A stretch of DNA of 64,000 nt. Origin: Cyanobacteria bacterium RI_101 (GTDB lineage Bacteria; Cyanobacteriota; Cyanobacteriia; Cyanobacteriales; Microcystaceae). Positions 1 through 64,000 of the stretch are shown here, in pieces (within the stretch, counting starts at the first letter, position 1; each line of letters opens with the position of its first letter). Made by a program: the position numbers and the translations under genes. The stretch spans positions 1-64,000 of the forward strand of contig WGLZ01000049.1 of assembly GCA_016471375.1 (NCBI GenBank), given 5' to 3'. The notes under the pieces are model-generated. The model did no database searches and had not been told where the DNA came from. It was given only the letters and a program-made list of their open reading frames with translations.

Positions 1-168
1 ACCCATATCCACCGCGAAAAACCAATCCTGACGCTCCTGCCAGATCCGATAAAGGGTGGCGAGGAGCAGATTGGGCAAAAAGTTTTGGTCTTCGTTATCC
101 ACGGGGGTATCGTCGGCGTCGGGGCGCTCGTCGGCGTTAGGAAGGGAGCGCAGATCGGTAATCAGCAT
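1..168 (-). CDS. Uma2 family endonuclease, N-terminal part (runs off the window)
   Basis: The ATG is at 168 on the minus strand and 56 codons are present before the window edge. The residues TPVDNEDQNFLPNLLLATLY followed by a WQERQDWFF segment match the opening of the large cyanobacterial Uma2 (DUF820) family, PD-(D/E)XK-like putative nucleases whose cellular role is unclear. The catalytic core lies beyond the window. A second, broken Uma2 gene of a different subgroup lies at 43757-44063. Identification rests on recall of family N-termini, so it is good but not certain. Confidence 0.72.
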   Translation of the reverse strand, partial: MLITDLRSLPNADERPDADDTPVDNEDQNFLPNLLLATLYRIWQERQDWFFAVDMG

Positions 169-308
169 AGGGGACACGGCGCTGGGGGTGGTTTGATTTT
201 AGCGGAGGGGGATGGAAGATTTGCAGAGGAGCGCTAATCGGGAGCATCTCAAGTTTGCAACAAGTAGAAATACTCATTGAACTTTTGTGTATTTCAAGGT
301 ATATTTAA

Positions 309-797
309 ATCACTACAATAGCTAAAAATCAATCATCCAACCAAGAATTCAAAACGACACCTGAATTAAAAGCTTATATTGACCATCACACTAAAGAACT
401 AGCAGTAGCCCTCTGGAAATTAGACCATCCAGGAGAGATGAGCAACTTGGAAACTATCAAGATGGTAGTACGTGACCAAGTTCTAACTCATGTAAGTCCT
501 CAAATAGCCCTTTTTTTTGTCGAAGAAACAACGGAAACCACAGCGAGACGGCCTCGGACAATGAATAGTATTGTAGGCACGTTGACATTGACGAGTAAGC
601 AAGCGAAAAAGTTAAGAATAGAGAGTCATCGTCAAATCAGCCCTTATTTACAAAAACGCTCCCTACTACTGAGCGCCAATAAGTCTTATCAAGATGCGGG
701 AGAAGAGATTTTTATCTTGACAAAATATAACTTGAGCTTTAACGACTCTGAAAATAGTGATATCCTCACTCAAGACGGCGCTCGGGCTGAAAAATAG
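309..797 (+). pseudogene. ISKra4-like transposase remnant (N-terminal part)
   Basis: An open frame runs from about 309 to a stop at 795-797. A possible ATG lies at 438, but homologous-looking sequence begins earlier, around the residues TPELKAYIDHHTKELAVALW. The segments VRDQVLTHVSPQIALFF and LTLTSKQAKKLRIESHRQISPYLQ, ending in LLLSANKSYQDA, resemble the N-terminal region of cyanobacterial ISKra4-family transposases. The central and C-terminal catalytic parts are missing, and after about 770 the frame runs into unrelated sequence. The stretch is AT-rich compared with its GC-rich neighbours, which fits a decayed insertion sequence. I see no clear terminal inverted repeats. Confidence 0.6.
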
Positions 798-848
798 TTT
801 CGCAGTCTGTGGCGGGCGGCGAGTTAAGCGAGGATACGTATCCTGGCG

Positions 849-1160
849 CTAACCGCGGAATTGCGCCACTTTTTCCGTGTATTCCACCGGGAGCACCGCC
901 AGGACGTTTTCCGGGGGATTGGGGACGATGTAATGACTGACCACTTCCCCGCCGGCCGTCCCTTCCGCGGCCGCTAAACCGGCGGCCATGGCCTGTTTCA
1001 CTTCGGAGACCGGCCCCCGAAACGCCACTAGAAATTCCCCCCGCTCCGCCAAATCGTAATAAACCAAGGTTACCCGACCGCCCTTAACCAGCGCGTCGGC
1101 GGCGGCGAGAACCGCGGGAAAACCTAGGGTTTGGATAACGCCTACGGCCTGTTGGGGCAT
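849..1160 (-). CDS. ccmK3: Carboxysome shell protein, CcmK3-type BMC hexamer protein
   Basis: A 103-residue single BMC-domain protein starting MPQQAVGVIQTLGFPAVLAA. The body (AAADALVKGGRVTLVYYD, then VVSHYIVPNPPENVLAVLP) matches the CcmK3 branch of carboxysome shell proteins, which form minor hexamers or mixed hexamers with CcmK4 and tune metabolite passage through the beta-carboxysome shell. The ATG at 1160 is chosen over a TTG 30 bases upstream because family members begin at exactly this MPQ. ccmK3 usually sits beside ccmK4; here the neighbours are a transposase remnant and a phosphatase, and no ccmK4 is visible. The CcmK3 versus CcmK4 assignment is by memory of sequences. Confidence 0.82.
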   Translation of the reverse strand: MPQQAVGVIQTLGFPAVLAAADALVKGGRVTLVYYDLAERGEFLVAFRGPVSEVKQAMAAGLAAAEGTAGGEVVSHYIVPNPPENVLAVLPVEYTEKVAQFRG

Positions 1161-1230
1161 AGCGGGGAGCGTCCTGAGAAGAGTGGGCAAGATTAGGATT
1201 CCCCTATCTTATCGGCAATCGGCGCCGGAC

Positions 1231-3171
1231 TTACCAGACGTCGACGGGGATTTGGGGCCGGACTTTAAGACGGACTAAAACGCCGGTGAGATTGTCGTGG
1301 CCGTTGAACTCGTTGGCGAACTCCATCAGTTTCCGCAGACCCCGCTCTAGGTCTTGGCTAGAGCTAATCAGGGGTAAAAGATAAGTTTCCCAGTTTTCTT
1401 CCACCAAGTCATTGTCGCAAATCCCGTCGGAGCAGAGAAAGATTAAACAATCCTCTTCAATATCCAAGACTCGCACATCGGGTTGAACGAACTTGCTGTC
1501 GTGGGGGCCGATAGCTTGGGTGAGTTGGTAGGCGTCGGGGCGAGAATAGGCGATTTTGGGATCTAGCCCGTTTTGGATCGCCTGTTGTCCGACTTCATGG
1601 TCAACGGTTAACTGCTCCAATCCGCCCTTGCGGGTAATGCGATAAATACGACTGTCCCCAACGTGGGCCACCATGACCTTGGTGTCCTGAACCAGCGCCA
1701 TCACGAGGGTGGTGCCCATGCGGCCGCTCCCGGAACTGGCGTTGTTTAAATTGACGCCGTAGATGTCGTCGTTAGCTTGGGCGATGGCCTCAATTAAGGT
1801 TCCCGGAGCGGGAAACTGGTTCCGCCAACGATCGCGGAAAAACGTCTGAAGCGTGGTCACCGCCTGTTTGCTGGCCACTTCCCCGGCGGCGTGACCCCCC
1901 ATACCGTCGCAGACGATATAAAGTCCTTGGGCCTGCACTTGTTTGCCGTGATTGTTGCGTTGGGTTTCCACCCGGGTGTGGATGCCAAAATAATCTTCGT
2001 TGTGGGGACGGTTCCGGCCCCGATCCGTGTAGCCCGCGTCTGTCAGGCTCACCAGTTGCATGGGTAAAACAGCGGTGGGAATATCGTCCGCTTCCGAGTT
2101 ATTGACCCGATTCGACTCCGGCGCCGTGTTGAGGAGTTCGCCGGGGAGGGCTCCTTCCTCTACGTCTTCTAAATCTTCGAGGGAAAATTCAGGAAAGTCC
2201 TCCGCTTCGGAGTCAAGGGGTTCCGAGGGTTCCAGGTGTTGGACAAAATGGGCGATTTGGGGAAAGACGTCCGCCAGCGCCGCGGGGGGATCGCCCCAGA
2301 GGGGGGAGAGTAGGGCTAAAAGTTCTTCGGGCGCGGTTTGGGGCGCCTGGGCGAATTGAGTCTGAAGCGCCTGGGCAAAGTCTTCCAGTTTCGGCGCCGG
2401 GTCGGGGTCGGGGTAAAGATGGGCTAAGGCGATGTGCTGGTCGTCGTCCAGGCGGATATTGTCCGGCAGACAGAGGCTTTGGGCCAGATGATGGGGAGCG
2501 AGGGCTTGCCAGAGCAGGAGCAATTGATTGAGCCAAAACGCTAATTGCAGGGGCGGAACCGTTTCCTGGGCTAGGAGTTCATCCAGACGGGGCCAACTCT
2601 GACGCTCCTCCAACAGCGTCACTTCCAAATCGCCTTCCCGCCAAGCGTCGTAAACCTCGGGGATTTTGGGGCAGAGTTCCCGGCGCTGGAGGTAGGGAAG
2701 GGCTACAATCGGTAAGCCGAGAGTTTGCCACTGGGGGTCTTGAACAATGGCGTCTGGCTCCAACTCCGGTAGGCGGCTTAAAAATTCCGCCTGCTGAGCG
2801 AAAAGCACCTTTAAAATCGAGGGCTGGAGGGGTTGGCAATCGACAATCTGCCCCCGCAATAAACCCGAGCCGAGGGGCTGGAGGGCGGGTTGACCCTCCG
2901 GCGCTAGCAGACGGTAGCGTTGGCCAATATCCAGACAATTTTCGTAGAGGGTCGCCTGCTCCGCGGCGAAAGACTCCCCTAGCGCCGGATTGCGGGTTAA
3001 AACCGTGAGGAGTTTCCCCGCGACCGCCCCGCAACTGGGACAAAACGGCTCGGCAAAGGGAACGTCGGCGCCGCAGGCCGGGCAGGGATGATGGGTGAGG
3101 GAAGCGCCGCACTTTTGACAAAAGTTATTGCGATTGGGATTCTCGAAGTTGCATTGCGGGCAGATTAGCAT
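1231..3171 (-). CDS. Zinc-ribbon PP2C-type serine/threonine phosphatase
   Basis: A 646-residue protein. Residues 1-50 form a double zinc ribbon: four CxxC pairs in CPQC, CQKC, CPAC and CPSC. The middle (about 50-320) is a proline- and leucine-rich region I cannot assign, followed by an acidic linker. From about 375 the PP2C fold starts with DRGRNRPHNEDYFGI, then IVCDGMGGHAAGEVAS (metal-binding DGxGG), VAHVGDSRIYR, and a late CSDGICDN and GHDNLTGVLV; these are the conserved metal-binding aspartates of PPM phosphatases. It presumably reverses phosphorylation by zinc-ribbon Ser/Thr kinases such as the one at 17257. It is soluble, with no membrane segment seen. The substrate is unknown. Confidence 0.88.
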   Translation of the reverse strand: MLICPQCNFENPNRNNFCQKCGASLTHHPCPACGADVPFAEPFCPSCGAVAGKLLTVLTRNPALGESFAAEQATLYENCLDIGQRYRLLAPEGQPALQPLGSGLLRGQIVDCQPLQPSILKVLFAQQAEFLSRLPELEPDAIVQDPQWQTLGLPIVALPYLQRRELCPKIPEVYDAWREGDLEVTLLEERQSWPRLDELLAQETVPPLQLAFWLNQLLLLWQALAPHHLAQSLCLPDNIRLDDDQHIALAHLYPDPDPAPKLEDFAQALQTQFAQAPQTAPEELLALLSPLWGDPPAALADVFPQIAHFVQHLEPSEPLDSEAEDFPEFSLEDLEDVEEGALPGELLNTAPESNRVNNSEADDIPTAVLPMQLVSLTDAGYTDRGRNRPHNEDYFGIHTRVETQRNNHGKQVQAQGLYIVCDGMGGHAAGEVASKQAVTTLQTFFRDRWRNQFPAPGTLIEAIAQANDDIYGVNLNNASSGSGRMGTTLVMALVQDTKVMVAHVGDSRIYRITRKGGLEQLTVDHEVGQQAIQNGLDPKIAYSRPDAYQLTQAIGPHDSKFVQPDVRVLDIEEDCLIFLCSDGICDNDLVEENWETYLLPLISSSQDLERGLRKLMEFANEFNGHDNLTGVLVRLKVRPQIPVDVW

Positions 3172-3344
3172 AGCGTAGAGACGAGTAGGCGTGGGTAGGC
3201 TGAAAACAGGCCGACTGGAGGGGCGAATCAGAAAGCGCTGTGGGGGCTAACATCCGCACAAGTTCTACGGCTCGGAATCTCTCGGAGAATCATTTTTGGC
3301 TTCCCATTCTTGCCCGTCCATTGTAGTCCGATTGAGGTTAAGCC

Positions 3345-4031
3345 ATGCAAGGCAAAAAAGTACTGATCACAGGGGGAGCCGGGGGGTTAGGGTTGGGGGT
3401 GACGCCCCTCGTCCTCGCCCAGGGGGCCCAGGTGGCGATTCCCTATCGTCGGGAAGACCGCTTAGCGCCTCTCAAGGCCCGACTCTCCCCGGAGGATTTC
3501 CCGAAGATTCAGTTTGTGAAAACGGACTTGACCCAGGAAAGCGCCGTGGCTCAATTAATCCAAGATCTGGGTCGAGTGGACGTTCTCATTCACCTGACGG
3601 GAGGCTTTAATATGGGGCCCACCCCCGAGTTTTCCCTAGGGGATTGGCGAGCGCTGTTTACCTTAAATTTAGAAACAACCTTTCTCCTCTGTAAGTATTG
3701 TCTGCCGGGAATGCTCGCAAATAACTACGGCCGCATCGTCACCGTCGGCTCCAAGGGGGCGAGGGAACCCGGCGCGGGACTGGCGGGCTACTGCGCGGCG
3801 AAAGCCGGCGTCGTCGCCCTCACCCAGGCGATCGCCGCTGAAACCAAGGGAACAAACGTCACCGCCAATACAGTTCTCCCGAGCGTCATCGACACCCCCA
3901 GTAATCGGGAAAGTATGGGCGCCGGGGATTGGGTCAGCGCCGAATCTTTGGGGCAAGTCATTTGCTTTTTAGCCTCCGAGGCGGCGGGGGATCTGCGGGG
4001 GGCGGCGATTCCGGTTTATGGCAATCTTTAA
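3345..4031 (+). CDS. SDR-family oxidoreductase
   Basis: A 228-residue short-chain dehydrogenase/reductase. The cofactor loop is TGGAGGLGLG near residue 9; the catalytic Tyr-Lys pair is YCAAK near residue 150, with the Ser of VTVGSKGA upstream. The acidic D at DLTQ and the RREDR segment hint at NADP(H) preference, but this is weak. GAGG lies 7 bases before the ATG at 3345. The gene overlaps the downstream RnfD-like gene by 14 bases, so the two are co-translated. The substrate cannot be told from sequence. Confidence 0.85.
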   Translation: MQGKKVLITGGAGGLGLGVTPLVLAQGAQVAIPYRREDRLAPLKARLSPEDFPKIQFVKTDLTQESAVAQLIQDLGRVDVLIHLTGGFNMGPTPEFSLGDWRALFTLNLETTFLLCKYCLPGMLANNYGRIVTVGSKGAREPGAGLAGYCAAKAGVVALTQAIAAETKGTNVTANTVLPSVIDTPSNRESMGAGDWVSAESLGQVICFLASEAAGDLRGAAIPVYGNL

Positions 4032-4890
4032 CCTTAAATTCGAGGCCGATCCGAGGGATTGGCAAATCGGCTTTCTCTCGGCCTTTTTAGGGTTAGGCGT
4101 CTGGGCTAGAGATTGGGCTAATCCCGGTTTGCCTTTGCTGGAGTTACTGCTCGTTTGTTTGGGAAGCCAAGCGATATTCACGGCGCTGAGTCAAGGCTTA
4201 GATCCCGACAAAAATAAGGTCGTTTGCGCTAAAGACTTGCCCTGGGGGGATTTAGTCGCTCTGGCTCCGGCGCTGAAAAGCGCCGTTATCACCGCTTTAG
4301 GATTATCCCTGCTTCTGCGGGGGAACCACGGCTCAACTTTCCTACTGGCCGGCGCCGCGGCCATTGCCAGTAAGTTTCTGATCCAAATTAACGGCAAACA
4401 CCTCTTTAACCCCGCCAACTTCGGCATTATTACCGCCCTTCTCCTGAGCCGGGACGCTTGGATTTCGCCGGGACAATGGGGGAACGCTCCCTGGCTGGCG
4501 GCCCTCTTCCTCGGCGCCGGGGGCTTGATCCTGGGCAAAGTGGGGCGCTGGGAAACCACGGCCGTTTTTTTGGGGAGTTACGGCGCTCTAGAATTGGCGG
4601 GAACTCTCTGGCTCGGTTGGCCCCCGGCGCTAGCTTGGCGTCATTTAGGGAGCGGCAGTCTCTTAGTTTTCGCCTTTTTTATGATTTCCGACCCCCGCTC
4701 CGCCCCCGACCATCCCTGGGGACGGGCGCTCTGGGCTTTGAGCTTGGCGGGGTTAACCTTCGCGCTCCGTTACGGCGCTCATTGTTCTTCGGCGCCCTTT
4801 TGGGCCCTCTTCCTCTGCTCGCCCCTGACCGCGGCGCTAGATTTAGGTTTGCCGGCGCCGAGGTTTATCTGGGGCCAATCCCCGAGTTGA
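4018..4890 (+). CDS. RnfD/NqrB-like membrane protein
   Basis: A 290-residue polytopic protein with about eight to nine hydrophobic segments. The motif NGKHLFNPANFGI (about residues 124-136) and the late FFMISDPRSAPDHP are typical of the RnfD/NqrB/RseC-associated membrane family, which in complete Rnf or Nqr complexes carries flavin and translocates ions. No other rnf or nqr genes are nearby, so this is an orphan member. It starts inside the end of the SDR gene in another frame, which suggests a two-gene unit in which the reductase and the membrane protein act together. That functional link is inference. Confidence 0.72.
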   Translation: MAIFNLKFEADPRDWQIGFLSAFLGLGVWARDWANPGLPLLELLLVCLGSQAIFTALSQGLDPDKNKVVCAKDLPWGDLVALAPALKSAVITALGLSLLLRGNHGSTFLLAGAAAIASKFLIQINGKHLFNPANFGIITALLLSRDAWISPGQWGNAPWLAALFLGAGGLILGKVGRWETTAVFLGSYGALELAGTLWLGWPPALAWRHLGSGSLLVFAFFMISDPRSAPDHPWGRALWALSLAGLTFALRYGAHCSSAPFWALFLCSPLTAALDLGLPAPRFIWGQSPS

Positions 4891-4954
4891 AACGGCGCTC
4901 CGCCCATAAAGCGCCCGCCATTAACGTCTATTTAGAGCGGCGGACTCCATATCC

Positions 4955-5070
4955 CCAATTTAAACGAATCATGAACAGACTTTGATTAGACCCTCCCCTG
5001 CCAACCCTGCTAAGGGGGGCTGGGGGGAGCATCATAGGATTGCCTTCATGACTCATCCGTAGAGGCTATA
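4955..5070. repeat. Diverged copy of the 109-bp TA-flanked repeat (MITE-like)
   Basis: The segment around CGAATCATGAACAGAC, then a C-rich/G-rich palindromic core, and the right part TTCATGACTCATCCGTAG resemble the two good copies at 13123-13231 and 41122-41230. The termini have drifted and I cannot define them exactly. It fills the gap between the RnfD-like gene and recQ. Confidence 0.45.
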
Positions 5071-5074
5071 AATA

Positions 5075-6913
5075 TCATTGACTCATCGGTAGATCTTCTA
5101 AATAAGCGCCGATGGCGCTGATAAACTCCTTACCGTATTGATCCAGTTTATGCTGACCCACGCCGGAAACCTTGAGAAACGCCTCGGGCGTTTTAGGGCG
5201 ACTGCGGGCCATTAAACGCAGAGTCGAGTCGGCGAAAATCATATAGGGGGGAATCCCTTGTTTATCGGCCAACTGTTTACGCAAGCGCCGGAGATACTCG
5301 TAAAGTTCTTCGATTTCCCTAGCTTTGGGTTTCAGATCCTCGCCGCTCTGCCGGGGTTTCGTCACCACTAGGCGAACCGTTTGCTCCCGCCGCATCACCT
5401 CCCAGCTTTTCGCGTTCAGTTTTAAAATGCCGTAACCGTCGGCGCTTTGCTCTAAAAATCCCTGGCGGAGGAGAGAGCGCCCCAATTGCTTCCACTCCTC
5501 CCCGGTGCGGTCTTTGCCAATGCCGTAGGTGGAGAGTTGGTCGTGACCCCGTTCCCGAATTCTGGGATTAGAAACCCCCCGCAGAACTTCAATAATATAG
5601 GTCATGCCGTAGCGCTCCCGGCAACGAGCCACGCAGGAAAGAAATTTCATCGCCTCCGTCGTCCAATCCTCCAGGGGATGATCCGCCAGACAATTATCAC
5701 AGCGCCGACAATTACCGCTTAAAAATTCGCCAAAATAACTCAACTGCACCGAGCGCCGACATTCCGTGGCTTCCGCGTATTCCAGCACCTGTTGTAGTTG
5801 GTGGTGGGCGACCCGCTGTTCCTCGGGGTTACTTTTTTGTTTAATGAAATACTCTAAATTACGAATATCGCCGTAGTTCAAAAATAACGTGCATCTCGCT
5901 TTTTCGCCGTCCCGTCCGGCCCGCCCGGCTTCCTGGTAATAACTCTCCAAATTGCGGGGTAAATTGTAATGAATGACAAAGCGCACGTCGGGTTTATTAA
6001 TGCCCATGCCAAAGGCGATGGTGGCCACCATGACCTGAGCGTCGTCGCAAATAAACCGAGTTTGATTCTCCTGTCGAGCCTTGTCCGTCATCCCCGCGTG
6101 GTAGGGTAAAGCGGCGATCCCCTCCGTCTGGAGTCGCGCCGTCACCTGATCCACCGTTTTCCGACTCAGGCAGTAAATAATGCCGGACCCTTCGGCGCTT
6201 TTCACCCGGGCCAAGAGTTGTCCAAACCGATCCGCGGCGCCGGTTATCACCTCATAGTAAAGATTGGGGCGGTTAAAACTGGAAACGTGGAGATGGGGGG
6301 TTTTGAGGTTTAACTGTTGAACAATATCCTGACGCACCCGGGCCGTCGCCGTGGCCGTCAGCGCCATGATGGGCAGTTGGGGATAACGGCGCCGGATTTG
6401 GCTCAGTTGCCGGTACTCCGGTCGAAAATCGTGGCCCCACTCGGAGACGCAATGGGCTTCGTCTAGGGCTAAAAAAGCCACTCCCACCTTTTGAAAGAGG
6501 GTTTCTAAAAATTCGAGAAAATGGGCGGACAGCAACCGTTCCGGCGCCAGGTAGAGGAGCTTAATTTTTCCCGCTAAAATAGCCGCCACCCGCTCCTGGG
6601 TTTCCTTGGCGCCGAGGGTGCTATTTAAAAAAGTGGCGCCGACGCCGTTCTCCACCAGCGCCGTCACTTGGTCCTGCATTAAAGCGATTAACGGCGACAC
6701 CACTAGGGTCACCCCGGGTTGCAGGAGCGCCGGCAGTTGAAAACAGAGGGATTTGCCGCCGCCGGTGGGCATGATAATCAGCGCGTCCCGTCCTTGCAGG
6801 GCCTGTTCGATAATCTCCCGTTGGCCCGGACGAAAGCTATCGTAGCCAAAATAGTATTTAAGGGACTGCTCCAGCGCCTGGGGATGGGCGCCGAGGGGAT
6901 GGGCGGCGGTCAT
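5075..6913 (-). CDS. recQ: ATP-dependent DNA helicase RecQ
   Basis: A 612-residue 3'-5' helicase, close to the usual RecQ length. It shows motif 0 (FRPGQREIIEQAL), Walker A MPTGGGKS with Lys54, the DEAH box LDEAHCVSEWGHDFRPEY, TATAT, and motif VI (YYQEAGRAGRDG). A RecQ-C-terminal zinc site follows (cysteines in ECRRS and CRRCDNC), then a winged helix and an HRDC domain at about 535-605. It works in recombination repair and fork restart. It stands alone, convergent with nothing obvious. All catalytic motifs are intact. Confidence 0.97.
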   Translation of the reverse strand: MTAAHPLGAHPQALEQSLKYYFGYDSFRPGQREIIEQALQGRDALIIMPTGGGKSLCFQLPALLQPGVTLVVSPLIALMQDQVTALVENGVGATFLNSTLGAKETQERVAAILAGKIKLLYLAPERLLSAHFLEFLETLFQKVGVAFLALDEAHCVSEWGHDFRPEYRQLSQIRRRYPQLPIMALTATATARVRQDIVQQLNLKTPHLHVSSFNRPNLYYEVITGAADRFGQLLARVKSAEGSGIIYCLSRKTVDQVTARLQTEGIAALPYHAGMTDKARQENQTRFICDDAQVMVATIAFGMGINKPDVRFVIHYNLPRNLESYYQEAGRAGRDGEKARCTLFLNYGDIRNLEYFIKQKSNPEEQRVAHHQLQQVLEYAEATECRRSVQLSYFGEFLSGNCRRCDNCLADHPLEDWTTEAMKFLSCVARCRERYGMTYIIEVLRGVSNPRIRERGHDQLSTYGIGKDRTGEEWKQLGRSLLRQGFLEQSADGYGILKLNAKSWEVMRREQTVRLVVTKPRQSGEDLKPKAREIEELYEYLRRLRKQLADKQGIPPYMIFADSTLRLMARSRPKTPEAFLKVSGVGQHKLDQYGKEFISAIGAYLEDLPMSQ

Positions 6914-7126
6914 GAAGCCAGAGTCGGAAAAAGAGAAGGGTCTGGGTTAACGGAAAAAACCCCTAATAGTTTAGCCCAATCCGCCCGCGGCGCTCCCCCA
7001 TTCTTCCATTTTGGAGAATTACTGGTAAAATCTAGGTCTGGATTCTTGGGGACTTATTTGAGAGCGCCGAGAAAAAGGAGTTATTGTAAGCCTTTGATTT
7101 GGGATTAACCCCGCGGGACGAGACTC

Positions 7127-7588
7127 ATGGGACTGATTCGATTGATGCACGCCAAGCTCCATCGAGTGCGGGTGACGGAAGCTAACCTCAATTATGTGGG
7201 CAGTATTACCATCGATCCTGAATTATTAAATCAGGTCGGTATTTTGCCCCTAGAAGAAGTCGATATTATTAATCTCAACAACGGTCGGCGCTTTTCCACC
7301 TACGCTATTCCCGGCCGGCGCGGGAGCGGCGAAATCTGCCCCAACGGCGGCGCCGCGCTCCTCTGTCAACCGGGGGATTTATTGATTATCTACGCCTACG
7401 AATCCCGGGAGCGCCGGGAGGTGTTAAGTCAAGGACACCAGGCGAAAGTCTTTGTGGCGGGGGAAGGCGGGGAACCGCCGAAATTCTATCGACAAAGCCT
7501 CGTTCCCCAGGGGGAAGGCGTCAATTTCCAATCCCTCGAAGAGTTTTTAGCTCCGACGCCAGCGGAAACTATAGCGGTATTCTCTTGA
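7127..7588 (+). CDS. panD: Aspartate 1-decarboxylase, pyruvoyl-dependent
   Basis: A 153-residue proenzyme that makes beta-alanine from aspartate for pantothenate and CoA synthesis. The self-cleavage pair Gly25-Ser26 in YVGSITID generates the pyruvoyl group on the serine. [14 protein letters not shown] precedes it, and the [10 protein letters not shown] and [10 protein letters not shown] segments are typical. The usual enzyme is about 120-130 residues, so a tail of roughly 25 residues ending in PAETIAVFS is extra. The ATG at 7127 places the cleavage site one residue later than in E. coli, supporting the start. Confidence 0.95.
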
Positions 7589-7677
7589 CTTAGGGACATT
7601 CTCGGTAGGTCTGACCCTCTCTCTTTGGGCTACCGCGTATACATAACTCAAACAATTTCTGAAATTCTCTCAAGAAC

Positions 7678-7785
7678 TCCTCCCTAGCCCTCCCCTTGGC
7701 AAGGGGAGGGAACAAAGATTTCTGGTTCTCCCCCTTACCAAGGGGGAGTTAGAGGGGGTTTTGACACTGGGGTATACACGGTAGC
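7678..7785. repeat. Dispersed palindromic repeat, family C, copy 1
   Basis: A C-rich block and its G-rich complement alternate (CCCTCCCCTTGGCAAGGGGA, then CTCCCCCTTACCAAGGGGGA), separated by AACAAAGATTTCTGGTT and ending near TACACGGTAGC. The same order occurs in reverse orientation at 25732-25905. It occupies most of the 330-base gap after panD; the remainder (7589-7677 and 7786-7918) shows no gene that I can support. Confidence 0.7.
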
Positions 7786-7918
7786 TCTCTTTAGGAGAGG
7801 GACTTTTAAACCTAGATATAAATCGGGTTTTGGCTCCCCTTCTCCCAGAATTGGGAGAAGGGGCTGGGGGATGAGGGCAAACAAACGTCGTTCTTGCCAG
7901 TCTGCAAACCGCTATAGC

Positions 7919-8137
7919 CTAATCCCAAAAGAGAGAAGACCGATAAAGGCGCTCTAGAGCGAAGGGAATCAGCGCAAGGGAAAGCTTTAGAAACCAGGGC
8001 GCCAGCAGGAGAGTACACAAGGTGCCAAGAATAGAAAGGCAAGCGAGGCTCACTTTCACGGCTTCTTCTCTGACCTGAAGGAACGCCAAGGCGGTGAGCG
8101 CCGAAAAAACCAAAGCCGCGACTGAAATGACCAACAT
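7919..8137 (-). CDS. Small membrane protein, unknown
   Basis: A 72-residue protein starting at the ATG at 8137 (a TTG five codons upstream is less likely). It has two predicted membrane helices (VISVAALVFSALTALAFL and VSLACLSILGTLCTLLLAPWF) separated by a short charged loop VREEAVK. No family is recognised. It lies alone between panD and the AmpG-like gene, on the opposite strand to both. Cyanobacteria carry many such short two-helix proteins of unknown role. Confidence 0.5.
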   Translation of the reverse strand: MLVISVAALVFSALTALAFLQVREEAVKVSLACLSILGTLCTLLLAPWFLKLSLALIPFALERLYRSSLFWD

Positions 8138-8349
8138 GGGCTGAATCCGCAAGAAAGTTATTGTTAAAAACTGGGGACGGCGATTTCAGAGCGGCAACCG
8201 ACGATGCTCAGCTCTCCGTATTTACCCCTAGCCCTCCTAGGGTATCATAAAGTTTTGTAAATGTAAAGCATTGGTTTTGTTACAATCTGACGGCGCTCGA
8301 AGGAAGAAGACGCGGCGCTATAGTGGGGTCTTTCCCTTTTTCCCCGTCT

Positions 8350-9624
8350 ATGGCCCTGAATGTTCTCAAGGTTTTCCTGAATCGCAAGATGTCGGCCCTG
8401 TTGTTTTTGGGCTTTGCGTCGGGCTTGCCGCTCTTTCTCACCAGTCAGACGCTTCAGGCCTGGATGACCACGGAGGGGGTGGATCTGGGACAAATTGGTT
8501 TTATTAGTCTAGCGGCTCTGCCCTATAGCCTGAAATTTTTCTGGTCGCCCCTTTTAGACCGTTACCGGCCGCCCCTGGGGGATCGGCGCCGGGGTTGGCT
8601 ACTGCTCACCCAACTGGGTTTAATTCTCGCCATCGGTCTGATGGGGACGCAAAATCCCCGACTGGGTTTACAGTTACTGGCGGTTAACGCCGTGGCCGTC
8701 GCTTTCTTGAGCGCCACCCAGGACATCGCCGCGGACGCCTACCGAACCGATATTTTAGAGGAGCCGGAAATGGGCGCCGGGGTGGCGGTTTTTGTCCTCG
8801 GCTACCGAGCCGCCCTAATAGTGACGGGGTCTTTGGCGCTGATTTTGGCGGACGTTCTTCCCTGGGGTCAGGTCTATGGATTAATGGCGCTGTTAATGGC
8901 CCTAGGGTTACTAGCCACCTGGTGGGCGCCGGAACCTCCGGCCCCGGCTCAAATTCCTGCCAGTCTTTGGCGGGCGGTGGTGGAACCCTTTCAGGATTTT
9001 TTCCGGCGGAAGGGCGTTCAGGGCGGTTTGCTGATTCTCCTGTTTATTGTTTTATACAAATTGGGAGACGCCATCGCCAACAATATGTCCACCCCTTTTC
9101 TCCTCCAAATCGGCTTTAGTCAAACCGACGTCGGCGCGATTAAGGGGGGCATGGGACTGCTGGCCACCATTATTGGAACCTTAGCGGGGGGCGTGTTCCT
9201 CAACCGCTGGGGCATTAACCGCTCCCTCTGGATCTTCGGCGCCGTTCAGGCGCTGAGCAACCTCTCCTATGTGGCGCTGGCAAATATCGGGCAAAATTAC
9301 CCGGCCATGATTCTGACCATCAATTTAGAAAACTTTTCCGCCGGTCTAGGCACCTCGGCCTTTTTGGCCTTTTTCATGAGTCTCTGTAACCGGGAATACT
9401 CCGCCACCCAATACGCCCTTCTCTCTAGCCTCTACGCCTTTAGCCAAAATATTGTCGTTTCCCCCGCGGGCGTCCTCGCGAAAAATACCGGCTGGCCCCT
9501 CTTCTTCATTCTCAGTTTCCTGGCCTCTCTCCCTGGCTTGGCGCTTCTGCCCGTCTTCGCCCCCTGGCGCGAACCCCTCCCCCCTCTGGGCCGCCCCGGC
9601 GCCGAGGATTTGGATGGGCCCTGA
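8350..9624 (+). CDS. AmpG-like MFS permease
   Basis: A 424-residue major facilitator protein with about 12 hydrophobic segments. The opening LLFLGFASGLPLFLTSQTLQ, then WMTTEGVDLGQIGF, LKFFWSPLLDRY and the loop GDRRRGWLL match AmpG, the permease importing anhydromuropeptides for cell-wall recycling. ATQDIAADAYRTDIL is another AmpG signature. The ATG at 8350 is preferred over a GTG nine codons upstream because the family signature begins soon after. Inner-membrane location is expected. Actual substrate specificity in cyanobacteria is not established. Confidence 0.82.
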   Translation: MALNVLKVFLNRKMSALLFLGFASGLPLFLTSQTLQAWMTTEGVDLGQIGFISLAALPYSLKFFWSPLLDRYRPPLGDRRRGWLLLTQLGLILAIGLMGTQNPRLGLQLLAVNAVAVAFLSATQDIAADAYRTDILEEPEMGAGVAVFVLGYRAALIVTGSLALILADVLPWGQVYGLMALLMALGLLATWWAPEPPAPAQIPASLWRAVVEPFQDFFRRKGVQGGLLILLFIVLYKLGDAIANNMSTPFLLQIGFSQTDVGAIKGGMGLLATIIGTLAGGVFLNRWGINRSLWIFGAVQALSNLSYVALANIGQNYPAMILTINLENFSAGLGTSAFLAFFMSLCNREYSATQYALLSSLYAFSQNIVVSPAGVLAKNTGWPLFFILSFLASLPGLALLPVFAPWREPLPPLGRPGAEDLDGP

Positions 9625-9670
9625 GTCGGCATTGGGGATAAAATAGAGCCTGATTTTTGACCCCAGCCCT

Positions 9671-10666
9671 ATGACCTCCCCCCTCGCGATCGAATTACAA
9701 ACCCTGCAAAGCGCCGCCCAAGCCGCCATCTCCGCCGCGACGGATTTACCGGAGCTGGAGCGGTTGCGGGTTCATTATCTGGGTAAAAAAGGAGAACTCT
9801 CCCTCATTCTCAAGGGGATGGGCAAACTCGGCGCCGAAGAGCGCCCCCAAATCGGCGCCGTGGCCAACGAGGTGAAAGAGGCGCTCCAGAATCAGTTAGA
9901 AAGCCGCAAACAGGAACTCCAAGAGGCGGAAATCGCCGCCCGGTTAGCCGCAGAAACCCTCGACGTCACCATGCCGGGGGTCTCTCGTCCCCAGGGGCGC
10001 TCCCATCCCCTTACCCAGACCATTGATCGGGTGCTGGATATTTTCGTCGGTTTGGGCTACACCGTGGCCACCGGCCCCCAGGTGGAAACGGATTACTATA
10101 ACTTCGAGGCGCTGAATATTCCCGCGGACCACCCGGCCCGGGATATGCAGGACACTTTCTTCCTCGCGGACGGGCGCCTGCTCCGCACCCACACCTCCCC
10201 GGTTCAGATTCGCTACATGGAAACCCATCAACCCCCCATCCGCATTGTGGCGCCGGGGCGGGTCTATCGTCGGGACACGGTGGACGCCACCCATTCGGCG
10301 GTTTTCCATCAGGTGGAACTGTTAGCTGTAGACCGGGGGTTAAAGTTTACCGACCTGAAGGGAACGTTAGAGGAATTTGTGCGCCAAATGTTTGGAGAAA
10401 GTCTACCGGTGCGCTTCCGGGCCAGTTATTTTCCCTTTACGGAACCCTCGGCGGAGGTGGACGTCCAGTGGCGGGGGAAATGGTTGGAGGTGATGGGTTG
10501 CGGTATGGTCGATCCCAACGTGCTCCAGTCCGTGGGCTATGACCCGGAAATTTACGCGGGCTTCGCCGCCGGTTTTGGCGTGGAGCGTTTCGCCATGGTG
10601 CTCCATCAAATCGACGACATTCGGCGCCTTTATGCCAGCGACCTCCGTTTTTTGCGGCAATTTTAG
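9671..10666 (+). CDS. pheS: Phenylalanine-tRNA ligase alpha subunit
   Basis: A 331-residue class II aminoacyl-tRNA synthetase subunit that charges tRNA-Phe as an alpha2-beta2 tetramer with PheT. An N-terminal coiled-coil (about 1-85) is followed by the catalytic core with motif 2 ([20 protein letters not shown]), the [10 protein letters not shown] segment, and motif 3 ([20 protein letters not shown]). All key parts are present. pheT is not adjacent, as is common in cyanobacteria. The ATG at 9671 gives the normal family length. Confidence 0.97.
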
Positions 10667-10925
10667 ATCCCAGAGGAAAAACGGCAAGCGGAAGGGTGAA
10701 GTTAACGCTCAGAAAAATCTTAAAAATTCGTTATCAAGTCCTGGGCTAAGATGAAAATAATCGGGGATCGCCGATCTCCGAAGAATCCGACCTTGCCCTC
10801 CCGACCCTAAAATAGCAGTCTTCCTCTCTCTTGAAACAGACTTGAATCTGAGCGATTTTTGGGGGAAAGCGGCGCTCGGATGGAACCGATGCTATGACTT
10901 CTGATCCCGTTATCCCCCCAACGCC

Positions 10926-11366
10926 ATGAACTCCGACCCCTATTCCCCGCCTCTGCCGGCGCCCTGCGTGATCGACCGGGGTCTCCTTGTCCAGAAGGAA
11001 GACATGAAACGCGTCCTCAATAGCCTGAGCCGGGTGCGCTATCGCTACACTTTAGAAGATCTGCACTACAGCGAAGGGGAGGGGTGGATCTTAGCGGTGT
11101 TCGCCGATCCCGCTCAGGCGACCATCGTGGTCAACCAATCCCTTTACCTGAACGTCCAGAGTTTTGACTACCTGAAACTGACGCAAATCGGCCAACAATC
11201 GGTGTTGACCCTCGTTCAGGATAACCGGCAACTGGAGCTAACGCCCCTGGCGGCGCCGACGCCGCCCCCCACGCCCCCGCCCTTCGACGCCGCCGCTCTG
11301 GAAGCCGTCCTCACCCAAGTGCTCTCCGCCCATTGGGATGTACAATTAGACGACGATTTTTTCTAG
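10926..11366 (+). CDS. Conserved hypothetical protein upstream of prfB
   Basis: A 146-residue soluble protein with no recognised domain. The first 100 residues mix beta-strand-like segments (YRYTLEDLHYSEGEGWILAV, then ATIVVNQSLYL); a proline-rich linker TPPPTPPP follows, then a short acidic helix ending in DDDFF. It ends 27 bases before prfB on the same strand, so the two may be co-transcribed. The acidic tail could be a docking peptide, but that is speculation. Confidence 0.6.
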   Translation: MNSDPYSPPLPAPCVIDRGLLVQKEDMKRVLNSLSRVRYRYTLEDLHYSEGEGWILAVFADPAQATIVVNQSLYLNVQSFDYLKLTQIGQQSVLTLVQDNRQLELTPLAAPTPPPTPPPFDAAALEAVLTQVLSAHWDVQLDDDFF

Positions 11367-11393
11367 TCTTTGCGCGAATCTGAACCTAGGACT

Positions 11394-12504
11394 ATGGCCA
11401 ACGGCGACCTCAGCGATTTAAAACGAGAACTTGGGCAACTGGATCAGCGCCTGGGCAAAGCCCAGGACTATCTTTGACCCCCCCGCTCGCCTCGCCCAAA
11501 TCCAAGACCTCGAACAAGTTTCCGCCCAGCCGGATTTTTGGGACCAGCCGGAGCAAGCGCAACAGACCCTCCAGCGCCTAAGCGAACTCAAAGCGCCGTT
11601 GGCCCAACTGGAAGACTGGCGCCAACAGTGGGAGGACGGTCAAGCTCTGCTGGAATTATTGGCGGAAGAGGAAGATCCGGCGCTCTGGCAAGAGGCCCAG
11701 ACGATTATTCCGTCCTTAACCCAAGCTTTAGAGCGGTGGGAATTACAACAATTGCTCTCCGGCCCCTACGACCGGGGCGGCGCTATTTTGACCCTTAACG
11801 CCGGCGCCGGGGGAACGGACGCTCAGGATTGGGGGGAAATGCTTCTGCGCATGTATAGCCGCTGGGCGGAAAAACAGGGTTATAAAGTGCAAATCGACGA
11901 AATCTCCGAGGGAGAGGAAGCGGGCATTAAATCCGCCACCCTGGAAATTACCGGCGCCTACGCCTACGGCTACCTCCGGGGAGAAAAGGGAACCCATCGT
12001 CTGGTTCGCATTTCCCCCTTCAACGCCAACGACAAGCGCCAAACCAGTTTCGCGGGGGTGGAGGTGATGCCTCTGCTGGAGGAAGACGCTCTCAAAGTGG
12101 AGATTCCCGAAAAGGATTTAGAGATTAGCACTTCCCGTTCCGGCGGCAAGGGGGGACAAAACGTCAATAAAGTGGAAACCGCAGTTCGCGTGACCCATTT
12201 ACCCACGGGGATTTCCGTCCGTTGCACCCAGGAGCGGTCGCAACTCCAAAATAAGGAGAAGGCGCTAGCCATTCTGAAAGCCAAGCTTTTGATCATCGCC
12301 CAGGAGCAGAGGGCTAAGGAGATCGCCGAAATTCGAGGCGATATGGTGGAAGCGGCCTGGGGCAACCAAATTCGTAACTATGTTTTCCATCCCTATCAGT
12401 TGGTGAAGGATTTACGGACGAACGTGGAAACCGCGGATGTGGCCGGGGTAATGGACGGCGACCTTAATCCCTTTATCGAGGCTTATTTACGGTCGAATCT
12501 TTAG
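11394..12504 (+). CDS. prfB: Peptide chain release factor 2, expressed by programmed +1 frameshift
   Basis: RF2 recognises UGA and UAA stops. The zero-frame starts at ATG 11394 and reads 26 codons to CTT TGA at 11472-11477; shifting +1 after CTT continues as Asp-Pro-Pro into the main frame to 12504, giving a protein of about 369 residues. The site CTTTGAC with an upstream AGGA is the classical autoregulatory prfB arrangement: when RF2 is scarce the UGA is slow and the ribosome slips. The GGQ motif lies in [17 protein letters not shown]; the stop-recognition tripeptide region is present. The gene must be annotated as a joined CDS, otherwise its first 26 codons are lost. Confidence 0.95.
11464..11478 (+). 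promoter_or_regulatory. prfB programmed frameshift site
   Basis: AGGA, then a short spacer, then CTT TGA C. The slippery CTT codon is followed by an in-frame UGA and a C, the weakest termination context. The AGGA can pair with the 16S 3' end of the translating ribosome, although its spacing to CTT is slightly longer than in E. coli. Confidence 0.9.
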
Positions 12505-12514
12505 GTTCAGTCGC

Positions 12515-12988
12515 CTAATCCAACAAACAGACCACAATGACAGTCTCGCCATTTTGACGTCGCCCAGCAATCAATAATCCCGACATCGCTCCGCCATCCC
12601 CTAGGTTATAAACACTCAACTTTGTGACGCTGACATCGTCGTACGCCATAGACAGCGCCTGCTCGGCGCTTTGAGCGCCTTCATTGACCTCAAATAATAG
12701 GGGAAGAGACTGCCGGGCCGCCCCGTCGGTGATGGCGCTTATTTCTCTGACAATATCAGCGCCGGCTTTACGGGTGTAAACTTCTTTCCACTGGCTCATC
12801 CAGCGAGTTTCCCCATAACGCGCCCACAGTTCTCCCACAAAGTAGCGGTAGTATTTTAAGGCGGTTGCCGTTAGCTCTGTTTTTGGGGAGAGTTTCTCAT
12901 AAAAAACGGCGCTGCCAAACCCGGCCTGACTGGGCGGCCCGTAAATGTTTTCGAGAGCAATAACGTAGTCGGGAGAAGATTGTTTCAA
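12515..12988 (-). CDS. Conserved hypothetical protein
   Basis: A 157-residue protein with a TTG start; there is no in-frame ATG. It contains an aromatic-rich middle (YYRYFVGELWARYGETRWMSQW) and a C-terminal beta-rich part ending GETVIVVCLLD. No signal peptide or membrane helix. It is convergent with prfB and separated from it by about 10 bases. No family recognised. The unusual start leaves some doubt about its N-terminus. Confidence 0.5.
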   Translation of the reverse strand: MKQSSPDYVIALENIYGPPSQAGFGSAVFYEKLSPKTELTATALKYYRYFVGELWARYGETRWMSQWKEVYTRKAGADIVREISAITDGAARQSLPLLFEVNEGAQSAEQALSMAYDDVSVTKLSVYNLGDGGAMSGLLIAGRRQNGETVIVVCLLD

Positions 12989-13122
12989 GGGTTTATTGAC
13001 TCTTCTGAATTTTAATTCCTGAAAACAGTTTATCGGTTGACGGCGCCGTTAACCTAGCCGCAAAGGTAGTTCCAATAGTGACAGGACAATTAAACCATGG
13101 TTGAACTCCTCAAGGGGTACTA

Positions 13123-13231
13123 TAGCGGGACTAAATGAATCATGAACAGGGTTCGATTTGCGCCCCCCTTTCCAAGGGGGGTTGGGGGGGATAATCCTTT
13201 GATTGCGTTCACCACCCATTTAGGCCTGCTA
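13123..13231. repeat. 109-bp MITE-like element, copy 1
   Basis: A 109-bp unit bounded by TAGCGGGACTAAATG on the left and CATTTAGGCCTGCTA on the right, which are imperfect inverted repeats, flanked by TA on both sides. The interior holds a C7/G7-type palindromic core. The same length and flanks occur at 41122-41230. The size, inverted ends and TA duplication fit a non-autonomous Tc1/IS630-type element. Confidence 0.75.
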
Positions 13232-13439
13232 TATAGCATTTACATGTAAGATCTAAACCCCTCCTGCCTTAAAACCCAGATGGGTAAAAGGCTGGCATGG
13301 ACTTTATTCACGACTCAGTTGTAAATGCTATATTTTCTTAATTTCATCTTGCCGGATAACAATAGAGCGAGTCATATCGTTCACACTACCGCTCCTCTCC
13401 ACCTAACCCGCAAAAAAAACGCCGGAGGGCGAGACGTAG

Positions 13440-13736
13440 GAACAAGGTTATCGTTCCCTGACAGCGCCGAAAGGTCACCTACCCTTCCTCCCCGTCTGGC
13501 ACGGCGCTTGGTGGGGCGGCTTTCTCGCGGGACAAGGTGAGCGATTTTATACCCTAATCCAACGCGCTAAATCTTGCCGATTAGCGACCCATCTTAATCC
13601 CCAACCTATTAACGATCAACCCCCTTCGGCGCCTGACCCTCAAGATCCCTTCACGGCGCTGGGTAAAGAACTTGAAGAAACTTTACGAATTGGTATAGAT
13701 ACCATCGCTAAAGGTACAGGACTATCTCAGGATTAA
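13440..13736 (+). pseudogene. Gene fragment without a start codon
   Basis: An open frame follows a stop at 13437-13439 and ends with TAA at 13734-13736. The peptide includes HLPFLPVWHGAWWGGFLAGQ and later DPFTALGKELEETLRIGIDT, which reads like real protein (tryptophan-rich start, amphipathic end) but has no ATG, GTG or TTG in a sensible place. I think it is the 3' end of a lost gene. The rest of the 870-base gap 12989-13860 holds the MITE copy and otherwise nothing I can support. Confidence 0.35.
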
Positions 13737-13860
13737 AATCATCTTTGGATAGGGCTTGAGCCGTCACCGACAAACGCGATAAGCGCCCTCCGATGCCGTT
13801 AGCCTTTCTAAGAGGGACAAGGGGAGGATAAAATCAGCGTGTTTACGCTCATCCGCCGTC

Positions 13861-14736
13861 ATGTTTTCCTTCCAGCGCCGGTTAACGCCCTACCTTTTTC
13901 TCCTGCCCGCTTTAATCATCCTCGGGCTAACGGTGTTTTACCCCGCCTGGCAAGCCTTCGCCCTTAGCTTTACCCAATACGACTTGGACTTAACCCAGGC
14001 GCCCCAGTGGGTGGGATTGAAAAACTTCCAGCGCCTCTGGCAAGACCGGATCTTCTGGCAGTCCCTCGGCAACAGCGCCCTCTATTTGTTGGGGGTGGTT
14101 CCCCTTTTGGTGATAGCGCCCCTCGTCCTAGCGGTTCTCGTTAACCAAAAGCTCCGGGGCGTGGCGGGGTTCCGGGCCGCCTTTTATACGCCGGTCATTA
14201 TCTCCATGGTGGTGGCGGGCATCGCCTGGCGGGCGCTCTACGCCTCCGACGGCGTCCTTAACCAAGCTCTGCGCTGGCTGGGCTTAACGGAGGGGATTCC
14301 TTGGCTGACCAGTCCCCAATGGGCGCTGGGGAGCGTCATGGCGGTCACTGTTTGGAAGGGACTGGGGTACTACATGGTGATTTACTTAGCGGGGTTGCAG
14401 GGCATTCCCGCGGATCTCTACGAAGCCGCGGCCCTAGACGGAGCCGGGGGGTGGGAGCGCCATTGGTATATTACCCTGCCCCTCATGCGTCCCTATTTAC
14501 TATTGGTCGGCGTCATTTCCTCCATTTCGGCGCTGAAGGTCTTTGAGGAAGTGTATATTATGACCCAGGGCGGCCCCTTAAACCATACCAAGACCGTCGT
14601 TTATTACCTCTACGAGCTGGCCTTTCAAAACCTCGACCTCAACTACGCCGCCGCCGTGGGTTTAGTCCTCTTTGGGGTTATTTTTCTCTTCTCCCTCGCC
14701 AATTTGAAACTATCCCGCCATGGCCAACTCCCCTAA
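13861..14736 (+). CDS. Sugar ABC transporter permease (MalF/UgpA type)
   Basis: A 291-residue inner-membrane protein with six membrane helices. The cytoplasmic coupling loop is EAAALDGAGGWERHWYITLPL (about residues 187-207), the EAA motif that contacts the ATPase. Family: binding-protein-dependent transport systems inner-membrane component, carbohydrate class. Partner permease, binding protein and ATPase genes are not in the window, as is usual for scattered cyanobacterial sugar transporters. Its end overlaps the esterase gene by 17 bases. Substrate unknown. Confidence 0.87.
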   Translation: MFSFQRRLTPYLFLLPALIILGLTVFYPAWQAFALSFTQYDLDLTQAPQWVGLKNFQRLWQDRIFWQSLGNSALYLLGVVPLLVIAPLVLAVLVNQKLRGVAGFRAAFYTPVIISMVVAGIAWRALYASDGVLNQALRWLGLTEGIPWLTSPQWALGSVMAVTVWKGLGYYMVIYLAGLQGIPADLYEAAALDGAGGWERHWYITLPLMRPYLLLVGVISSISALKVFEEVYIMTQGGPLNHTKTVVYYLYELAFQNLDLNYAAAVGLVLFGVIFLFSLANLKLSRHGQLP

Positions 14737-15715
14737 AACCCGGCGCTTGCCGGAGCGCCGATTACCCGTCCCCGCGACGGCCAGCGCCGAACTGCAAAAA
14801 GCCTGCGCCCAACCCCTCGACGCCGCCATTGAGATCATCGAGCGGGAACCCCAAGATTTAGACGACTGGCGTAAAACTCTGGCGCTTTACGACCAAGCCA
14901 GCCGCTTGCGTCTGGAAAAATTGCGGCAACGCTTTCCCGTCCAAAGTCGGGCTGAAACCATCAATGGCGTCACCGTTTATCGCCTGACGCCGTCCCGGAT
15001 CGCGCCGGAAAACCCAGCGCGGAGCCTAGTTCATTTCCACGGCGGCGGCTTTGCTTTGGCGGGGGGAGAGTTAGGAACCGGGGAAGGTATTTTAGCGGCT
15101 TATCATGGTCAAATTGAAGTCTTCTCGGTGGATTATCGGCAATGTCCCGACCATCCCTACCCGGCGCCGTTGGAAGACGCTTTAGCGGTCTGGCAGGCCC
15201 TGGCGGAGGAATTTGCGCCCCAAAACCTCGGGTTAATCGGTGCTAGCGCCGGGGGAAATTTAATGCTGGCGCTGGTCTTTAAATTACGGGAGTTGGGCTT
15301 GCCGCTACCGGCGGCGCTGGCCTGTTGCTCTCCCTGGGCGGATCTCTTGGCCCAGGGCGACACGATTAACACTCTGCAATATGTGGATAGCGCCGCTATT
15401 TCCTACACCGGACTGATTGCTGGCATGGCTAAACTTTACGGCGGCGCCGGGGATTGGCGAGACCCTCTCATTTCACCGGTTTATGGCGATTTTACCGGCT
15501 TCCCCCCGACCCTTCTCATTTCCGGCGCTCGGGATCTGTTTCTCAGCGACACGGTTCGGGTGCATCGCCAACTACGACGTCGCGGCGCCTGGGCGGATCT
15601 CCATGTTTTTGAAGGTCTTTCTCACGCCGAGCATCTCTATTTATTCGACTCCCCGGAATCCGAGGAAATTTTTGGCGAAATTCGGCGCTTTTTTGACCAA
15701 TTTTTAGCCCAATAA
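14720..15715 (+). CDS. Alpha/beta hydrolase, HSL/GDXG carboxylesterase type
   Basis: A 331-residue esterase-like protein. The oxyanion motif is VHFHGGGFAL, the nucleophile elbow LIGASAGGNLML, and the probable acid and histidine lie in ISGARDLFLSD and GLSHAEHLYLF. These are the hallmarks of hormone-sensitive-lipase-like esterases that cleave short acyl esters. No signal peptide. Its ATG lies within the last codons of the ABC permease gene, so it is translationally linked to sugar uptake; deacetylating an imported sugar ester would fit but is inference. Confidence 0.85.
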   Translation: MANSPKTRRLPERRLPVPATASAELQKACAQPLDAAIEIIEREPQDLDDWRKTLALYDQASRLRLEKLRQRFPVQSRAETINGVTVYRLTPSRIAPENPARSLVHFHGGGFALAGGELGTGEGILAAYHGQIEVFSVDYRQCPDHPYPAPLEDALAVWQALAEEFAPQNLGLIGASAGGNLMLALVFKLRELGLPLPAALACCSPWADLLAQGDTINTLQYVDSAAISYTGLIAGMAKLYGGAGDWRDPLISPVYGDFTGFPPTLLISGARDLFLSDTVRVHRQLRRRGAWADLHVFEGLSHAEHLYLFDSPESEEIFGEIRRFFDQFLAQ

Positions 15716-15846
15716 CGGTTTCAAGGACTCTATTCCACCTCGATATATCAGCAGGCTCAATAGTGTATACGATTCATCGAGGAGATAGAGATTAAATACC
15801 TGTAGGATGCGTTAGCGACAGCGTAACAGATCAAGCGCCGAAGAGA

Positions 15847-15895
15847 CCCACCCCTAACCCCTCCAAGGAGAGGAACCGGAGGCAAGAGCGGCGCT
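15847..15895. repeat. Dispersed repeat, family B, copy 1
   Basis: ACCCACCCCTAACCCCTCC, then AAGGAGAGGAACCGGAGG and AAGAGCGGCGCTG. Related units lie at 19033-19108, 21333-21455 and, reversed, at 55235-55280. The C-rich and G-rich halves can fold into a hairpin. This lies in the 288-base gap before the DUF433 gene. Confidence 0.6.
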
Positions 15896-15959
15896 GTTGT
15901 CTTTGCTTAACGCGCCTTTGCGCCTGAATCTTACAGCGGATCGACTCGATAACTTTAGG

Positions 15960-15965
15960 ATATAA
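15960..15965 (+). promoter_or_regulatory. Candidate -10 box for the DUF433/DUF5615 pair
   Basis: A perfect TATAAT. If used, transcription starts near 15972, which excludes an upstream ATG at 15965 and supports the DUF433 start at 16004. No convincing -35 box at 17 bases. Confidence 0.4.
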
Positions 15966-16003
15966 TGACCGTAAAAACTGGTAGTCCTTTGACTATAGTG
16001 ATT

Positions 16004-16228
16004 ATGGCGTTAACCTCTCATGTTGTTCACAGCGACCCCGACATTCTAGGAGGAACCCCGGTCTTTACCGGAACTCGCGTGCCCATAAAAACCTTGCTTG
16101 ATTATCTTGAAGCGGGCGATTCGCTAGAAGTCTTTCTAGACCATTTTCCCAGCGTTAGTCGCGGACAGGCCATCGCCGCCCTTGAATTAGCCAAAGAAAT
16201 GCTAACAGCCCATGCGAATCCTGCTTGA
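16004..16228 (+). CDS. DUF433 antitoxin
   Basis: A 74-residue protein with the DUF433 pattern SDPDILGGTPVFTGTRVPIKTLLDYLEAG, a helix-turn-helix-like domain used as the antitoxin of PIN-like DUF5615 toxins. The ATG at 16004 is preferred because the domain starts right after it. It overlaps the DUF5615 toxin gene by 17 bases, the usual translationally coupled arrangement. The protein is expected to neutralise the toxin and repress its own promoter. Confidence 0.82.
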   Translation: MALTSHVVHSDPDILGGTPVFTGTRVPIKTLLDYLEAGDSLEVFLDHFPSVSRGQAIAALELAKEMLTAHANPA

Positions 16229-16484
16229 CGAATGCGCCCCGCGACCTTTAAAGCGCGAACTTGCCGATTACGAGATCCGCACAGTTGTCGAAATGGGATG
16301 GTCAGGGAAAAGAAATGGCGAGTTACTTCGTCTTATGAGCCAGGCAGGTTTCACAATCCTCCTGACAACAGATCAAAATTTGCGTTACCAGCAAAATCTA
16401 CAACAAACTGGAGTGGCGGTTGTTGTTCTTGTAGCGCCGAGTAGCAAGCTTTCTGACTTACTACCGTATGAGTCAGTGTCTTAA
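16212..16484 (+). CDS. DUF5615 PIN-like toxin
   Basis: A 90-residue protein starting MRILLDECAPRPL. The acidic pair near the N-terminus (LDEC) and the later LLTTDQNLRYQQN segment are the conserved positions of the DUF5615 (Mut7-C/PIN-like) fold, a putative RNase. It forms a toxin-antitoxin pair with the preceding DUF433 gene. A second pair of the same families, in the opposite orientation, follows immediately at 16493-17156. Confidence 0.82.
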   Translation: MRILLDECAPRPLKRELADYEIRTVVEMGWSGKRNGELLRLMSQAGFTILLTTDQNLRYQQNLQQTGVAVVVLVAPSSKLSDLLPYESVS

Positions 16485-16492
16485 ACCCCGCC

Positions 16493-16864
16493 TCAGGAAA
16501 TCCAATTACTTAAAAACTCGACTTGTCCCCGCATTTCTGCCGATGATTTACTGTCAATCAATGTTAATATACCGCGGGTCAAGTCACCGATTCCATATCT
16601 CTGTTGTGGCGCAAGGATGATTTCTTCATGAGATAGGCCCCGCTTAATTAAAATTGTGTGTAGTCGATAAAAATCTTTGGTATTAAAGCTAAAAATAACC
16701 CGATTATTTTGTCTAGCCCAATCAATTTGTTCTTGATCTGAGCGATGGAGCATGCCAACATCAGCAACGGTCAAGACGTCTACATTCCGGGAGATTAGCG
16801 CCCTGATGAAATCTTCGTCTATTGAGTCTTCATCAAGATACAGTAATATTTTGCTCGTGATCAA
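16493..16864 (-). CDS. DUF5615 PIN-like toxin, second pair
   Basis: A 123-residue protein with ILLYLDEDSIDEDFIRALIS at the N-terminus and FSFNTKDFYRLH in the middle, the acidic positions of the DUF5615 fold. A TTG at 16864 places the start just ahead of the domain; an upstream TTG at 16897 would overlap the antitoxin gene by 29 bases. It differs strongly from the toxin at 16212, so the two pairs are not a recent duplication. Only eight bases separate the two convergent toxin genes. Confidence 0.75.
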   Translation of the reverse strand: MITSKILLYLDEDSIDEDFIRALISRNVDVLTVADVGMLHRSDQEQIDWARQNNRVIFSFNTKDFYRLHTILIKRGLSHEEIILAPQQRYGIGDLTRGILTLIDSKSSAEMRGQVEFLSNWIS

Positions 16865-16868
16865 TACA

Positions 16869-17156
16869 TCAAGCGCCGTTACCAAACGAAGAAGCAAGTT
16901 GCCAATAGGTCAAATCTTCTGACAGCAAATCCGCTTCGATTTCATCTCGATTGGCATGATAATAAGCCAAAGCGGCATACACTTGAGCAAGACTCAGATG
17001 ACTGAGACGCCGAGCAATTTCTTCGGCGCTGGCGCCTTGTTGATATAAAACAGCGATTCGACGAACAGAAGTTGCTGTTCCTGTTAACATGGGGCGACCA
17101 CCGCCTATTTCTAGAGAAGAAGTAATAAGGTCGCCTATATTGGTCGCAATGGCCAT
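16869..17156 (-). CDS. DUF433-like antitoxin, second pair
   Basis: A 95-residue protein: MAIATNIGDLITSSLEIGGG, then RPMLTGTATSVRRIAVLYQQ and a helix-turn-helix-like GASAEEIARRLSHLSLAQVY. This is the longer DUF433 variant used with DUF5615 toxins. Its stop codon lies within a few bases of the toxin start, consistent with coupling. It probably binds its own promoter in the short gap before 17257. Confidence 0.75.
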   Translation of the reverse strand: MAIATNIGDLITSSLEIGGGRPMLTGTATSVRRIAVLYQQGASAEEIARRLSHLSLAQVYAALAYYHANRDEIEADLLSEDLTYWQLASSFGNGA

Positions 17157-17256
17157 AAGCTATGAAAACAACTCAAGTTAGCTTATCTTAGCTTAACGGC
17201 GCCGAGCCGGAAGATTTGGGGCATGATAGAGCTATCGGTCTGTACTTAGTCGCGCC

Positions 17257-18246
17257 ATGAGTCAGTGTCTCAACCCCGATTGTCTTGCGGTCAACCCGGA
17301 AACCCATCGATTTTGTCAAAAGTGCGGTCAGAAGCTCTGGTTAAAGGAGCGTTACCAGGCGCTGAAGCTGATTGGGCAGGGGGGATTTGGGAAAACGTTC
17401 TTGGCGGTGGACTTGGATAAGCCGTCCCGGCCCCACTGTGTGATTAAGCAGTTTTTCCCTCAAGGACAGAGTTCTGGGTCTTTTGGTAAGGCGGCGGAGT
17501 TATTTCAGGAAGAGGCTAAGCGCCTGGACGAGTTGGGGCGCCATAACCAGATCCCGGAGTTGTTGGCCTACTTTATCGCGGAGGATCAGCGTCAGTATTT
17601 GGTGCAGGAATATGTGGCGGGGCAGAATTTAGCCCAGGAGTTGGCGGCGCAAGGGGTCTTTAACGAGGCGAAGATTCGGGCGCTGTTGGCGGATCTTCTG
17701 CCGGTATTGGACTTTATCCACCGCAATCAGGTGATTCACCGAGACATTAAGCCGGAGAATATCATTCGCCGTCAGGCGGATCAAAAGTTAGTCTTAGTGG
17801 ATTTCGGCGCCGCTAAGGCGGTGACTCCCCAAAACCGTTCGGTGACGGGCACGGTGATTGGCTCGGCGGAATACGTGGCGCCGGAGCAGATGAATGGCAA
17901 GGCGGTCAACGCCAGCGATCTCTATAGTTTAGGGGTAACCTGTTTACATCTATTAACGGGAGTGTCGCCCTTTGATTTGTTTGACGCGGGAGAACATGAA
18001 TGGCGCTGGCGGGATTATCTGGTTAAGAATCCGGTGAGCGCTCAGTTCGGCGCTGTGTTGGACAAGATGATCGTTTTTGGCACGAAGAAGCGTTATACCG
18101 GCGCTGGGGAAGTGTTACAGGATTTGGGGATAACTCAAGCGCAACCGCAAAGCTCGGCGCCGTCAAATCAGCAAATAGTGAAATTGAAATCACCTTCTCA
18201 GTTAGCGGCTCTTCTCAGTAGAAAGGAAGGAAGAGGAATTATTTAG
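17257..18246 (+). CDS. Zinc-ribbon serine/threonine protein kinase
   Basis: A 329-residue kinase. A four-cysteine ribbon (Cys4, 9, 20, 23) opens the protein, then the glycine loop LIGQGGFGKTF, the ATP lysine in CVIKQFF, the catalytic loop HRDIKPENI, DFGAA and the APE-like APEQ. All catalytic residues are present. In relatives this kinase domain is fused to a C-terminal SUMF1-like domain; here the frame stops at 18246 after a purine run (18221-18238) and the SUMF1 part resumes in another frame at 18288. A single frameshift in that run would rejoin them. Substrate unknown. Confidence 0.85.
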   Translation: MSQCLNPDCLAVNPETHRFCQKCGQKLWLKERYQALKLIGQGGFGKTFLAVDLDKPSRPHCVIKQFFPQGQSSGSFGKAAELFQEEAKRLDELGRHNQIPELLAYFIAEDQRQYLVQEYVAGQNLAQELAAQGVFNEAKIRALLADLLPVLDFIHRNQVIHRDIKPENIIRRQADQKLVLVDFGAAKAVTPQNRSVTGTVIGSAEYVAPEQMNGKAVNASDLYSLGVTCLHLLTGVSPFDLFDAGEHEWRWRDYLVKNPVSAQFGAVLDKMIVFGTKKRYTGAGEVLQDLGITQAQPQSSAPSNQQIVKLKSPSQLAALLSRKEGRGII

Positions 18247-18287
18247 AAATAAATCAAAATTTACTTTCAAAGATTACGGTTCCAGCA

Positions 18288-19025
18288 ATGCCTAAAATGA
18301 AAGTTCCGTCTGGTAGTCCAAAAAATTTAACTGAGGTTTTACCTGGAGGTGTAAAATTAGAGTTGGTTAAGATTCCGGCGGGAAGTTTTCTAATGGGATC
18401 TAATGAAAGTGATTGTGAAAAACCTATTCATCAGGTCAGTGTAAAAGAGTTTTATCTAGGTAAATATCCTGTAACTCAGGAACAATGGCAAGCTGTCATG
18501 GGAAATAATCCCTCTTATTTTCGAGATAATTCTAAAAATCCTGTTGAGCGAGTCAGTTGGAACGCTTGCCAAAATTTTTGTAGAAAATTAAGCCAGATAA
18601 TTGGCAAAATATATCGGTTGCCCAGCGAAGCGGAATGGGAATATACCTGTCGAGCCGGAACTCAAACTCATTATTATTTTGGTGATGATGAAAATCAGTT
18701 AGGAGACTATGCTTGGCATAGTGGGAACTCAGGCGTTAAAACTCATCCGGTAGGACAGAAGAAACCAAATTTATGGGGACTCTACGATATGCACGGTAAT
18801 GTCTGGGAATGGTGCGAAGATCAATGGCACGACAATTATAAAAATGCGCCGACAGATGGAAGTCCATGGATTGATAATTATTCTCAAATTAGAGTCATAC
18901 GCGGCGGTTGTTGGGGTAGCAATCTTTGGTATTGCCGTTCGGCTTCTCGTCTCTACGACAGTCCCGTCGACCGTAGCAACTCGATCGGTTTTCGAGTGTT
19001 GTGCGAGAGTTCCAGACTCTCTTAG
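18288..19025 (+). CDS. SUMF1/FGE-sulfatase-domain protein
   Basis: A 245-residue protein filled by one formylglycine-generating-enzyme-like domain: IPAGSFLMGSNESDCEKP, YPVTQEQWQAVMG, YRLPSEAEWEYTCRAGT, NVWEWCED and the late VIRGGCWG. In this family the fold is often non-enzymatic and serves as a ligand-binding or C-type-lectin-like module. The open frame extends back to 18222, upstream of the ATG, into the region where the kinase gene ends, so the two were probably one protein. The gene is AT-richer than the kinase part. Confidence 0.8.
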   Translation: MPKMKVPSGSPKNLTEVLPGGVKLELVKIPAGSFLMGSNESDCEKPIHQVSVKEFYLGKYPVTQEQWQAVMGNNPSYFRDNSKNPVERVSWNACQNFCRKLSQIIGKIYRLPSEAEWEYTCRAGTQTHYYFGDDENQLGDYAWHSGNSGVKTHPVGQKKPNLWGLYDMHGNVWEWCEDQWHDNYKNAPTDGSPWIDNYSQIRVIRGGCWGSNLWYCRSASRLYDSPVDRSNSIGFRVLCESSRLS

Positions 19026-19032
19026 CCTTTTG

Positions 19033-19108
19033 ACCCACCCCTAACCCCTTCCTTCGGCAAGCTCAGGACGCCGCCAAGGGGGGGAACCGGAGGAAAGAGC
19101 GGCGCTGG
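19033..19108. repeat. Dispersed repeat, family B, copy 2
   Basis: ACCCACCCCTAACCCCTTCC, then TCGGCAAGCTCAGGACGCCG and GGGAACCGGAGGAAAGAGCG. It shares both halves with the unit at 15847 but has an insertion in the middle. It abuts a family D copy. Confidence 0.6.
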
Positions 19109-19117
19109 GGTAGCTGA

Positions 19118-19243
19118 ATGGTTTGACCACCCCGTCAGGCTGGCGCCTGCCACCCCTCCAGAGGAGGGGAATTTATTGCAGATAAGTTCCTGTTACGATT
19201 CCCCTCCCGTGGAGGGGTGCCCCGAAGGGGCGGGGTGGTTAAT
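19118..19243. repeat. Dispersed repeat, family D, copy 1
   Basis: A unit of about 125 bp bounded by GACCACCCCG and CGGGGTGGT, which are inverted repeats. Inside are CAGGCTGGCGCCTGCC, two C-rich/G-rich hairpin arms and a central AT-rich stretch. The same order occurs at 55309-55425. Size and inverted ends suggest a non-autonomous mobile or palindromic repeat. Confidence 0.7.
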
Positions 19244-19269
19244 CTCTGGCCAGTCATTAAGAGCTAACT

Positions 19270-20019
19270 TTAGATCAACCCAATCGGAGCTAACAACCCT
19301 GGGCAATCTCGCTTTAGCTTATCTAAATAGTTAGACAGTGCCACCAGACTGTTTTCCATCTCAGATAGCATACCCGATCCAAAAATCACCTTCAACGCCT
19401 GATCGCACTCTCGGACAGGCACAACCTTATCGCGCACTCTTTCAAAACCCTCAACTTCAATTAACAAGCGGATGACCTGCTCCAAACAGATTACCCGCCC
19501 ACTTAACCTTTCTCTTGCCACCGCCAATTCCTTATGTCGCCCCAGCGAATGAAAACATTTCTTATCCCCCGACATAAAATAAAACGACCTTCGAGTCATT
19601 GCTGCTTCAATTAGAATAGCTTCTCCTTGATCCAGCCCCGGACAATTGTTCAAATCAATGAAAGGATTAGAGGAGTTTGCTTTTACCGTCTCAAGGCACT
19701 CAACCACGTCAATCGCCTTTTTCCTGATCATTGGGTCAATTGAGTCGTATGTTTCTGCAATGCTTTTCTTATGCTTGCCAGAACGTTTGGAGTCATCCTT
19801 CACCTTCCTGAAAACATACTGGGCACTATCCAAAACTCTTAAATTATTTTTGGCAAATTTCAGAGTATTGATCGCACTCCAAAAGAGATCACAAGCGCAT
19901 AGCTTGAGGAGAATGTCGTTGTCAATGTAAACAAGTGTCGATTCTTCCGTCTCAAAGTTAACAATATTGCCCTGCATCTCAGCTTGAGAGTATTTTGGCT
20001 CGTTTTTGCCGTTCATCAT
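19270..20019 (-). CDS. PIN-like domain protein, putative toxin
   Basis: A 249-residue protein. LVYIDNDILLKLCACDLFW near residue 30 has the first PIN-type aspartates; LDQGEAILIEAAM (about 130) and FMSGDKKCFHSL (about 150) supply the acidic residues expected later in the PIN fold, a metal-dependent RNase fold. The assignment is by pattern only; I do not recognise a named family. It is divergent from the ImmA/IrrE peptidase at 20266, and composition is AT-richer than the flanking core. A toxin role is inference. Confidence 0.5.
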   Translation of the reverse strand: MMNGKNEPKYSQAEMQGNIVNFETEESTLVYIDNDILLKLCACDLFWSAINTLKFAKNNLRVLDSAQYVFRKVKDDSKRSGKHKKSIAETYDSIDPMIRKKAIDVVECLETVKANSSNPFIDLNNCPGLDQGEAILIEAAMTRRSFYFMSGDKKCFHSLGRHKELAVARERLSGRVICLEQVIRLLIEVEGFERVRDKVVPVRECDQALKVIFGSGMLSEMENSLVALSNYLDKLKRDCPGLLAPIGLI

Positions 20020-20265
20020 TTTTAGATTAAATACGGGGCTTGAAACTGCTTACCCCGTTCCCACTTCTAAGATTCCCAGTCCTTGGCGTGGTGGTCGGCC
20101 AACTCCGGGCGAAGGGAGCGGCGCTTAGAGTCTCGATGGTGAAAGCGAACATAAAGGTCGGTCTTCTGGGGGATGGCGCTTTACATACCATACGGATCAT
20201 AATAAACCTATTAAACTAAAACGCATTTCAGCCGGACAAGCGCCGAAGGGGCTGAAGGAGGCGCC

Positions 20266-21303
20266 ATGTTAGACACCCAATCCAAACCGAGTATTTCCAT
20301 GACGGCGCTTTATCGGCGCCTAGGCGGTATTGGCCTAACTCGCGCCACCGTCCGCGACGCCCTACTGCCCGACTGGTGGTGCGATGAATTTGAAGAACGG
20401 GAAGGGGCGGTGTTTGAAGCCGCGGCTTACATTGCGCGACGCACAGGACTCACTTTCCGGCGCCTGGTTGACGAAACCCAAGAGTTATCCTTGACCCAAG
20501 GCTCAACGATCCGTTTCAAAAAACGACAAGGAACCGACGAAAACGCCTTGGCCATCGCCAGCGGCATAGCGGAACAGGCCGCCAAATTAGCCGCCTACGC
20601 CTGCCAACCCGACTATCAATCCGTGGCGGGGTTCAGCGCCCAAACGATCCGAGCCGAGATTTTAGCCAAGGGTCAATGGGTCAGTCTGAAAGACCTGCTT
20701 GATTTTTGTTGGCGTCATGGTTTGCCCGTCGTTCACCTGAGCAAACTTCCCCAAGGCAAAGGAATCAAGAAATTTGACGGCCTTGCCGGGATTTTTGAAG
20801 ATCGTCCGGCGCTGGTCACCGGCAAGAATCATCACTCTTGGGCCTGGATGGCATTTATTGTCGCCCATGAGTTGGGGCACATTGCCTTGGGTCATGTCGA
20901 AGAAGGGCGCACCCTTGTGGATGAAAAAATTGACCCTAGCGGTAGTGATGATCCACAAGAGCAAGAAGCGGATCGGTTCGCCCTTGAATTGATATACGGC
21001 AAAGACGACGTTAACTATATGCGACCGGGCTTTATTACCGCCAAGGACTTAGCTCAGTTTGCGAGAAAACGGGCGGTTAAAGATAATGTCAATCCCGCCT
21101 CTATTGTTTTGAATCATGCTTGGCGTCGAGCTTCCCAAAACGATAAAACCGCTTGGCCTATCGCTCAACAGGCAATCAAAGCCCTTGAAGACGGCGCCGA
21201 ATCAGCCATCCAACTGATTAATAATTACCTAGAGCAGGGTTTAGACTGGGATTTGCTGAGCGATGACAACTGCGAGTATCTAGAGAAACTTGTCGCTCCC
21301 TGA
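20266..21303 (+). CDS. ImmA/IrrE-family metallopeptidase
   Basis: A 345-residue protein. The zinc motif is HELGH at residues 201-205 within FIVAHELGHIALGH, with a downstream EQEADRFALEL supplying the third ligand. This is the COG2856 peptidase fold, which cleaves repressors (ImmA, IrrE/PprI) or serves as antitoxin. The N-terminal 100 residues (ALYRRLGGIGLTRATVRDAL) may form a DNA-binding helix-turn-helix. GGAGG lies 4 bases before the ATG. Its divergent partner is a PIN-like gene, so together they may form a toxin-antitoxin or defence unit. Confidence 0.83.
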   Translation: MLDTQSKPSISMTALYRRLGGIGLTRATVRDALLPDWWCDEFEEREGAVFEAAAYIARRTGLTFRRLVDETQELSLTQGSTIRFKKRQGTDENALAIASGIAEQAAKLAAYACQPDYQSVAGFSAQTIRAEILAKGQWVSLKDLLDFCWRHGLPVVHLSKLPQGKGIKKFDGLAGIFEDRPALVTGKNHHSWAWMAFIVAHELGHIALGHVEEGRTLVDEKIDPSGSDDPQEQEADRFALELIYGKDDVNYMRPGFITAKDLAQFARKRAVKDNVNPASIVLNHAWRRASQNDKTAWPIAQQAIKALEDGAESAIQLINNYLEQGLDWDLLSDDNCEYLEKLVAP

Positions 21304-21332
21304 AGGGGCGGGATGGTGAAAGCGCCGGAGGA

Positions 21333-21455
21333 ACCCACCCCTAACCCCTTCCTTCGGCATACTTCGGCAGGTGTTACAGTGAGCCTGTCGAACTGCTCAG
21401 TAGCCAAGCTCAGTACGCCGCCAAGGAGGGGAACCGGAGGAAAAAGCGGCGCCGC
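21333..21455. repeat. Dispersed repeat, family B, copy 3 (with internal insertion)
   Basis: ACCCACCCCTAACCCCTTCC at the left and GGGAACCGGAGGAAAAAGCG at the right, as in the other copies, separated by a longer insert containing a TTCGGCAGGTGTTACAGTGA segment. Confidence 0.55.
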
Positions 21456-21528
21456 CTTGGAGCCGATTTCACAGGGAATCTCCATAACCGGCGCCGAGCT
21501 AGAGAAAATTGAAGACGACTTTTGAGTC

Positions 21529-21741
21529 TTAAAGAAACTCCCTGAATTCCTCCACCGTCAATCCGGCGTCTTTGACAATTCCCCCAAGCGTGAAGGCGTC
21601 AATCGGATTTCCTCTCGGAATCGTCAAGATTCTTTCCCCATTAGACATGATAATATGTTTGCTTTCTCTGATAATTCGGTATCCAGCTTTCTCGAAGGCT
21701 CGAACCGCACTGCGGTGATTTATACCGGGAATTTTCGGCAT
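21529..21741 (-). CDS. hicA: HicA-type mRNA interferase toxin
   Basis: A 70-residue protein MPKIPGINHRSAVRAFEKAG, then ESKHIIMSNGERILTIPRGN. This is the small double-stranded-RNA-binding-like HicA fold; the catalytic histidine corresponds to SKHIIM. It cleaves mRNA independently of ribosomes when unbound. The antitoxin gene lies directly upstream at 21744, two bases apart, so the order is hicB then hicA. Confidence 0.85.
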   Translation of the reverse strand: MPKIPGINHRSAVRAFEKAGYRIIRESKHIIMSNGERILTIPRGNPIDAFTLGGIVKDAGLTVEEFREFL

Positions 21742-21743
21742 CT

Positions 21744-21947
21744 TTAGGCGGCCACTTCAACTTCTCTGACTTCGCTATCCTCGGTTGCGGCCAATTCCGC
21801 AGACACCGCAATGTAGTCAGTTATCGCGTCGGCAATATTTTCCAGCGCCTCCTGTTCTGTCCGTCCCTGAGACCAGCAACCCGGCAAACCTGGGCAGGAA
21901 ACGCTAAAACCTTCTTCTGTTTTTCGGAGAGCGACTTTGTATTTCAT
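21744..21947 (-). CDS. hicB: HicB-type antitoxin
   Basis: A 67-residue protein MKYKVALRKTEEGFSVSCPG LPGCWSQG, then EQEALENIADAITDYI, the degenerate RNase H fold of HicB. The ATG at 21947 is chosen because AAGG lies just upstream and the family begins here; a longer frame to 22037 adds unrelated residues. It lacks an obvious C-terminal DNA-binding domain, ending in an acidic tail, so autoregulation may need HicA. Confidence 0.83.
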   Translation of the reverse strand: MKYKVALRKTEEGFSVSCPGLPGCWSQGRTEQEALENIADAITDYIAVSAELAATEDSEVREVEVAA

Positions 21948-22044
21948 GTTTGACCTTAAGCCTGGTAGAGGAGCGCTCTGTTGACGGCTTCGAGCGGTAA
22001 TTATACCAAAGCTTGCGGTTTTAGATTCAGGTTTCAACGGGAAA

Positions 22045-23062
22045 TCTCCATAACCGGCTTTGCGCCGAGCCGGAAAATTTGGGGCATGATGGAGCTATTG
22101 GTCTGTACTTAGTCGCGCCATGAGTCTGTGTCTTAACCCCGATTGTTTAGCGGTCAACCCGGAAACCCATCGATTTTGTCACAAATGCGGTCAAAAGCTC
22201 TGGTTGAAGGAGCGTTACCAGGCGCTGAGGTTGATTGGTCAGGGGGGATTTGGGAAAACGTTTAAGGCGGTGACTCCCCAAAATCGTCCGGTGACGGGCA
22301 CGGTGATCGGCCCGGCGGAGTATGTGGCGCCGGAGCAGATCAATGGAAAAGCGGTCAACGCCAGCGATCTCTACAGTTTAGGGGTAACCTGTTTGCATCT
22401 ATTAACGGGGGTGTCGCCCTGTGATTTGTTTGACGCGGGGGAACATGAATGGCGCTGGCGGGATTATCTGGTTAAGAATCCGGTGAGCGCTCAGTTCGGC
22501 GCCGTTTTGGATAAGATGATCGTTTTTGGCACAAAGATAACGTTATAGCGGCGCTAGAGAGGTGTTACAGGATTTGGGGATAAATCAAACGCAACCGCAA
22601 AGATCGGCGCAGGTAGTCAAGACGCAAATCCAAGTTCTGGCAACGCCAAGGGTGCAAGTTCCGTCCGTTAGTCCGCAAAATTTAACCGAAAGTTTACCCG
22701 GCGGGGTAAAACTAGAGTTGGTTAAGATTCCGGCGGGAAGTTTTCTAATGGGGTCAAATGATGATGAGCGTGAACAACCAGTTCATAAAGTTACTTTACA
22801 GGAATTTTATCTGGGTAAATATCCTGTAACTCAGGAACAATGGCAAGCCGTCATGGGCAATAACCCCTCTCGATTTAAGGATAATCCTCAAAATTCAGTT
22901 GAGTCAGTTTGTTGGAAAGACTGCCAAGAATTTTGTCAAAAATTAAGTCAGATGACTGGCAAAAAGTATCGGTTGCCCAGCGAAGCGGAATGGGAATACG
23001 CTTGCCGAGCCGGAACTCAAACCCGCTATTATTTTGGGGATAATGACGATCAGCTAGGGTGA
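22045..23062 (+). pseudogene. Truncated duplicate of the zinc-ribbon kinase/SUMF1 locus
   Basis: A degraded copy of 17196-18715, including about 70 bases upstream of the start. Frame 22120-22548 keeps the ribbon and glycine loop, then jumps from GFGKTF to KAVTPQNRP: 414 bases holding the ATP lysine, HRD and DFG motifs are gone. The breakpoints fall at a short direct repeat GGCGGTG present twice in the intact copy. One extra base near 22540 shifts the frame; the SUMF1 part continues at 22562-23062 and stops early, losing its C-terminal half. In this copy the linker runs straight into the SUMF1 domain, showing the ancestral protein was a single fusion. Confidence 0.88.
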
Positions 23063-23124
23063 GGGTGAAGGTTTGAGGCGTACTAGTTGCAAAGTTGAGA
23101 TGCTTCCCTTTCAATATCCTCTAA

Positions 23125-24048
23125 CTAATCCTGCAACATTTCGGGAATCATTAAATAACTTCCCCCTAAAAATAAAACTGAACCCCAAAGGAAAGAAAAG
23201 TTAGTTCCCCATTCCTGACAACAAATAAACGGCCCTTGTCCCAAAAAACCAAATAAACTACCGCTTAAAAAGCCGACGGAGCCAAACAGGTTTAATAACA
23301 CCAGCCACCATTCCAACTCTCGCCAGCGCCAAGCCCAATAGCCATGGAAAACTTCTACCGCCGCCAGATAACTGGCCAGGCAAAAGTGAAGAGAAGCCAA
23401 GGCGCTAGGAAACCAAATCAAGACGTCGTCTAACTCCCAACTCCAACCCTGATTCATAGCAAAAAAACAATTAATATTAAACAAACCAGCGCCGATAAGT
23501 TGAATGAGGGCGCTGAGATAATCAAGGCGCTGAGGTTGCCAAGCGAATGTCTTAATTTTTCGCCAGGATTGCGGCGGATGGCGAACAGCGCCGAGTTTTT
23601 TTTCTAAAATTAAGATATCTTCTTCTAGGGTTAGGTCTAAATTGAGATTAATCACCTCCAAAAAAGCGGCGTAGGAGCCAATGGTAAAACAGAGAGAGCC
23701 AAGAAAGTTCAGAAGAGACAGCGCTTGAACGGGAGGATTGGGAAACATCATCGGGATCGCCCCAAGGACAAACAAAATGGAGCCAAGAGTAAAAATAACG
23801 CCAATCCACCAAGAGAGGCGCTCCGGTCTCAGGCCCCAATATCGGCGCTTTTTCGCGACGGGAACGGCGCCGGTTAAAGAAGCGCGAACCTCGCTACTCC
23901 GGCGCTTGCGAAATCGTCTCGACGACCAAATATGGAGATTACCATTGGGGAGCCGATGAACAATTTGGGTGACAAAACGCCCGGCCCCGAGGGTTTGTAG
24001 GCGCCGCCAATGTCGAGGAAACTTTACGGGTGATGATGATCGAAGCAA
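23125..24048 (-). CDS. YrhK-like multi-pass membrane protein
   Basis: A 307-residue protein with a basic N-terminus (about 1-75) and six to seven hydrophobic helices. The repeated pattern of an LGSILFVLGAIP-type helix, then NFLGSLCFTIGSYAAFLEVI and LIQLIGAGLFNINCFF, resembles the YrhK domain, found in tandem in such proteins. The start is a TTG three bases after the gadB stop, so it is the second gene of a gadB unit. Function unknown; the pairing with glutamate decarboxylase could suggest acid or osmotic stress, which is inference. Confidence 0.6.
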   Translation of the reverse strand: MLRSSSPVKFPRHWRRLQTLGAGRFVTQIVHRLPNGNLHIWSSRRFRKRRSSEVRASLTGAVPVAKKRRYWGLRPERLSWWIGVIFTLGSILFVLGAIPMMFPNPPVQALSLLNFLGSLCFTIGSYAAFLEVINLNLDLTLEEDILILEKKLGAVRHPPQSWRKIKTFAWQPQRLDYLSALIQLIGAGLFNINCFFAMNQGWSWELDDVLIWFPSALASLHFCLASYLAAVEVFHGYWAWRWRELEWWLVLLNLFGSVGFLSGSLFGFLGQGPFICCQEWGTNFSFLWGSVLFLGGSYLMIPEMLQD

Positions 24049-24051
24049 GGG

Positions 24052-25455
24052 CTAATGATGGAAGTGGGAGCCGGAGGATTTGGCGCGGTAATGGGGTTGG
24101 GCCTCGAAGAACGCCACCGCCCGCCGCAGATCTTCCAGCAACATATCCGCCATATCCCGACTAAAGCCCTCTTTAACCACGACCCGTTGCACAACCAGAT
24201 CTTCCCGATTTTTGGGCATGGCGTAGGCGGGAACCAACCAGCCCCGCTCCCGTAATTTGTCCGCTAGATCGAAGAGGGTAAACTGATTTTGATCGGCGAA
24301 ATCGTCGCGTAATTTCCAGGCGAAGACCGGAATATCGCTCCCGTCCGTCAGCAACTCAAAACAGCCCATTTGGGCGATTTCTCGGGCCAAATACATGGCG
24401 GTGTCTCGACAGGCCTGTTGAATCTGGCGGTATCCCTGGCGTCCCAGACGTAAAAAATTATAGTACTGGGCGATGACTTGGTTGCCGGGACGGGAAAAAT
24501 TAAGGGCGAAGTTGGGCAAATCTCCCCCGAGATAATTACAGTGAAAAATGAGTTCTTCCGGTAACTCCTCCCGACTGCGCCAGATAATCCAACCCACGCC
24601 GGGATAGACCAAACCGTACTTATGCCCGGAGGCGTTAATGGATTTGACCCACTTGAGGCGAAAGTCCCATTCCAACTGGGGGTCTAAAAAGGGGGCGATG
24701 AAACCGCCGCTAGCGCCGTCGATGTGGAGGGGAACTTCCCAACCGGTCTCGCCATTTAAGTGTTCCAGGGCGTCGTTAATGGCCTTGACCGGCTCATAGC
24801 TCCCGTCAAAGGTGCTTCCCATAATGGCGATCACGCCGATGGTGTTCTCGTCGATCCGTTTGACCGCTTCTTCGGCGCTGAGATGAAAGCGATTGCCTTC
24901 CAGGGGCACAAACCGCGGCTCCACTTCCCAATACCGGCAAAACTTTTCCCAACAAACTTGGACGTTAATCCCCATCACCAAATTGGGTTTGTCGGCGGGT
25001 TTACCTTGGGCCTGCCGGCGCTTGCGCCAGTTCCATTTCAGGGCCATGCCCCCCAACATAGCGGCCTCGCTGGAGCCGATGGTGGAGCATCCCGTGGCGG
25101 TTTCGCTCTCCGGCGCGTTCCAGAGCCGGGCTAAAATGTTGACGCAACGGAGTTCAATGGCGGCGGTTTGAGGATACTCGTCCTTGTCGATCAGATTTTT
25201 GTCAAAGGTTTCCGTCATCAACTGTCGGGCCTCCGGCTCCATCCAGGTGGTGACGAAGGTGGCTAAATTGAGGCGAGAATTGCCGTCCAGACCCAATTCG
25301 TCCCGGATCAGGTTGTAAGCGATCTGGGGCGAGACGGACTCCTCGGGAAGCTCGTACTTGGGAATCCCCGAAGTCAGGGAACGAGAAGCGTAGGTGGGGG
25401 TCAACAGCGCCGCTTCGGCGCCGAGTTGGTCAAGGTCGATTTTTTGATAAACCAT
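24052..25455 (-). CDS. gadB: Glutamate decarboxylase
   Basis: A 467-residue PLP enzyme converting glutamate to GABA and CO2. The PLP lysine is in SINASGHKYGLVYPG (about residues 270-284); the preceding HIDGASGGFIAPF holds the cofactor aspartate. The N-terminal TPTYASRSLTSGIPKYELPE and the C-terminal SGSHFHH histidine end match bacterial GadB. In cyanobacteria it feeds the GABA shunt that helps close the TCA cycle. No GadC antiporter is adjacent; a YrhK-like membrane protein follows three bases later. Confidence 0.96.
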   Translation of the reverse strand: MVYQKIDLDQLGAEAALLTPTYASRSLTSGIPKYELPEESVSPQIAYNLIRDELGLDGNSRLNLATFVTTWMEPEARQLMTETFDKNLIDKDEYPQTAAIELRCVNILARLWNAPESETATGCSTIGSSEAAMLGGMALKWNWRKRRQAQGKPADKPNLVMGINVQVCWEKFCRYWEVEPRFVPLEGNRFHLSAEEAVKRIDENTIGVIAIMGSTFDGSYEPVKAINDALEHLNGETGWEVPLHIDGASGGFIAPFLDPQLEWDFRLKWVKSINASGHKYGLVYPGVGWIIWRSREELPEELIFHCNYLGGDLPNFALNFSRPGNQVIAQYYNFLRLGRQGYRQIQQACRDTAMYLAREIAQMGCFELLTDGSDIPVFAWKLRDDFADQNQFTLFDLADKLRERGWLVPAYAMPKNREDLVVQRVVVKEGFSRDMADMLLEDLRRAVAFFEAQPHYRAKSSGSHFHH

Positions 25456-25731
25456 GATGTTCGGACTTTTTCTCTAGGGACGCGGACGCGCTATCTTCCG
25501 ACCAAGATAACCACAGACCGCTCCCCGAGGAGCAAACCGCCCTGATTTTCCAGCCGCGGCTCCGAACTCGGCGCTCAAGGACTGAGACTTTGGCCCTTGG
25601 CTTGGGCGCTCCGGGAAAATAGACTCAGCTTTCTAGGGTAGCGCCGGGGCGCGCGCTCCCTGAGGGGGTTTGCGAGCCAAAAGGGTCTGGACGACTCCCC
25701 TGAAGGAGCTTCGGTTTATACGCAAGCGTCA

Positions 25732-25905
25732 TAACCCCCTCTAACTCCCCCCAAAATTGGGGGGCTGGGGGGGCAAAACGAGGCTGATGGGTAGAGGTGT
25801 GTACACGGTAGCCCTTGGTAAGGGGGAGAACCGGAAATCTTTGTTCCCTCCCCTTGGCAAGGGAAAGGCTAGGGAGGGGTTTTAGTTGTCTGCGCACGGT
25901 ACTGA
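25732..25905. repeat. Dispersed palindromic repeat, family C, copy 2 (reverse orientation)
   Basis: Reverse complement of the block at 7678-7785, sharing the GTACACGGTAGC end, CCCTTGGTAAGGGGGAGAA and CTTTGTTCCCTCCCCTTGGC, plus an extra C/G-rich hairpin on the left. It lies in the 543-base gap 25456-25998 between gadB and the cas locus; the remaining part of that gap shows no gene. Confidence 0.7.
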
Positions 25906-25924
25906 AGGAGAAGCGTTAAACAAT

Positions 25925-25970
25925 ATTTTTAAACCCTGAAAGGTTTTCGCAGGGGGTCTGTTCTAGGATG
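25925..25970 (+). promoter_or_regulatory. cas promoter/operator 1 (ahead of the WYL-cas6-cas3-cas8-cas7-cas5 unit)
   Basis: TTTTTAAACCCTG, an 11-base spacer, then CAGGGGGTC, and a candidate -10 TAGGAT whose first base is 14 bases after the first base of CAGGG. The arms CCCTG/CAGGG form an inverted repeat. An equivalent element with identical internal spacing stands before cas4-cas1 at 33499-33543. It ends about 30 bases before the WYL start and is a natural candidate operator for that regulator. Confidence 0.65.
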
Positions 25971-25998
25971 GTGGCGTTGGCTTAACCCAGAGACTACC

Positions 25999-27006
25999 GT
26001 GACCGAAAACAAACCTTTGTCCCCCCGGCAGTTGGAGCGCCTGTTGGCCATTGACGACTGTATTCGTTCGCCCCATTGCTATACGGCTAAGGCCTTGGCG
26101 GCGCGGCTGGGAGTTTCGGAAAGAACCCTCCGGGCCGATTTGGCTTTTTTGCGAGACCGGTTTGACGCTCCCCTGGAATTTAGTTCTAGTAAGGGTTATC
26201 ACTACGCGGATCCCCGCTGGCGCTTACCCGCGATTCCCCTGACCCAAGGGGAACTGTTTGCCCTGACCCTCGGCGCTAAGGCGCTGGAAGGCTATGCCGG
26301 TTCCGCCTATGAGGCGGAGTTGCAGTCCTCGATCCAACAGTTGGCCCGACGGTTGCCGGAAAAAGTCTGGGTCAATCTGGAAAAGTTGGTGCAAGAGCGG
26401 ATTAATTTTCGACCGGGAGCGGAGTTGCTCAACCTTGACCCCAATATTTATCAAGTCCTACAGGAGGCTTGGCGCTCTTCCCGACAACTCTGGATGCGCT
26501 ATTACACGGCGGGGCGCGACGCGGAGTCGGAACGCGTCGTTGACCCCTACTATCTGGACATTTACCGGGGCAGTAATCCTTACCTGGTGGCCTTTTGCCA
26601 TCATCGTCAGGCTTTCCGGGAGTTTCGCCTTGACCGTATCCGGGAGTATCGCATTTTAGACCAGACCTTCGACCCCGACCCCAGTTTTGATTGGAAAATC
26701 TACAGCAAAAACGCCTTTCAGGTGGAAAAGGGAAATTGTCTTTACCGGGTGGCGATTGAGTTTACCCGTAAGGCGGCGCCGTTTATCCGGGAGCGGGAGT
26801 GGCATTCGTCCCAGAGGATTGAGGAACGCGCCGACGGTTCTTTGACGTTGCGTCTGGAGGTGGGCGGTTTGCAGGAGGTGAAACGCTGGCTTCTGTACTA
26901 TGGCAAGGAGGCTATGGCTACGGCGCCGCCGGAGTTGGTAAAATTGCTTCAGCAGGAGACCGAGATTATGGCTCGGCAGTATGAAACTGGAGATTTTGAA
27001 TCATGA
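25999..27006 (+). CDS. WYL-domain transcriptional regulator of the cas locus
   Basis: A 335-residue protein starting at GTG. The N-terminal winged helix (YTAKALAARLGVSERTLRAD, about residues 26-48) is DeoR-like; the C-terminal part contains the WYL-type Sm-fold (SRQLWMRYYTAG, then DPYYLDIYRGSNPYLVAF) that binds small ligands or nucleic acid. Such genes often open cyanobacterial CRISPR loci and control them. It overlaps cas6 by four bases (ATGA). The palindrome at 25925 and its twin at 33499 are likely targets; direction of control is not predictable from sequence. Confidence 0.85.
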   Translation: MTENKPLSPRQLERLLAIDDCIRSPHCYTAKALAARLGVSERTLRADLAFLRDRFDAPLEFSSSKGYHYADPRWRLPAIPLTQGELFALTLGAKALEGYAGSAYEAELQSSIQQLARRLPEKVWVNLEKLVQERINFRPGAELLNLDPNIYQVLQEAWRSSRQLWMRYYTAGRDAESERVVDPYYLDIYRGSNPYLVAFCHHRQAFREFRLDRIREYRILDQTFDPDPSFDWKIYSKNAFQVEKGNCLYRVAIEFTRKAAPFIREREWHSSQRIEERADGSLTLRLEVGGLQEVKRWLLYYGKEAMATAPPELVKLLQQETEIMARQYETGDFES

Positions 27007-27647
27007 ATTTTTTAGAAATTCAATTTTCACTAAGGGGTCGCACGCTCCCAGCCGATCATGGCTATAGTCTTTACTCTGCGATCAAGCAGATCTGCCAATC
27101 CCAAGGAGTAGAAATTACGCCAGAAATCTTGCTTTCTAGTATTCCGGGGATTGGCAATAAGCAGGGAACGATCTATTTAAACCGTTATTCTCGCTTTCGC
27201 CTACGGTGCCCAGCGGAACAAGCGCAAACGTGGTATCGCCTTCTCCAAAATCAAGTGCTTGACTTGCGCGGTAATCTGATCCGCCTGATTCAGCCGCGTT
27301 TAACCCTGATCCAAGCTTCTCCTATCTTGACCTCGCGATTAGTCGTGATTAAGTTGGAGCAGTGGGATGAGCATACAGCGCCGCAATATTTTCTGGAATC
27401 CTGTCAAAAGGGTTTGGAAAGACTAGAAATCAAAGGTCAACCGTTTATCGAGAGTAGCCCAGATGGAAACTTAGCCCGGCGCTCGCTCCAAATTCGCGGC
27501 AAACATGTGATGGGGTTTGGCGTGACGGTAGAAGGGTTAAGCGCCGATGACTCTATCAAATTACAGTGTGTAGGGTTAGGCGGACGGGGTCATTTTGGCT
27601 GTGGCTGGTTTTATGCAAAAAAGGAGGAATCTGAAAATGTCGCCTAA
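27003..27647 (+). CDS. cas6: CRISPR pre-crRNA endoribonuclease Cas6, MYXAN type
   Basis: A 214-residue RAMP-fold protein: LEIQFSLRGRTLPADHGYSL at the start and the glycine-rich loop CVGLGGRGHFGCGWF at the C-terminus, typical of Cas6. It would cut the array transcript within each repeat, 3' of the GCC-loop-GGC hairpin, to leave an 8-base 5' handle. The catalytic histidine is probably His28 or His40-region, not determined here. It overlaps both the WYL gene and cas3. Confidence 0.88.
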   Translation: MNFLEIQFSLRGRTLPADHGYSLYSAIKQICQSQGVEITPEILLSSIPGIGNKQGTIYLNRYSRFRLRCPAEQAQTWYRLLQNQVLDLRGNLIRLIQPRLTLIQASPILTSRLVVIKLEQWDEHTAPQYFLESCQKGLERLEIKGQPFIESSPDGNLARRSLQIRGKHVMGFGVTVEGLSADDSIKLQCVGLGGRGHFGCGWFYAKKEESENVA

Positions 27648-29910
27648 ATTAAAGCCGAATTGTTTATTAGCGAAATCCTATAAAGCCGGTCATTGGCAAG
27701 GGTCTTACAGTTTGGTCGGTCACACTGCCGATGTGGTCAACGCCGTCACGGTGTTAGTGAATACCTTGGGTGATCGCTTGCTTGAGCAATTTGGTTTAAC
27801 TTGCACCCTAGAGCATCTAAGAAATACGGTAAAGTTAGCCGCCTATCTTCATGATTGGGGTAAAGCAAATCACCACTTTCAAGGAATGGTTCGCTCTCAA
27901 ATTCCGGGAACTTCTCCCCAGCGTTCTCTAGAAGAACAGCAAATGTTGCGCCATGAAGTGGCGTCTGTTTTGTTGGCGTGGGAATTTCGAGAATGGTTGC
28001 AACAGGCTGAGGCGGATTTTTACACCGCTCTAATGGCGGCCGGCGGTCATCATCTCAAATTAGGAGGAAAACAAGGCCAGTGTAGTGACGAGTTTGGCGA
28101 AATTAAACCAAGCGGAGACGTAGAACTATTTTTATATTTTCTTCATCCTAATTTTAAAGGTTTATTGAAATATGGATTTAGAAATATTGATGGCTTAACG
28201 CCTAAGATTAAGCTTTCAGCCGCTCCCGCTCAAGTCTGGACGGTTAATGATATCAAGAAGAAGCGAAGCGAGGTTAAAGACGCATTAGCCGAGCGCTCTC
28301 TTGATCAAACTTTATGCGCCGTGGTTAAAGCCCTCTTAATTGCCGGGGATTGTTCGGCTTCCGCTTTTCCCAATGCGGATCTCACAAGGCAAGATGGGAC
28401 AAAACTAAGCTATAGGGATTGGATCACCAAGGAAATTGCAACAACTTTAGATCAAAATAAAGTACAAAGGGTGATTGATCAGCGATTGGCGGGCGACTCT
28501 CTCAGACCCTTTCAAACAAATCTGGGCAAGATTAAAAGCCGGGTGGCCATCGCTAGGGCAGGTTGCGGCACGGGAAAAACCTTGGGCGCCTATAATTGGG
28601 CTAAAACCCACGCTCTTGGTCGTAAACTCTTTTTCTGTTATCCTACTACAGGTACAAGTACAGAGGGCTTTATTGACTATGTTCACGGTAAATTAGAAGC
28701 TGAACTCTTTCACTCCCGCTATCAAGTCGATTTAGAGATGATGAAAACAGGGGAAGAGGAACAACTCGAAGCGGGTTCGGAAGTGGCGATTAAACTAGAA
28801 TCTTTCCGAGCTTGGGGCGCCGAGTCCATTGTCTGTACAGTGGATACCGTTCTCGGTTTATTTCAATGTAATCGTCGTCCATTGTACTGCTTTCCCGCTA
28901 TCGCTAATGCCGCCTTTGTCTTTGATGAAGTCCATTGCTACGACGCTAAACTTTTCGGAACGTTACTACGCTTTTTAAAAGTGGTGAAAGCGCCGGTTTT
29001 ACTCATGTCCGCGTCGGTTCTCCCTTGGCAAAAACGGGCGATTGAGGAAGCGGTTGGCGAACCTATTGAAATTATTGAAGGGCCCAAGGATTTGGAAACT
29101 AAACCTCGTTATCGCTTTTATCTTCAAAACGAGCCAGACTGGCGACGAGTGGAGGAAGAATTACAGTCTGGCGGCAAGGCGCTTTGGGTCTGTAATCAGG
29201 TCAATACGGCTATCGCAGTTTACCAAGAAGCTAAAAAGCGAGGATTGCCAGCTCTCCTTTATCACAGTCGTTATCGTTATCAAGACCGGGTTAATCATCA
29301 TCGCGCGGTTGTGGACGCTTTCAAGCCAGATCAGAAAAAGCCTGTCATAGCAATTTGTACTCAGGTGGCGGAGATGTCCTTAGATTTATCGGCTACTTTG
29401 CTGGTTTCTCAAATTGCCGATCCTGCGGGGTTGATTCAAAGATTAGGGCGCTTAAATCGTCGATATTGCGGTCATGCCCTGGACGCTCTCTTTTATCCCG
29501 ATGAAAAAGAGGGGTTTCCCTACAGCGCCGTCACTCTCGCCCAAGGGAAGGCCATGCTGGAAAGTCTCACCGGCGACGTTAATCAAAGCCAGTTAGCCCA
29601 ATGGTTAGAAGTGTTTACTCCAGAGCCGGGAGACGGCGATGATGATCTTAATTTAGTCTGGTTAGATGGCGGTTGGAAAACCTATCCCGCTCCCTTGCGA
29701 GAACCAGGGTATAATATTACCGCCCTGTTGGAGCAAGATTTGTCTCGGATCAAAGGATTGCCGACCCAAGAAATTGCTAAATTTACTGTCCCCATTCCAG
29801 CGACGGGCTGGAAGCCGAAGGAAAAATACAAGTTTTATCCCATTGCCCCCAGGAGTCTCTGGTCTTACACCGAGGAAATCGGCGCTACACAACGAGGAGG
29901 TAACCTGTAA
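27637..29910 (+). CDS. cas3: CRISPR-associated helicase-nuclease Cas3
   Basis: A 757-residue protein starting at the ATG at 27637, with AGGAGG nine bases upstream; it overlaps cas6 by 11 bases. The N-terminal HD nuclease has His29 in SLVGHTADVV and HD in AAYLHDWGKANHHF, and a later GGHH. The SF2 helicase has Walker A AGCGTGKTLGA, the DEVH box FDEVHCYDA, LMSASV and motif VI LIQRLGRLNRR. It is recruited by Cascade to unwind and degrade the target. All motifs are intact, so interference should be possible. Confidence 0.95.
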   Translation: MSPKLKPNCLLAKSYKAGHWQGSYSLVGHTADVVNAVTVLVNTLGDRLLEQFGLTCTLEHLRNTVKLAAYLHDWGKANHHFQGMVRSQIPGTSPQRSLEEQQMLRHEVASVLLAWEFREWLQQAEADFYTALMAAGGHHLKLGGKQGQCSDEFGEIKPSGDVELFLYFLHPNFKGLLKYGFRNIDGLTPKIKLSAAPAQVWTVNDIKKKRSEVKDALAERSLDQTLCAVVKALLIAGDCSASAFPNADLTRQDGTKLSYRDWITKEIATTLDQNKVQRVIDQRLAGDSLRPFQTNLGKIKSRVAIARAGCGTGKTLGAYNWAKTHALGRKLFFCYPTTGTSTEGFIDYVHGKLEAELFHSRYQVDLEMMKTGEEEQLEAGSEVAIKLESFRAWGAESIVCTVDTVLGLFQCNRRPLYCFPAIANAAFVFDEVHCYDAKLFGTLLRFLKVVKAPVLLMSASVLPWQKRAIEEAVGEPIEIIEGPKDLETKPRYRFYLQNEPDWRRVEEELQSGGKALWVCNQVNTAIAVYQEAKKRGLPALLYHSRYRYQDRVNHHRAVVDAFKPDQKKPVIAICTQVAEMSLDLSATLLVSQIADPAGLIQRLGRLNRRYCGHALDALFYPDEKEGFPYSAVTLAQGKAMLESLTGDVNQSQLAQWLEVFTPEPGDGDDDLNLVWLDGGWKTYPAPLREPGYNITALLEQDLSRIKGLPTQEIAKFTVPIPATGWKPKEKYKFYPIAPRSLWSYTEEIGATQRGGNL

Positions 29911-31421
29911 TGACAACGATGATTCTTTCCCTTTTTAACCCGAATAGCCTTTTACCCCATCGGGCGGGGGTCGCCGGGTTAGCTCTGGCGTTATCGGCGC
30001 TTAATCAACAAGGCGCTCCTTTGCAGTGGGAAGTGACCGATAGCGATATCAAGCTTTCTTGGAATTGCTCTGATAAAGAAGCGGTTCAGTGGTTGCTCTC
30101 CCAGACCTATGAGATTAAGGACGGTTATTTAAATGTTAAGGCTCTCAAGTTAGACGAGCAAAGCCGTTATGTTTTTACAGATGGAGTAACCACGACATTT
30201 TTACAACATAGTCAACAGCGTAGTTTTGACAAGACGACTCAATCTAAAGGATTTAAGGTTGATGAAGGGCAACCTGAAATTTGGCTAGATTATCGACCGT
30301 TATTAACGTGTTACTATACGGGCGAGTTTAAAGAATCTTTTAATACGAAAGGAAAATTCAAGAAAGAAATTCCTTTAAAAGGTCACCATTTACCCGGATT
30401 AGTAGAAGATTTTGCTAACGGCGCCTATCAAGAGTCTCCAGAAAATTATCTTTCCCTGTTGTTTTTACCGATTGCTTGCCAATATTACCGATTACCCGGA
30501 TTCCTATCGGCGTTAGTCATTCCCAGCGTCACTAATCTTAACGTCTGGGTTAAACGTCGTCGGGCCTCTGCTGGCAAGACGGCTCGAAAACTGACTCCCT
30601 ATGGGGAGTTTCGGGCTAACGGCGCCGGAGAATCAGCTTTGAGATTTCTTTTACAAGAGAAATTCATTGAAGATTCTCAAGAGTTTCGAGTTAATTACTG
30701 TGAAGTTTATCGACTCGGAAAACAACCGTGGGATGGAAATCAATCCTATCTAAAGCAGGCGGTTTATCGGGTTCAGGCAACAGATCACGTTTTGGAGCTA
30801 TATCAAAACGCCTGGTCACTCTTTCCAGCCGTTGTCCGCACCATGACGGAAAAAGGTACCGAAAAAACTTGGCTAGCTCATTCTAAGGTCTTGCCTTGGA
30901 TTGCGGATAACCTCATTGCCAAGAGACGGTGGTATGAGGGATTCTTTGAATTCCGTAAAACCACTGAAATTTATGAACGTAAAGGACTCATTAAAATGAC
31001 CAACTATCTTGAACCGCTTGAACAAATTTTCTTTGACGCCATTAAAGGCGGATTCAGCGCCTATCTACGAAAACAAATCGAAGAGGCGACTAAACAAGGC
31101 AGGCAACTGGACTATCCTCAAGCCATGAAAAAGATCATTTACTTATTCCAACGCCCTAGCACGCAACCCGAATTTGCGGCGGCGGTTGTCGATTTTCTCA
31201 GTCGGAATCCCAGTAAAGCGGCCCGCGGCGCCGGCTCGGAGATTTATCACTGGCTTCACCGCGAGCGGAACTGGAAACAGGCCCGAGATCTGGCGCTACT
31301 GGCCATTGCCACCTATGAAGGCAAAAATAAACAGGGCGAAACCGAAGTGCCAGAGGAAATGCTGGATCAGGTTGCGACCGGCGCCGAATCAGGGGGCGGT
31401 CTAGAACTGGAGCTAGCCTAA
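29910..31421 (+). CDS. cas8: Cascade large subunit, Cas8a1/Cmx1 (MYXAN type)
   Basis: A 503-residue protein beginning TTMILSLFNPNSLLPHRAGV AG; the opening HRAGVAGL pattern is characteristic of Cas8a1/Cst1/Cmx1 large subunits, which recognise the PAM and recruit Cas3. Its ATG overlaps the cas3 stop (TAATG) behind a GGAGG. The C-terminal half is helical (about 330-480) and could include the small-subunit-like domain, as no separate cas11 gene is seen. Assignment rests on position and the N-terminal pattern. Confidence 0.8.
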   Translation: MTTMILSLFNPNSLLPHRAGVAGLALALSALNQQGAPLQWEVTDSDIKLSWNCSDKEAVQWLLSQTYEIKDGYLNVKALKLDEQSRYVFTDGVTTTFLQHSQQRSFDKTTQSKGFKVDEGQPEIWLDYRPLLTCYYTGEFKESFNTKGKFKKEIPLKGHHLPGLVEDFANGAYQESPENYLSLLFLPIACQYYRLPGFLSALVIPSVTNLNVWVKRRRASAGKTARKLTPYGEFRANGAGESALRFLLQEKFIEDSQEFRVNYCEVYRLGKQPWDGNQSYLKQAVYRVQATDHVLELYQNAWSLFPAVVRTMTEKGTEKTWLAHSKVLPWIADNLIAKRRWYEGFFEFRKTTEIYERKGLIKMTNYLEPLEQIFFDAIKGGFSAYLRKQIEEATKQGRQLDYPQAMKKIIYLFQRPSTQPEFAAAVVDFLSRNPSKAARGAGSEIYHWLHRERNWKQARDLALLAIATYEGKNKQGETEVPEEMLDQVATGAESGGGLELELA

Positions 31422-31471
31422 CTTTTTTCTCTACCCATTCAACCACTCAATTTTTAGGAGTTTTACTCGCC

Positions 31472-32329
31472 ATGACTAAACATCTGTTTGCCACTATTGT
31501 TACCCCCACCGCTGTCGCCGCTAATAATCGCGGGGAGGGCGACGGTAGCACCTTAGCGACGTTACAAAAGATTACTCGCGGCAGTGATCAGTACACAACG
31601 GTGAGCGCCGAAGCGATTCGCTGGGCTTATCGGGAGTATTTTCAAAATTATCACGGAGACCAGACGAATCGTAGTTTTGACCCGGATCAAGACAAGTACG
31701 AGTTTAAGACCGAAGTCTTCGATGCCGTCAAGTACATTGACGACGATCTGTTTGGCTATATGGACGCTAAAAAGGGGAAAGATAACAAAGACGCCACCAC
31801 TAAGCGCCGGGGAGCCTTAGAAATTAGTCGCGCCATTAGTCTTGATCCTTATTGGGGGGATATTGCTTTTGGTTCGACAGGAGGAACCAAAGGTAAAACC
31901 TCAATTCATCAAACTGAAGTTCACTGCACGGCCTATCAATATACTTTAGCCGTCACTCCCGCTCACTTGAAAAAGATTGAACGGGCTGAGTATCTACTAG
32001 AAGCAATCGCCGGGATTCGCCATGTGGGGGGTAATCATTCTCGTTTTCTCTATGAGTTTCGGCCGGAATCCCTTGTGTTGCGGATTACGGACGATCCTAG
32101 CCCCTGGATTATGGGCTGTTTTGAGCGGGTTGGCGATAGCGTTGGCTGTTCTCGTTTGGCGCGATTGGTAGAGGTGGGGGATATTCCCGCATCTGAGCTA
32201 ATTGTGGCGGGGGACGTCGCTCGGACTCCCTACGGAGAGCAACTGAAGAAGTTGGGGGTTAATGTCCACGGCGGGATCAAAACCGCTATCGCTGAAGCGA
32301 AGGAAGCTTTGCAAGCCTCGGTATCTTGA
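31472..32329 (+). CDS. cas7: Cascade backbone protein Cas7 (DevR/Cst2 family)
   Basis: A 285-residue protein of the Cas7/Cst2/DevR family: HLFATIVTPTAVAANNRGEG, later RGALEISRAISLDP and AGIRHVGGNHSRFLYEF. It coats the crRNA spacer in Cascade. AGGAG precedes the ATG by about 11 bases. Its stop TGA overlaps an ATG (TGATG), where a toxin-antitoxin module now begins instead of cas5. In the related Myxococcus dev locus the homologue DevR is followed directly by DevS (Cas5). Confidence 0.9.
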   Translation: MTKHLFATIVTPTAVAANNRGEGDGSTLATLQKITRGSDQYTTVSAEAIRWAYREYFQNYHGDQTNRSFDPDQDKYEFKTEVFDAVKYIDDDLFGYMDAKKGKDNKDATTKRRGALEISRAISLDPYWGDIAFGSTGGTKGKTSIHQTEVHCTAYQYTLAVTPAHLKKIERAEYLLEAIAGIRHVGGNHSRFLYEFRPESLVLRITDDPSPWIMGCFERVGDSVGCSRLARLVEVGDIPASELIVAGDVARTPYGEQLKKLGVNVHGGIKTAIAEAKEALQASVS

Positions 32330-32367
32330 TGAATACGTCTCTAAACTTAAAAATGAGGATAGTTTCT

Positions 32368-32604
32368 ATGACTAACATTCAACTCGCCAATGAGACTTGG
32401 GAAGCGTTATCCGCTCTCGCTGAGCAACGCCATCTTTCAATCCCTGATTTTCTTGAAAAAATCACTCAAGGACAATTAGCTGTAATTGACATCGAGGAGC
32501 TTGAAGACTTAATGGACGCTCAAGACGTTATCCTCGCAGAGTCCGATCCAGAAAATGGGGAGGCTATTCCCTGGGAGCAAGCTAAGCGGGAGCTAGGTTT
32601 TTAG
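32368..32604 (+). CDS. RelB-like antitoxin inserted in the cas operon
   Basis: A 78-residue acidic protein MTNIQLANETWEALSALAEQ, then IEELEDLMDAQDVILAESDP and PWEQAKRELGF. GAGGAT lies seven bases before the ATG at 32368; an in-frame ATG at 32329 overlaps the cas7 stop and could also be used. The acidic C-terminal helix ending WEQAKRELGF is typical of antitoxins that wrap RelE-type toxins. A mutated copy of its last 36 codons occurs at 43304-43417, and its leader sequence (32331-32372) recurs at about 41044-41086. Confidence 0.82.
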   Translation: MTNIQLANETWEALSALAEQRHLSIPDFLEKITQGQLAVIDIEELEDLMDAQDVILAESDPENGEAIPWEQAKRELGF

Positions 32605-32608
32605 ACTC

Positions 32609-32869
32609 ATGAGTCAATACCGTATCGAAATCCTAAGATCGGCTCAAAAATCTTTATCTAAGCTTCCTAAAGACATCCAAGTCAGAATCATTAGAAAAAT
32701 TGACGATCTTGGGATTAATCCTTATCCTCCTGATGCTAAAAAGCTCAAAAATGCTAATGGAAATTTTCGCATTCGAGTTGGCGATTATCGCGTCATCTAC
32801 AAAATTAAAGATAATGAGTTAGTTATCTTAGTCGTCAAAATTGCTCACCGTCGAGAGGTCTATGAATAA
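32609..32869 (+). CDS. relE: RelE/ParE-family toxin inserted in the cas operon
   Basis: An 86-residue protein YRIEILRSAQKSLSKLPKDI, then NFRIRVGDYRVIYKIKDNEL and VVKIAHRREVYE. This is the RelE pattern, including the C-terminal arginine-rich KIAHRREVYE that contributes catalysis in ribosome-dependent mRNA cleavage. It is four bases downstream of the antitoxin. Its last codons TATGAATAA contain the start codon of cas5 (ATG at 32862), coupling toxin and Cascade translation. Confidence 0.9.
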   Translation: MSQYRIEILRSAQKSLSKLPKDIQVRIIRKIDDLGINPYPPDAKKLKNANGNFRIRVGDYRVIYKIKDNELVILVVKIAHRREVYE

Positions 32870-33491
32870 TCTCTTTTACCTGGATTGTCCTTGCAGTAGC
32901 TTCCCCCGTAGCTTTGCGAGGGATTATAAGGAAACGTACCTTTACCCGCCTCCTTCGACAATCTATGGATTTTTATTATCTCTGGTGGGGGAAGTCGATT
33001 TAACCGCCCATTTAGGGGTAAAGTTAGCGATTGGTTTAATCGGCGCTCCGCCGCCTATTTCTCGTATTGTTCGCAAGCAACGACATCATAAGTTTAGTAA
33101 ACAGCATTTGGGAACCTATCCCAGTAGTCAGTTTTCTAAGCCGAACTTTCAAGAGTTGCTAACAGACTTAAAAATTGCCGTCTCTATTAATTCTTTGTCG
33201 GAAAAAGCGACGGTTACTCTAGCGGAAAGGGTGGCGATTGCCGTGAGTTTTCCTGAGCGGATTAGCCGTTTTGGAGGCTTGTCTTTGGGTGAGTCCTGGG
33301 CGATGGTCAACGGCTTTAGGGATTATCGAGATTCTGATGGGGAGATCACTTGGTTAGCAGTAGATAACCGAGGGCTGATTGCTTTGCCTGTTTGGATTGA
33401 CCGCGTCACAACCCAAGGCAAGTTCCAGCGATTTAGTCTCTCTGAAGGGGGACAACTCACAGAACAGAACTGGGTAACGATTAATCCGTAA
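32862..33491 (+). CDS. cas5: Cascade subunit Cas5 (DevS/Cmx5 family)
   Basis: A 209-residue RAMP-fold protein: FYLDCPCSSFPRSFARDYKE TYLYPPPSTIYGFLLSLVGE is the Cas5 signature (the PPPST-YG region). It caps the 5' handle of the crRNA. The ATG at 32862 overlaps the relE stop by eight bases and is preferred over an upstream start at 32841 because the conserved sequence begins here. It is the last gene of the first cas transcription unit. Confidence 0.9.
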   Translation: MNNLFYLDCPCSSFPRSFARDYKETYLYPPPSTIYGFLLSLVGEVDLTAHLGVKLAIGLIGAPPPISRIVRKQRHHKFSKQHLGTYPSSQFSKPNFQELLTDLKIAVSINSLSEKATVTLAERVAIAVSFPERISRFGGLSLGESWAMVNGFRDYRDSDGEITWLAVDNRGLIALPVWIDRVTTQGKFQRFSLSEGGQLTEQNWVTINP

Positions 33492-33498
33492 AAAAATA

Positions 33499-33543
33499 AT
33501 TTTAAACCCTGAAGTTTTTTTGCAGGGGTCATTGCCTAAAGTG
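33499..33543 (+). promoter_or_regulatory. cas promoter/operator 2 (ahead of cas4-cas1-cas2)
   Basis: TTTTAAACCCTG, 11 bases, CAGGGGTC, then TAAAGT beginning 14 bases after the C of CAGGG: the same architecture as 25925-25970. The spacer and the downstream bases differ, so conservation is confined to the arms, the T-rich flank and the hexamer position. It implies that adaptation and interference genes are controlled together. Confidence 0.65.
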
Positions 33544-33574
33544 GGAGTTATGTCAAATCTACTTCTCACTGATT

Positions 33575-35251
33575 ATGTCAACCCTTGAATTAACGACTCC
33601 AGAACTGATCGCCGACTCGGAAGAAACCCTGCGGGTCTGTTCTCTCCACGCCTACGGCTACTGTCCCCGTCTGTTTTATCTAGAAGAAGTCGAGGAGCTT
33701 TATACCCAAGACGCGGCGGTTTTTGCCGGGCGCCGTTTGCATGAAGAATTAGAACCAGAAGCGGAGGGAGATTGGTTAGATCTCTACCTCGAAGATGAAA
33801 TCCTGGGGCTACGGGGGCGGGTGGATGCCCTTAAAACTCAGCAGGGACAACTAGTTCCCTATGAGCATAAGCGGGGACGATCTTTTCGGGATGAAAATAA
33901 GCGCCCCCAAGCCTGGGAAAGCGACCGCCTACAAATTTTGGCCTATTGTTGTCTGCTGGAAGCGACTCAAAAGGTTGCCGTGGCGGAAGGGCGGATTCGT
34001 TACCACGCCGATAATGTGTTAGTTCATATTCCCTTTGACGAGGCTAGTCGGCTTTGGGTTAAGGAAACCATTCAAAAAGCAAGGGCGTTACGGCGCTCTT
34101 CCTATCGTCCGCCGGTGACCGCCAATGAACAGTTATGTACCCGTTGCTCCCTAGCGCCGGTCTGTTTGCCCGAAGAAGCTCGTTTATCTCACAATAAAGA
34201 GTGGCCGGCGACGCGGCTTTTTCCCCAGGATGACGAACGAGAAGTGATTCATGTGTTAGAGCCGGGCGCCCGCGTGGGACGAACCGGAGATCAGTTGAAA
34301 ATTACGCGACGGGAGCAAGCGGAGCAGAAGCTTTCCATTCAACAGGTTTCCCAGGTGGCGCTTCATAGTTTCTCTCAAATTTCTACCCAGGCGCTTCATT
34401 TTCTCGCAGATAAAAATGTGGGCGTTCATTTTATCTCCGGGGGCGGTCGTTATGTGGGTAGTATCGATCCCCGAGGGGGAAGTATCCAGCGCCGGATTGG
34501 GCAGTATCGGGCGTTGACTCAGCCAGAGTTGGCGTTAACGTTAGCCCAGAAGCTGGTCTATTGTCGGGGGGAAAGTCAGCGTAAGTTTTTAATGCGGGGC
34601 CAGCGTTATCAAGAGGGAGAGAACGCTGAATTAGCTTCGGTTATCGCTCAGATGAAAGCTGTGCTTAAACAGGTTTCTCAGGCTCAATCCCTCGGAACTT
34701 TGTTGGGTTTGGAGGGGAATGTCGCAGCGCTCTATTTTGGGGCGTTGCCTCAACTAATTGGCAAGGAAGCGCCGCCGGAAATGCGGTTTTCGGGGCGCAG
34801 TCGCCGTCCGCCGAAGGATCGCTTTAACGCGCTGTTGAGTTTTGGCTACGCGTTGTTGATTAAGGATGTAATGAACGCCATTTTGTTGGTAGGTCTGGAG
34901 CCTGCTTTGGGGTTCTACCATCAGCCGCGCACCCAAGCGCCGCCTTTGGCGTTGGATTTGATGGAGGTGTTTCGGATGCCCCTAGTGGATATGCCGGTTA
35001 TGGCGTCGGTGAATCGGGGGCAGTGGGATGTCTCGGCGGATTTTGAGATTCGCGGCGCTCAGGTTTGGCTGAGCGAGGCGGGACGCCGGAAGTTGATCGA
35101 TCTTTACGAAAGTCGCAAGTCGGAATCTTGGAAGCATCCGGCGACGGGTTATTCTCTGACCTATCGGCGCTTGTTTGAGTTGGAGACTCGGCTTCTGGAG
35201 AAGGAGTGGTCGGGGGAGCCGGGTCTGTTTGGTCGTTTAATTCTACGCTAG
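33575..35251 (+). CDS. cas1: Cas4-Cas1 fusion, MYXAN type
   Basis: A 558-residue fusion. Residues 1-200 are a Cas4 RecB-like nuclease: Cys22 (CSLHAYGYCPRLFYL), GRVDAL, PYEHKRG with the catalytic E-x-K, and the Fe-S cysteines CTRCSLAPVC. Residues about 220-558 are Cas1: the metal Glu in LLGLEGNVAALYFGAL, the His in LGFYHQPRTQAPPLALDLME and the Asp following. Cas4 selects and trims PAM-bearing prespacers and Cas1 integrates them. The fusion ensures equimolar action. Cas2 follows nine bases later. Confidence 0.95.
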   Translation: MSTLELTTPELIADSEETLRVCSLHAYGYCPRLFYLEEVEELYTQDAAVFAGRRLHEELEPEAEGDWLDLYLEDEILGLRGRVDALKTQQGQLVPYEHKRGRSFRDENKRPQAWESDRLQILAYCCLLEATQKVAVAEGRIRYHADNVLVHIPFDEASRLWVKETIQKARALRRSSYRPPVTANEQLCTRCSLAPVCLPEEARLSHNKEWPATRLFPQDDEREVIHVLEPGARVGRTGDQLKITRREQAEQKLSIQQVSQVALHSFSQISTQALHFLADKNVGVHFISGGGRYVGSIDPRGGSIQRRIGQYRALTQPELALTLAQKLVYCRGESQRKFLMRGQRYQEGENAELASVIAQMKAVLKQVSQAQSLGTLLGLEGNVAALYFGALPQLIGKEAPPEMRFSGRSRRPPKDRFNALLSFGYALLIKDVMNAILLVGLEPALGFYHQPRTQAPPLALDLMEVFRMPLVDMPVMASVNRGQWDVSADFEIRGAQVWLSEAGRRKLIDLYESRKSESWKHPATGYSLTYRRLFELETRLLEKEWSGEPGLFGRLILR

Positions 35252-35260
35252 GGGGATGCT

Positions 35261-35554
35261 ATGGCGGAACTCAAGAATTGGTATTTGGTCTGTTACGATA
35301 TCCGTTGCCATAAGCGTTGGCGCAAGGCTTACAAGCTTCTGGACGGCTATGGCGACCGTTTGCAGTACTCTATTTTTCGCTGTTGGCTCAGTCAGCGAAT
35401 GCGGGAAAAGTTACGCTGGGAGTTGGAGCGAATTTTGTCCCCGGAGGATGATCTGATTTTGATCCGGCTTTCGGCTCAATGTGTGAAGGATCTCCCTAAG
35501 TATAATCGAGCGAATACTTGGGTTCTGGAAGAGGGGGGCTTCCGTATTGTCTAG
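35261..35554 (+). CDS. cas2: CRISPR adaptation protein Cas2
   Basis: A 97-residue ferredoxin-fold protein: WYLVCYDIRCHKRWRKAYKL contains the conserved Asp of YDI after strand one; YSIFRCWLS and the late ILIRLSAQC complete the pattern. It bridges Cas1 dimers in the integrase. ATG at 35261 follows the cas1 stop closely. The array leader begins right after its stop. Confidence 0.95.
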   Translation: MAELKNWYLVCYDIRCHKRWRKAYKLLDGYGDRLQYSIFRCWLSQRMREKLRWELERILSPEDDLILIRLSAQCVKDLPKYNRANTWVLEEGGFRIV

Positions 35555-35807
35555 AAAGAGCAGGGATCTCCGGTTGTTGGCGATTCTTTGGGGTCTGAAG
35601 TGACCGGAGTTTCTGCGCTGTCTGGGTTTGGGGGATTTTTGGGGTCTCGGCGGCGCTCGCGAGAGGCTCTAATGCTTTCTGGGTAAGGGTTCATGAGGAT
35701 CTGTTTTCGGCTTTTTGGGAAATTTAGGGGCTTGCCCATGCGGTTGGGGCGGGGCGCTTGTAAAATAGTCTCAGGCTTTAGGCTGGATGGGGTTTTCAGC
35801 CCCCGCC
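35555..35807 (+). promoter_or_regulatory. CRISPR leader
   Basis: This 253-base stretch between cas2 and the first repeat has no gene. It contains TAAAAT at 35761 as a candidate -10 (no good -35 seen) and ends with a small hairpin GGGG-TTTTCAG-CCCC directly before repeat 1. Its leader role is supported by the uniform repeats next to it and the decayed ones at the other end. Confidence 0.75.
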
Positions 35808-38634
35808 GTGCCGAAACCTTGGATGCCGTAAGGCGTTGAGCGCCTGAGCTAGGATGGATACGATTTGACTGGCGTATGTGCCGAAACCTTGGATGCCGTA
35901 AGGCGTTGAGCGCTCAAGTATAGAGCTTTTTCAAGGGTATATGATGGGGTTGTGCCGAAACCTTGGATGCCGTAAGGCGTTGAGCGCAAAATAATGGCCA
36001 AGCCCTTCCTTAAGAACTCCGGTGCCGAAACCTTGGATGCCGTAAGGCGTTGAGCGCGATTGGGGTTAATGGCCCTAGGCTTACTTTTTAGGGTGCCGAA
36101 ACCTTGGATGCCGTAAGGCGTTGAGCGCACTACCGGGCGGCGGAGGCGATAGCGGCCCAAATTGTGCCGAAACCTTGGATGCCGTAAGGCGTTGAGCGCA
36201 GTTGAGTCAGCAGGTAACGGATCTTTCTCCTTTAGTGCCGAAACCTTGGATGCCGTAAGGCGTTGAGCGCTAGCTTTTCCGGGTCACCCGTCCGAGTTTG
36301 GGGTGTGCCGAAACCTTGGATGCCGTAAGGCGTTGAGCGCGTATTTTTGAGTAAGTCCGAGTCTGAAAAAGGTAAGTGCCGAAACCTTGGATGCCGTAAG
36401 GCGTTGAGCGCGACGTAAACGGCTCACCCTGGGGAGACCCCTTAAGTGCCGAAACCTTGGATGCCGTAAGGCGTTGAGCGCACATAAGCCCGGAAGGTTG
36501 GCACATCGGCAGTAAGTGCCGAAACCTTGGATGCCGTAAGGCGTTGAGCGCAAACCGGGGTCCGGCTCCTGCTCGATGATCTCGTCCAAGTGCCGAAACC
36601 TTGGATGCCGTAAGGCGTTGAGCGCGAGCACACATGGGACTATAGGCAGTTACACATCTTGTGCCGAAACCTTGGATGCCGTAAGGCGTTGAGCGCGGCT
36701 ACTACGGGGGCGATGAGCGCCATTGTTTAAGCGGTGCCGAAACCTTGGATGCCGTAAGGCGTTGAGCGCATTTGTCCGGGCTAAAAGGTTTACCGGGGGT
36801 CAGCAGTGCCGAAACCTTGGATGCCGTAAGGCGTTGAGCGCGAGTTATTCACAGTGTTCGCTTTGAAGGCACTGACCAGTGCCGAAACCTTGGATGCCGT
36901 AAGGCGTTGAGCGCTAATAGCGGATTACCCCATAGATTAGAGACTTATGGTGCCGAAACCTTGGATGCCGTAAGGCGTTGAGCGCAGTATATCCGAGGGA
37001 CAGGGATCGCCCTGTTCACCGGGTGCCGAAACCTTGGATGCCGTAAGGCGTTGAGCGCATTCCCGTCAGTGACGCGTGTTAATCGGTGAACCCCGTGCCG
37101 AAACCTTGGATGCCGTAAGGCGTTGAGCGCGAGCCGTGCGAGAGAGGACAAAATACTCTCCAAACAGTGCCGAAACCTTGGATGCCGTAAGGCGTTGAGC
37201 GCAAGTCCATTTTAGAGGGCTTGCTAGGGAGCGTCGCGTGCCGAAACCTTGGATGCCGTAAGGCGTTGAGCGCAGTTCTCCCGCGCCCATTCTACATTTT
37301 TACAATGGTGCCGAAACCTTGGATGCCGTAAGGCGTTGAGCGCTAAGTAGCGGGGATACCGATAGCCTGTTGACAGTCGTGCCGAAACCTTGGATGCCGT
37401 AAGGCGTTGAGCGCGCGTAGTTATCAGTATCCAGAGCCAGCGCAATCACTTCGTGCCGAAACCTTGGATGCCGTAAGGCGTTGAGCGCCTCAGGCTGGGG
37501 GTCGGAAAACGACTCGCCGGAGAGTGCCGAAACCTTGGATGCCGTAAGGCGTTGAGCGCAAGGTCAACTCTATGCCTGAATTGCTTCTCTGGTTTGTGCC
37601 GAAACCTTGGATGCCGTAAGGCGTTGAGCGCCCCCCATCGCTGTACAGGAAAGCCTCAAAAAAATCGTGCCGAAACCTTGGATGCCGTAAGGCGTTGAGC
37701 GCTCATACTGCCAGCAGGCAAGACAATTACTCCTTCGTGCCGAAACCTTGGATGCCGTAAGGCGTTGAGCGCGAGATGGGGAGCAATTTCGCCCCGGTTC
37801 TCATACCGTGCCGAAACCTTGGATGCCGTAAGGCGTTGAGCGCAGGGGTTTCTCGAATTGACCGCTAATATCGCTAGAATGTGCCGAAACCTTTGATGCC
37901 GTAAGGCGTTGAGCGCGGCGGTATTCCGGCGCTGAGTGATTGCCTATACGGTGCCGAAACCTTTGATGCCGTAAGGCGTTGAGCGCCTCCCATCTTAGCC
38001 TAAAATCTAGGATATTAGACAGGTGCCGAAACCTTTGATGCCGTAAGGCGTTGAGCGCCGCTCCGGGACGTTGATGGCCGAGGACGTGCTACCGGTGCCG
38101 AAACCTTTGATGCCGTAAGGCGTTGAGCGCAAACAAGGGATAGACTTCAAAATAGCCTAAATGGTGCCGAAACCTTTGATGCCGTAAGGCGTTGAGCGCA
38201 AATCTTGCATAGGGATAAAGAGGGGCCTAAAGCCCCCCGTGCCGAAACCTTTGATGCCGTAAGGCGTTGAGCGCATGGTAATCAAGAGGTCAAGAGAGAC
38301 CTAAACCCACTAGTGCCGAAACCTTTGATGCCGTAAGGCGTTGAGCGCACGTTGGCATGGGCGGATTCCGCCGGAAGTTCGCTATCGTGCCGAAACCTTT
38401 GATGCCGTAAGGCGTTGAGCGCGCGGTTTCGTGTTCGACGGTGGCTAAAATGTAGGCGTGCCGAAACCTTTGATGCCGTAAGGCGTTGAGCGCGGATGAG
38501 TAGGGCGGTGAGGAGGGATACCGTTGAGGGTGCCGAAACCTTTGATTCCGTAAGGCGTTGAGCGCACCGGGGAACAATTAGGCTACAGTTCAGCGTAAAG
38601 GGTGCCGAAACCTTTGATGCCGTAAGGCGTTGAG

Positions 38635-38717
38635 GAAAAACAGGTATCAGTTAGCAGTTATCAGTCATCAAGTATTTCACTGGTCACTGTTTACTGTTCG
38701 CTGATAACTGTCAAACG
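38635..38717 (+). repeat. Dispersed ~85-bp repeat, copy 1 (inside the array)
   Basis: Starts right after a truncated CRISPR repeat with GAAAAACAGGTATCAGTTAG and ends GATAACTGTCAAACG. The CAGTTATCAG and CTGATAACTG words form inverted pairs. Copies: 39185-39266, 39300-39374, an interrupted one at 41110-41294, and a partial reverse one at about 58105-58143. Confidence 0.8.
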
Positions 38718-39184
38718 GCGCCGAAACCTTTGATGCCAAAAGGCGTTGCTCACGGGTTCTTTGCTTTTATCTTTCTATTGGCGCTGATCTGTGCCGAAAC
38801 CTTTGATGCCACAAGGCGTTGTTCACGCTCTAACTCGCTGGATCGGCGTGATACTGGGCGGGTGCCGAAACCTTTGATGCCGTAAGGCGTTGAGCACGGC
38901 GTTGAGGTGGACGATTGGGGCCGGCCGGTGGCTTATTGTGCCGAAACCTTTGATGCCACAAGGCGTTGTTCGCTGTGTATAAAGGAATGTTGCGGTATGT
39001 CTAAAATGAAGTGCCGAAACCTTTGATGCCGTAAGGCGTTGAGCGCATTTGGGGCGATCACAGTCAATTCACGATCCGCGAGCGCCGAAACCTTTGATGC
39101 CAAAAGGCGTTGAGCGCGACAAGCTCGGCTCCACCACCGCCGTCAAACTTTGTGCCGAAACCTTTGATGCCAAAAGGCGTTGAG

Positions 39185-39266
39185 GAAAACAGGTATCAGT
39201 TAGCAGTTATCAGTTATCAAATATTTCACTGGTCACTGTTTACTGTTAGCTGATAACTGTCAAACG
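39185..39266 (+). repeat. Dispersed ~85-bp repeat, copy 2 (inside the array)
   Basis: Nearly identical to copy 1, again placed between a CRISPR repeat cut at TTGAG and a repeat starting GCGC. The repeat-plus-insert unit therefore looks tandemly duplicated. Confidence 0.8.
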
Positions 39267-39299
39267 GCGCTGAAACCTTTGATGCCAAAAGGCGTTGAG

Positions 39300-39374
39300 G
39301 AAAAACAGGTATCAGTTAGCAGTGAGCAGTCATCAAGTATTTCACTGGTCACTGTTTACTGTTAGCCGATAACT
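39300..39374 (+). repeat. Dispersed ~85-bp repeat, copy 3 (end of array)
   Basis: Follows the last recognisable CRISPR repeat at TTGAGG and diverges after GCCGATAACTT, where array-derived sequence stops. Between here and 39626 there is a lone I-E-like repeat and a short coding-like fragment but no complete gene. Confidence 0.75.
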
Positions 39375-39401
39375 TGCTCAAGATGCGCTCAGGGTGGCTA
39401 A

Positions 39402-39430
39402 ATCCTCCCCACAGGCGTGGGGGTGAACCG
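39402..39430 (+). repeat. Solitary type I-E-like CRISPR repeat
   Basis: ATCCTCCCCACAGGCGTGGG plus GGTGAACCG, 29 bases. CCCCAC-AGGC-GTGGGG gives the I-E stem-loop, and GTGAACCG is the I-E 3' handle pattern. No second copy is found one unit downstream. It looks like a leftover from another array. Confidence 0.65.
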
Positions 39431-39484
39431 CTTCGTCCGCGGAACCGGCGGTAGTCGATACGGAGCTATATCCTCGATCCCGCC

Positions 39485-39552
39485 GAGGTTTATGGCCCAG
39501 ACTTCCCTAGCGAAACCTTCCCGGCGCTGAAAAACGGCGACATCAAGAAATA
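39485..39552 (+). pseudogene. Possible 3' end of a lost gene
   Basis: A reading frame gives ILDPAEVYGPDFPSETFPAL then KNGDIKK and a TAG. It has a stop just upstream and no start codon. I do not recognise it; it may be the tail of a cassette gene. Confidence 0.25.
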
Positions 39553-39626
39553 GGGCGAATATCGCGCCCTGCGCCTAGTTATTAGCCGCCTAGGATATGA
39601 TAGGTTATTGAGGAGGATGCCAAATA

Positions 39627-39959
39627 ATGAAATTGCCTAATCCTGATCAAGTTTACATTGATGATAATAAACTGATCGGCTACTCCCTCAACTTTACCCA
39701 TGCTGATGGACAACATAAAGCCCGTGTTTTTAAATCAGCATTAAACATAACAACAGAAAATCTAGAAATCCTTAAAAATGCCCTTATACAAGCCGTATTA
39801 AATTATGAAGCAATTCCCGAAAAAAGTAACCAATACGGACAAAAATATGTTATTGACTTTCCCCTTGTTAATAAAAGTCAAACTGCTGTTATCCATAGCG
39901 TCTGGATAGTTAGAAAAGATGAAAATTTTCCTCGTCTAGTGACCTGTTATGTACTTTAA
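39627..39959 (+). CDS. DUF6883-like protein, putative toxin of a DUF6883/DUF4926 pair
   Basis: A 110-residue protein LPNPDQVYIDDNKLIGYSLN, then HKARVFKSALNITTENLEIL and TAVIHSVWIVRKDENFPRLV TCYVL. The pattern of an N-terminal pro-rich start, H-K-A-R-VF, and a final W-I-V-R strand fits the DUF6883 family. GAGGA precedes the ATG. A DUF4926 gene follows 14 bases later, a pairing seen in many cyanobacteria and suspected to be a toxin-antitoxin or toxin-immunity unit. The toxin role is not established. Confidence 0.65.
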   Translation: MKLPNPDQVYIDDNKLIGYSLNFTHADGQHKARVFKSALNITTENLEILKNALIQAVLNYEAIPEKSNQYGQKYVIDFPLVNKSQTAVIHSVWIVRKDENFPRLVTCYVL

Positions 39960-39973
39960 AAAGGAGCAAATTT

Positions 39974-40255
39974 ATGAAATTACTAGATGTTGTCGCCTTA
40001 ATCGAAGATCTTCCTGAACTTAACCTATATCAAGGTAACGTAGGAACCATTGTTGAAGAATATGAGCCTAACATTTTTGAAGTCGAATTTAGCGACTCCA
40101 CCGGAAAAGCCTACGCCATCGAAACCTTAAACGCCTCCCAACTCATGACTCTTTATCATCACCCATTACAAATCAACAAAGAATCGATTTGCGCTACGCA
40201 GTCTTTAACCGACTACAGCAACTTAGTTCAAAGGTTATCAAAAGCGCCGAGCTAG
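39974..40255 (+). CDS. DUF4926 protein with a chimeric C-terminal tail
   Basis: A 93-residue protein. Residues 1-66 (KLLDVVALIEDLPELNLYQG NVGTIVEEYEPNIFEVEFSD) are a standard DUF4926 small beta-barrel. The family normally ends soon after LMTLYHHPLQI; here the last 25 residues come from sequence also found at 43626-43690 and are out of frame with that gene, so they look like read-through into a repeat. A GGAG sits before the ATG. It is the partner of the DUF6883 gene. Confidence 0.75.
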   Translation: MKLLDVVALIEDLPELNLYQGNVGTIVEEYEPNIFEVEFSDSTGKAYAIETLNASQLMTLYHHPLQINKESICATQSLTDYSNLVQRLSKAPS

Positions 40256-40344
40256 TAGAAGTTTATAACTTAGCGGAGAGTTTACGCCGCCCCCCTAGCG
40301 CCGTTATCATAGGAGACAATCCACTCATCTCGTTTCAACAGTCG
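40212..40344 (+). repeat. Cassette-junction repeat R2, copy A, with upstream P block
   Basis: Block P (40212-40296, CAGCAACTTAGTTCAAAGGT and then GCGGAGAGTTTACGCCGCC) recurs at 43636-43716. R2 proper is 40297-40344, AGCGCCGTTATCATAGGAGA to TTTCAACAGTCG, followed by GCGCT so that AGCGCCG and CGGCGCT are inverted ends. Confidence 0.75.
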
Positions 40345-40390
40345 GCGCTGTCCATAAGACTCGCCACCGTTATGCAATGGAGGTAAACCT

Positions 40391-40600
40391 ATGCTAATCC
40401 AAAAAATCATTGATGAGCTTCAGGAAATTCCAGAAGAAAAACTTGATCTGCTCTACGCTTTAATCCTCGACTTCCGTTCAAACCTCCATCAGGAATCCCT
40501 TCAGCCCCGACGCCCCGGTTTACTTCAAGGCGAACTAGGCGGCGCTTTTTTTGAGCCTTTACCAGAAGAAGAACTAGATTTATGGGAAACCAATACTTGA
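40391..40600 (+). CDS. vapB: VapB-type antitoxin
   Basis: A 69-residue protein MLIQKIIDELQEIPEEKLDL LYALILDF, then GLLQGELGGAFFEPLPEEEL DLW. The C-terminal half is the toxin-wrapping segment seen in cyanobacterial antitoxins paired with PIN toxins. It overlaps the VapC gene by 19 bases. A broken copy of its last 20 or so codons is at 43192-43250. Confidence 0.78.
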   Translation: MLIQKIIDELQEIPEEKLDLLYALILDFRSNLHQESLQPRRPGLLQGELGGAFFEPLPEEELDLWETNT

Positions 40601-40980
40601 TTGATACTCACATTTTACTTTGGTGGCTTTTTAATGATCGTAAACCTGATAAAATAAGTTACGGAATTTTAGAAAATCCCCAAAATAAGATTTTTGTTAG
40701 TAGCGCATCTACTTGGGAAATTGCCACTAAATATCGTATTGGTAAATTGCCAGAAGCTGAAGAATTAGTGTTAAATTATTATAAAATTCTTCAAAAGACG
40801 CAATTTGAGGAACTCCCTATTTCTGCCGCTCACGCCCTAAGAGCTGGCCTTTTACCGATCAATCACCGAGATCCTTTTGACCGCATGATTATGGCTCAAG
40901 CTGAATTAGAAAATATGCCTGTCGTCACCCATGATCCAGCTTTTGCGGTTCGTTTTATACAGGTCTTGCCCAAAAAATAA
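40582..40980 (+). CDS. vapC: VapC-type PIN-domain toxin
   Basis: A 132-residue PIN RNase: IDTHILLWWLF gives the first Asp, ASTWEIATKYRIGKL the Glu of the COG3744-type VapC, HRDPFDRMIMAQAELE the next acidic pair, and VTHDPAF the last. All catalytic acids are present. It should cleave tRNA or rRNA when released from the antitoxin. A degenerate copy of its N-terminus is at 43248-43298. Confidence 0.92.
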   Translation: MGNQYLIDTHILLWWLFNDRKPDKISYGILENPQNKIFVSSASTWEIATKYRIGKLPEAEELVLNYYKILQKTQFEELPISAAHALRAGLLPINHRDPFDRMIMAQAELENMPVVTHDPAFAVRFIQVLPKK

Positions 40981-41121
40981 ACTTTCCCCAGCAAAGCGTG
41001 TCAATGCCCGATCCTCTTCTGCAAATTATCTATACTACTAGGCTGAATACTTTCATAAACTTAAAAAATAGGATAGTTTTTATAACCTTTAATTCCATAA
41101 AACGTTGAGGAAAAACAGGTA

Positions 41122-41230
41122 TAGCAGGCCTAAGTGAATCATGAACAGGGTTCGATTCACGCCCCCCTTTCCAAGGGGGGTTGGGGGGGATAATCCTTTG
41201 ATTGTGTTCACCACCCATTTAGGCCTGCCA
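41122..41230. repeat. 109-bp MITE-like element, copy 2
   Basis: TAGCAGGCCTAAGTG ... CATTTAGGCCTGCCA, exactly 109 bp and flanked by TA on each side, inside a copy of the 85-bp repeat (CAGGTA|TCAGTTAGC). The uninterrupted copies at 38635 and 39185 show the empty site, proving insertion with TA duplication. Confidence 0.85.
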
Positions 41231-41311
41231 TATCAGTTAGCAGTTATCAAGTATTTCACTAGTCACTGTTTACTGTTATCAGCTAACAGTAAAACGGCGC
41301 CGACCCCCTTA

Positions 41312-41395
41312 AGCGCCGTTATCATAGGAGACAATCCACTCATCTCGTCTCAACAGTCGCCATCATCCTATGTCCCTTCGGAAATATAGAACTCT
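41312..41395 (+). repeat. Cassette-junction repeat R2, copy B
   Basis: AGCGCCGTTATCATAGGAGA through CAACAGTCGCCATC, extended by CTATGTCCCTTCGGAAATAT, which provides the start of the gene at 41370. The same extension is found in copy F at 44063. Confidence 0.8.
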
Positions 41396-41708
41396 CCGCC
41401 GCCGGAGCGCCGCCCCAGCCACGCCCCTGCAAGAAGCCATCCAAACCGGCGCTATTCCCCCCGACTCTGCGGAAATTTTACGAGACCTCTTGAAATTGCG
41501 GGTTGCCACTCCCAGTAACCTGGCGCTGGAGACCGGACGACTCGGACAGGGCCTATCCGAAAAATTAGAACAGCTAGAAGCCAACGGGTGGGTCAAGAGC
41601 GAACCCATTATCAATGGAGTTGAGAAAAAAATATACTATCCATCAAGTCAATATATTAAATCTCGTCAGTTAGCCAGCCGTAGCTCTCAATCCGTTTATT
41701 CCCACTAA
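41370..41708 (+). CDS. Small winged-helix-like protein
   Basis: A 112-residue protein. Its first ten residues (MSLRKYRTLRR) are encoded inside repeat R2. Residues about 30-95 (PDSAEILRDLLKLRVATPSN, then GRLGQGLSEKLEQLEANGWV and IYYPSSQYI) look like a winged helix of the MarR/ArsR kind. It ends eight bases before a membrane-protein gene, suggesting a two-gene unit with a regulator first. No named family recognised. Confidence 0.55.
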   Translation: MSLRKYRTLRRRSAAPATPLQEAIQTGAIPPDSAEILRDLLKLRVATPSNLALETGRLGQGLSEKLEQLEANGWVKSEPIINGVEKKIYYPSSQYIKSRQLASRSSQSVYSH

Positions 41709-41716
41709 ACCGAACC

Positions 41717-42484
41717 ATGGATGAGATATTTGCTAGGTTGACTGGCTTTGTCGAGGAAAATTTGTTTGTAGGTGTTCTACTGATTAGCCTATTGGGTTCC
41801 TTCTGGGGAGTCATGGCAGAAATTAGTCAAAATCTACAGCGAAATCAAGCAATAGATTTAAATGATCTTCCTGCTCCTCAATTTAGACTAAGCCTCTACC
41901 ATTGTACACAGTTAGCCCTACCCTGCCTATCTTTAACGATTGTCAATGTTGTATTTTCAATTATATTTTATTTCTTGTTTTTATTAATATTTTGGGTACT
42001 CAATCAATTATTTGAAAATATTTGGATACAATTAATAATAGCATTTTCAATTACTAGAGCTATCAACCGAAAGCAGGCTAATGTATCGTTCATTAACGCT
42101 TACTTAGGCGGTTTTGATTTAAATGACATTCCTATCTTTAAAAACTTTGTTAACTCTCTCATAGAAAATTATGAAATTTGGACGACTAAGCAGTGTACAA
42201 AAACAAGAGATATTATCGATACTATATATAGAGAACAAGCTAAAGAAGAATTGATAACTCAAGCAAAAGAAGCGGCTAAAAAACTGCAAGACACTCAAGA
42301 AATTCTTAAAAGTAAAACTCCTGAAGAATTGTTACAAGAAATAAAGAGTCGTATCGATCACTGGCCCGATCCTCAATACAAACAAAAATTAAATCAAGAT
42401 CTTGTAAAAATAGAGACTCTAACAGATAAATCAGAGCGTCAAGGCGCCATTGTGGATCTTTATCAAAAGGTAATCAAAAATTGA
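41717..42484 (+). CDS. Membrane protein with C-terminal coiled coil, unknown
   Basis: A 255-residue protein with an N-terminal hydrophobic segment (VGVLLISLLGSFWGVMAEIS), a long hydrophobic pair at about 70-115 (IVNVVFSIIFYFLFLLIFWV and IWIQLIIAFSI), and a charged, helical C-terminal half (about 165-255) rich in K and E, probably coiled coil. It is AT-rich. The layout, membrane anchor plus cytoplasmic helix, is seen in some small phage-defence effectors, but no family match is claimed. Confidence 0.55.
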   Translation: MDEIFARLTGFVEENLFVGVLLISLLGSFWGVMAEISQNLQRNQAIDLNDLPAPQFRLSLYHCTQLALPCLSLTIVNVVFSIIFYFLFLLIFWVLNQLFENIWIQLIIAFSITRAINRKQANVSFINAYLGGFDLNDIPIFKNFVNSLIENYEIWTTKQCTKTRDIIDTIYREQAKEELITQAKEAAKKLQDTQEILKSKTPEELLQEIKSRIDHWPDPQYKQKLNQDLVKIETLTDKSERQGAIVDLYQKVIKN

Positions 42485-42518
42485 ATTCTCTAGACTCCAG
42501 AGGGTTCCGAACCCCTTA

Positions 42519-42566
42519 AGCTCCGTTATAATAGAGAACGACCCAGTCATCTCAACGGTCGGCGCT
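42519..42566 (+). repeat. Cassette-junction repeat R2, copy C
   Basis: AGCTCCGTTATAATAGAGAA to CATCTCAACGGTCGGCGCT; slightly diverged and a few bases shorter. Confidence 0.65.
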
Positions 42567-42627
42567 GGCCATTCCTCAATTGGCTCAAAAAGTAATCGAA
42601 ATTCTATAGTGATTTGATCAATCTCCC

Positions 42628-42837
42628 ATGAATGAAATCTTATTTTTAGTCGAACGCGATCTCGAAGGCGGCTACATCGCTCAAGCGATGGGAGAAGCCA
42701 TCTTTACACAGGCCGATGATTTGATCATTCTAAAACAAGAAATTAAAGATGCGGTTCACTGTCATTTCCCAGATCCAGATCAACGCCCAAAAATCATCCG
42801 GTTACATATCGTTCAAGAGGAAGTATTTGCCTCATGA
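42628..42837 (+). CDS. hicB: HicB-like antitoxin, second hic pair
   Basis: A 69-residue protein LFLVERDLEGGYIAQAMGEA IFTQADDLIILKQEIKDAVH, the partial RNase H fold of short HicB antitoxins. It overlaps the HicA gene by four bases (ATGA). Unlike the pair at 21529-21947 it is on the plus strand and only distantly similar. Confidence 0.8.
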   Translation: MNEILFLVERDLEGGYIAQAMGEAIFTQADDLIILKQEIKDAVHCHFPDPDQRPKIIRLHIVQEEVFAS

Positions 42838-43073
42838 AATTACCTAGAGATTTATCAGGCAAAGACCTCGCTAAAAAACTAAAAGTATTGGGCTACGAAA
42901 TCAGTCACCAAAGCGGTAGTCATATTCGCTTAACCACTCAAAGTAGCGGAGAACATCACATTACTGTCCCAGCCCATAATCCCCTAAAAATTGGAACATT
43001 GAACAATATTCTACGAAACATATCAGAGCATTTCGGGATTTCCCGCAACGAAGTCCTCAAACGCATTTTTTAG
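42834..43073 (+). CDS. hicA: HicA-type toxin, second hic pair
   Basis: A 79-residue protein LPRDLSGKDLAKKLKVLGYE, then QSGSHIRLTTQ and EHHITVPAHNPLKIGTLNNI. GSHIRL carries the HicA catalytic histidine. Starts at the ATGA overlap with hicB. Confidence 0.88.
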   Translation: MKLPRDLSGKDLAKKLKVLGYEISHQSGSHIRLTTQSSGEHHITVPAHNPLKIGTLNNILRNISEHFGISRNEVLKRIF

Positions 43074-43140
43074 AAAAATGATCCAGCTCCGCTGAAACTA
43101 GCCCATAGAATACACCTAGGAAACGGCGTCGAACGCCTTA

Positions 43141-43190
43141 AGCGCCGTTATTATAGGAAACGACCCAGTCATCTCGTCTCAACAGTCGCC
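43141..43190 (+). repeat. Cassette-junction repeat R2, copy D
   Basis: AGCGCCGTTATTATAGGAAA through CGTCTCAACAGTCGCC. It directly precedes the vapB fragment at 43192. Confidence 0.75.
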
Positions 43191-43191
43191 A

Positions 43192-43490
43192 AGGCGAATG
43201 AGGCGGCGCTTTTTTTGAGCCTTTACCAGAAGAAGAACTAGATTTATGGGAAACCAATACTTAATTAATGCTCATATTTTACTTTGGGGGCTTTTTATCG
43301 GCGCCGAAGAGCTTGAGGACTTAATGGACTCTCAAGACGCAATCCTCGCAGATTCGGATCCAGAAAATGGAGAAGCCATTCCCTGGGAACAAGCTAAGCG
43401 GGAGCTAGGTTTTTAGACTTACGAGTCAATACCGAATCCAAATCCTCAGATCAGCGCAAAAATCTTTATCTAAGATTCCTAAAGACATTA
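43192..43490 (+). pseudogene. Fused remnants of a vapBC and a relBE module
   Basis: 43192-43298 matches the vapB end and vapC start at 40530-40640 (GCGGCGCTTTTTTTGAGCCT, then GGGAAACCAATACTT); at GGCGCCGA it switches to the relB end (43304-43417, last 36 codons) and then to the start of relE (43418-43490), whose ATG has become ACG and which soon meets a stop. The intact relatives are at 40391 and 32368. This is a chimera of two cassettes. Confidence 0.85.
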
Positions 43491-43497
43491 TTAAACA

Positions 43498-43752
43498 ATG
43501 ATAACTTGCGAACAATTCAAAGCTGAACTAGATTCCGTTGACGATCTAACCATTGAAATTTTACACAACGTCATGGTTGCTCTTCAACAACAGGTTACAA
43601 ATTCCACAAATCAAATCGATTGGGAAAACTATAAACAGCAACTTAGTCCAAAGGTTGTCAAAAGCGCCGAGCTAGTGGAAGTTTATAACTTAGCGGAGAG
43701 TTTACGCCGCCCCCTTAGCGCCGTTATCATAGACAACTACCGATTCAATTAA
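43498..43752 (+). CDS. Putative antitoxin-like small protein
   Basis: An 84-residue protein ITCEQFKAELDSVDDLTIEI LHNVMVALQQQ, then KVVKSAELVEVYNLAESLRR PLSAVI. The C-terminal half corresponds to block P, also open in the same frame at 40230-40300, so it may be a real conserved segment. The last residues come from a truncated R2 copy. It precedes a broken Uma2 gene by five bases. Function unknown. Confidence 0.45.
   Translation: MITCEQFKAELDSVDDLTIEILHNVMVALQQQVTNSTNQIDWENYKQQLSPKVVKSAELVEVYNLAESLRRPLSAVIIDNYRFN
43717..43737 (+). repeat. Cassette-junction repeat R2, copy E (truncated)
   Basis: Only AGCGCCGTTATCATAG remains, followed by ACAAC. Confidence 0.6.
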
Positions 43753-43756
43753 CATC

Positions 43757-44063
43757 ATGGAATGGCAACAAGTCTGTGAAGATCCCTTACTCCAAAACCT
43801 ACCCTATAAAATTGAGCCGACCTGATTATCGAAGAAACCGCCGCTTCCGTCGCCCCCGAAATTTGTGTTGAAATTTTTTCCAATAGCAATACCGTCGAGG
43901 AAAGGGAATTTAAGCGGAATCTTTATTTCTAAGCCGGCGCTGGAGAAGTTTGGACATGTGATCGCCTTGGCATAATGAGTTTTTTCAAACCCAAAAAACA
44001 ACTCCTCAAGTCCGAGCTTGTCCCTGATTTTCCCCAACAAATTCAGCGCCGCAAGTCAGGTTA
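43757..44063 (+). pseudogene. Uma2-family pseudogene
   Basis: ATG at 43757 opens MEWQQVCEDPLLQNLPYKIE, the typical start of one cyanobacterial Uma2 subgroup, then a frame break. The C-terminal part follows in another frame: APEICVEIFSNSNTVEERE, a TAA stop where the family has leucine, AGAGEVWTCDRLGIMSFF, and LLKSELVPDFPQQI. The central catalytic region is deleted. Confidence 0.82.
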
Positions 44064-44192
44064 GCGCCGTTATCATAGGAAACGAACCACTCATCTCGTT
44101 TCAACAGTCGCCATCGTCCTATGTCCCTTCGGAAATATAGAACCCGCCGCGCTATGACCCAATCCAGCGACTCTAGCCAAAAGATTAGCTAG
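44063..44192 (+). repeat. Cassette-junction repeat R2, copy F, with a gene stub
   Basis: AGCGCCGTTATCATAGGAAA through CAACAGTCGCCATCG, then the same CTATGTCCCTTCGG extension as copy B. Here the ATG at 44121 opens only 23 codons (MSLRKYRTRRAMTQSSDSSQ) before a stop. Confidence 0.75.
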
Positions 44193-44256
44193 GAGGGATA
44201 AAACTGAGGCGTTAACCTTGTTCAAACAACTACTTAGTTAGGGAAAGGGGCAAAAC

Positions 44257-44967
44257 ATGAACGATTTACCCGAGCCGCCGACGGATCTCCAGCCTTCCGC
44301 CTTCCAGACCCATTTCCGGGGGCGGATGGCGCTCTACGCGCCCCAACCCCAGGTGGCGGATTACCTCAACGATCATCAAACCTGGTTCCGGCGCTGCGCC
44401 CAACCCATGAAGGCGGAACCCCTCGGGGAAACAGGCTACGTCCTCACCATTGGCAAATTCGGCGCCCTGGGGTTTGAGGTGGAACCCCAGATGGCGGTGG
44501 TGCTAGAGCCGCCTCAAAATAATCTCTACCCCATGCGCGCGGTGACCCTGCCGGAAGCGCCGTTTTTGGGCTACGAGGTGGATTACCAAGCCTTAATGGA
44601 ACTGAAGGACGCCGACGGAGCCGCGCCGGAGATCGAGCGCTTTTTCCAGAAGCATCAACAACCGCCGCCCCCCGCGGTGACGGAAGTGACCTGGCGCCTA
44701 GATATGGAAGTGAGGGTTTATTTTCCCCCCTATATTTATAAACTGCCCCCTAAATTAATTCAAACCACCGGCGACCGCTTACTGACGGAAATCGTGCGAC
44801 AGGTTTCCCCCCGTTTAACCTACAAAGTCCAGAAAGACTTTCACGAAACCCGAGGATTAGGAGTGCCCCCCAAAAGCAGTCGTTCCTTTGAGCGGGTAGC
44901 GACGCCTGGGGAAGAAACGGAAAATTCTTTGGCGTCCCCCGCCGCGGATTTGGGCGACGAGGGTTAA
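44257..44967 (+). CDS. DUF1997 family protein
   Basis: A 236-residue protein of the cyanobacterial/plastid DUF1997 family: QTHFRGRMALYAPQPQVADY LNDHQTWFRRCA, then FGALGFEVEPQMAVVLEPP, and VRQVSPRLTYKVQKDFH near the end. The fold is thought to be a START-like lipid- or pigment-binding barrel. The C-terminal 35 residues are low complexity. AAAGGGG precedes the ATG. It marks the return to GC-rich core DNA after the island. Function unproven. Confidence 0.8.
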   Translation: MNDLPEPPTDLQPSAFQTHFRGRMALYAPQPQVADYLNDHQTWFRRCAQPMKAEPLGETGYVLTIGKFGALGFEVEPQMAVVLEPPQNNLYPMRAVTLPEAPFLGYEVDYQALMELKDADGAAPEIERFFQKHQQPPPPAVTEVTWRLDMEVRVYFPPYIYKLPPKLIQTTGDRLLTEIVRQVSPRLTYKVQKDFHETRGLGVPPKSSRSFERVATPGEETENSLASPAADLGDEG

Positions 44968-45081
44968 ACTGGGGAGCTATAGCCTGAAAGAATCTTTAGA
45001 AAGCGCCCCTAACGCCCTAGGCTAGGGTATTCAATGTTCTGGGGGGCCAGTTAACCCTTTACCGTTCCAGCGATTGAGACC

Positions 45082-45723
45082 ATGACCTCCTACGCCTCCG
45101 CCACCGCTCGGGCCGAAATGACCGAACTCCGGCGCCTAAAAAGTCTTTTACCCCCGGAATTGCAGAGTTGGGTGATGGTGGAAGGCTCCACCGAAGTTAA
45201 CCCGCCTCTGATCCGTTCGGAAGAGTTGGGCCGAGACGAGGTGGAGATTCAAATTGATTTACCCAAGTGGGAAAATTTAGCGATTGACCAGCGCAATCTC
45301 CTCTTTTGGCACGAAGTCGCCCGGATCCAGAACGACACCATCCCTCGGGAAGGCTGGGAAATGGCGGCCTTGGCTATCGGTTTGGGCGGCGCCGTGGGGG
45401 AGCTTTGGGTGCAAGACGGCCTGCTCTTGCTTTTGGCGTTGGGACTTTGTAGTATTTCAGGGTATCGTCTCTGGCAAAAAAATAACGGCGACAAAAAACT
45501 CAAGGAGGCCGTGGCGGCGGACGAGAAAGCCATCGCGTTAGCCACCCGCTTTGGCTACACTTTGCCCAACGCCTACAAAAGTCTGGGAAGCGCCTTCAAA
45601 TCCTTGATTGAGCAGACCCCCAACCGGCGCCAACGGAAACACTACGAAGCCCGTCTTCAAGCTCTCCGTCAGAGCGCCGCTAAAATGAAAGCCAAAACCC
45701 AGTCGCCGAAACCCGTCCGTTAA
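45082..45723 (+). CDS. DUF3318 protein, cyanobacterial
   Basis: A 213-residue protein with MTELRRLKSLLPPELQSWVM and FWHEVARIQNDT, both typical of DUF3318; two adjacent hydrophobic segments (about 92-130) form a membrane hairpin, followed by a basic, helical C-terminus. It is 18 bases upstream of the STAS-sugar transferase gene and probably co-transcribed with it. The FWHEVARIQ pattern resembles a defunct zinc-peptidase HExxR. Role unknown. Confidence 0.75.
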   Translation: MTSYASATARAEMTELRRLKSLLPPELQSWVMVEGSTEVNPPLIRSEELGRDEVEIQIDLPKWENLAIDQRNLLFWHEVARIQNDTIPREGWEMAALAIGLGGAVGELWVQDGLLLLLALGLCSISGYRLWQKNNGDKKLKEAVAADEKAIALATRFGYTLPNAYKSLGSAFKSLIEQTPNRRQRKHYEARLQALRQSAAKMKAKTQSPKPVR

Positions 45724-45741
45724 CCCTACCCCGCTTCTCCC

Positions 45742-46728
45742 ATGCTGACGGAATTTTCTGTGCCTGAATTTCCCCTGCATCTCGTGAACCATAATCCTGT
45801 CTTAAGGCTCCCCTCCCGTTTGACGGTGTTGGAGGCGGTGACTTTTAAGAAAATTACTTGGGAACTGATTGAACGCTCCCCCCGCTTCCAGTTTCTGACC
45901 TTGGATTTAAGCCAGACAGAGTTTATCGATAGCAGCGGCATCGGCGCTTTAGTTCACCTCCTCAAACTCTGTCGTCAGGAGAAAATTAAACTGATCCTTT
46001 CCCAGGTTCAGCCTTCGGTTTTGGGAGCTTTAAAAATGACCAGCCTCGACCAAATTTTTACCTTTGAGGCCGGATTAGCTCCTCTCCCCGGCGCCCGTCA
46101 GCCCCAGGCGCCGGCCACCCATCCCTCCGTCCGCTCTCCCCTGAAACGGGCTATGGATATCGCCGGCGCCCTGGTGGGTTTAAGCGTTACGGGCGTTTTG
46201 TTCATTCCCATCGCCCTCGCCATTAAACTAGACAGCCCCGGCCCGATTTTCTTTAGCCAAACCCGTTGCGGTTGGATGGGGCGCCGGTTTCGCATGTATA
46301 AATTCCGCTCCATGTGCGCCGACGCCGAGCAACGCAAGGGAGAAGTGGAGAACGAGATCCAAGGGCCTTTTTTCAAAAGCGGGAAAGACCACCGCGTTAC
46401 CCGAGTGGGGCGCTTTCTGCGGAAAACCAGCCTCGATGAACTGCCCCAATTTTGGAACGTGCTCTGGGGCGACATGAGCCTGGTCGGCACCCGACCCCCC
46501 ACCCCCGACGAAGTGGAAAAATACGAAGTCCCCTCCTGGCGACGCTTAGACGTGAAACCGGGGATGACGGGAGAATGGCAGGTGAGCGGGCGCTCGATGC
46601 TGAAGGACTTCCAAGACGTGATTCGCCTAGATTTAGAATATCAGCAGAAATGGAGTCATCGCTACGATTTGCAACTGATGTTAAAAACTCTTGTTTTAGT
46701 CTTTCGACAAGGTAGCGGAGCGATGTAG
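45742..46728 (+). CDS. STAS domain-sugar transferase fusion
   Basis: A 328-residue fusion. Residues about 18-110 form a STAS domain of the anti-sigma-factor-antagonist type, with the phosphorylatable serine in IDSSGIGALVHLL. Residues 130-328 are a WcaJ/PglC-like bacterial sugar transferase: a membrane segment (ALVGLSVTGVLFIPIALAIK), DSPGPIFFSQTRCG, FRSM, the KTSLDELPQFWNVL motif and PGMTGEWQVSGRS. The enzyme would load the first sugar phosphate on undecaprenyl phosphate for exopolysaccharide. An RsbW-like kinase follows 15 bases later. Confidence 0.9.
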   Translation: MLTEFSVPEFPLHLVNHNPVLRLPSRLTVLEAVTFKKITWELIERSPRFQFLTLDLSQTEFIDSSGIGALVHLLKLCRQEKIKLILSQVQPSVLGALKMTSLDQIFTFEAGLAPLPGARQPQAPATHPSVRSPLKRAMDIAGALVGLSVTGVLFIPIALAIKLDSPGPIFFSQTRCGWMGRRFRMYKFRSMCADAEQRKGEVENEIQGPFFKSGKDHRVTRVGRFLRKTSLDELPQFWNVLWGDMSLVGTRPPTPDEVEKYEVPSWRRLDVKPGMTGEWQVSGRSMLKDFQDVIRLDLEYQQKWSHRYDLQLMLKTLVLVFRQGSGAM

Positions 46729-46743
46729 GGAGCCGTAGCGCAA

Positions 46744-47235
46744 ATGTCGGACACTTTTGCGAATGTTTCCCTTCCTCCCGGGGTCGAAGAATTGACCCTC
46801 ACCGTTCCCACCCGCCTACCGGAACTGACTCAAATCTTGGATTGGTTGGCCCTCCAAATCGCGCCCTGTCTTAGCCCAGAACATTTTTGGCAGGTGCAAC
46901 TGATTATTGTTGAAGGCTTTACCAACGCTATAAAGTACGCTCACTCTTGTCTGCCCCCCTCCACCCCGGTGCGCATCGCGCTTTTACCCCTGCCGGATTA
47001 CCTCGAAATCCAAATTTGGGACTTTGGCCCTCCCTTTGACCTTCAGGCGCGGCTAGAGTATTTATTAACTCATCCTGACCCCTATAGCGAGGGCAAGCAG
47101 GGCCTAATCCTCATCAGTAAAGCTTCGGATTACCTCGACTATAGACGGGTAAACAGTCGGCAAAACTGTCTGGTGGCGCGGAAGGCGGCGCTCTGGCGTC
47201 CCGTCCCCCCGGCAGGCGACAAAATTTCACGTTAA
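46744..47235 (+). CDS. RsbW-like anti-sigma factor/serine kinase
   Basis: A 163-residue GHKL ATPase-fold protein: the N box is IVEGFTNAIKYAHS and the G1 box QIWDFGPPFDL, then SEGKQGLILISKASDYLDY. Proteins of this class phosphorylate the serine of a STAS partner. The only STAS domain nearby is fused to the sugar transferase encoded immediately upstream, making it the obvious substrate. No sigma factor is encoded in the window. Confidence 0.88.
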   Translation: MSDTFANVSLPPGVEELTLTVPTRLPELTQILDWLALQIAPCLSPEHFWQVQLIIVEGFTNAIKYAHSCLPPSTPVRIALLPLPDYLEIQIWDFGPPFDLQARLEYLLTHPDPYSEGKQGLILISKASDYLDYRRVNSRQNCLVARKAALWRPVPPAGDKISR

Positions 47236-47289
47236 GCTAGGGAACTAACGCCAACGTTAACCCTTGCTTTCCCTGACTTGGGTGGTTCT

Positions 47290-48531
47290 ATGGGTGATCT
47301 CCTGCCCCTCCTCCGCCAACCCCAGGATATCCTTCGGGAACTTCAAATCCTGGGAGAACGCTTACCCGCCGAATTTTGGCCGGGAACGGCCGCCGCCGTG
47401 GCCGCGGTTCTGGATGTTCTCCGAGCGACGCAAACTCGACAAGACCCCCTTTTATTCGAGGAGAAGGGTTTGGCGGCGCTCAAAATTAGCGGCGCCGATT
47501 TAGACGCGGCCTATCAACAAATTACCCAGGAAGATTTCAGCGTTTTAGAAGCGGGGATTACCCGCCTGGAAGCCCTGTACCGTCCCCAACTGCCCCGGGC
47601 CCAGGTCGCCTTTGGCGAGGGGGAGCAGGCGCTGGCCCGCCGGTTTTATCCCTATCGTCGGATTGGCATTTACCTTTGCGAGCAGGGGCCTTGTTTAGGC
47701 AATCTCCTGCGTCAGGCGGTGGCGGCCCGAGTGGCGGGCGTCCGGGAACGGGTTTTAGTTCTCGATTACGGCGAGAAAATTCCCCCCCAGATTTTAGTTG
47801 CGGCCCAGTTGACGGGTATTGAGGAAATTTATCGTCTGAGCGGCGCCCGGGCTATAGCCGCCCTGGCCTACGGCGCGCCCCCCCTAGCGCCGGTGGAGTG
47901 TATTACCGGTGTCGGCCCCCCGGAAGCGATGTTGGCGAAACAACTGCTGAGTCCTTGGGTGAGAACCGATTCGCCCCAAGCCCGTCTCCGCAGTGTGGCG
48001 GTGGTGGATAACGTCGAGGCCTGCGAAAGTTTAGCCCTCGATCTACTCACCCAAGCCCATTACCATCCCCAGGGTTCCCAGGCGGCGCTGACCGCCGATC
48101 CCGCCGTCGCCCAGGCGCTTCAGGATTGGCTCCGGCGTCATCACTCCCGCTTCGACTGGGGAGTCTGGACAGAAAAGGCGTTGGCCCACTACGGGACGCT
48201 GGTCTTGGTAGAGTCCCTAAAAGAGGCCCCGTCTTGGATTAACGCCCTCGATCCCGATGTTTTAACCCTAGCGGTGGCCCAACCCTGGGATTGGGTGGAA
48301 AAAATCCGACGGGCCCAAACCATTCTCATCTCCCCCCAAACCCCTAGGGCGGCGCTGGATTATGGCGGCGCGTCCCCTTTCCTCCTCGCGCCCCTGGGAT
48401 TCGATGCCCTGGTCAGTCGTTTTGACCTTTCCCTGTACCTCAAGTCGGCCCAAATTATTGATTACGGCAACCACAATTCCGCCAGCTTAACGGCGCTCCG
48501 GGCCCATGACCGCCCCTTCTGGCAGGCTTAA
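47290..48531 (+). CDS. Histidinol-dehydrogenase-like protein lacking catalytic residues
   Basis: A 413-residue protein with HisD-like order: YPYRRIGIYL, VAARVAGVRERVLV, EIYRLSGARAIAALAYG, VECITGVGPPEAMLAKQL, LALDLLTQAHYHPQGSQAAL and LVESLKEAPSWINALDPDVL. In HisD the last block reads APEHLE with the catalytic Glu-His; here it is DPDV. The zinc histidine of SQAEH is replaced by tyrosine, and the NHVLPT histidine by phenylalanine (SPFLLAP). It keeps Gln of LLTQA and Asp of LDY. It is therefore probably not a working HisD. ATG at 47290 preferred over a TTG at 47278. Confidence 0.75.
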   Translation: MGDLLPLLRQPQDILRELQILGERLPAEFWPGTAAAVAAVLDVLRATQTRQDPLLFEEKGLAALKISGADLDAAYQQITQEDFSVLEAGITRLEALYRPQLPRAQVAFGEGEQALARRFYPYRRIGIYLCEQGPCLGNLLRQAVAARVAGVRERVLVLDYGEKIPPQILVAAQLTGIEEIYRLSGARAIAALAYGAPPLAPVECITGVGPPEAMLAKQLLSPWVRTDSPQARLRSVAVVDNVEACESLALDLLTQAHYHPQGSQAALTADPAVAQALQDWLRRHHSRFDWGVWTEKALAHYGTLVLVESLKEAPSWINALDPDVLTLAVAQPWDWVEKIRRAQTILISPQTPRAALDYGGASPFLLAPLGFDALVSRFDLSLYLKSAQIIDYGNHNSASLTALRAHDRPFWQA

Positions 48532-48577
48532 TCGTAAGATGGGGATCAAGCAGAATTTCTCTAGAGAGGCGCCGAGA

Positions 48578-51097
48578 ATGCGAGCAGTATTAATGGCCGG
48601 AGGATCGGGCACCCGACTCCGCCCTCTGACATGCGATCTGCCCAAGCCCATGGTTCCGATCTTGAACCGGCCCATCGCCGCCCATATTATCCATCTCCTC
48701 AAGCGCCACAACATCACGGAAATCATCGCTACCCTCCACTATTTGCCGGACGCCTTGCAAGATTATTTCCAGGACGGAAGCGAATTTGGCGTGCGCATGA
48801 GTTACTCCGTGGAGGACGAACTGCCCCTGGGCACGGCGGGATGCGTCAAAAATTTAGAAGAATTGCTCCAGGAGACCTTTTTGGTCATTAGCGGCGACAG
48901 TATCACGGATCTGGATCTCAGCGCCGCCATCGCCTTCCATCGAGCAAAGGGAGCCAAGGCGACCCTAGTGTTAACTCGGGTGCCCAATCCTATTGAATTT
49001 GGGGTGGTCATCACCGACGAGCGCCAGCGGATTCGGCGCTTTTTGGAAAAGCCCTCCACCAGCGAAATTTTTTCCGACACCGTCAACACCGGCATTTACA
49101 TTCTGGAACCGGAGTTGTTGAGCTACTTGCCCGACAAGGAAGAAGCGGATTTTTCTAAGGATCTCTTCCCCCTCCTGTTGGAAAAAGACGAGCCAATGTA
49201 CGGCTATATCGCCGAAGGCTACTGGTGCGATGTGGGCAGTCTGGAGTCCTACCGGGAAGCGCAATACGACGCCCTCGGAGAGAAGGTGGCGCTGGATTTT
49301 CCTCAGAGTTGTCCCCAACCGGGGGTCTGGATGGGCGACAACGTTATTATCGACCCCACGGCCCGCCTCTGTCCTCCGGTCTTGATCGGGGATAACTGTC
49401 GCATTGGCCCCAACAGCGAAATCGGCCCCGCCACGGTCATTGGCGACAACACCACCATCGGTCTCGGCGCCGAATTGAAACGGGCCATCGTCGGCCACGG
49501 CGCGCTGATTGGGGACGAAGTCTCCCTGGCGGCCTGCGTGGTGGGGCGGGGTTGCCGGGTGGAGCGCCGGACGCAAATTCTCGAAGGCGCCGTTATCGGC
49601 CCCCTCTGCATCATCGGCGAGGAATCTTTAATTAACGCCAACGTCAAGGTCTGGCCCCGCAAACGGGTGGAGTCCGGCGCCATCCTCAACGTCAATTTAA
49701 TCTGGGGCAACACCGCCCAGCGTAATCTTTTTGGACAACGGGGCGTGTCCGGCGTCGTCAATATCGACATGACCCCGGAATTCGCCGTCAAACTCGGCGC
49801 CGCCTACGGCTCTTCCCTGAAAGTGGGGGCGGAAATCGTGGTTTCCCGGGACCAGCGCAACGTCTCCCGCATGGTGACCCGCTCCCTCATCGCCGGGCTG
49901 ATGTCCGTGGGAGTCAATGTCCAAAACCTAGAGGCCACCGCCATTCCCATCGCCCGCACCATGATCCCTAAACTGGGGGTGATGGGCGGGATTCACGTGC
50001 GGATTGACCCGGATCGGCCGGAGTATTTGCTGATTGAATTTTTAGACAGCCAAGGGATTAACATTTCCAAAGCCGCGGAAAAGAAAATTGAAGGGGTTTA
50101 TTTCAAAGAAGACCTGCGACGGGTCAATATCCCGGAAATTGGGGAAATGTCCTACCCCGCCCAGGTCTTGGAAACCTACCGCCACAGTTTTGAGACTCTG
50201 CTGGATGTGGAAATCCTCAGTCGCGGGGACAATAAAATCGTCATCGACTACGCCTACGGCGTCTCCGGCGCCATTTTGCCCCTAATCCTCTCTAAATTTC
50301 GTTGCGACGCGGTGGTGCTCAACGCCAGTCTCCGACAAACCGCCGTCTCCAACGAAGAGCGGGAAACGCTCCTACACCAGTTGGGTCAGGTGGTGGAGGC
50401 GCTGAGGGCTAGTATGGGCGTTCAGGTTTCCGCCAACGGCGAGCAGTTAATTCTAGTGGACGAGTCGGGACTGCCCATTCGGGGGGAGTTTTTAACGGCG
50501 CTGATGATCCATCTCGTCCTCAGCGCCTATCCGGGGGGAACCGTGGTCGCGCCGGTGCAGGCCTCCAGCGCCGTGGAGTATTTGGCCCGGCGCCATCAGG
50601 GGCGGGTGATTCGGACGAAGGCCAACCCCACGGCGTTAATGGCCGCGGCCCAGACCAACGCCCAGGTCGTGCTGGGAGGGAGTGGCGACACGGGCTTTAT
50701 TTTCCCTCGGCTCCATCCCGGTTTTGACGCCATGTTTAGCATCGCCAAGGTGGTGGAAATGTTGGCCCACCAGGGTAAAACCCTCGCTCAACTGCGCCGG
50801 GAACTGCCCAAGGTCTATCACCAGTCCTGCTCCGTCCGGTGTCCCTGGAAGGCCAAGGGCGCCTTGATGCGCTATCTGGTGGAAATCCACCGCCACCACC
50901 ATTTAGAACTGATTGACGGGGTGAAAATTATTTATCCCCGGAGCGATAACTGGGTGCTGATTCTCCCCGACGCCGGAGAACCCTGCGTCCATATTTTCGC
51001 CAACAGCGAGGACAGGGAGTGGGTGGACTACCATCTCCGCACCTACCGTCATCAGGTGCAAGTTTTCCTGGATCAACATCAAGAGCGCCACGGTTAA
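48578..51097 (+). CDS. Mannose-1-phosphate guanylyltransferase/phosphomannomutase fusion
   Basis: An 839-residue protein. Residues 1-235: nucleotidyltransferase, MRAVLMAGGSGTRLRPLT, then DLPKPMVPILNRP and VISGDSITDLDL. Residues 250-370: left-handed beta-helix hexapeptide repeats (IGDNCRIGPNSEIG). Residues 385-839: a phosphohexomutase-like region with a domain resembling PMM but with an altered active-site loop (KVGAEIVVSRDQRNVSRMVT has Ser in DQRNVS instead of the usual TASHN). It would supply GDP-mannose for polysaccharide. ATG at 48578 follows GAGAGG; the longer upstream frame is not needed. Confidence 0.85.
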   Translation: MRAVLMAGGSGTRLRPLTCDLPKPMVPILNRPIAAHIIHLLKRHNITEIIATLHYLPDALQDYFQDGSEFGVRMSYSVEDELPLGTAGCVKNLEELLQETFLVISGDSITDLDLSAAIAFHRAKGAKATLVLTRVPNPIEFGVVITDERQRIRRFLEKPSTSEIFSDTVNTGIYILEPELLSYLPDKEEADFSKDLFPLLLEKDEPMYGYIAEGYWCDVGSLESYREAQYDALGEKVALDFPQSCPQPGVWMGDNVIIDPTARLCPPVLIGDNCRIGPNSEIGPATVIGDNTTIGLGAELKRAIVGHGALIGDEVSLAACVVGRGCRVERRTQILEGAVIGPLCIIGEESLINANVKVWPRKRVESGAILNVNLIWGNTAQRNLFGQRGVSGVVNIDMTPEFAVKLGAAYGSSLKVGAEIVVSRDQRNVSRMVTRSLIAGLMSVGVNVQNLEATAIPIARTMIPKLGVMGGIHVRIDPDRPEYLLIEFLDSQGINISKAAEKKIEGVYFKEDLRRVNIPEIGEMSYPAQVLETYRHSFETLLDVEILSRGDNKIVIDYAYGVSGAILPLILSKFRCDAVVLNASLRQTAVSNEERETLLHQLGQVVEALRASMGVQVSANGEQLILVDESGLPIRGEFLTALMIHLVLSAYPGGTVVAPVQASSAVEYLARRHQGRVIRTKANPTALMAAAQTNAQVVLGGSGDTGFIFPRLHPGFDAMFSIAKVVEMLAHQGKTLAQLRRELPKVYHQSCSVRCPWKAKGALMRYLVEIHRHHHLELIDGVKIIYPRSDNWVLILPDAGEPCVHIFANSEDREWVDYHLRTYRHQVQVFLDQHQERHG

Positions 51098-51119
51098 CGG
51101 CTTAACCAGACCCCTAAAT

Positions 51120-51140
51120 CCCCCAACTTTGGGGGACTTT
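51120..51140 (+). terminator. Candidate terminator after the guanylyltransferase gene
   Basis: CCCCC-AACTTT-GGGGG followed by ACTTT. The hairpin is strong but the T-run is short. Confidence 0.5.
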
Positions 51141-51196
51141 AACACGTCTAAGGGGTTCGGGGAGTTAGACGAGGCTCCCGCATTCTAACGGCGCCG

Positions 51197-51228
51197 AAAA
51201 AAAAGCTCTCTATTTTTAGGTAGAGAGC
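51197..51228 (-). terminator. Rho-independent terminator for the minus-strand hli unit
   Basis: On the minus strand GCTCTCTA, an 8-base loop, TAGAGAGC, then eight T. It lies 54 bases after the stop of the 91-residue membrane protein gene. Confidence 0.88.
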
Positions 51229-51281
51229 GGTTAAAGTTCACTGTCAAGAAAGGAGCGGTCAAGGGGGGTTAGCCCGCGGAC

Positions 51282-51557
51282 TTAGCCCACAAAGGGAGTG
51301 TGGGAGAAACCGAAAAACTGAGGATGGCTGAAGCAGAAGGCCCAGAGAGCGCCGCTAACGGAGACGGCCAGAAGAATATTGGTAAAAAAGCGACCCAGTT
51401 CGGGGTTGGCGCCGAGTTGTTTGTCTTCCTGACCGGCGGTGAAGAAGAGGGACCAAGCTTGGTTGGCGGAGATGGCTTGGAAGCGATTGAAGTCGGAGCG
51501 GAAGACCACGGGGGCGAAAAGATCTTTGTTGGCGTAAATATCGGCGTCGGCGTTCAT
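51282..51557 (-). CDS. Small single-helix membrane protein downstream of hli
   Basis: A 91-residue protein. The N-terminal 55 residues are polar and aromatic (YANKDLFAPVVFRSDFNRFQ AISANQAWSLFFTAGQEDKQ); residues about 58-80 (TNILLAVSVSGALWAFCF) form one membrane helix; the end is FSHTPFVG. The pattern is not an HLIP. It follows the high-light-inducible gene on the same strand and ends at a strong terminator, so it may share its promoter. No family recognised; a photosystem-associated role is plausible. Confidence 0.6.
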   Translation of the reverse strand: MNADADIYANKDLFAPVVFRSDFNRFQAISANQAWSLFFTAGQEDKQLGANPELGRFFTNILLAVSVSGALWAFCFSHPQFFGFSHTPFVG

Positions 51558-51688
51558 GTTAGGTCTGGGGGGATAGGAGGAAGGGGGGAGCGGGAAGAAA
51601 GGGAGGAGCGGGGAGGAGGGAGGTTAAGAAAATGAGAGGGGGCGTTCGGGTTTCTCATAAATGTCCGAACCGTAACGCCCAGAAAGAC

Positions 51689-51907
51689 TTAGAGGCTCGT
51701 GAGCCAACCAATGACGCCGTGACCGGTGACGACTTCCATGATCAGGAGGGAGACGAAGCCAATCATGGCGAAGCGTCCGTTCATTTTTTCGGCGTATTCC
51801 GTCCAGCCGGCTTGGACGGTGTCGTCAACGTAAACCTTGGGTTCGAGGGCGAAGTTGTTGAGACGATTTTCAGAATCAAGTTTGAAGCCGCGGGTGGAAG
51901 TCGTCAT
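51689..51907 (-). CDS. High-light-inducible protein (HLIP/SCP)
   Basis: A 72-residue one-helix protein. [31 protein letters not shown] is the chlorophyll-a/b-binding-like helix with ExxNxRxAM, in which E and N/R bind chlorophyll across a dimer. The N-terminal 35 residues are a soluble extension. HLIPs protect photosystem assembly and quench excess energy in thylakoids. The upstream HLR1 motif at 51936-51953 points to RpaB control. Confidence 0.95.
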
Positions 51908-51935
51908 GGGGTTTACCGGTAGGGGTTTGTTTCTT

Positions 51936-51953
51936 TATGTAAACTACTGTAAC
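51936..51953 (-). promoter_or_regulatory. HLR1-like RpaB binding element
   Basis: On the minus strand GTTACAGT-AG-TTTACATA: two octamers (G/T)TTACA(T/A)(T/A) with a two-base gap, one mismatch in the first. It ends 28 bases before the HLIP start. A TTGTCA lies upstream at a distance that would place TACAGT at -10, so the element may overlap the core promoter, the position where RpaB represses in low light. Confidence 0.75.
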
Positions 51954-52103
51954 ACTATGTTAAGAAATATGACAAGGCCCTTGACAAAAATAATCTTTTC
52001 ATGTGAAGAAAGTCGCGGCGATAAGAGGGGAATCCCGCCGCCGGGGGGAACTTACCGCCAGCCGATACAATCGTTAGAAGTCTTACGCCGAATTCTCCTC
52101 TCC

Positions 52104-52841
52104 ATGTCCGACGAGTCCCCCTTGATCCGCATTGCCCTGGAACCGGAAGCCGATTTTCTGCGCCTGACCTGGGAGGTTCGTCCTGGGGAGGGGAAACCGG
52201 AAATTAAGGAACTGGCTCCCCACTGGTCGGCGCTGGAGCAGTCCCTCGCGACTTATCTACAACTTCAGGACGGGCGCTGGCCCGGAGGTAAAACGGTGCG
52301 TCTGGCGGCCCGGAATTATCTCCTCGACGCCCGCCAACTCCAAGCCATCGCCCAATGTCTCAAGCGCCATCAATTCAGCTTGCAGTGGATCGAGACCAAC
52401 CGTCGCCAAACCGCCGTCGCCGCGGCCAGCGCCGGTTATTCGGTGCAACAGACGGCTCCCCAGGCGCGATATCTAGCGGGGGAAAAGGAGACGGCGCCCC
52501 TGGTGCTCAAAAATACTCTCCGCTCCGGCGCCGAGATTCGCCATAACGGCGACGTCATTTTATGGGGAGACGTCAATCCGGGGGGAGAAATTATCGCCGG
52601 GGGTGATATTTTAATCTGGGGCACCCTCCGGGGCACGGCCCACGCCGGGGCGAAAGGAAAGGAAGACGCGGTGGTGATGATGTTGCGCTCCGGCGCCAGT
52701 CAGATTCGCATCGCCGACCAGGTGGCCCGGGTGACGCCGGAGGATAATCCCCAGGGAGAGCCGGAGGTGGCGCATTTAACCCCCGACGGCATTCGCATTA
52801 CGCCCCTCTGGAGTTTTAAACGCTCCGCCGCCTCTCAGTAA
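52104..52841 (+). CDS. minC: Septum site-determining protein MinC
   Basis: A 245-residue protein. The C-terminal beta-helix domain (about 125-225) has the MinC pattern LRSGAEIRHNGDVILWGDVN PGGEIIAGGDILIWGTLRGT AHAG, which binds MinD and FtsZ. The N-terminal domain (1-110) is the FtsZ-inhibiting part. ATG 52104 chosen; the frame extends far upstream but the upstream part covers the hli promoter. First gene of minCDE. Confidence 0.95.
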   Translation: MSDESPLIRIALEPEADFLRLTWEVRPGEGKPEIKELAPHWSALEQSLATYLQLQDGRWPGGKTVRLAARNYLLDARQLQAIAQCLKRHQFSLQWIETNRRQTAVAAASAGYSVQQTAPQARYLAGEKETAPLVLKNTLRSGAEIRHNGDVILWGDVNPGGEIIAGGDILIWGTLRGTAHAGAKGKEDAVVMMLRSGASQIRIADQVARVTPEDNPQGEPEVAHLTPDGIRITPLWSFKRSAASQ

Positions 52842-52894
52842 GGCCCGCTCGACTCGGTATGATTCTACAAACGCGCGCTTAACACTTAACGTTT

Positions 52895-53695
52895 ATGAAC
52901 CGGATTATCGTCATCACCTCGGGCAAAGGGGGCGTGGGCAAAACCACCACCACCGCGAATCTCGGCGCCGCCCTGGCCCGTTTAGGCAAAAAGGTGGCGC
53001 TGGTGGACGCGGATTTTGGCTTGCGGAATTTGGATCTCCTACTGGGGTTAGAGCAACGGATCGTCTATACCGCCATCGACGTTCTAGCGGGGGATTGCGC
53101 CATTGAAAAGGCTTTGGTCAAAGATAAGCGCTTGCCTAATTTAGTCCTCCTGCCCGCGGCCCAGAACCGCTCCAAGGACGCCATCAACGCCGAGCAAATG
53201 CAGGCCTTGGTGGATCAGTTGCGCCCTAAATTTGACTATATTCTGATTGATTGCCCCGCTGGCATTGAAAGCGGCTTTCGCAACGCCGTTACCCCCGCCC
53301 AGGAGGCGCTGGTGGTGACAACCCCGGAAATGTCCGCCGTGCGGGACGCGGACCGGGTGATTGGTTTGCTGGAAGCGGAGGGGGTCGGGCGGATTCGGCT
53401 GATTATTAATCGTCTGCGGCCGGAAATGATCCAGATGAATCAGATGATCGGCGTCGAGGACATTTTAGATTTACTGGCGGTGCCCCTCATCGGCGTGGTG
53501 CCGGACGACCAGAAAATTATTATTTCCACCAATAAAGGAGAGCCGTTAACCCTGGAAGAAAAACTCTCCGCCCCCGGTTTGGCCTTTAGCAACATCGCCC
53601 GGCGTCTGGACGGTCAGGATGTGCCTTTCCTCGACTTGATGTCCGCTAATGACGGCCTGCTCACTCGCATCCGGCGCCGTCTTTTTGGCGGTTAG
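52895..53695 (+). CDS. minD: Septum site-determining ATPase MinD
   Basis: A 266-residue deviant Walker ATPase: TSGKGGVGKTTTTANLGAAL (K11 and K16 type), the switch II region DCPAGIESGFRNAV, and a C-terminal amphipathic helix (DGLLTRIRRRLFGG) that anchors to the membrane. It recruits MinC and is stimulated by MinE. All motifs intact. Confidence 0.98.
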   Translation: MNRIIVITSGKGGVGKTTTTANLGAALARLGKKVALVDADFGLRNLDLLLGLEQRIVYTAIDVLAGDCAIEKALVKDKRLPNLVLLPAAQNRSKDAINAEQMQALVDQLRPKFDYILIDCPAGIESGFRNAVTPAQEALVVTTPEMSAVRDADRVIGLLEAEGVGRIRLIINRLRPEMIQMNQMIGVEDILDLLAVPLIGVVPDDQKIIISTNKGEPLTLEEKLSAPGLAFSNIARRLDGQDVPFLDLMSANDGLLTRIRRRLFGG

Positions 53696-53725
53696 CGGCT
53701 CATTTACTCTCACCTAGGGCGACCC

Positions 53726-54013
53726 ATGAATTTACTGGAACTCCTCGACAATCTCTTCGGCAAAGGCAACGCCCGGAGCGGCGACGACGCCAAGCGCCGC
53801 TTAAAACTGGTCATCGCCAACGACCGCTCCGGCCTCAGCCCGGAAATGTTGGAGGCCATGCGTCAGGATATTTTGGAGGTGGTGAGCCGCTACGTGGAAA
53901 TCGATTCGGCGGAAATGGAACTTTCCCTCGAAAGCGACCAACGGATGACGGCGCTGATCGCCAATTTGCCGGTGCGGAAGGTGCGGCGGCGCCCCGGTCA
54001 GGGGGAAATCTAG
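53726..54013 (+). CDS. minE: Cell division topological specificity factor MinE
   Basis: A 95-residue MinE: DDAKRRLKLVIANDRSGLSP contains the MinD-binding strand/helix, followed by the dimerisation domain IDSAEMELSLESDQRMTALI ANLPVR. N-terminal MNLLELLDNLF is the membrane-targeting segment. The stop TAG overlaps in CTAG with the stop of the convergent metallophosphatase gene. Confidence 0.97.
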   Translation: MNLLELLDNLFGKGNARSGDDAKRRLKLVIANDRSGLSPEMLEAMRQDILEVVSRYVEIDSAEMELSLESDQRMTALIANLPVRKVRRRPGQGEI

Positions 54014-55104
54014 AACGCCAGTTCGGTATCGTTGTCGCTAAAACTTAAATGGGCCGGATGGTTGAATTGATTGAACTGGTGTAGGAAGCGTTGGGCCGGC
54101 GCCGGAAAGTGGGGAAAGTGGAATTGGGCGTCCCCGGCGGCCACGTCGGCCCAGAAGTAACGCAAGTTTTTGGCCAAAGGCTCGGCGCTCTGGGAGGGAA
54201 GATTCAAGGGCGGCGCCGTCAGCAGACGCATCATAAAAGAGTGGGAGCGCTCCGCTAGGAATTGGCGGGACTGGTGGGCCAGATCGGGGTAATCCGCTAA
54301 ACTTTCGACCCGGTGGCTTTGAATTTTTAAGTTCCAACCCTCCCCTTGGGGTTCGCAGTCCACAATCCGGTAGGGGTGGGGGTAACTGACTAGGGAGCCG
54401 GTGGTGATTTCGTAGAGTCCCCCCTGGTAGGCGATGTCCTGGACGTGGAGATGGCCCGTTAGGATTAATTTCGCGCCGTAGCGCCGGAGTAGATGCCGCA
54501 GGCGCCGGGCGTTGCTGAGCATATAGCGGCGGCCCAGTTCGTGGCGGGATTGGCCGGGGAGGTGTTCCACCACATTGTGGTGAATCATGGCGATGATAAA
54601 CTCCCCCTGGCGGCGCTCTAGCTCTTCTTCCAACCAGCGCAGTTGTCCCTGGGTTAAACTCCCCACCTGTTGTCCTTTGCGGTTAAAGCCGTTGGAGTTG
54701 AGGGCGATGAGGCGGACTCCCGGCGCGAGTTCCCGGCTGTAGTCGAGGGAGTCGGTCTGGTCGTAGCCCTGTCGTTGGTAGTAAGCGCCGAAGTCTTCTA
54801 ACCCAATACCGTTAGTCCGGGTTTGAGGATAGGGGACGTCGTGGTTGCCGGGGATGACATAACAGGGAAAGGGCAATCGAGCCAAACGGTCGCTCAGCCA
54901 GGCGTGGTTTTCCGGCTCTCCGTCCTGGGTCAGGTCGCCGGGGATTAACAGAAAATCTAAATTTGAGTTTTGCAGATGTTCCAGCGCCTGCTCTAGGGCG
55001 GCAATACTAATTTCCACTTGATGAAACCGCAGAACCCCCGGCGCGATGGTCTGGGGCAGAGCGATGTGGGGGTCGCTGACGATGCCGAAACGGAAGGCCT
55101 GCAT
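54010..55104 (-). CDS. Calcineurin-like metallophosphatase
   Basis: A 364-residue protein with all five metallophosphatase motifs: SDPHIAL, IPGDLTQDGEPE, IPGNHDVPYP, MIHHNVVEHL and LTGHLHVQD. This order resembles CpdA-type cyclic nucleotide phosphodiesterases. The ATG at 55104 has AGGA five bases upstream; a longer frame to 55191 adds basic residues of no family resemblance. Its stop codon overlaps that of minE. Substrate unknown. Confidence 0.88.
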   Translation of the reverse strand: MQAFRFGIVSDPHIALPQTIAPGVLRFHQVEISIAALEQALEHLQNSNLDFLLIPGDLTQDGEPENHAWLSDRLARLPFPCYVIPGNHDVPYPQTRTNGIGLEDFGAYYQRQGYDQTDSLDYSRELAPGVRLIALNSNGFNRKGQQVGSLTQGQLRWLEEELERRQGEFIIAMIHHNVVEHLPGQSRHELGRRYMLSNARRLRHLLRRYGAKLILTGHLHVQDIAYQGGLYEITTGSLVSYPHPYRIVDCEPQGEGWNLKIQSHRVESLADYPDLAHQSRQFLAERSHSFMMRLLTAPPLNLPSQSAEPLAKNLRYFWADVAAGDAQFHFPHFPAPAQRFLHQFNQFNHPAHLSFSDNDTELAF

Positions 55105-55234
55105 AAAGATCCTGAACCTGAGCCAAAAATTCCTTTTCCTACGATAGCCCGAGCGCCGGGATTCGGGCCAGAGTGTAATCGGGAAAACCAAGGCGGCGCT
55201 TTATGATCATCGTCAATGTCATGAATTCAGTCCG

Positions 55235-55280
55235 GCGTCCTCCGGTTCCCCTCCTTGGAGGGGTTAGGGGTGGGTCTAAC
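55235..55280. repeat. Dispersed repeat, family B, copy 4 (reverse)
   Basis: CGTCCTCCGGTTCCCCTCCT, then TGGAGGGGTTAGGGGTGGGT, the reverse complement of the unit at 15847. It lies in the 314-base gap before ackA, which is otherwise taken up by the family D copy. Confidence 0.65.
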
Positions 55281-55308
55281 CCCTCCTAATGAATACGCCT
55301 AACGGTTG

Positions 55309-55425
55309 ACCACCCCGTCAGGCTACGCCTGCCACCCCTCCAAAGGAGGGGAATTGCTCGCAGACAAGCTCCTGTCCCCATTCCCCTCCCGTGGAGGGGT
55401 GCCCCGAAGGGGCGGGGTGGTCAAG
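55309..55425. repeat. Dispersed repeat, family D, copy 2
   Basis: Bounded by GACCACCCCG and CGGGGTGGTC, with CAGGCTACGCCTGCCACCCC and CCCCTCCCGTGGAGGGGTGC inside, matching 19118-19243. Again next to a family B copy, as at 19 kb. Confidence 0.7.
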
Positions 55426-55505
55426 CCAGTCGAGGGTTGACGCCTTACGCTATCGCTAACGCCTCCTACGATCTGGATTTGTAAACGCTTTTAGTCAGGG
55501 TTTTT

Positions 55506-56738
55506 ATGAAAATTTTAGTCCTCAACGCCGGATCGAGCAGTCAGAAAAGCTGTCTCTACGACCTCTCTCCCGAGAGTCTGCCCAGCGCCGTTCCCGAACC
55601 CCTCTGGGAGGCCTTTATCGACTGGACGGTGGAAGCGGGCCACGGAATTTTAACCGTCGAAGCCAAGGGGCAAAAGCGCCGGTTTGACTTGGATAGCGGC
55701 GACCGAATTGGGGGCGTGGCCCGGATGTTAAACACCCTCGTCGAGGGCGACAGCGCCGTTTTAGGGGCGTTAAAGGAAATTACCGCGGTGGGTCATCGAG
55801 TCGTTCATGGCGGCGCTGAATATACCCAATCCGTCTGGATTACCCCCGAAGTGAAAGCCACTATCGCCCGCCTGATTCCCCTCGCTCCGAACCATAACCC
55901 CGCCCACCTAGAGGGGATGGACGCCATTGAACAAGCTCTCGGCGCCGTTCCCCAATTCGCCGTCTTCGACACCGCCTTTCACCAAACGATTCCCCCCGCC
56001 GCCGCTTACTATCCTCTGCCCTGGGCGCTGACGGAAAAGGGCGTCCGGCGCTACGGCTTCCACGGCACCAGCCACCGCTATTGCGCCCAACAGGCGGCCC
56101 GAATTTTGGGGCAACCTTTGGAAAATCTGAAATTAGTCACCTGCCACATCGGCAACGGCGCTTCCCTAGCCGCGGTCGCTGACGGTCAATGTCTTGACAC
56201 CACCATGGGCTTCACCCCCCTGGAGGGCTTAATGATGGGCGCCCGCAGTGGATCTATTGACCCCGCTATTTTGATTTATTTAATGCGGGAAGAGGGCTAC
56301 AGCGCCGACCAACTTAACGATCTGCTCAATAAGCAATCCGGTCTGTTGGGGGTTTCCGGGCTGTCGGCGGATTTGCGGACGGTGTTGGAAGCCGAAGCGG
56401 CCGGCGATCCCCGAGCGACCTTAGCCGTGAACATGTACGTCCACCGTTTTCGGAGTTTTTTGGGGCAAATGATCGCTACTCTCGGCGGTCTGGATACTCT
56501 CGTCTTTACCGCCGGGGTGGGGGAAAACTCGGCCCTCATTCGGGAGCGGGTTTGCCAAAATTTCGCCTTTTTAGGCTTAACGTTAGACGAAGAGAAAAAT
56601 CGGCGCTCGCCCCGCAATCAACTCATTTCGGCGCCGGAGTCTTCCGTAAAAGTCCTGATTATCCACACCGAGGAGGATTGGGCCATCGCCACCGAGGGCT
56701 GGGAACTGTTGCAGTCTCAACCGGGGCGGGAATCGTAA
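55506..56738 (+). CDS. ackA: Acetate kinase
   Basis: A 410-residue ASKHA-fold kinase interconverting acetate/ATP and acetyl phosphate. Motifs: LVLNAGSSSQKSCLY, GHRVVHGGAEY, FDTAFHQTIP, YGFHGTSHRY, TCHIGNGASLAAV, MMGARSGSIDPAIL and TAGVGENSALIR. The insertion DLSPESLPSAVPEPLWEAFI near residue 25 is normal for cyanobacteria. pta is not adjacent. The preceding repeats separate it from the metallophosphatase gene. Confidence 0.98.
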   Translation: MKILVLNAGSSSQKSCLYDLSPESLPSAVPEPLWEAFIDWTVEAGHGILTVEAKGQKRRFDLDSGDRIGGVARMLNTLVEGDSAVLGALKEITAVGHRVVHGGAEYTQSVWITPEVKATIARLIPLAPNHNPAHLEGMDAIEQALGAVPQFAVFDTAFHQTIPPAAAYYPLPWALTEKGVRRYGFHGTSHRYCAQQAARILGQPLENLKLVTCHIGNGASLAAVADGQCLDTTMGFTPLEGLMMGARSGSIDPAILIYLMREEGYSADQLNDLLNKQSGLLGVSGLSADLRTVLEAEAAGDPRATLAVNMYVHRFRSFLGQMIATLGGLDTLVFTAGVGENSALIRERVCQNFAFLGLTLDEEKNRRSPRNQLISAPESSVKVLIIHTEEDWAIATEGWELLQSQPGRES

Positions 56739-56754
56739 AAAGTCCCAATCGCCC

Positions 56755-57078
56755 CTAACGCCAACGTTGATTTTCTAGATCCCGCAGTTGGCGCTCTAAG
56801 CGGTCGATGCGGCCCCGAAGTTCGTCTAGTTCCGACTGCCGCGGCACCCCTAGATCCTGGAGCATATTGCGCAATTGGCGCTCTAGGTTGGTTTCCAGTT
56901 GGCTTTGCTCGTCCCGGATGCGGTTGAGCAAGTCGTCCACAAAAGCCGTGGCCTGATCCGGGTTAATTTTTCCCTCCCTCACCCATTGCTCGCTGGCCTC
57001 CCCTAATTTTTCGGCGACGAGGGAGGTGGTGCCAATACCCACCATCAGAATTTGTTTGAGCCAATCGTTTGTATCCAT
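56755..57078 (-). CDS. Phasin-like coiled-coil protein
   Basis: A 107-residue helical protein: WLKQILMVGIGTTSLVAEKL GEASEQWVREGKI, then a long heptad region (SQLETNLERQLRNMLQDLGV and LRGRIDRLERQLRDLENQ). The order, with KLGEA...REGKI followed by coiled coil, is that of the phasin-like PHA-granule/DUF family common in cyanobacteria. Whether it coats PHB granules here cannot be judged. Convergent with ackA. Confidence 0.72.
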   Translation of the reverse strand: MDTNDWLKQILMVGIGTTSLVAEKLGEASEQWVREGKINPDQATAFVDDLLNRIRDEQSQLETNLERQLRNMLQDLGVPRQSELDELRGRIDRLERQLRDLENQRWR

Positions 57079-57254
57079 TAATCGCAGGGGGGAGGGAAAC
57101 GACCCTAGGATAACAAATTTAACCGCGCCGTTTGGGGGGAAAGCCGAAGCGTCGGGGTTGGGGAGCTAAAGCGCCGTTTTCTACGTCAAGGTAGGCGAGT
57201 CGCGGCCTAGCTCCCGGCTAAGCGTTCCTTTGCTAATCCTGAAATTTCGTCGAT

Positions 57255-58010
57255 ATGATCCGATCCCCCTTGACGCTCCCAACCTTAGCCCTGAGTTTCA
57301 GTCTGCTGGCGCTCTCCGCCGCGACTCCTCCGGCGCCGGTCTTCGCCCAAACCCTCCCCAGCGCCGTCCCCGGCGTCCCGGTTCCCAATCAGGCGCTGAT
57401 TGACCGCGCAAAGCGGTTTATGACCCTGCTCAATGAGAACCAACCGGCCCAAGCCTACCGGCTGTTAGCCCAGCCCCTTCAAAACTATTGGACGCCGCAA
57501 TCCCTAGGAGAACTCTGGCAAACGGATTTTGTCCAAGACGCCGGTTCTTTTCAAAAAGTGCTTGACGCCCAAGTCTTAGACGTGGTCAACGCCAAAATTG
57601 TTAAACTAAATGTCCAATTTGAGCGCCGTTCTCAGGATATTTTATTTACCTATAACCCCAACCAAGAGTTAGTGGCCATTAGTTGGTCGAACCGGAAAAC
57701 GATCCCGGAAACGGTGCAAGAACTCTTCCAATTTTTGGCGGAGGGGAACTACGGACGAGTCAGGGGCTACTTTAGCCCTCTGATTAAAACCGAAATTCTG
57801 CCGGAGCAGGTGCAAGCCAGTTGGACGCGGATTGTGGAAGTTAACGGCGCTTTTAAGGGATTAAAGAATATTGACATTCAGCCCAGCGGGGTGGTTAACG
57901 CGCCTAATGTGGCCATCGTCACCGCCGAGTTTGCCAAGGGGCCCCAAAACTTCTTTATTTTCTTTGATCCCAACCGCAAAATCGCCAATGTGGACTTTGT
58001 CAGGAACTAG
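57255..58010 (+). CDS. Secreted DUF3887-like protein
   Basis: A 251-residue protein with a signal peptide (basic start, hydrophobic LPTLALSFSLLALSAAT, cleavage near VFAQ). The mature part contains two similar NTF2-like segments, FMTLLNENQPAQAYRLLAQP and LFQFLAEGNYGRVRGYFSPL, each followed by beta strands, matching tandem DUF3887. Likely periplasmic or cell-surface. No neighbour suggests a function. Confidence 0.68.
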   Translation: MIRSPLTLPTLALSFSLLALSAATPPAPVFAQTLPSAVPGVPVPNQALIDRAKRFMTLLNENQPAQAYRLLAQPLQNYWTPQSLGELWQTDFVQDAGSFQKVLDAQVLDVVNAKIVKLNVQFERRSQDILFTYNPNQELVAISWSNRKTIPETVQELFQFLAEGNYGRVRGYFSPLIKTEILPEQVQASWTRIVEVNGAFKGLKNIDIQPSGVVNAPNVAIVTAEFAKGPQNFFIFFDPNRKIANVDFVRN

Positions 58011-58104
58011 ACAAAGGTTATCCGTTCCCTTCGACTCCGCTCAGGGAACGGGGCGACTATTCTCAGGGAATGGGGGAAGAGGCAAGGGGATGAGTGAACT
58101 AAGC

Positions 58105-58143
58105 TAATACCTGATAACTGCTAACTGATCGCTGATACCTGTA
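58105..58143 (-). repeat. Partial reverse copy of the 85-bp dispersed repeat
   Basis: TACCTGATAACTGCTAACTG and then CTGATACCTG, the reverse complement of the CAGGTATCAG...CAGTTATCAG words found in the CRISPR trailer. It shows the family is genome-wide rather than array-specific. Confidence 0.55.
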
Positions 58144-58206
58144 TAGAGGGGGCGGTTTCGCCGTAAAATCGGGGATCAACTTTGCGTCTCTGTCCCCGGT
58201 TTCTCT

Positions 58207-59358
58207 ATGCACATCGCTTGGCTCGGCAAAAAATCTCCCTTTTGCGGCAATGTCACCTATGGGCGGGAAGTCACCAACGCGCTCTTGGAGCGGGGACATC
58301 GGGTCAGTTTTCTCCATTTCGCCCAGGAAGAGACCTCAGAGACTTTGACTCCGGGACGGCCCGACTGTCCCGAGGTCATGTTGCCCTTCCTCTTTAAATC
58401 CACCATCTACACCATTCCGACGCCCAAATCCAGCAAGGTGCTGGCGGAATCTTTAGCGAAACTCAAGCCCGATTTAGTCCACGCCTCCCTCACCCTGTCC
58501 CCTCTAGATTTTCGCCTGCCGGAAATCTGCGAAGATCTGCAAATTCCTCTCATCGCCACCTTTCATCCCCCCTTTGACAGCAAGCTCCGCAATTTATCCT
58601 CCAGCACTCAGTTTTTAACCTACCAGCTCTACGCCCCCTTCCTGGCTCACTACGACCGAGTCATTGTCTTCTCCCACTTGCAACGGAATCTATTGCTTAA
58701 ACTCGGCGTCCCCGGCCGGCGCCTGGCGATTATCCCCAACGGCGTGGACGAAAGCCGCTATTCCCCCGGGCCTTCTTTGATCAAGCAAACCTACGGCGCT
58801 AGTCGCCTCTTTGTTTATCTCGGTCGCATCGCGCCGGAAAAAAACGTGGAGTCCCTCCTCAAGGCTTGGAAACATTCGGAAATGGGCGCCGGGAGCAAGC
58901 TCTTAATCGTGGGGGACGGTCTGCTCAAACCCACCCTGCAACCCAGTTTCGGAGAAGATTTAGGGATTCACTGGCTCGGCTTTATCGCCGACGAGCAGAC
59001 CCGAATTCAAATCCTTCGGGGCGCCGACGCCTTTATTTTGCCCTCTTTAGTGGAAGGTCTTTCCCTCTCTTTGCTGGAAGCCATGGCCTGCGGGACGGCT
59101 TGTCTGGCCACCGACGCCGGCGCCGACGGGGAAGTGATCGAAAAGGGCGCGGGCATTGTCCTCAATACCCAGGGCGTCACCACCCAGTTAAAAACCCTCC
59201 TGCCGGTTCTGCGGGATCACCCGGAGATTACGGAACTGTTGGGACGAAAGGCGAGGGTGCGGGTTTTAGAGCGTTATACCTTCGGCGCCAATATTGAGGC
59301 GCTGGAAAATCTCTATCAAGAAGTTTTAAACTATCACTTGATCCCCGTTTCCCCTTAA
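58207..59358 (+). CDS. GT4-family glycosyltransferase
   Basis: A 383-residue GT-B protein. N-terminal Rossmann half begins MHIAWLGKKSPFCGNVTYGR; the C-terminal half has VYLGRIAPEKNVESLLKAWK, the KLLIVGDG strand, and the GT4 motif FILPSLVEGLSLSLLEAMAC GTACLATDAGA with the E-x7-E pair that binds the nucleotide sugar. Acceptor and donor unknown. Probably cytosolic or membrane-associated. Confidence 0.9.
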   Translation: MHIAWLGKKSPFCGNVTYGREVTNALLERGHRVSFLHFAQEETSETLTPGRPDCPEVMLPFLFKSTIYTIPTPKSSKVLAESLAKLKPDLVHASLTLSPLDFRLPEICEDLQIPLIATFHPPFDSKLRNLSSSTQFLTYQLYAPFLAHYDRVIVFSHLQRNLLLKLGVPGRRLAIIPNGVDESRYSPGPSLIKQTYGASRLFVYLGRIAPEKNVESLLKAWKHSEMGAGSKLLIVGDGLLKPTLQPSFGEDLGIHWLGFIADEQTRIQILRGADAFILPSLVEGLSLSLLEAMACGTACLATDAGADGEVIEKGAGIVLNTQGVTTQLKTLLPVLRDHPEITELLGRKARVRVLERYTFGANIEALENLYQEVLNYHLIPVSP

Positions 59359-59376
59359 CCTTGGCGCTCTGAGCAA

Positions 59377-59727
59377 TCAGCGCCAGCCGTTGCCCCGGCC
59401 GTAACCGCCCCAGCCCCGATAATTCCGGCCGTAGCCCCCGTAGTCGGCGCCGCCGGAACGGCAATTAAAACAATTGTTGCCGCCATTGATAATGGTGGTT
59501 TCTCGGGAGGGGCGCCCGTAATAGTCGTCGGCGCCGTATCCCCCGCCGCGATGAACCGGGTAGGGCGCTCGCCCGTAGCCGTAGCCAGAATCGGACTGAG
59601 GTATGATAACGCTTCGCTGAATACCGGGGTTAACGTTGGGGAAAAACCGATAGGGTTGAGCCTGGGCGGGAGCGTTCCAGAGGAAAAATCCCGGTAGCGC
59701 GAGGAGGGGCAAGAGCGGAGTTTTCAT
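59377..59727 (-). CDS. Secreted glycine/tyrosine-rich small protein
   Basis: A 116-residue protein with a signal peptide (KTPLLPLLALPGFFLWNAPA QA). The mature protein is low complexity, rich in G, Y and R, with repeated GGYG/GYGR units and one cysteine pair NNCFNCR. Such proteins occur at cyanobacterial surfaces, but no function is known. It is convergent with the glycosyltransferase gene. Confidence 0.65.
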   Translation of the reverse strand: MKTPLLPLLALPGFFLWNAPAQAQPYRFFPNVNPGIQRSVIIPQSDSGYGYGRAPYPVHRGGGYGADDYYGRPSRETTIINGGNNCFNCRSGGADYGGYGRNYRGWGGYGRGNGWR

Positions 59728-59807
59728 AATATCTAGACTCTGAAGGAGAGGGAGAAGAGCCTGCCACTCCTATCATATCTTGGCTTCAACGGCAATTTAA
59801 ACTTGCC

Positions 59808-60761
59808 CTACAGCAGGGTCACTTCCCCGCTGACGTCTAGGCGCTGATAGGCGCCGACCATCATAAACCGGTCTGATAATTGCTCCGCCACCTGGGGGGG
59901 AATCCAGCCCATCTGCTGAAGCAGATGAATCGCGACGCCATATTTTGCCCGCTTACCGCCGTCCCGGACTTTAATGGCCAGGCCGACTCCCTCTCCGATT
60001 TTGCCCACGCATTGAATCCCTTCGGCGCCGGCCTTGCTGACCACTTCTCCTTCCATCAAACGCATTAATTCCGTGTCAAAGGAACCTTCGGCGGACACCA
60101 GTTGGGGATAGTAAGTCATTGCCCGGGTCACCCGCTCTAAATCTAATTGATTGCCGGAGGACAATTGGGCGTAGAGGGTCGCCATTTGAGTTAATTCCAT
60201 GGAGTAGGTGGGGGCGCCGCAGTCGTCATGGGCGCTGATTAACTCGGCGCCGGGCATGCCCAACAGTTCGGAAATTTTCTGGAGAATCAGTTGTTGGACG
60301 GGATGGTTTTTATGCAGATAGGTGTTGAGGGGCCAGTTGCGTTGCTGGCAGACCGCCAGCATTCCCGCGTGCTTGCCGGAGCAGTTGTGGTGGAGGGGAT
60401 TTTGCCCCTGAGCGGGGACTGGGCACTGTAAAGCGCTAGGTTCAATATCGGCCCGCCAGAGGATGTTAAAAACCTGCCGGGCCTGCTCGATTTGCCCGTG
60501 GTGGGAGCTACAGATGATGGCCAAATCTTTATCGGAGAGACCAAAACGCTCCAGGACGCCGGAACTGGTCACCGCCAAAGCTTGAAAAGGCTTCAGCGCC
60601 GAGCGAATAAAAGCGGTGGTTTCGCCGCTTCCCGCCACCTGCAACAGGCGCCCCCGGTCGTCGCAGACCGCGGCTTCGGCTAAGTGAACAGATTCGAGGA
60701 TGCCTTCGCGGAGAACCTGAACTTCGATGGGGGGAGAAAGGGGGCGCTTGCCTCGGCTCAT
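59808..60761 (-). CDS. L-asparaginase II family protein
   Basis: A 317-residue member of the Rhizobium-type asparaginase family (COG4448): VLREGILESVHLAEAAVCDD, STSALKPFQAL-like IRSALKPFQALAVTSSG, the catalytic-region SSHHGQ, HHNCSGKHAGMLAVC and AHDDCGAPTYSMEL. The SxxK pair (SALK) and CSGKH cysteine/lysine are the active-site residues described for this family. ATG at 60761 preferred over a TTG at 60899, since conserved sequence starts soon after. It hydrolyses asparagine to aspartate. Confidence 0.9.
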   Translation of the reverse strand: MSRGKRPLSPPIEVQVLREGILESVHLAEAAVCDDRGRLLQVAGSGETTAFIRSALKPFQALAVTSSGVLERFGLSDKDLAIICSSHHGQIEQARQVFNILWRADIEPSALQCPVPAQGQNPLHHNCSGKHAGMLAVCQQRNWPLNTYLHKNHPVQQLILQKISELLGMPGAELISAHDDCGAPTYSMELTQMATLYAQLSSGNQLDLERVTRAMTYYPQLVSAEGSFDTELMRLMEGEVVSKAGAEGIQCVGKIGEGVGLAIKVRDGGKRAKYGVAIHLLQQMGWIPPQVAEQLSDRFMMVGAYQRLDVSGEVTLL

Positions 60762-60935
60762 GGGAAGTGGAATAAACGGCGGAACGTCTCCCAATCTACA
60801 CCGGATTGCCGGCGCCGCTAAACCCCGCGGGCCAGGGAGACGGTTTTCCGGCTTGCTTCTAGAATCGCTTCTGCTATAATCAACCTCCAGCTTTAACAAA
60901 TCGTCATAAAACTTAACAAATAGCCCCCCCCATCC

Positions 60936-61106
60936 ATGGCCGCTTCTCTTTTAACCCGTCAGTCCGCCGCTCCCAGTCCCTACGGCGCCGCCCAGGAAAT
61001 CGAATATCTCTATCTGGAGGCGGAGTTAGAAATGCTTCTACGCCAACTTCAAGGACTGCGAACGCCGGATAGTTTGCCCCCCCAGCAAGGCGTGTCCCAG
61101 GGTTAG
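60936..61106 (+). CDS. Small conserved-type protein, 56 residues
   Basis: ATG at 60936, stop TAG at 61104-61106. The peptide has a polar start (MAASLLTRQSAAPSPYGAA), a central amphipathic helix EIEYLYLEAELEMLLRQLQG L and a proline-rich tail. The helix has coiled-coil character. It lies between a divergent asparaginase gene and a GNAT gene whose TTG start is five bases after this stop, so the two are likely co-transcribed. No function known. Confidence 0.5.
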   Translation: MAASLLTRQSAAPSPYGAAQEIEYLYLEAELEMLLRQLQGLRTPDSLPPQQGVSQG

Positions 61107-61111
61107 AAGCG

Positions 61112-61594
61112 TTGCTCCTTCGTCCTTATCGGCCCGAGGACGGGCCGGCCCTGACCCGTCTCTTCCAAGAAACCGTTCGCGCCGTTAATAGTCGGGATTA
61201 TACCCCCGCCCAAATCCAAGCCTGGGCGCCGGACTCTTTAGACCCAAACCTTTGGGAGCGGCGCTGTCGGGACGCGATCGCTCGGGTCGCCGAGGCGCAA
61301 GGGCAAGTCCTCGGGTTTATTATTCTGCGCCGGGACGGCTATTTGGATTGTCTCTACTGCCATAAAGACTATCGGCGCCGGCAAGTGGGTCTTCGGCTCT
61401 ACCAAGAAGCGGCAGAGGAAGCGCGGAATCTAGGGTTAACCCGACTCTGGACCGACGCCAGCATTACCGCCTTGCCGTTTTTTGAACGCCTAGGCTTCAC
61501 CCTAGCGCGCGCTCAGACCGTTCGACTGCGGGGGGAAACCTTTCTGAATTACCGCCTCGAAAAAGACTTAAGGCAGGGGTTTCCCAACGGGTAA
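61112..61594 (+). CDS. GNAT-family N-acetyltransferase
   Basis: A 160-residue protein with a TTG start. LRPYRPEDGPALTRLFQETV is the N-terminal GNAT helix, LGFIILRRDGYLDCLYCHKD YRRRQVGLRLYQEA contains the acetyl-CoA pyrophosphate loop RRRQVG, and LPFFERLGF is the typical GNAT end. It resembles YafP/PhnO-like members. The acceptor is unknown. It is coupled to the 56-residue protein upstream. Confidence 0.85.
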   Translation: MLLRPYRPEDGPALTRLFQETVRAVNSRDYTPAQIQAWAPDSLDPNLWERRCRDAIARVAEAQGQVLGFIILRRDGYLDCLYCHKDYRRRQVGLRLYQEAAEEARNLGLTRLWTDASITALPFFERLGFTLARAQTVRLRGETFLNYRLEKDLRQGFPNG

Positions 61595-61640
61595 CCGGGA
61601 GACCTAAACTAAAGAAGACGTTTCCCGCCCCTCCGCTTCC

Positions 61641-62378
61641 ATGCTCAAAGCCGTTTTTTTCGACTTCAACGGCGTTATCCTCAACGATGAAGCGATCCAT
61701 CGAGCATTGGTGGACGAGCTTCTCTTGTCGGAAAATTTGCGGCCCATGAGCGACGAGGAATATCAGACCTATTGCCTCGGCCGGAGCGACCGGGCGGGTT
61801 TACAGGATCTCTTCGCTCACCGAGAGCGCCGCCTCGCCCCGGAGGCGCTCCAACGCTTGGTGGATCGTAAAGCGCAGGCCTACCGGCGACAGGTTCTAGC
61901 GCTCGATCCGCTACCCATTTACGACGACCTCCAACCTTTTTTAGACCGTCTGGCGCTCCAGCGCCTACCCCTGGGCCTCGTCACCGGCGCCGTCCGTTCC
62001 GAAGTGGAGTCTGTTTTAGAGCGGGCTAATCTCAAAGACTATTTTCAAGTGATCGTGACTGGGGACGACACTCCCGCTAGCAAACCGCGACCCGACGGCT
62101 ACTTATTGGCTCTCCGCCAGTTAAACGCCCGCTTAGAGGAGACGGAAACGACCCCGAGCGCCTTACCGATTTTGCCCCAGGAATGTCTCGCCATCGAGGA
62201 CACCTTCGCCGGTATTAAAGCGGCCCGAGCCGCGGGGATGTCCGTAGTCGGGATCGCCCACACCTATCCCTATCACTTTATGCAACGTCTCGCCCATTGG
62301 GCGGTGGACCGGTTTAACGAGTTAGATCTGGATCGCGTCACCGTGGTGCTTTCCCGGCGCCCCCAGGCGGAAGCCTAG
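61641..62378 (+). CDS. HAD-superfamily hydrolase, DxN variant
   Basis: A 245-residue HAD protein of the beta-phosphoglucomutase-like class: FFDFNGVILNDEAIH (motif I), LVTGAVRSEVESVL (motif II), SKPRPDGYLLAL (motif III) and CLAIEDTFAGIKAARAAGM (motif IV). The second aspartate of the usual DxD is asparagine; the nucleophile Asp9 is kept. This variant is common in cyanobacterial homologues and may lower or change phosphatase activity. Confidence 0.87.
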   Translation: MLKAVFFDFNGVILNDEAIHRALVDELLLSENLRPMSDEEYQTYCLGRSDRAGLQDLFAHRERRLAPEALQRLVDRKAQAYRRQVLALDPLPIYDDLQPFLDRLALQRLPLGLVTGAVRSEVESVLERANLKDYFQVIVTGDDTPASKPRPDGYLLALRQLNARLEETETTPSALPILPQECLAIEDTFAGIKAARAAGMSVVGIAHTYPYHFMQRLAHWAVDRFNELDLDRVTVVLSRRPQAEA

Positions 62379-62487
62379 GGGTTAGCGCCGTTTTTTTCCA
62401 CACTATCGCGCCTTTTTCCACAGAGAATGGGAAGTTTTTCCACAGAACTCTTACTGGAGCGATTTCTCCCAGCAGGTTCAACCGGCC

Positions 62488-62955
62488 CTACATCTGGGAT
62501 TGCAGGTAGTTGGGCAGACCCACCATCTCAATTAAGCGGAGTTGTCGCTCTAACCAGTAGGCGTGGTCTTCTTCGGTATCGGCCAGGATTTTCAGTAAAA
62601 TATCCCTGGACTGATAATCTTGCTCGGTTTCGCAAACCGCCATCGCCCGTTTGAGATCGTCCACGACTTTATATTCCACATCGAGGTCGTTACGGAGCAT
62701 TTCCGGCACGGTGCGGCCGATTTTAAGACCGTCCTGCTGAGATAGATCGGGTGTGCTTTCGAGGAAAAGAATCCGCTCAATCAAGCTTTTGGCGTGTTGG
62801 GCTTCATCTTCCATTTCATGATAAATACGTTCATAGAGCTTCGTCAGTCCCCAATCTGCGTACATTTGAGCGTGGGTGAAGTATTGATCCCGGGCCGCCA
62901 ATTCCCCCCGGAGCAGGAAATGGAGTTGTTCTAAAACCTTAGGATTGCCTTGCAT
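62488..62955 (-). CDS. bfr: Bacterioferritin, ferroxidase-type subunit (haem Met absent)
   Basis: A 155-residue ferritin-like four-helix protein. Ferroxidase ligands are present: Glu in GELAARDQY, Glu-x2-His in [11 protein letters not shown], and [11 protein letters not shown]. The haem-binding methionine of classical bacterioferritin (Met52, in DEMKHA) is alanine here. It therefore oxidises iron but cannot ligate haem, matching one half of the cyanobacterial two-subunit bacterioferritin. ATG at 62955 chosen on the conserved MQGNPKV start. Follows the sister gene by 63 bases. Confidence 0.92.
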
Positions 62956-63018
62956 GGAAAATATCCTCAAAGGGGAGTGAATGAATGAAATCGTTAAAAT
63001 CGGCGCCGTTAAACGCAA

Positions 63019-63483
63019 CTAGATCATGGACTGGAGGAAGTTTTCCAAGCCCGTCTGTTCAATCAACCAAAGCTGGGATTCTAGCCAGTCAATTTGTTCT
63101 TCAATCTCTTCCAGCAGTTCCGTCAAGAGATCCCGACTGACGTAATCCGCCAGCGCCTCGCATTGGGCGACCCCGGTCTGTAGCGCCGTCCGTATGGCGT
63201 TGCTGACCGCTAGGTCGTTGCTCAGGAGTTCCGATGGGTTTTCGCCGATTTGCAGACGTCCTAAATCTTGAAGGTTGGGCAGACCCTCCAGGAATAAAAT
63301 CCGCTCAATAAGCTTATCGGCCTGCTTCATGGCTTTGATCGAGTAGCGGTACTCTTGCTGATTAAGCTTGTCTAGACCCCAATTTTTACACAGGCGGGCG
63401 TGGAGAAAATATTGGTTGATGACGGTGAGTTGGTCCTTGAGCGCCCCGTTCAGTAAGCGTTTGACCTCTGGATGTCCCTGCAT
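63019..63483 (-). CDS. bfr: Bacterioferritin, haem-type subunit (ferroxidase residues lost)
   Basis: A 154-residue sister subunit. The haem methionine is kept ([19 protein letters not shown]), but ferroxidase residues are altered: Glu51 is Ala, His54 is Gln and the EEDH of helix D is EEQI. It is the complement of the subunit at 62488, so the two probably co-assemble into one 24-mer with separate iron-oxidation and haem sites. ATG at 63483 (MQGHPEVKRLL) chosen over an upstream ATG at 63519. Divergent from bfd. Confidence 0.92.
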   Translation of the reverse strand: MQGHPEVKRLLNGALKDQLTVINQYFLHARLCKNWGLDKLNQQEYRYSIKAMKQADKLIERILFLEGLPNLQDLGRLQIGENPSELLSNDLAVSNAIRTALQTGVAQCEALADYVSRDLLTELLEEIEEQIDWLESQLWLIEQTGLENFLQSMI

Positions 63484-63546
63484 GGCTCCCCCGGGTGAAG
63501 AATTCAATTTCTTGATCATACCTAACCCCGCCGGGTTGGCAAGGAC

Positions 63547-63574
63547 TTGACCTTACATAAAGAATCTGTATAAT
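63547..63574 (+). promoter_or_regulatory. Sigma-70-type promoter for bfd
   Basis: TTGACC, 16 bases, TATAAT at 63569-63574. The predicted start is near 63581, leaving a leader of about 85 bases before bfd. Confidence 0.75.
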
Positions 63575-63590
63575 GAGAATAACTTGCAAC
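63569..63590. promoter_or_regulatory. Fur-box-like site over the bfd -10 region
   Basis: TATAATGAGAATAACTTGCA resembles the Fur core (AATGAGAAT-type hexamers). It overlaps the -10 box of the bfd promoter, so iron-loaded Fur would block transcription. Only a partial match to the 19-base consensus. Confidence 0.5.
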
Positions 63591-63665
63591 AGCTTTAATC
63601 CCCCCTTAACCTATCCCCCTATCTCTCGCGCTCACTTTCCGCCCTTCTAGGAGAAAATACCTGGT

Positions 63666-63836
63666 ATGTACGTCTGCATTTGCCACGCTATTACCGAAAA
63701 AGATATTCAAAAAGCAACTGACCAGGGTGTGGTCTCCCTTCAGGAGCTTTCCCAACATACGGGCGTTGGCACTCAGTGCGGCGCCTGTCTGAGCCATAGC
63801 CAAGAAGTGATGCGACGGTGCCGGCGCCGACTTTAG
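63666..63836 (+). CDS. bfd: Bacterioferritin-associated ferredoxin
   Basis: A 56-residue [2Fe-2S] protein: YVCICHAITEKDIQKATDQG, then GTQCGACLSHSQEV. The cysteines are C4, C6, C38 and C41, the Bfd pattern. Bfd donates electrons to the bacterioferritin haem so that stored iron is reduced and released. It stands divergent from the two bacterioferritin genes with a Fur-like promoter between them. Confidence 0.95.
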   Translation: MYVCICHAITEKDIQKATDQGVVSLQELSQHTGVGTQCGACLSHSQEVMRRCRRRL

Positions 63837-63908
63837 GGCGGCCAGGGCGCGACTTGCAAAAGTGAGAAACCCCCTCTAATTTGGATGGGTCGCCTTTAAA
63901 ATCGCCCT

Positions 63909-64000
63909 ATGGTTATCCTGACCTCCCAAAGTATCGCCCAGTATCGCTCCCAACTGGCCCAATTTCCCGAGGCCCTGTTGGCCCTGGATGTTTTGGAGGA
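63909..64000 (+). CDS. Unknown protein, N-terminal 30 residues only
   Basis: ATG at 63909 opens VILTSQSIAQYRSQLAQFPE then ALLALDVLE and runs off the window. Too short to identify. Confidence 0.4.
   Translation, partial: MVILTSQSIAQYRSQLAQFPEALLALDVLE

Follow-up and report, generated by a model that had tools for sequence, protein, structure and literature searches.

A STAS domain fused to a polysaccharide-initiating sugar transferase next to an RsbW-type kinase gene: a candidate partner-switching module in cyanobacteria

We analysed a window of 64,000 nucleotides from a 98-kb contig (C53) of the genome of Cyanobacteria bacterium RI_101, which comprises 3.75 Mb in 102 contigs. Two adjacent genes on the forward strand of the window (Table 1) encode, first, a protein in which a STAS domain precedes a phosphoglycosyl transferase (PGT) and, after an intergenic gap of 15 bases, a GHKL serine kinase of the RsbW/SpoIIAB type. 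Both had been recognized from the DNA letters in an initial annotation, which placed a DSSGIG-type STAS domain at residues 18–110 in front of a PglC/WcaJ-type transferase; Pfam confirmed the fusion, with a nearly identical STAS boundary, and the neighbouring RsbW-like kinase. The DUF3318 gene directly upstream probably shares a transcription unit with the fusion. Among the window neighbours there is also a MinC_C protein (Pfam).

Table 1. Positions of the genes, domains and motifs in the window
Feature	Position	Strand	Basis
DUF3318 gene, directly upstream of the fusion	45082..45723	+	PF11780, E 1.4e-48
STAS–PGT fusion gene, 328 aa	45742..46728	+	Open reading frame and Pfam (STAS and Bac_transf)
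STAS domain, residues 19–109	45796..46068	+	PF01740, E 1.3e-15
DSSGIG motif, residues 63–68	45928..45945	+	Aligned with FMDSSGLG of SpoIIAA
Codon of Ser64, presumed phosphoacceptor	45931–45933	+	Within the DSSGIG motif
Hydrophobic helix of the PGT, residues 133–164 of the model	46138..46233	+	Model secondary structure, PglC match
PGT (Bac_transf) domain, residues 135–321	46144..46704	+	PF02397, E 6.1e-65
Asp232-Glu233, the Asp-Glu dyad of PGTs	46435..46440	+	Each 99% conserved in 119 fusions
RsbW/SpoIIAB-type GHKL serine kinase gene, 163 aa	46744..47235	+	PF13581 HATPase_c_2, E 1.1e-15
N-box EGFTNA with Glu57 and Asn61	46912..46929	+	Both invariant in 30/30 kinases
G2/ATP-lid region EGKQGL, of which the last Gly (Gly120) alone is invariant in the family	47089..47106	+	

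The Bac_transf domain of the fusion is complete, spanning positions 1–178 of the 179 in the Pfam profile, and resembles PglC and WbaP in its predicted catalytic fold, its conserved Asp-Glu pair and its KFRSM and PGxTGxW motifs. These motifs are intact across the family, the Asp and the Glu each reaching a frequency of 0.99 in 119 fusions. We take the Asp232-Glu233 dyad to have the catalytic role that it has in PglC, and the hydrophobic helix to be a membrane-associated re-entrant helix with the topology of PglC. The predicted activity of the enzyme is transfer of a sugar-1-phosphate to polyprenol phosphate. An AlphaFold2 model of the fusion, computed from an alignment holding 65 of 80 rows, has a mean pLDDT of 78.9 and a pTM of 0.58; the placement of the STAS domain relative to the PGT is unsure, and the linker at residues 111–123 lies below a pLDDT of 50. 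Foldseek returned domain-level matches of this model to PglC (7e-14), WbaP (3.3e-11) and TM1442. Identity between the window fusion and the 64 other fusions of the alignment is 45–60%, and in a FastTree fusion tree the window fusion occupies a long branch (0.64). The source genome has three Bac_transf genes and nine STAS matches, and these include a second STAS fusion on contig C23 (Pfam STAS 8.2e-7, Bac_transf 3.5e-66).

The best PDB sequence matches of the STAS part are the anti-sigma antagonists TM1442 and SpoIIAA, and its model matches the SpoIIAA/RsbV chains of the kinase complexes 1tid, 1th8 and 6m36 (Foldseek). We rejected a SulP-type transporter domain as an identification, given that the best PDB matches are antagonists and the partner domain is Bac_transf. 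The fused domain combines the STAS fold with a phosphorylatable DSxG serine, and loss of that serine in relatives had been named beforehand as an outcome that would speak against the initial annotation. We found Asp63 in 119 and Ser64 in 118 of 119 distinct fusions, the exception carrying Gly (DGSG). Ser65 is present in 114 (four Cys and one Thr elsewhere) and Gly66 in 113 (six Ala), so the residues after Ser64 drift (DSCG, DSTG, DSSA) while the first serine stays; DSCG is the motif of four Okeania fusions. Fusions without a linked kinase still keep the STAS serine. Comparative evidence thus supports a predicted assignment of the fused domain to the kinase-regulated RsbV/SpoIIAA kind, with Ser64 as the presumed phosphoacceptor that the kinase would phosphorylate.

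The window kinase has the HATPase_c_2 fold, the Glu and Asn of the N-box and a G1 box. Its predicted structure (pLDDT 86.6, pTM 0.80) matches SpoIIAB and RsbW from the same complexes as above, and a profile made from 13 such kinases matches RsbW of 6m36 at 1.8e-11. Columns invariant in 30 aligned sequences include E57, T60, N61, A66, H67, G95 and G120. By analogy with E43 and N50 of Slr1861, Glu57 is presumed to be catalytic and Asn61 to bind Mg. The ATP lid of the window protein has Gly117 and Gly120 and no GxG. Kinase activity is unsure because 14 of 45 kinases have a G2 lid that closes with WG, and in the other 31, which end in RGL, QGL or KGL, GxG is not general. In the model of the Ssr1600/Slr1861 complex, as presented in passages of PMC12329169, the first serine (S59) is hydrogen-bonded to E43 of the kinase, and the complex is predicted to become weaker once S59 is phosphorylated. 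Judged from the N-box, E43 of Slr1861 would correspond to Glu57 of the window kinase.

Kinases of this type are more widespread than the fusion. The genome contains 13 HATPase_c_2 matches, of which five exceed the family cut-off and three, the window kinase included, score at least 58 bits. The kinase profile matched 235 of 291 genomes of the class at 1e-12, compared with 169 of 291 for the STAS part (E <= 1e-8), and some genomes had the kinase match only; the kinase family is therefore broad and not tied to the fusion alone. The figure of 169 is itself not a count of fusions, because some matches lie in frames of 118–150 aa that are free STAS proteins.

The fusion was present in all 30 loci fetched for the best STAS-part matches (the window's own included), and a set of 130 loci yielded 126 fusion open reading frames, 120 of them distinct. 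For gene neighbourhoods we used 80 named loci, the best 80 of 260 confirmed relatives, which hold 81 fusions in 921 kb; frequencies in these loci are therefore not those of a fair sample of cyanobacteria. All 80 (best 80 of 260) bear cyanobacterial names, among them Microcystis, Oscillatoria, Nostoc, Calothrix, Microcoleus, Leptolyngbya, Crocosphaera and others. STAS–PGT fusions form a family that is widespread in cyanobacteria; from a sample of the best 80 of 260 it does not follow that they are confined to this group. The tree set comprises 119 rows from the 130 loci and from later loci of the window's own genome, after removal of identical rows, of sequences with fewer than 250 aa counting from the start of STAS, and of additional copies of the window; 37 of 116 inner branches of the FastTree tree are weakly supported and were drawn open. 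A longer chain occurs in six fetched loci. These open reading frames of about 670–775 aa were first suspected to be transporters, an idea that was dropped as the five scanned consist of Alg14-like, STAS and Bac_transf domains, four with GT28_C in front. Alg14 and GT28 add the second sugar in known systems. If they do so here, the STAS domain of the long chains accompanies the enzymes that carry out the first two steps.

Conservation of the gene pair, which the initial annotation had put forward as a check, proved partial. Within the 80 named loci (best 80 of 260), 28 of 81 fusions are followed within 1 kb by a kinase gene in the same orientation, and no such gene was found upstream or on the other strand. 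The remaining 53 fusions have no linked kinase, and for 45 of these at least 3 kb was read downstream; at least 1.5 kb follows 76 of the 81 (best 80 of 260). Among the 119 distinct fusions, 47 have a downstream same-strand kinase and 25 are not judgeable as less than 1.5 kb follows, some of these having an identical copy in a longer locus. The two genes lie within −40 to +25 bases of each other in 29 of the 47 distinct pairs and overlap in 17. On the fusion tree the linked state (47 of 94 judgeable rows) requires 7 changes, compared with 31.7 after shuffling, a contrast that near copies inflate. A DUF3318 homologue occurs in 51 of the 80 named loci (15 with and 36 without a linked kinase; best 80 of 260) and a family-4 glycosyltransferase, assigned by Pfam from one member, in 25, so that much of the sample represents one conserved locus from which the kinase is sometimes absent.

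We compared the evolution of the kinase with that of the two parts of the fusion by a mirror-tree analysis of 45 kinases, 2 of the 47 pairs having been dropped with kinase frames below 130 aa that were cut by the locus end. Kinase distances correlated with those of STAS (0.82) and PGT (0.77). The partial correlation was 0.54 for STAS given PGT vs 0.34 for PGT given STAS, and the former was the larger in 91% of 300 bootstraps over columns, drawn with equal column numbers. This is suggestive only of a kinase that co-evolves more with STAS than with PGT; the difference, a modest one, may stem from a higher evolutionary rate of STAS.

Phosphatase and free STAS genes accompany a subset of the linked pairs. 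In the 80 named loci (best 80 of 260), a SpoIIE-type PP2C gene occurs with 11 of 28 kinase-linked fusions and a free STAS gene with 10 of 28, and neither occurs with any of the 53 fusions lacking a linked kinase; both were found by profiles made from these same loci. Pfam scans of samples from the named loci gave SpoIIE with PAS/GAF or receiver domains in four of four PP2Cs and STAS in two of two free proteins. Six loci labelled Laspinema or Oscillatoria (L034–L037, L085 and L100) have the order fusion, kinase, PP2C and convergent free STAS; PAS domains are present in the PP2Cs of L034 and L085, and the L034 protein also has a weak GAF match. Four Nostocales loci (L075, L082, L098 and L101) have fusion, kinase, free STAS and convergent PP2C. 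In L098 and L101 the PP2C carries a receiver domain, a hybrid histidine kinase lies beyond it in L101, and the module ends a polysaccharide cluster with pyruvyl transferase, GT4, flippase, GT2, Alg14-like and GT28-like genes. The window contig has no SpoIIE match and no second STAS match, so the window locus alone is not a complete partner-switching system. The genome encodes four strong SpoIIE phosphatases (on contigs C78, C64, C22 and C69) and has one further weak match, all away from C53. We infer that in the source genome both the phosphatase and a free STAS protein would need to work in trans.

Most of what is known about partner switching concerns the release of sigma factors. The initial annotation had noted no sigma factor gene nearby, and this holds for the whole 98-kb contig, as none of the eight Sigma70_r2 matches of the genome lies on C53. 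Two profiles made from the genome's own sigma genes found no sigma factor open reading frame across the 80 named loci (921 kb; best 80 of 260); the four control frames recovered were the profiles' own seeds, which shows that the search ran but does not demonstrate its full reach. We reject an anti-sigma operon on the basis of these two results.

Two members of the family are, according to the literature passages cited here, needed for a polysaccharide. With the full-length protein, a plasmid search found a match on pSYSM of Synechocystis PCC 6803 (47.7% identity over 94% of the window protein); searched against plasmids on its own, the STAS part found nothing at 1e-8. The pSYSM protein is annotated 'sugar transferase' and contains STAS (1.7e-9) and Bac_transf (5.2e-67) domains with the motif DSAAIV. 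Its gene adjoins genes for a NACHT-type NTPase and two response regulators, fitting the description of xssQ–xssR–xssS, and we identified it as xssP by position and the published cluster description, not by a shared locus tag. Passages of PMC8205485 describe XssP as the priming glycosyltransferase of synechan, whose disruption abolishes bloom formation and suppresses exopolysaccharide (EPS), and present its control as transcriptional, by XssS/R/Q; passages of a 2026 paper (PMC13125312) state that it catalyses the initial glycosyl transfer. The word 'STAS' is absent from the main texts of both papers. XssP is like the window protein in being a STAS and Bac_transf fusion, but it differs in its DSAA motif, in the reported XssS/R/Q transcriptional control and in having no kinase of this family nearby (none within the 24.9 kb read). 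An 'ATP-binding protein' near xssP was rejected as an RsbW kinase, being an AAA protein. XssP-like fusions (61–64% identity) occur in four of five genomes of the window's genus, the C23 fusion of the source genome among them, and the stretches read contain no kinase of this family.

The second member, placed in the family by a review's word, is All4160. According to a passage of that review (PMC8256260), all4160 of Anabaena PCC 7120 specifies a glycosyltransferase that carries a STAS domain at its N-terminus, and its likeness to the window fusion is taken from this description. The heterocyst envelope polysaccharide depends on genes that include all4160 (passage of PMC4390870), and the passages of these two sources name no kinase for All4160. 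A STAS–glycosyltransferase fusion is thus already in print for this one protein, and the parts of the window system are of known kinds. The open-access literature searched contained, among the matches listed, no report of kinase or phosphatase control of such a fusion.

The system resembles RsbU/RsbV/RsbW and SpoIIE/SpoIIAA/SpoIIAB in its DSSG serine, its GHKL kinase, the matching predicted folds and, in some relatives only, a PP2C with sensor domains at the same locus. It is unlike them in that no sigma factor was found nearby and in that its STAS domain is covalently joined to a metabolic enzyme of the membrane. SypA/SypE of Vibrio fischeri and HmpU/V/W of Nostoc punctiforme are described, in the passages available, as partner switches with a STAS output and a role in controlling polysaccharide or biofilm; the same passages report or suggest that SypA and HmpV are active when unphosphorylated, and give their targets as unknown. 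These two are free STAS proteins, whereas the window STAS is fused to a candidate target enzyme.

The architecture, conservation, linkage and predicted folds lead us to favour, on balance, the view that partner switching operates at this locus and has the polysaccharide-initiating enzyme as its output, with binding, phosphorylation and an effect on the PGT as its expected steps. The PGT would move a sugar-1-phosphate onto a membrane lipid carrier and so commit carbon to polysaccharide, with the N-terminal STAS domain as its switch. The adjacent RsbW-type kinase would bind the unphosphorylated STAS domain and phosphorylate Ser64 with ATP, which would end the complex, and a PP2C phosphatase would reset the domain. 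Either the complex with the kinase or the phosphorylation may hold the PGT in a different activity or assembly state. By analogy with SypA and HmpV, we guess that unphosphorylated STAS would be the 'on' state. In clades with an extra free STAS protein, the latter would play the part of RsbV in competing for the kinase, and the place of the sigma factor would fall to the fused STAS domain. For the control by partner switching that the initial annotation proposed, the type of STAS domain, the serine (118/119), the N-box (30/30), the recurrence of the gene pair (28/81), the lack of a sigma factor nearby and the PP2C and free STAS genes of relatives are all favourable, whereas strict pairing did not hold up, 53 of 81 fusions lacking the kinase and the kinase family being broad. 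Also unfavourable are the WG lids, the lack of a PP2C and of a second STAS match on C53, the altered motifs (DSCG, DGSG and the DSAA of XssP) and XssP itself, which has no kinase of this family within the 24.9 kb read and whose published control is transcriptional, where the initial annotation expected initiation to be switched without transcription.

A structural role for the STAS domain would account for several of the same observations. Large PGTs carry a transmembrane and a Rossmann-like N-terminal part, and in the fusion this part is replaced by STAS. The domain could thus serve in dimerization, membrane positioning or partner recruitment in place of the Rossmann-like regulatory domain, with the serine kept for the fold and its phosphorylation unimportant. 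Consistent with this, the TIGR03025 match of the fusion (residues 59–323, profile positions 181–441) extends into the stretch where the preceding domain usually lies, the STAS domain of five fetched chains is flanked by Alg14-like and PGT domains, the kinase is missing beside 53 of 81 fusions (80 named loci, best 80 of 260) and XssP, going by the passages cited, works with DSAA and without a linked kinase of this family. A purely structural role, however, leaves unexplained the sets of linked kinase, PP2C and free STAS genes, as well as the retention of the first serine in 118 of 119 fusions and in the DSAA of XssP while the next residues drift, and we regard it as unlikely.

Alternatively, the fused, membrane-bound STAS domain might titrate the kinase away from a real target elsewhere, be it a sigma factor or another STAS protein, and polysaccharide synthesis would report to gene expression. 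Passages of PMC12329169 lend this some plausibility, stating that the related kinase Slr1861 acts on several STAS proteins and controls SigC by partner switching, and that ssr1600 and slr1861 lie apart in the genome; with eight sigma region-2 and nine STAS matches, the source genome offers possible targets. Against it stand the lack of a sigma match on C53 and of a sigma frame in the 80 named loci (best 80 of 260), and the position of the kinase, which, where present in those loci (best 80 of 260), lies specifically behind the fusion. We consider such titration improbable. Chance adjacency of two unrelated genes, to which one might point as the pair occurs only in the window's own genome (G000) among four of its genus, is so improbable that we reject it as contradicted by comparative data, since strong HATPase_c_2 genes are few in the genome, the same arrangement recurs in 28 of 81 and 47 of 119 fusions and across the fusion tree, the genes overlap in 17 of 47 pairs, and fusion type and kinase go together in the genus (G000 has both, and G065, G218 and G252, with XssP-like fusions only and no kinase at 1e-12, have neither).

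On the partner-switching reading that we favour, a regulatory domain built into the transferase, in some cyanobacteria next to genes for a kinase and a phosphatase, suggests that cells could switch slime production through the enzyme itself. The fusion and its kinase also name, by inference, a candidate kind of target for STAS outputs of the HmpV and SypA type. A broader proposal, which we advance tentatively as possible rather than probable, is that cyanobacteria control the committed step of EPS synthesis post-translationally by a partner switch on the initiating transferase, XssP and All4160 included, and that orphan STAS outputs such as HmpV and SypA target initiating sugar transferases. 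The question is directly testable in Synechocystis PCC 6803, for which the passages cited describe a strong XssP phenotype. If true, the switch would offer a handle on cyanobacterial blooms and on the production of sulfated polysaccharide.

Downstream of the fusion–kinase module of the window lies a histidinol dehydrogenase-like gene, the product of which scores 164 bits against the NCBIfam hisD model, under its cut-off of 244; it is a divergent relative of HisD. Elsewhere in the window we observed a CRISPR-like array with more than 30 copies of the 36-base repeat GTGCCGAAACCTT(G/T)GATGCCGTAAGGCGTTGAGCGC, most of them spaced by 69–75 bases; around 37.9 kb the repeat variant changes, with TTGG giving way to TTTG. 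The repeat scan started at position 36500, so the array may begin further upstream.

Features and their coordinates in the window and in fetched loci (L-numbers)
Feature	Location	Evidence	Remark
CRISPR-like array	window 36506-38900		
Histidinol dehydrogenase-like gene	window 47278-48531, downstream	Pfam match 2.4e-52	
Second STAS-PGT fusion	L154:4118-5519 (-), own-genome contig C23		motif DSSGV
Tandem HATPase_c_2 kinase genes	L060:6935-8125		behind single fusion

The second fusion of the genome is 61% identical to XssP, the synechan priming transferase of Synechocystis PCC 6803, and is followed 136 bases downstream by a free STAS gene; no kinase of the window-kinase family was found in the stretch read around it. 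Among relatives, five loci (L111, L113, L114, L115 and L116) encode multi-domain chains of 666–743 amino acids that join Alg14-like, STAS and Bac_transf domains, preceded in four of the five by GT28_C, and DGSG replaces the DSSG motif in the L114 chain. All four Okeania fusions (L065, L072, L080 and L096) carry DSCG, and their loci lack a linked kinase.

The locus with two kinase genes, L060, shares a DUF3318 neighbour with the window. The G2 region of the ATP lid ends in WG in the kinases of L005, L008, L010, L018, L023, L069, L075, L082, L098, L101, L117, L119, L120 and L122, and a SpoIIE-type (PP2C) phosphatase or free STAS gene shares the locus in 13 of these 14 cases. The WG-lid kinases are possibly binding-only kinases.
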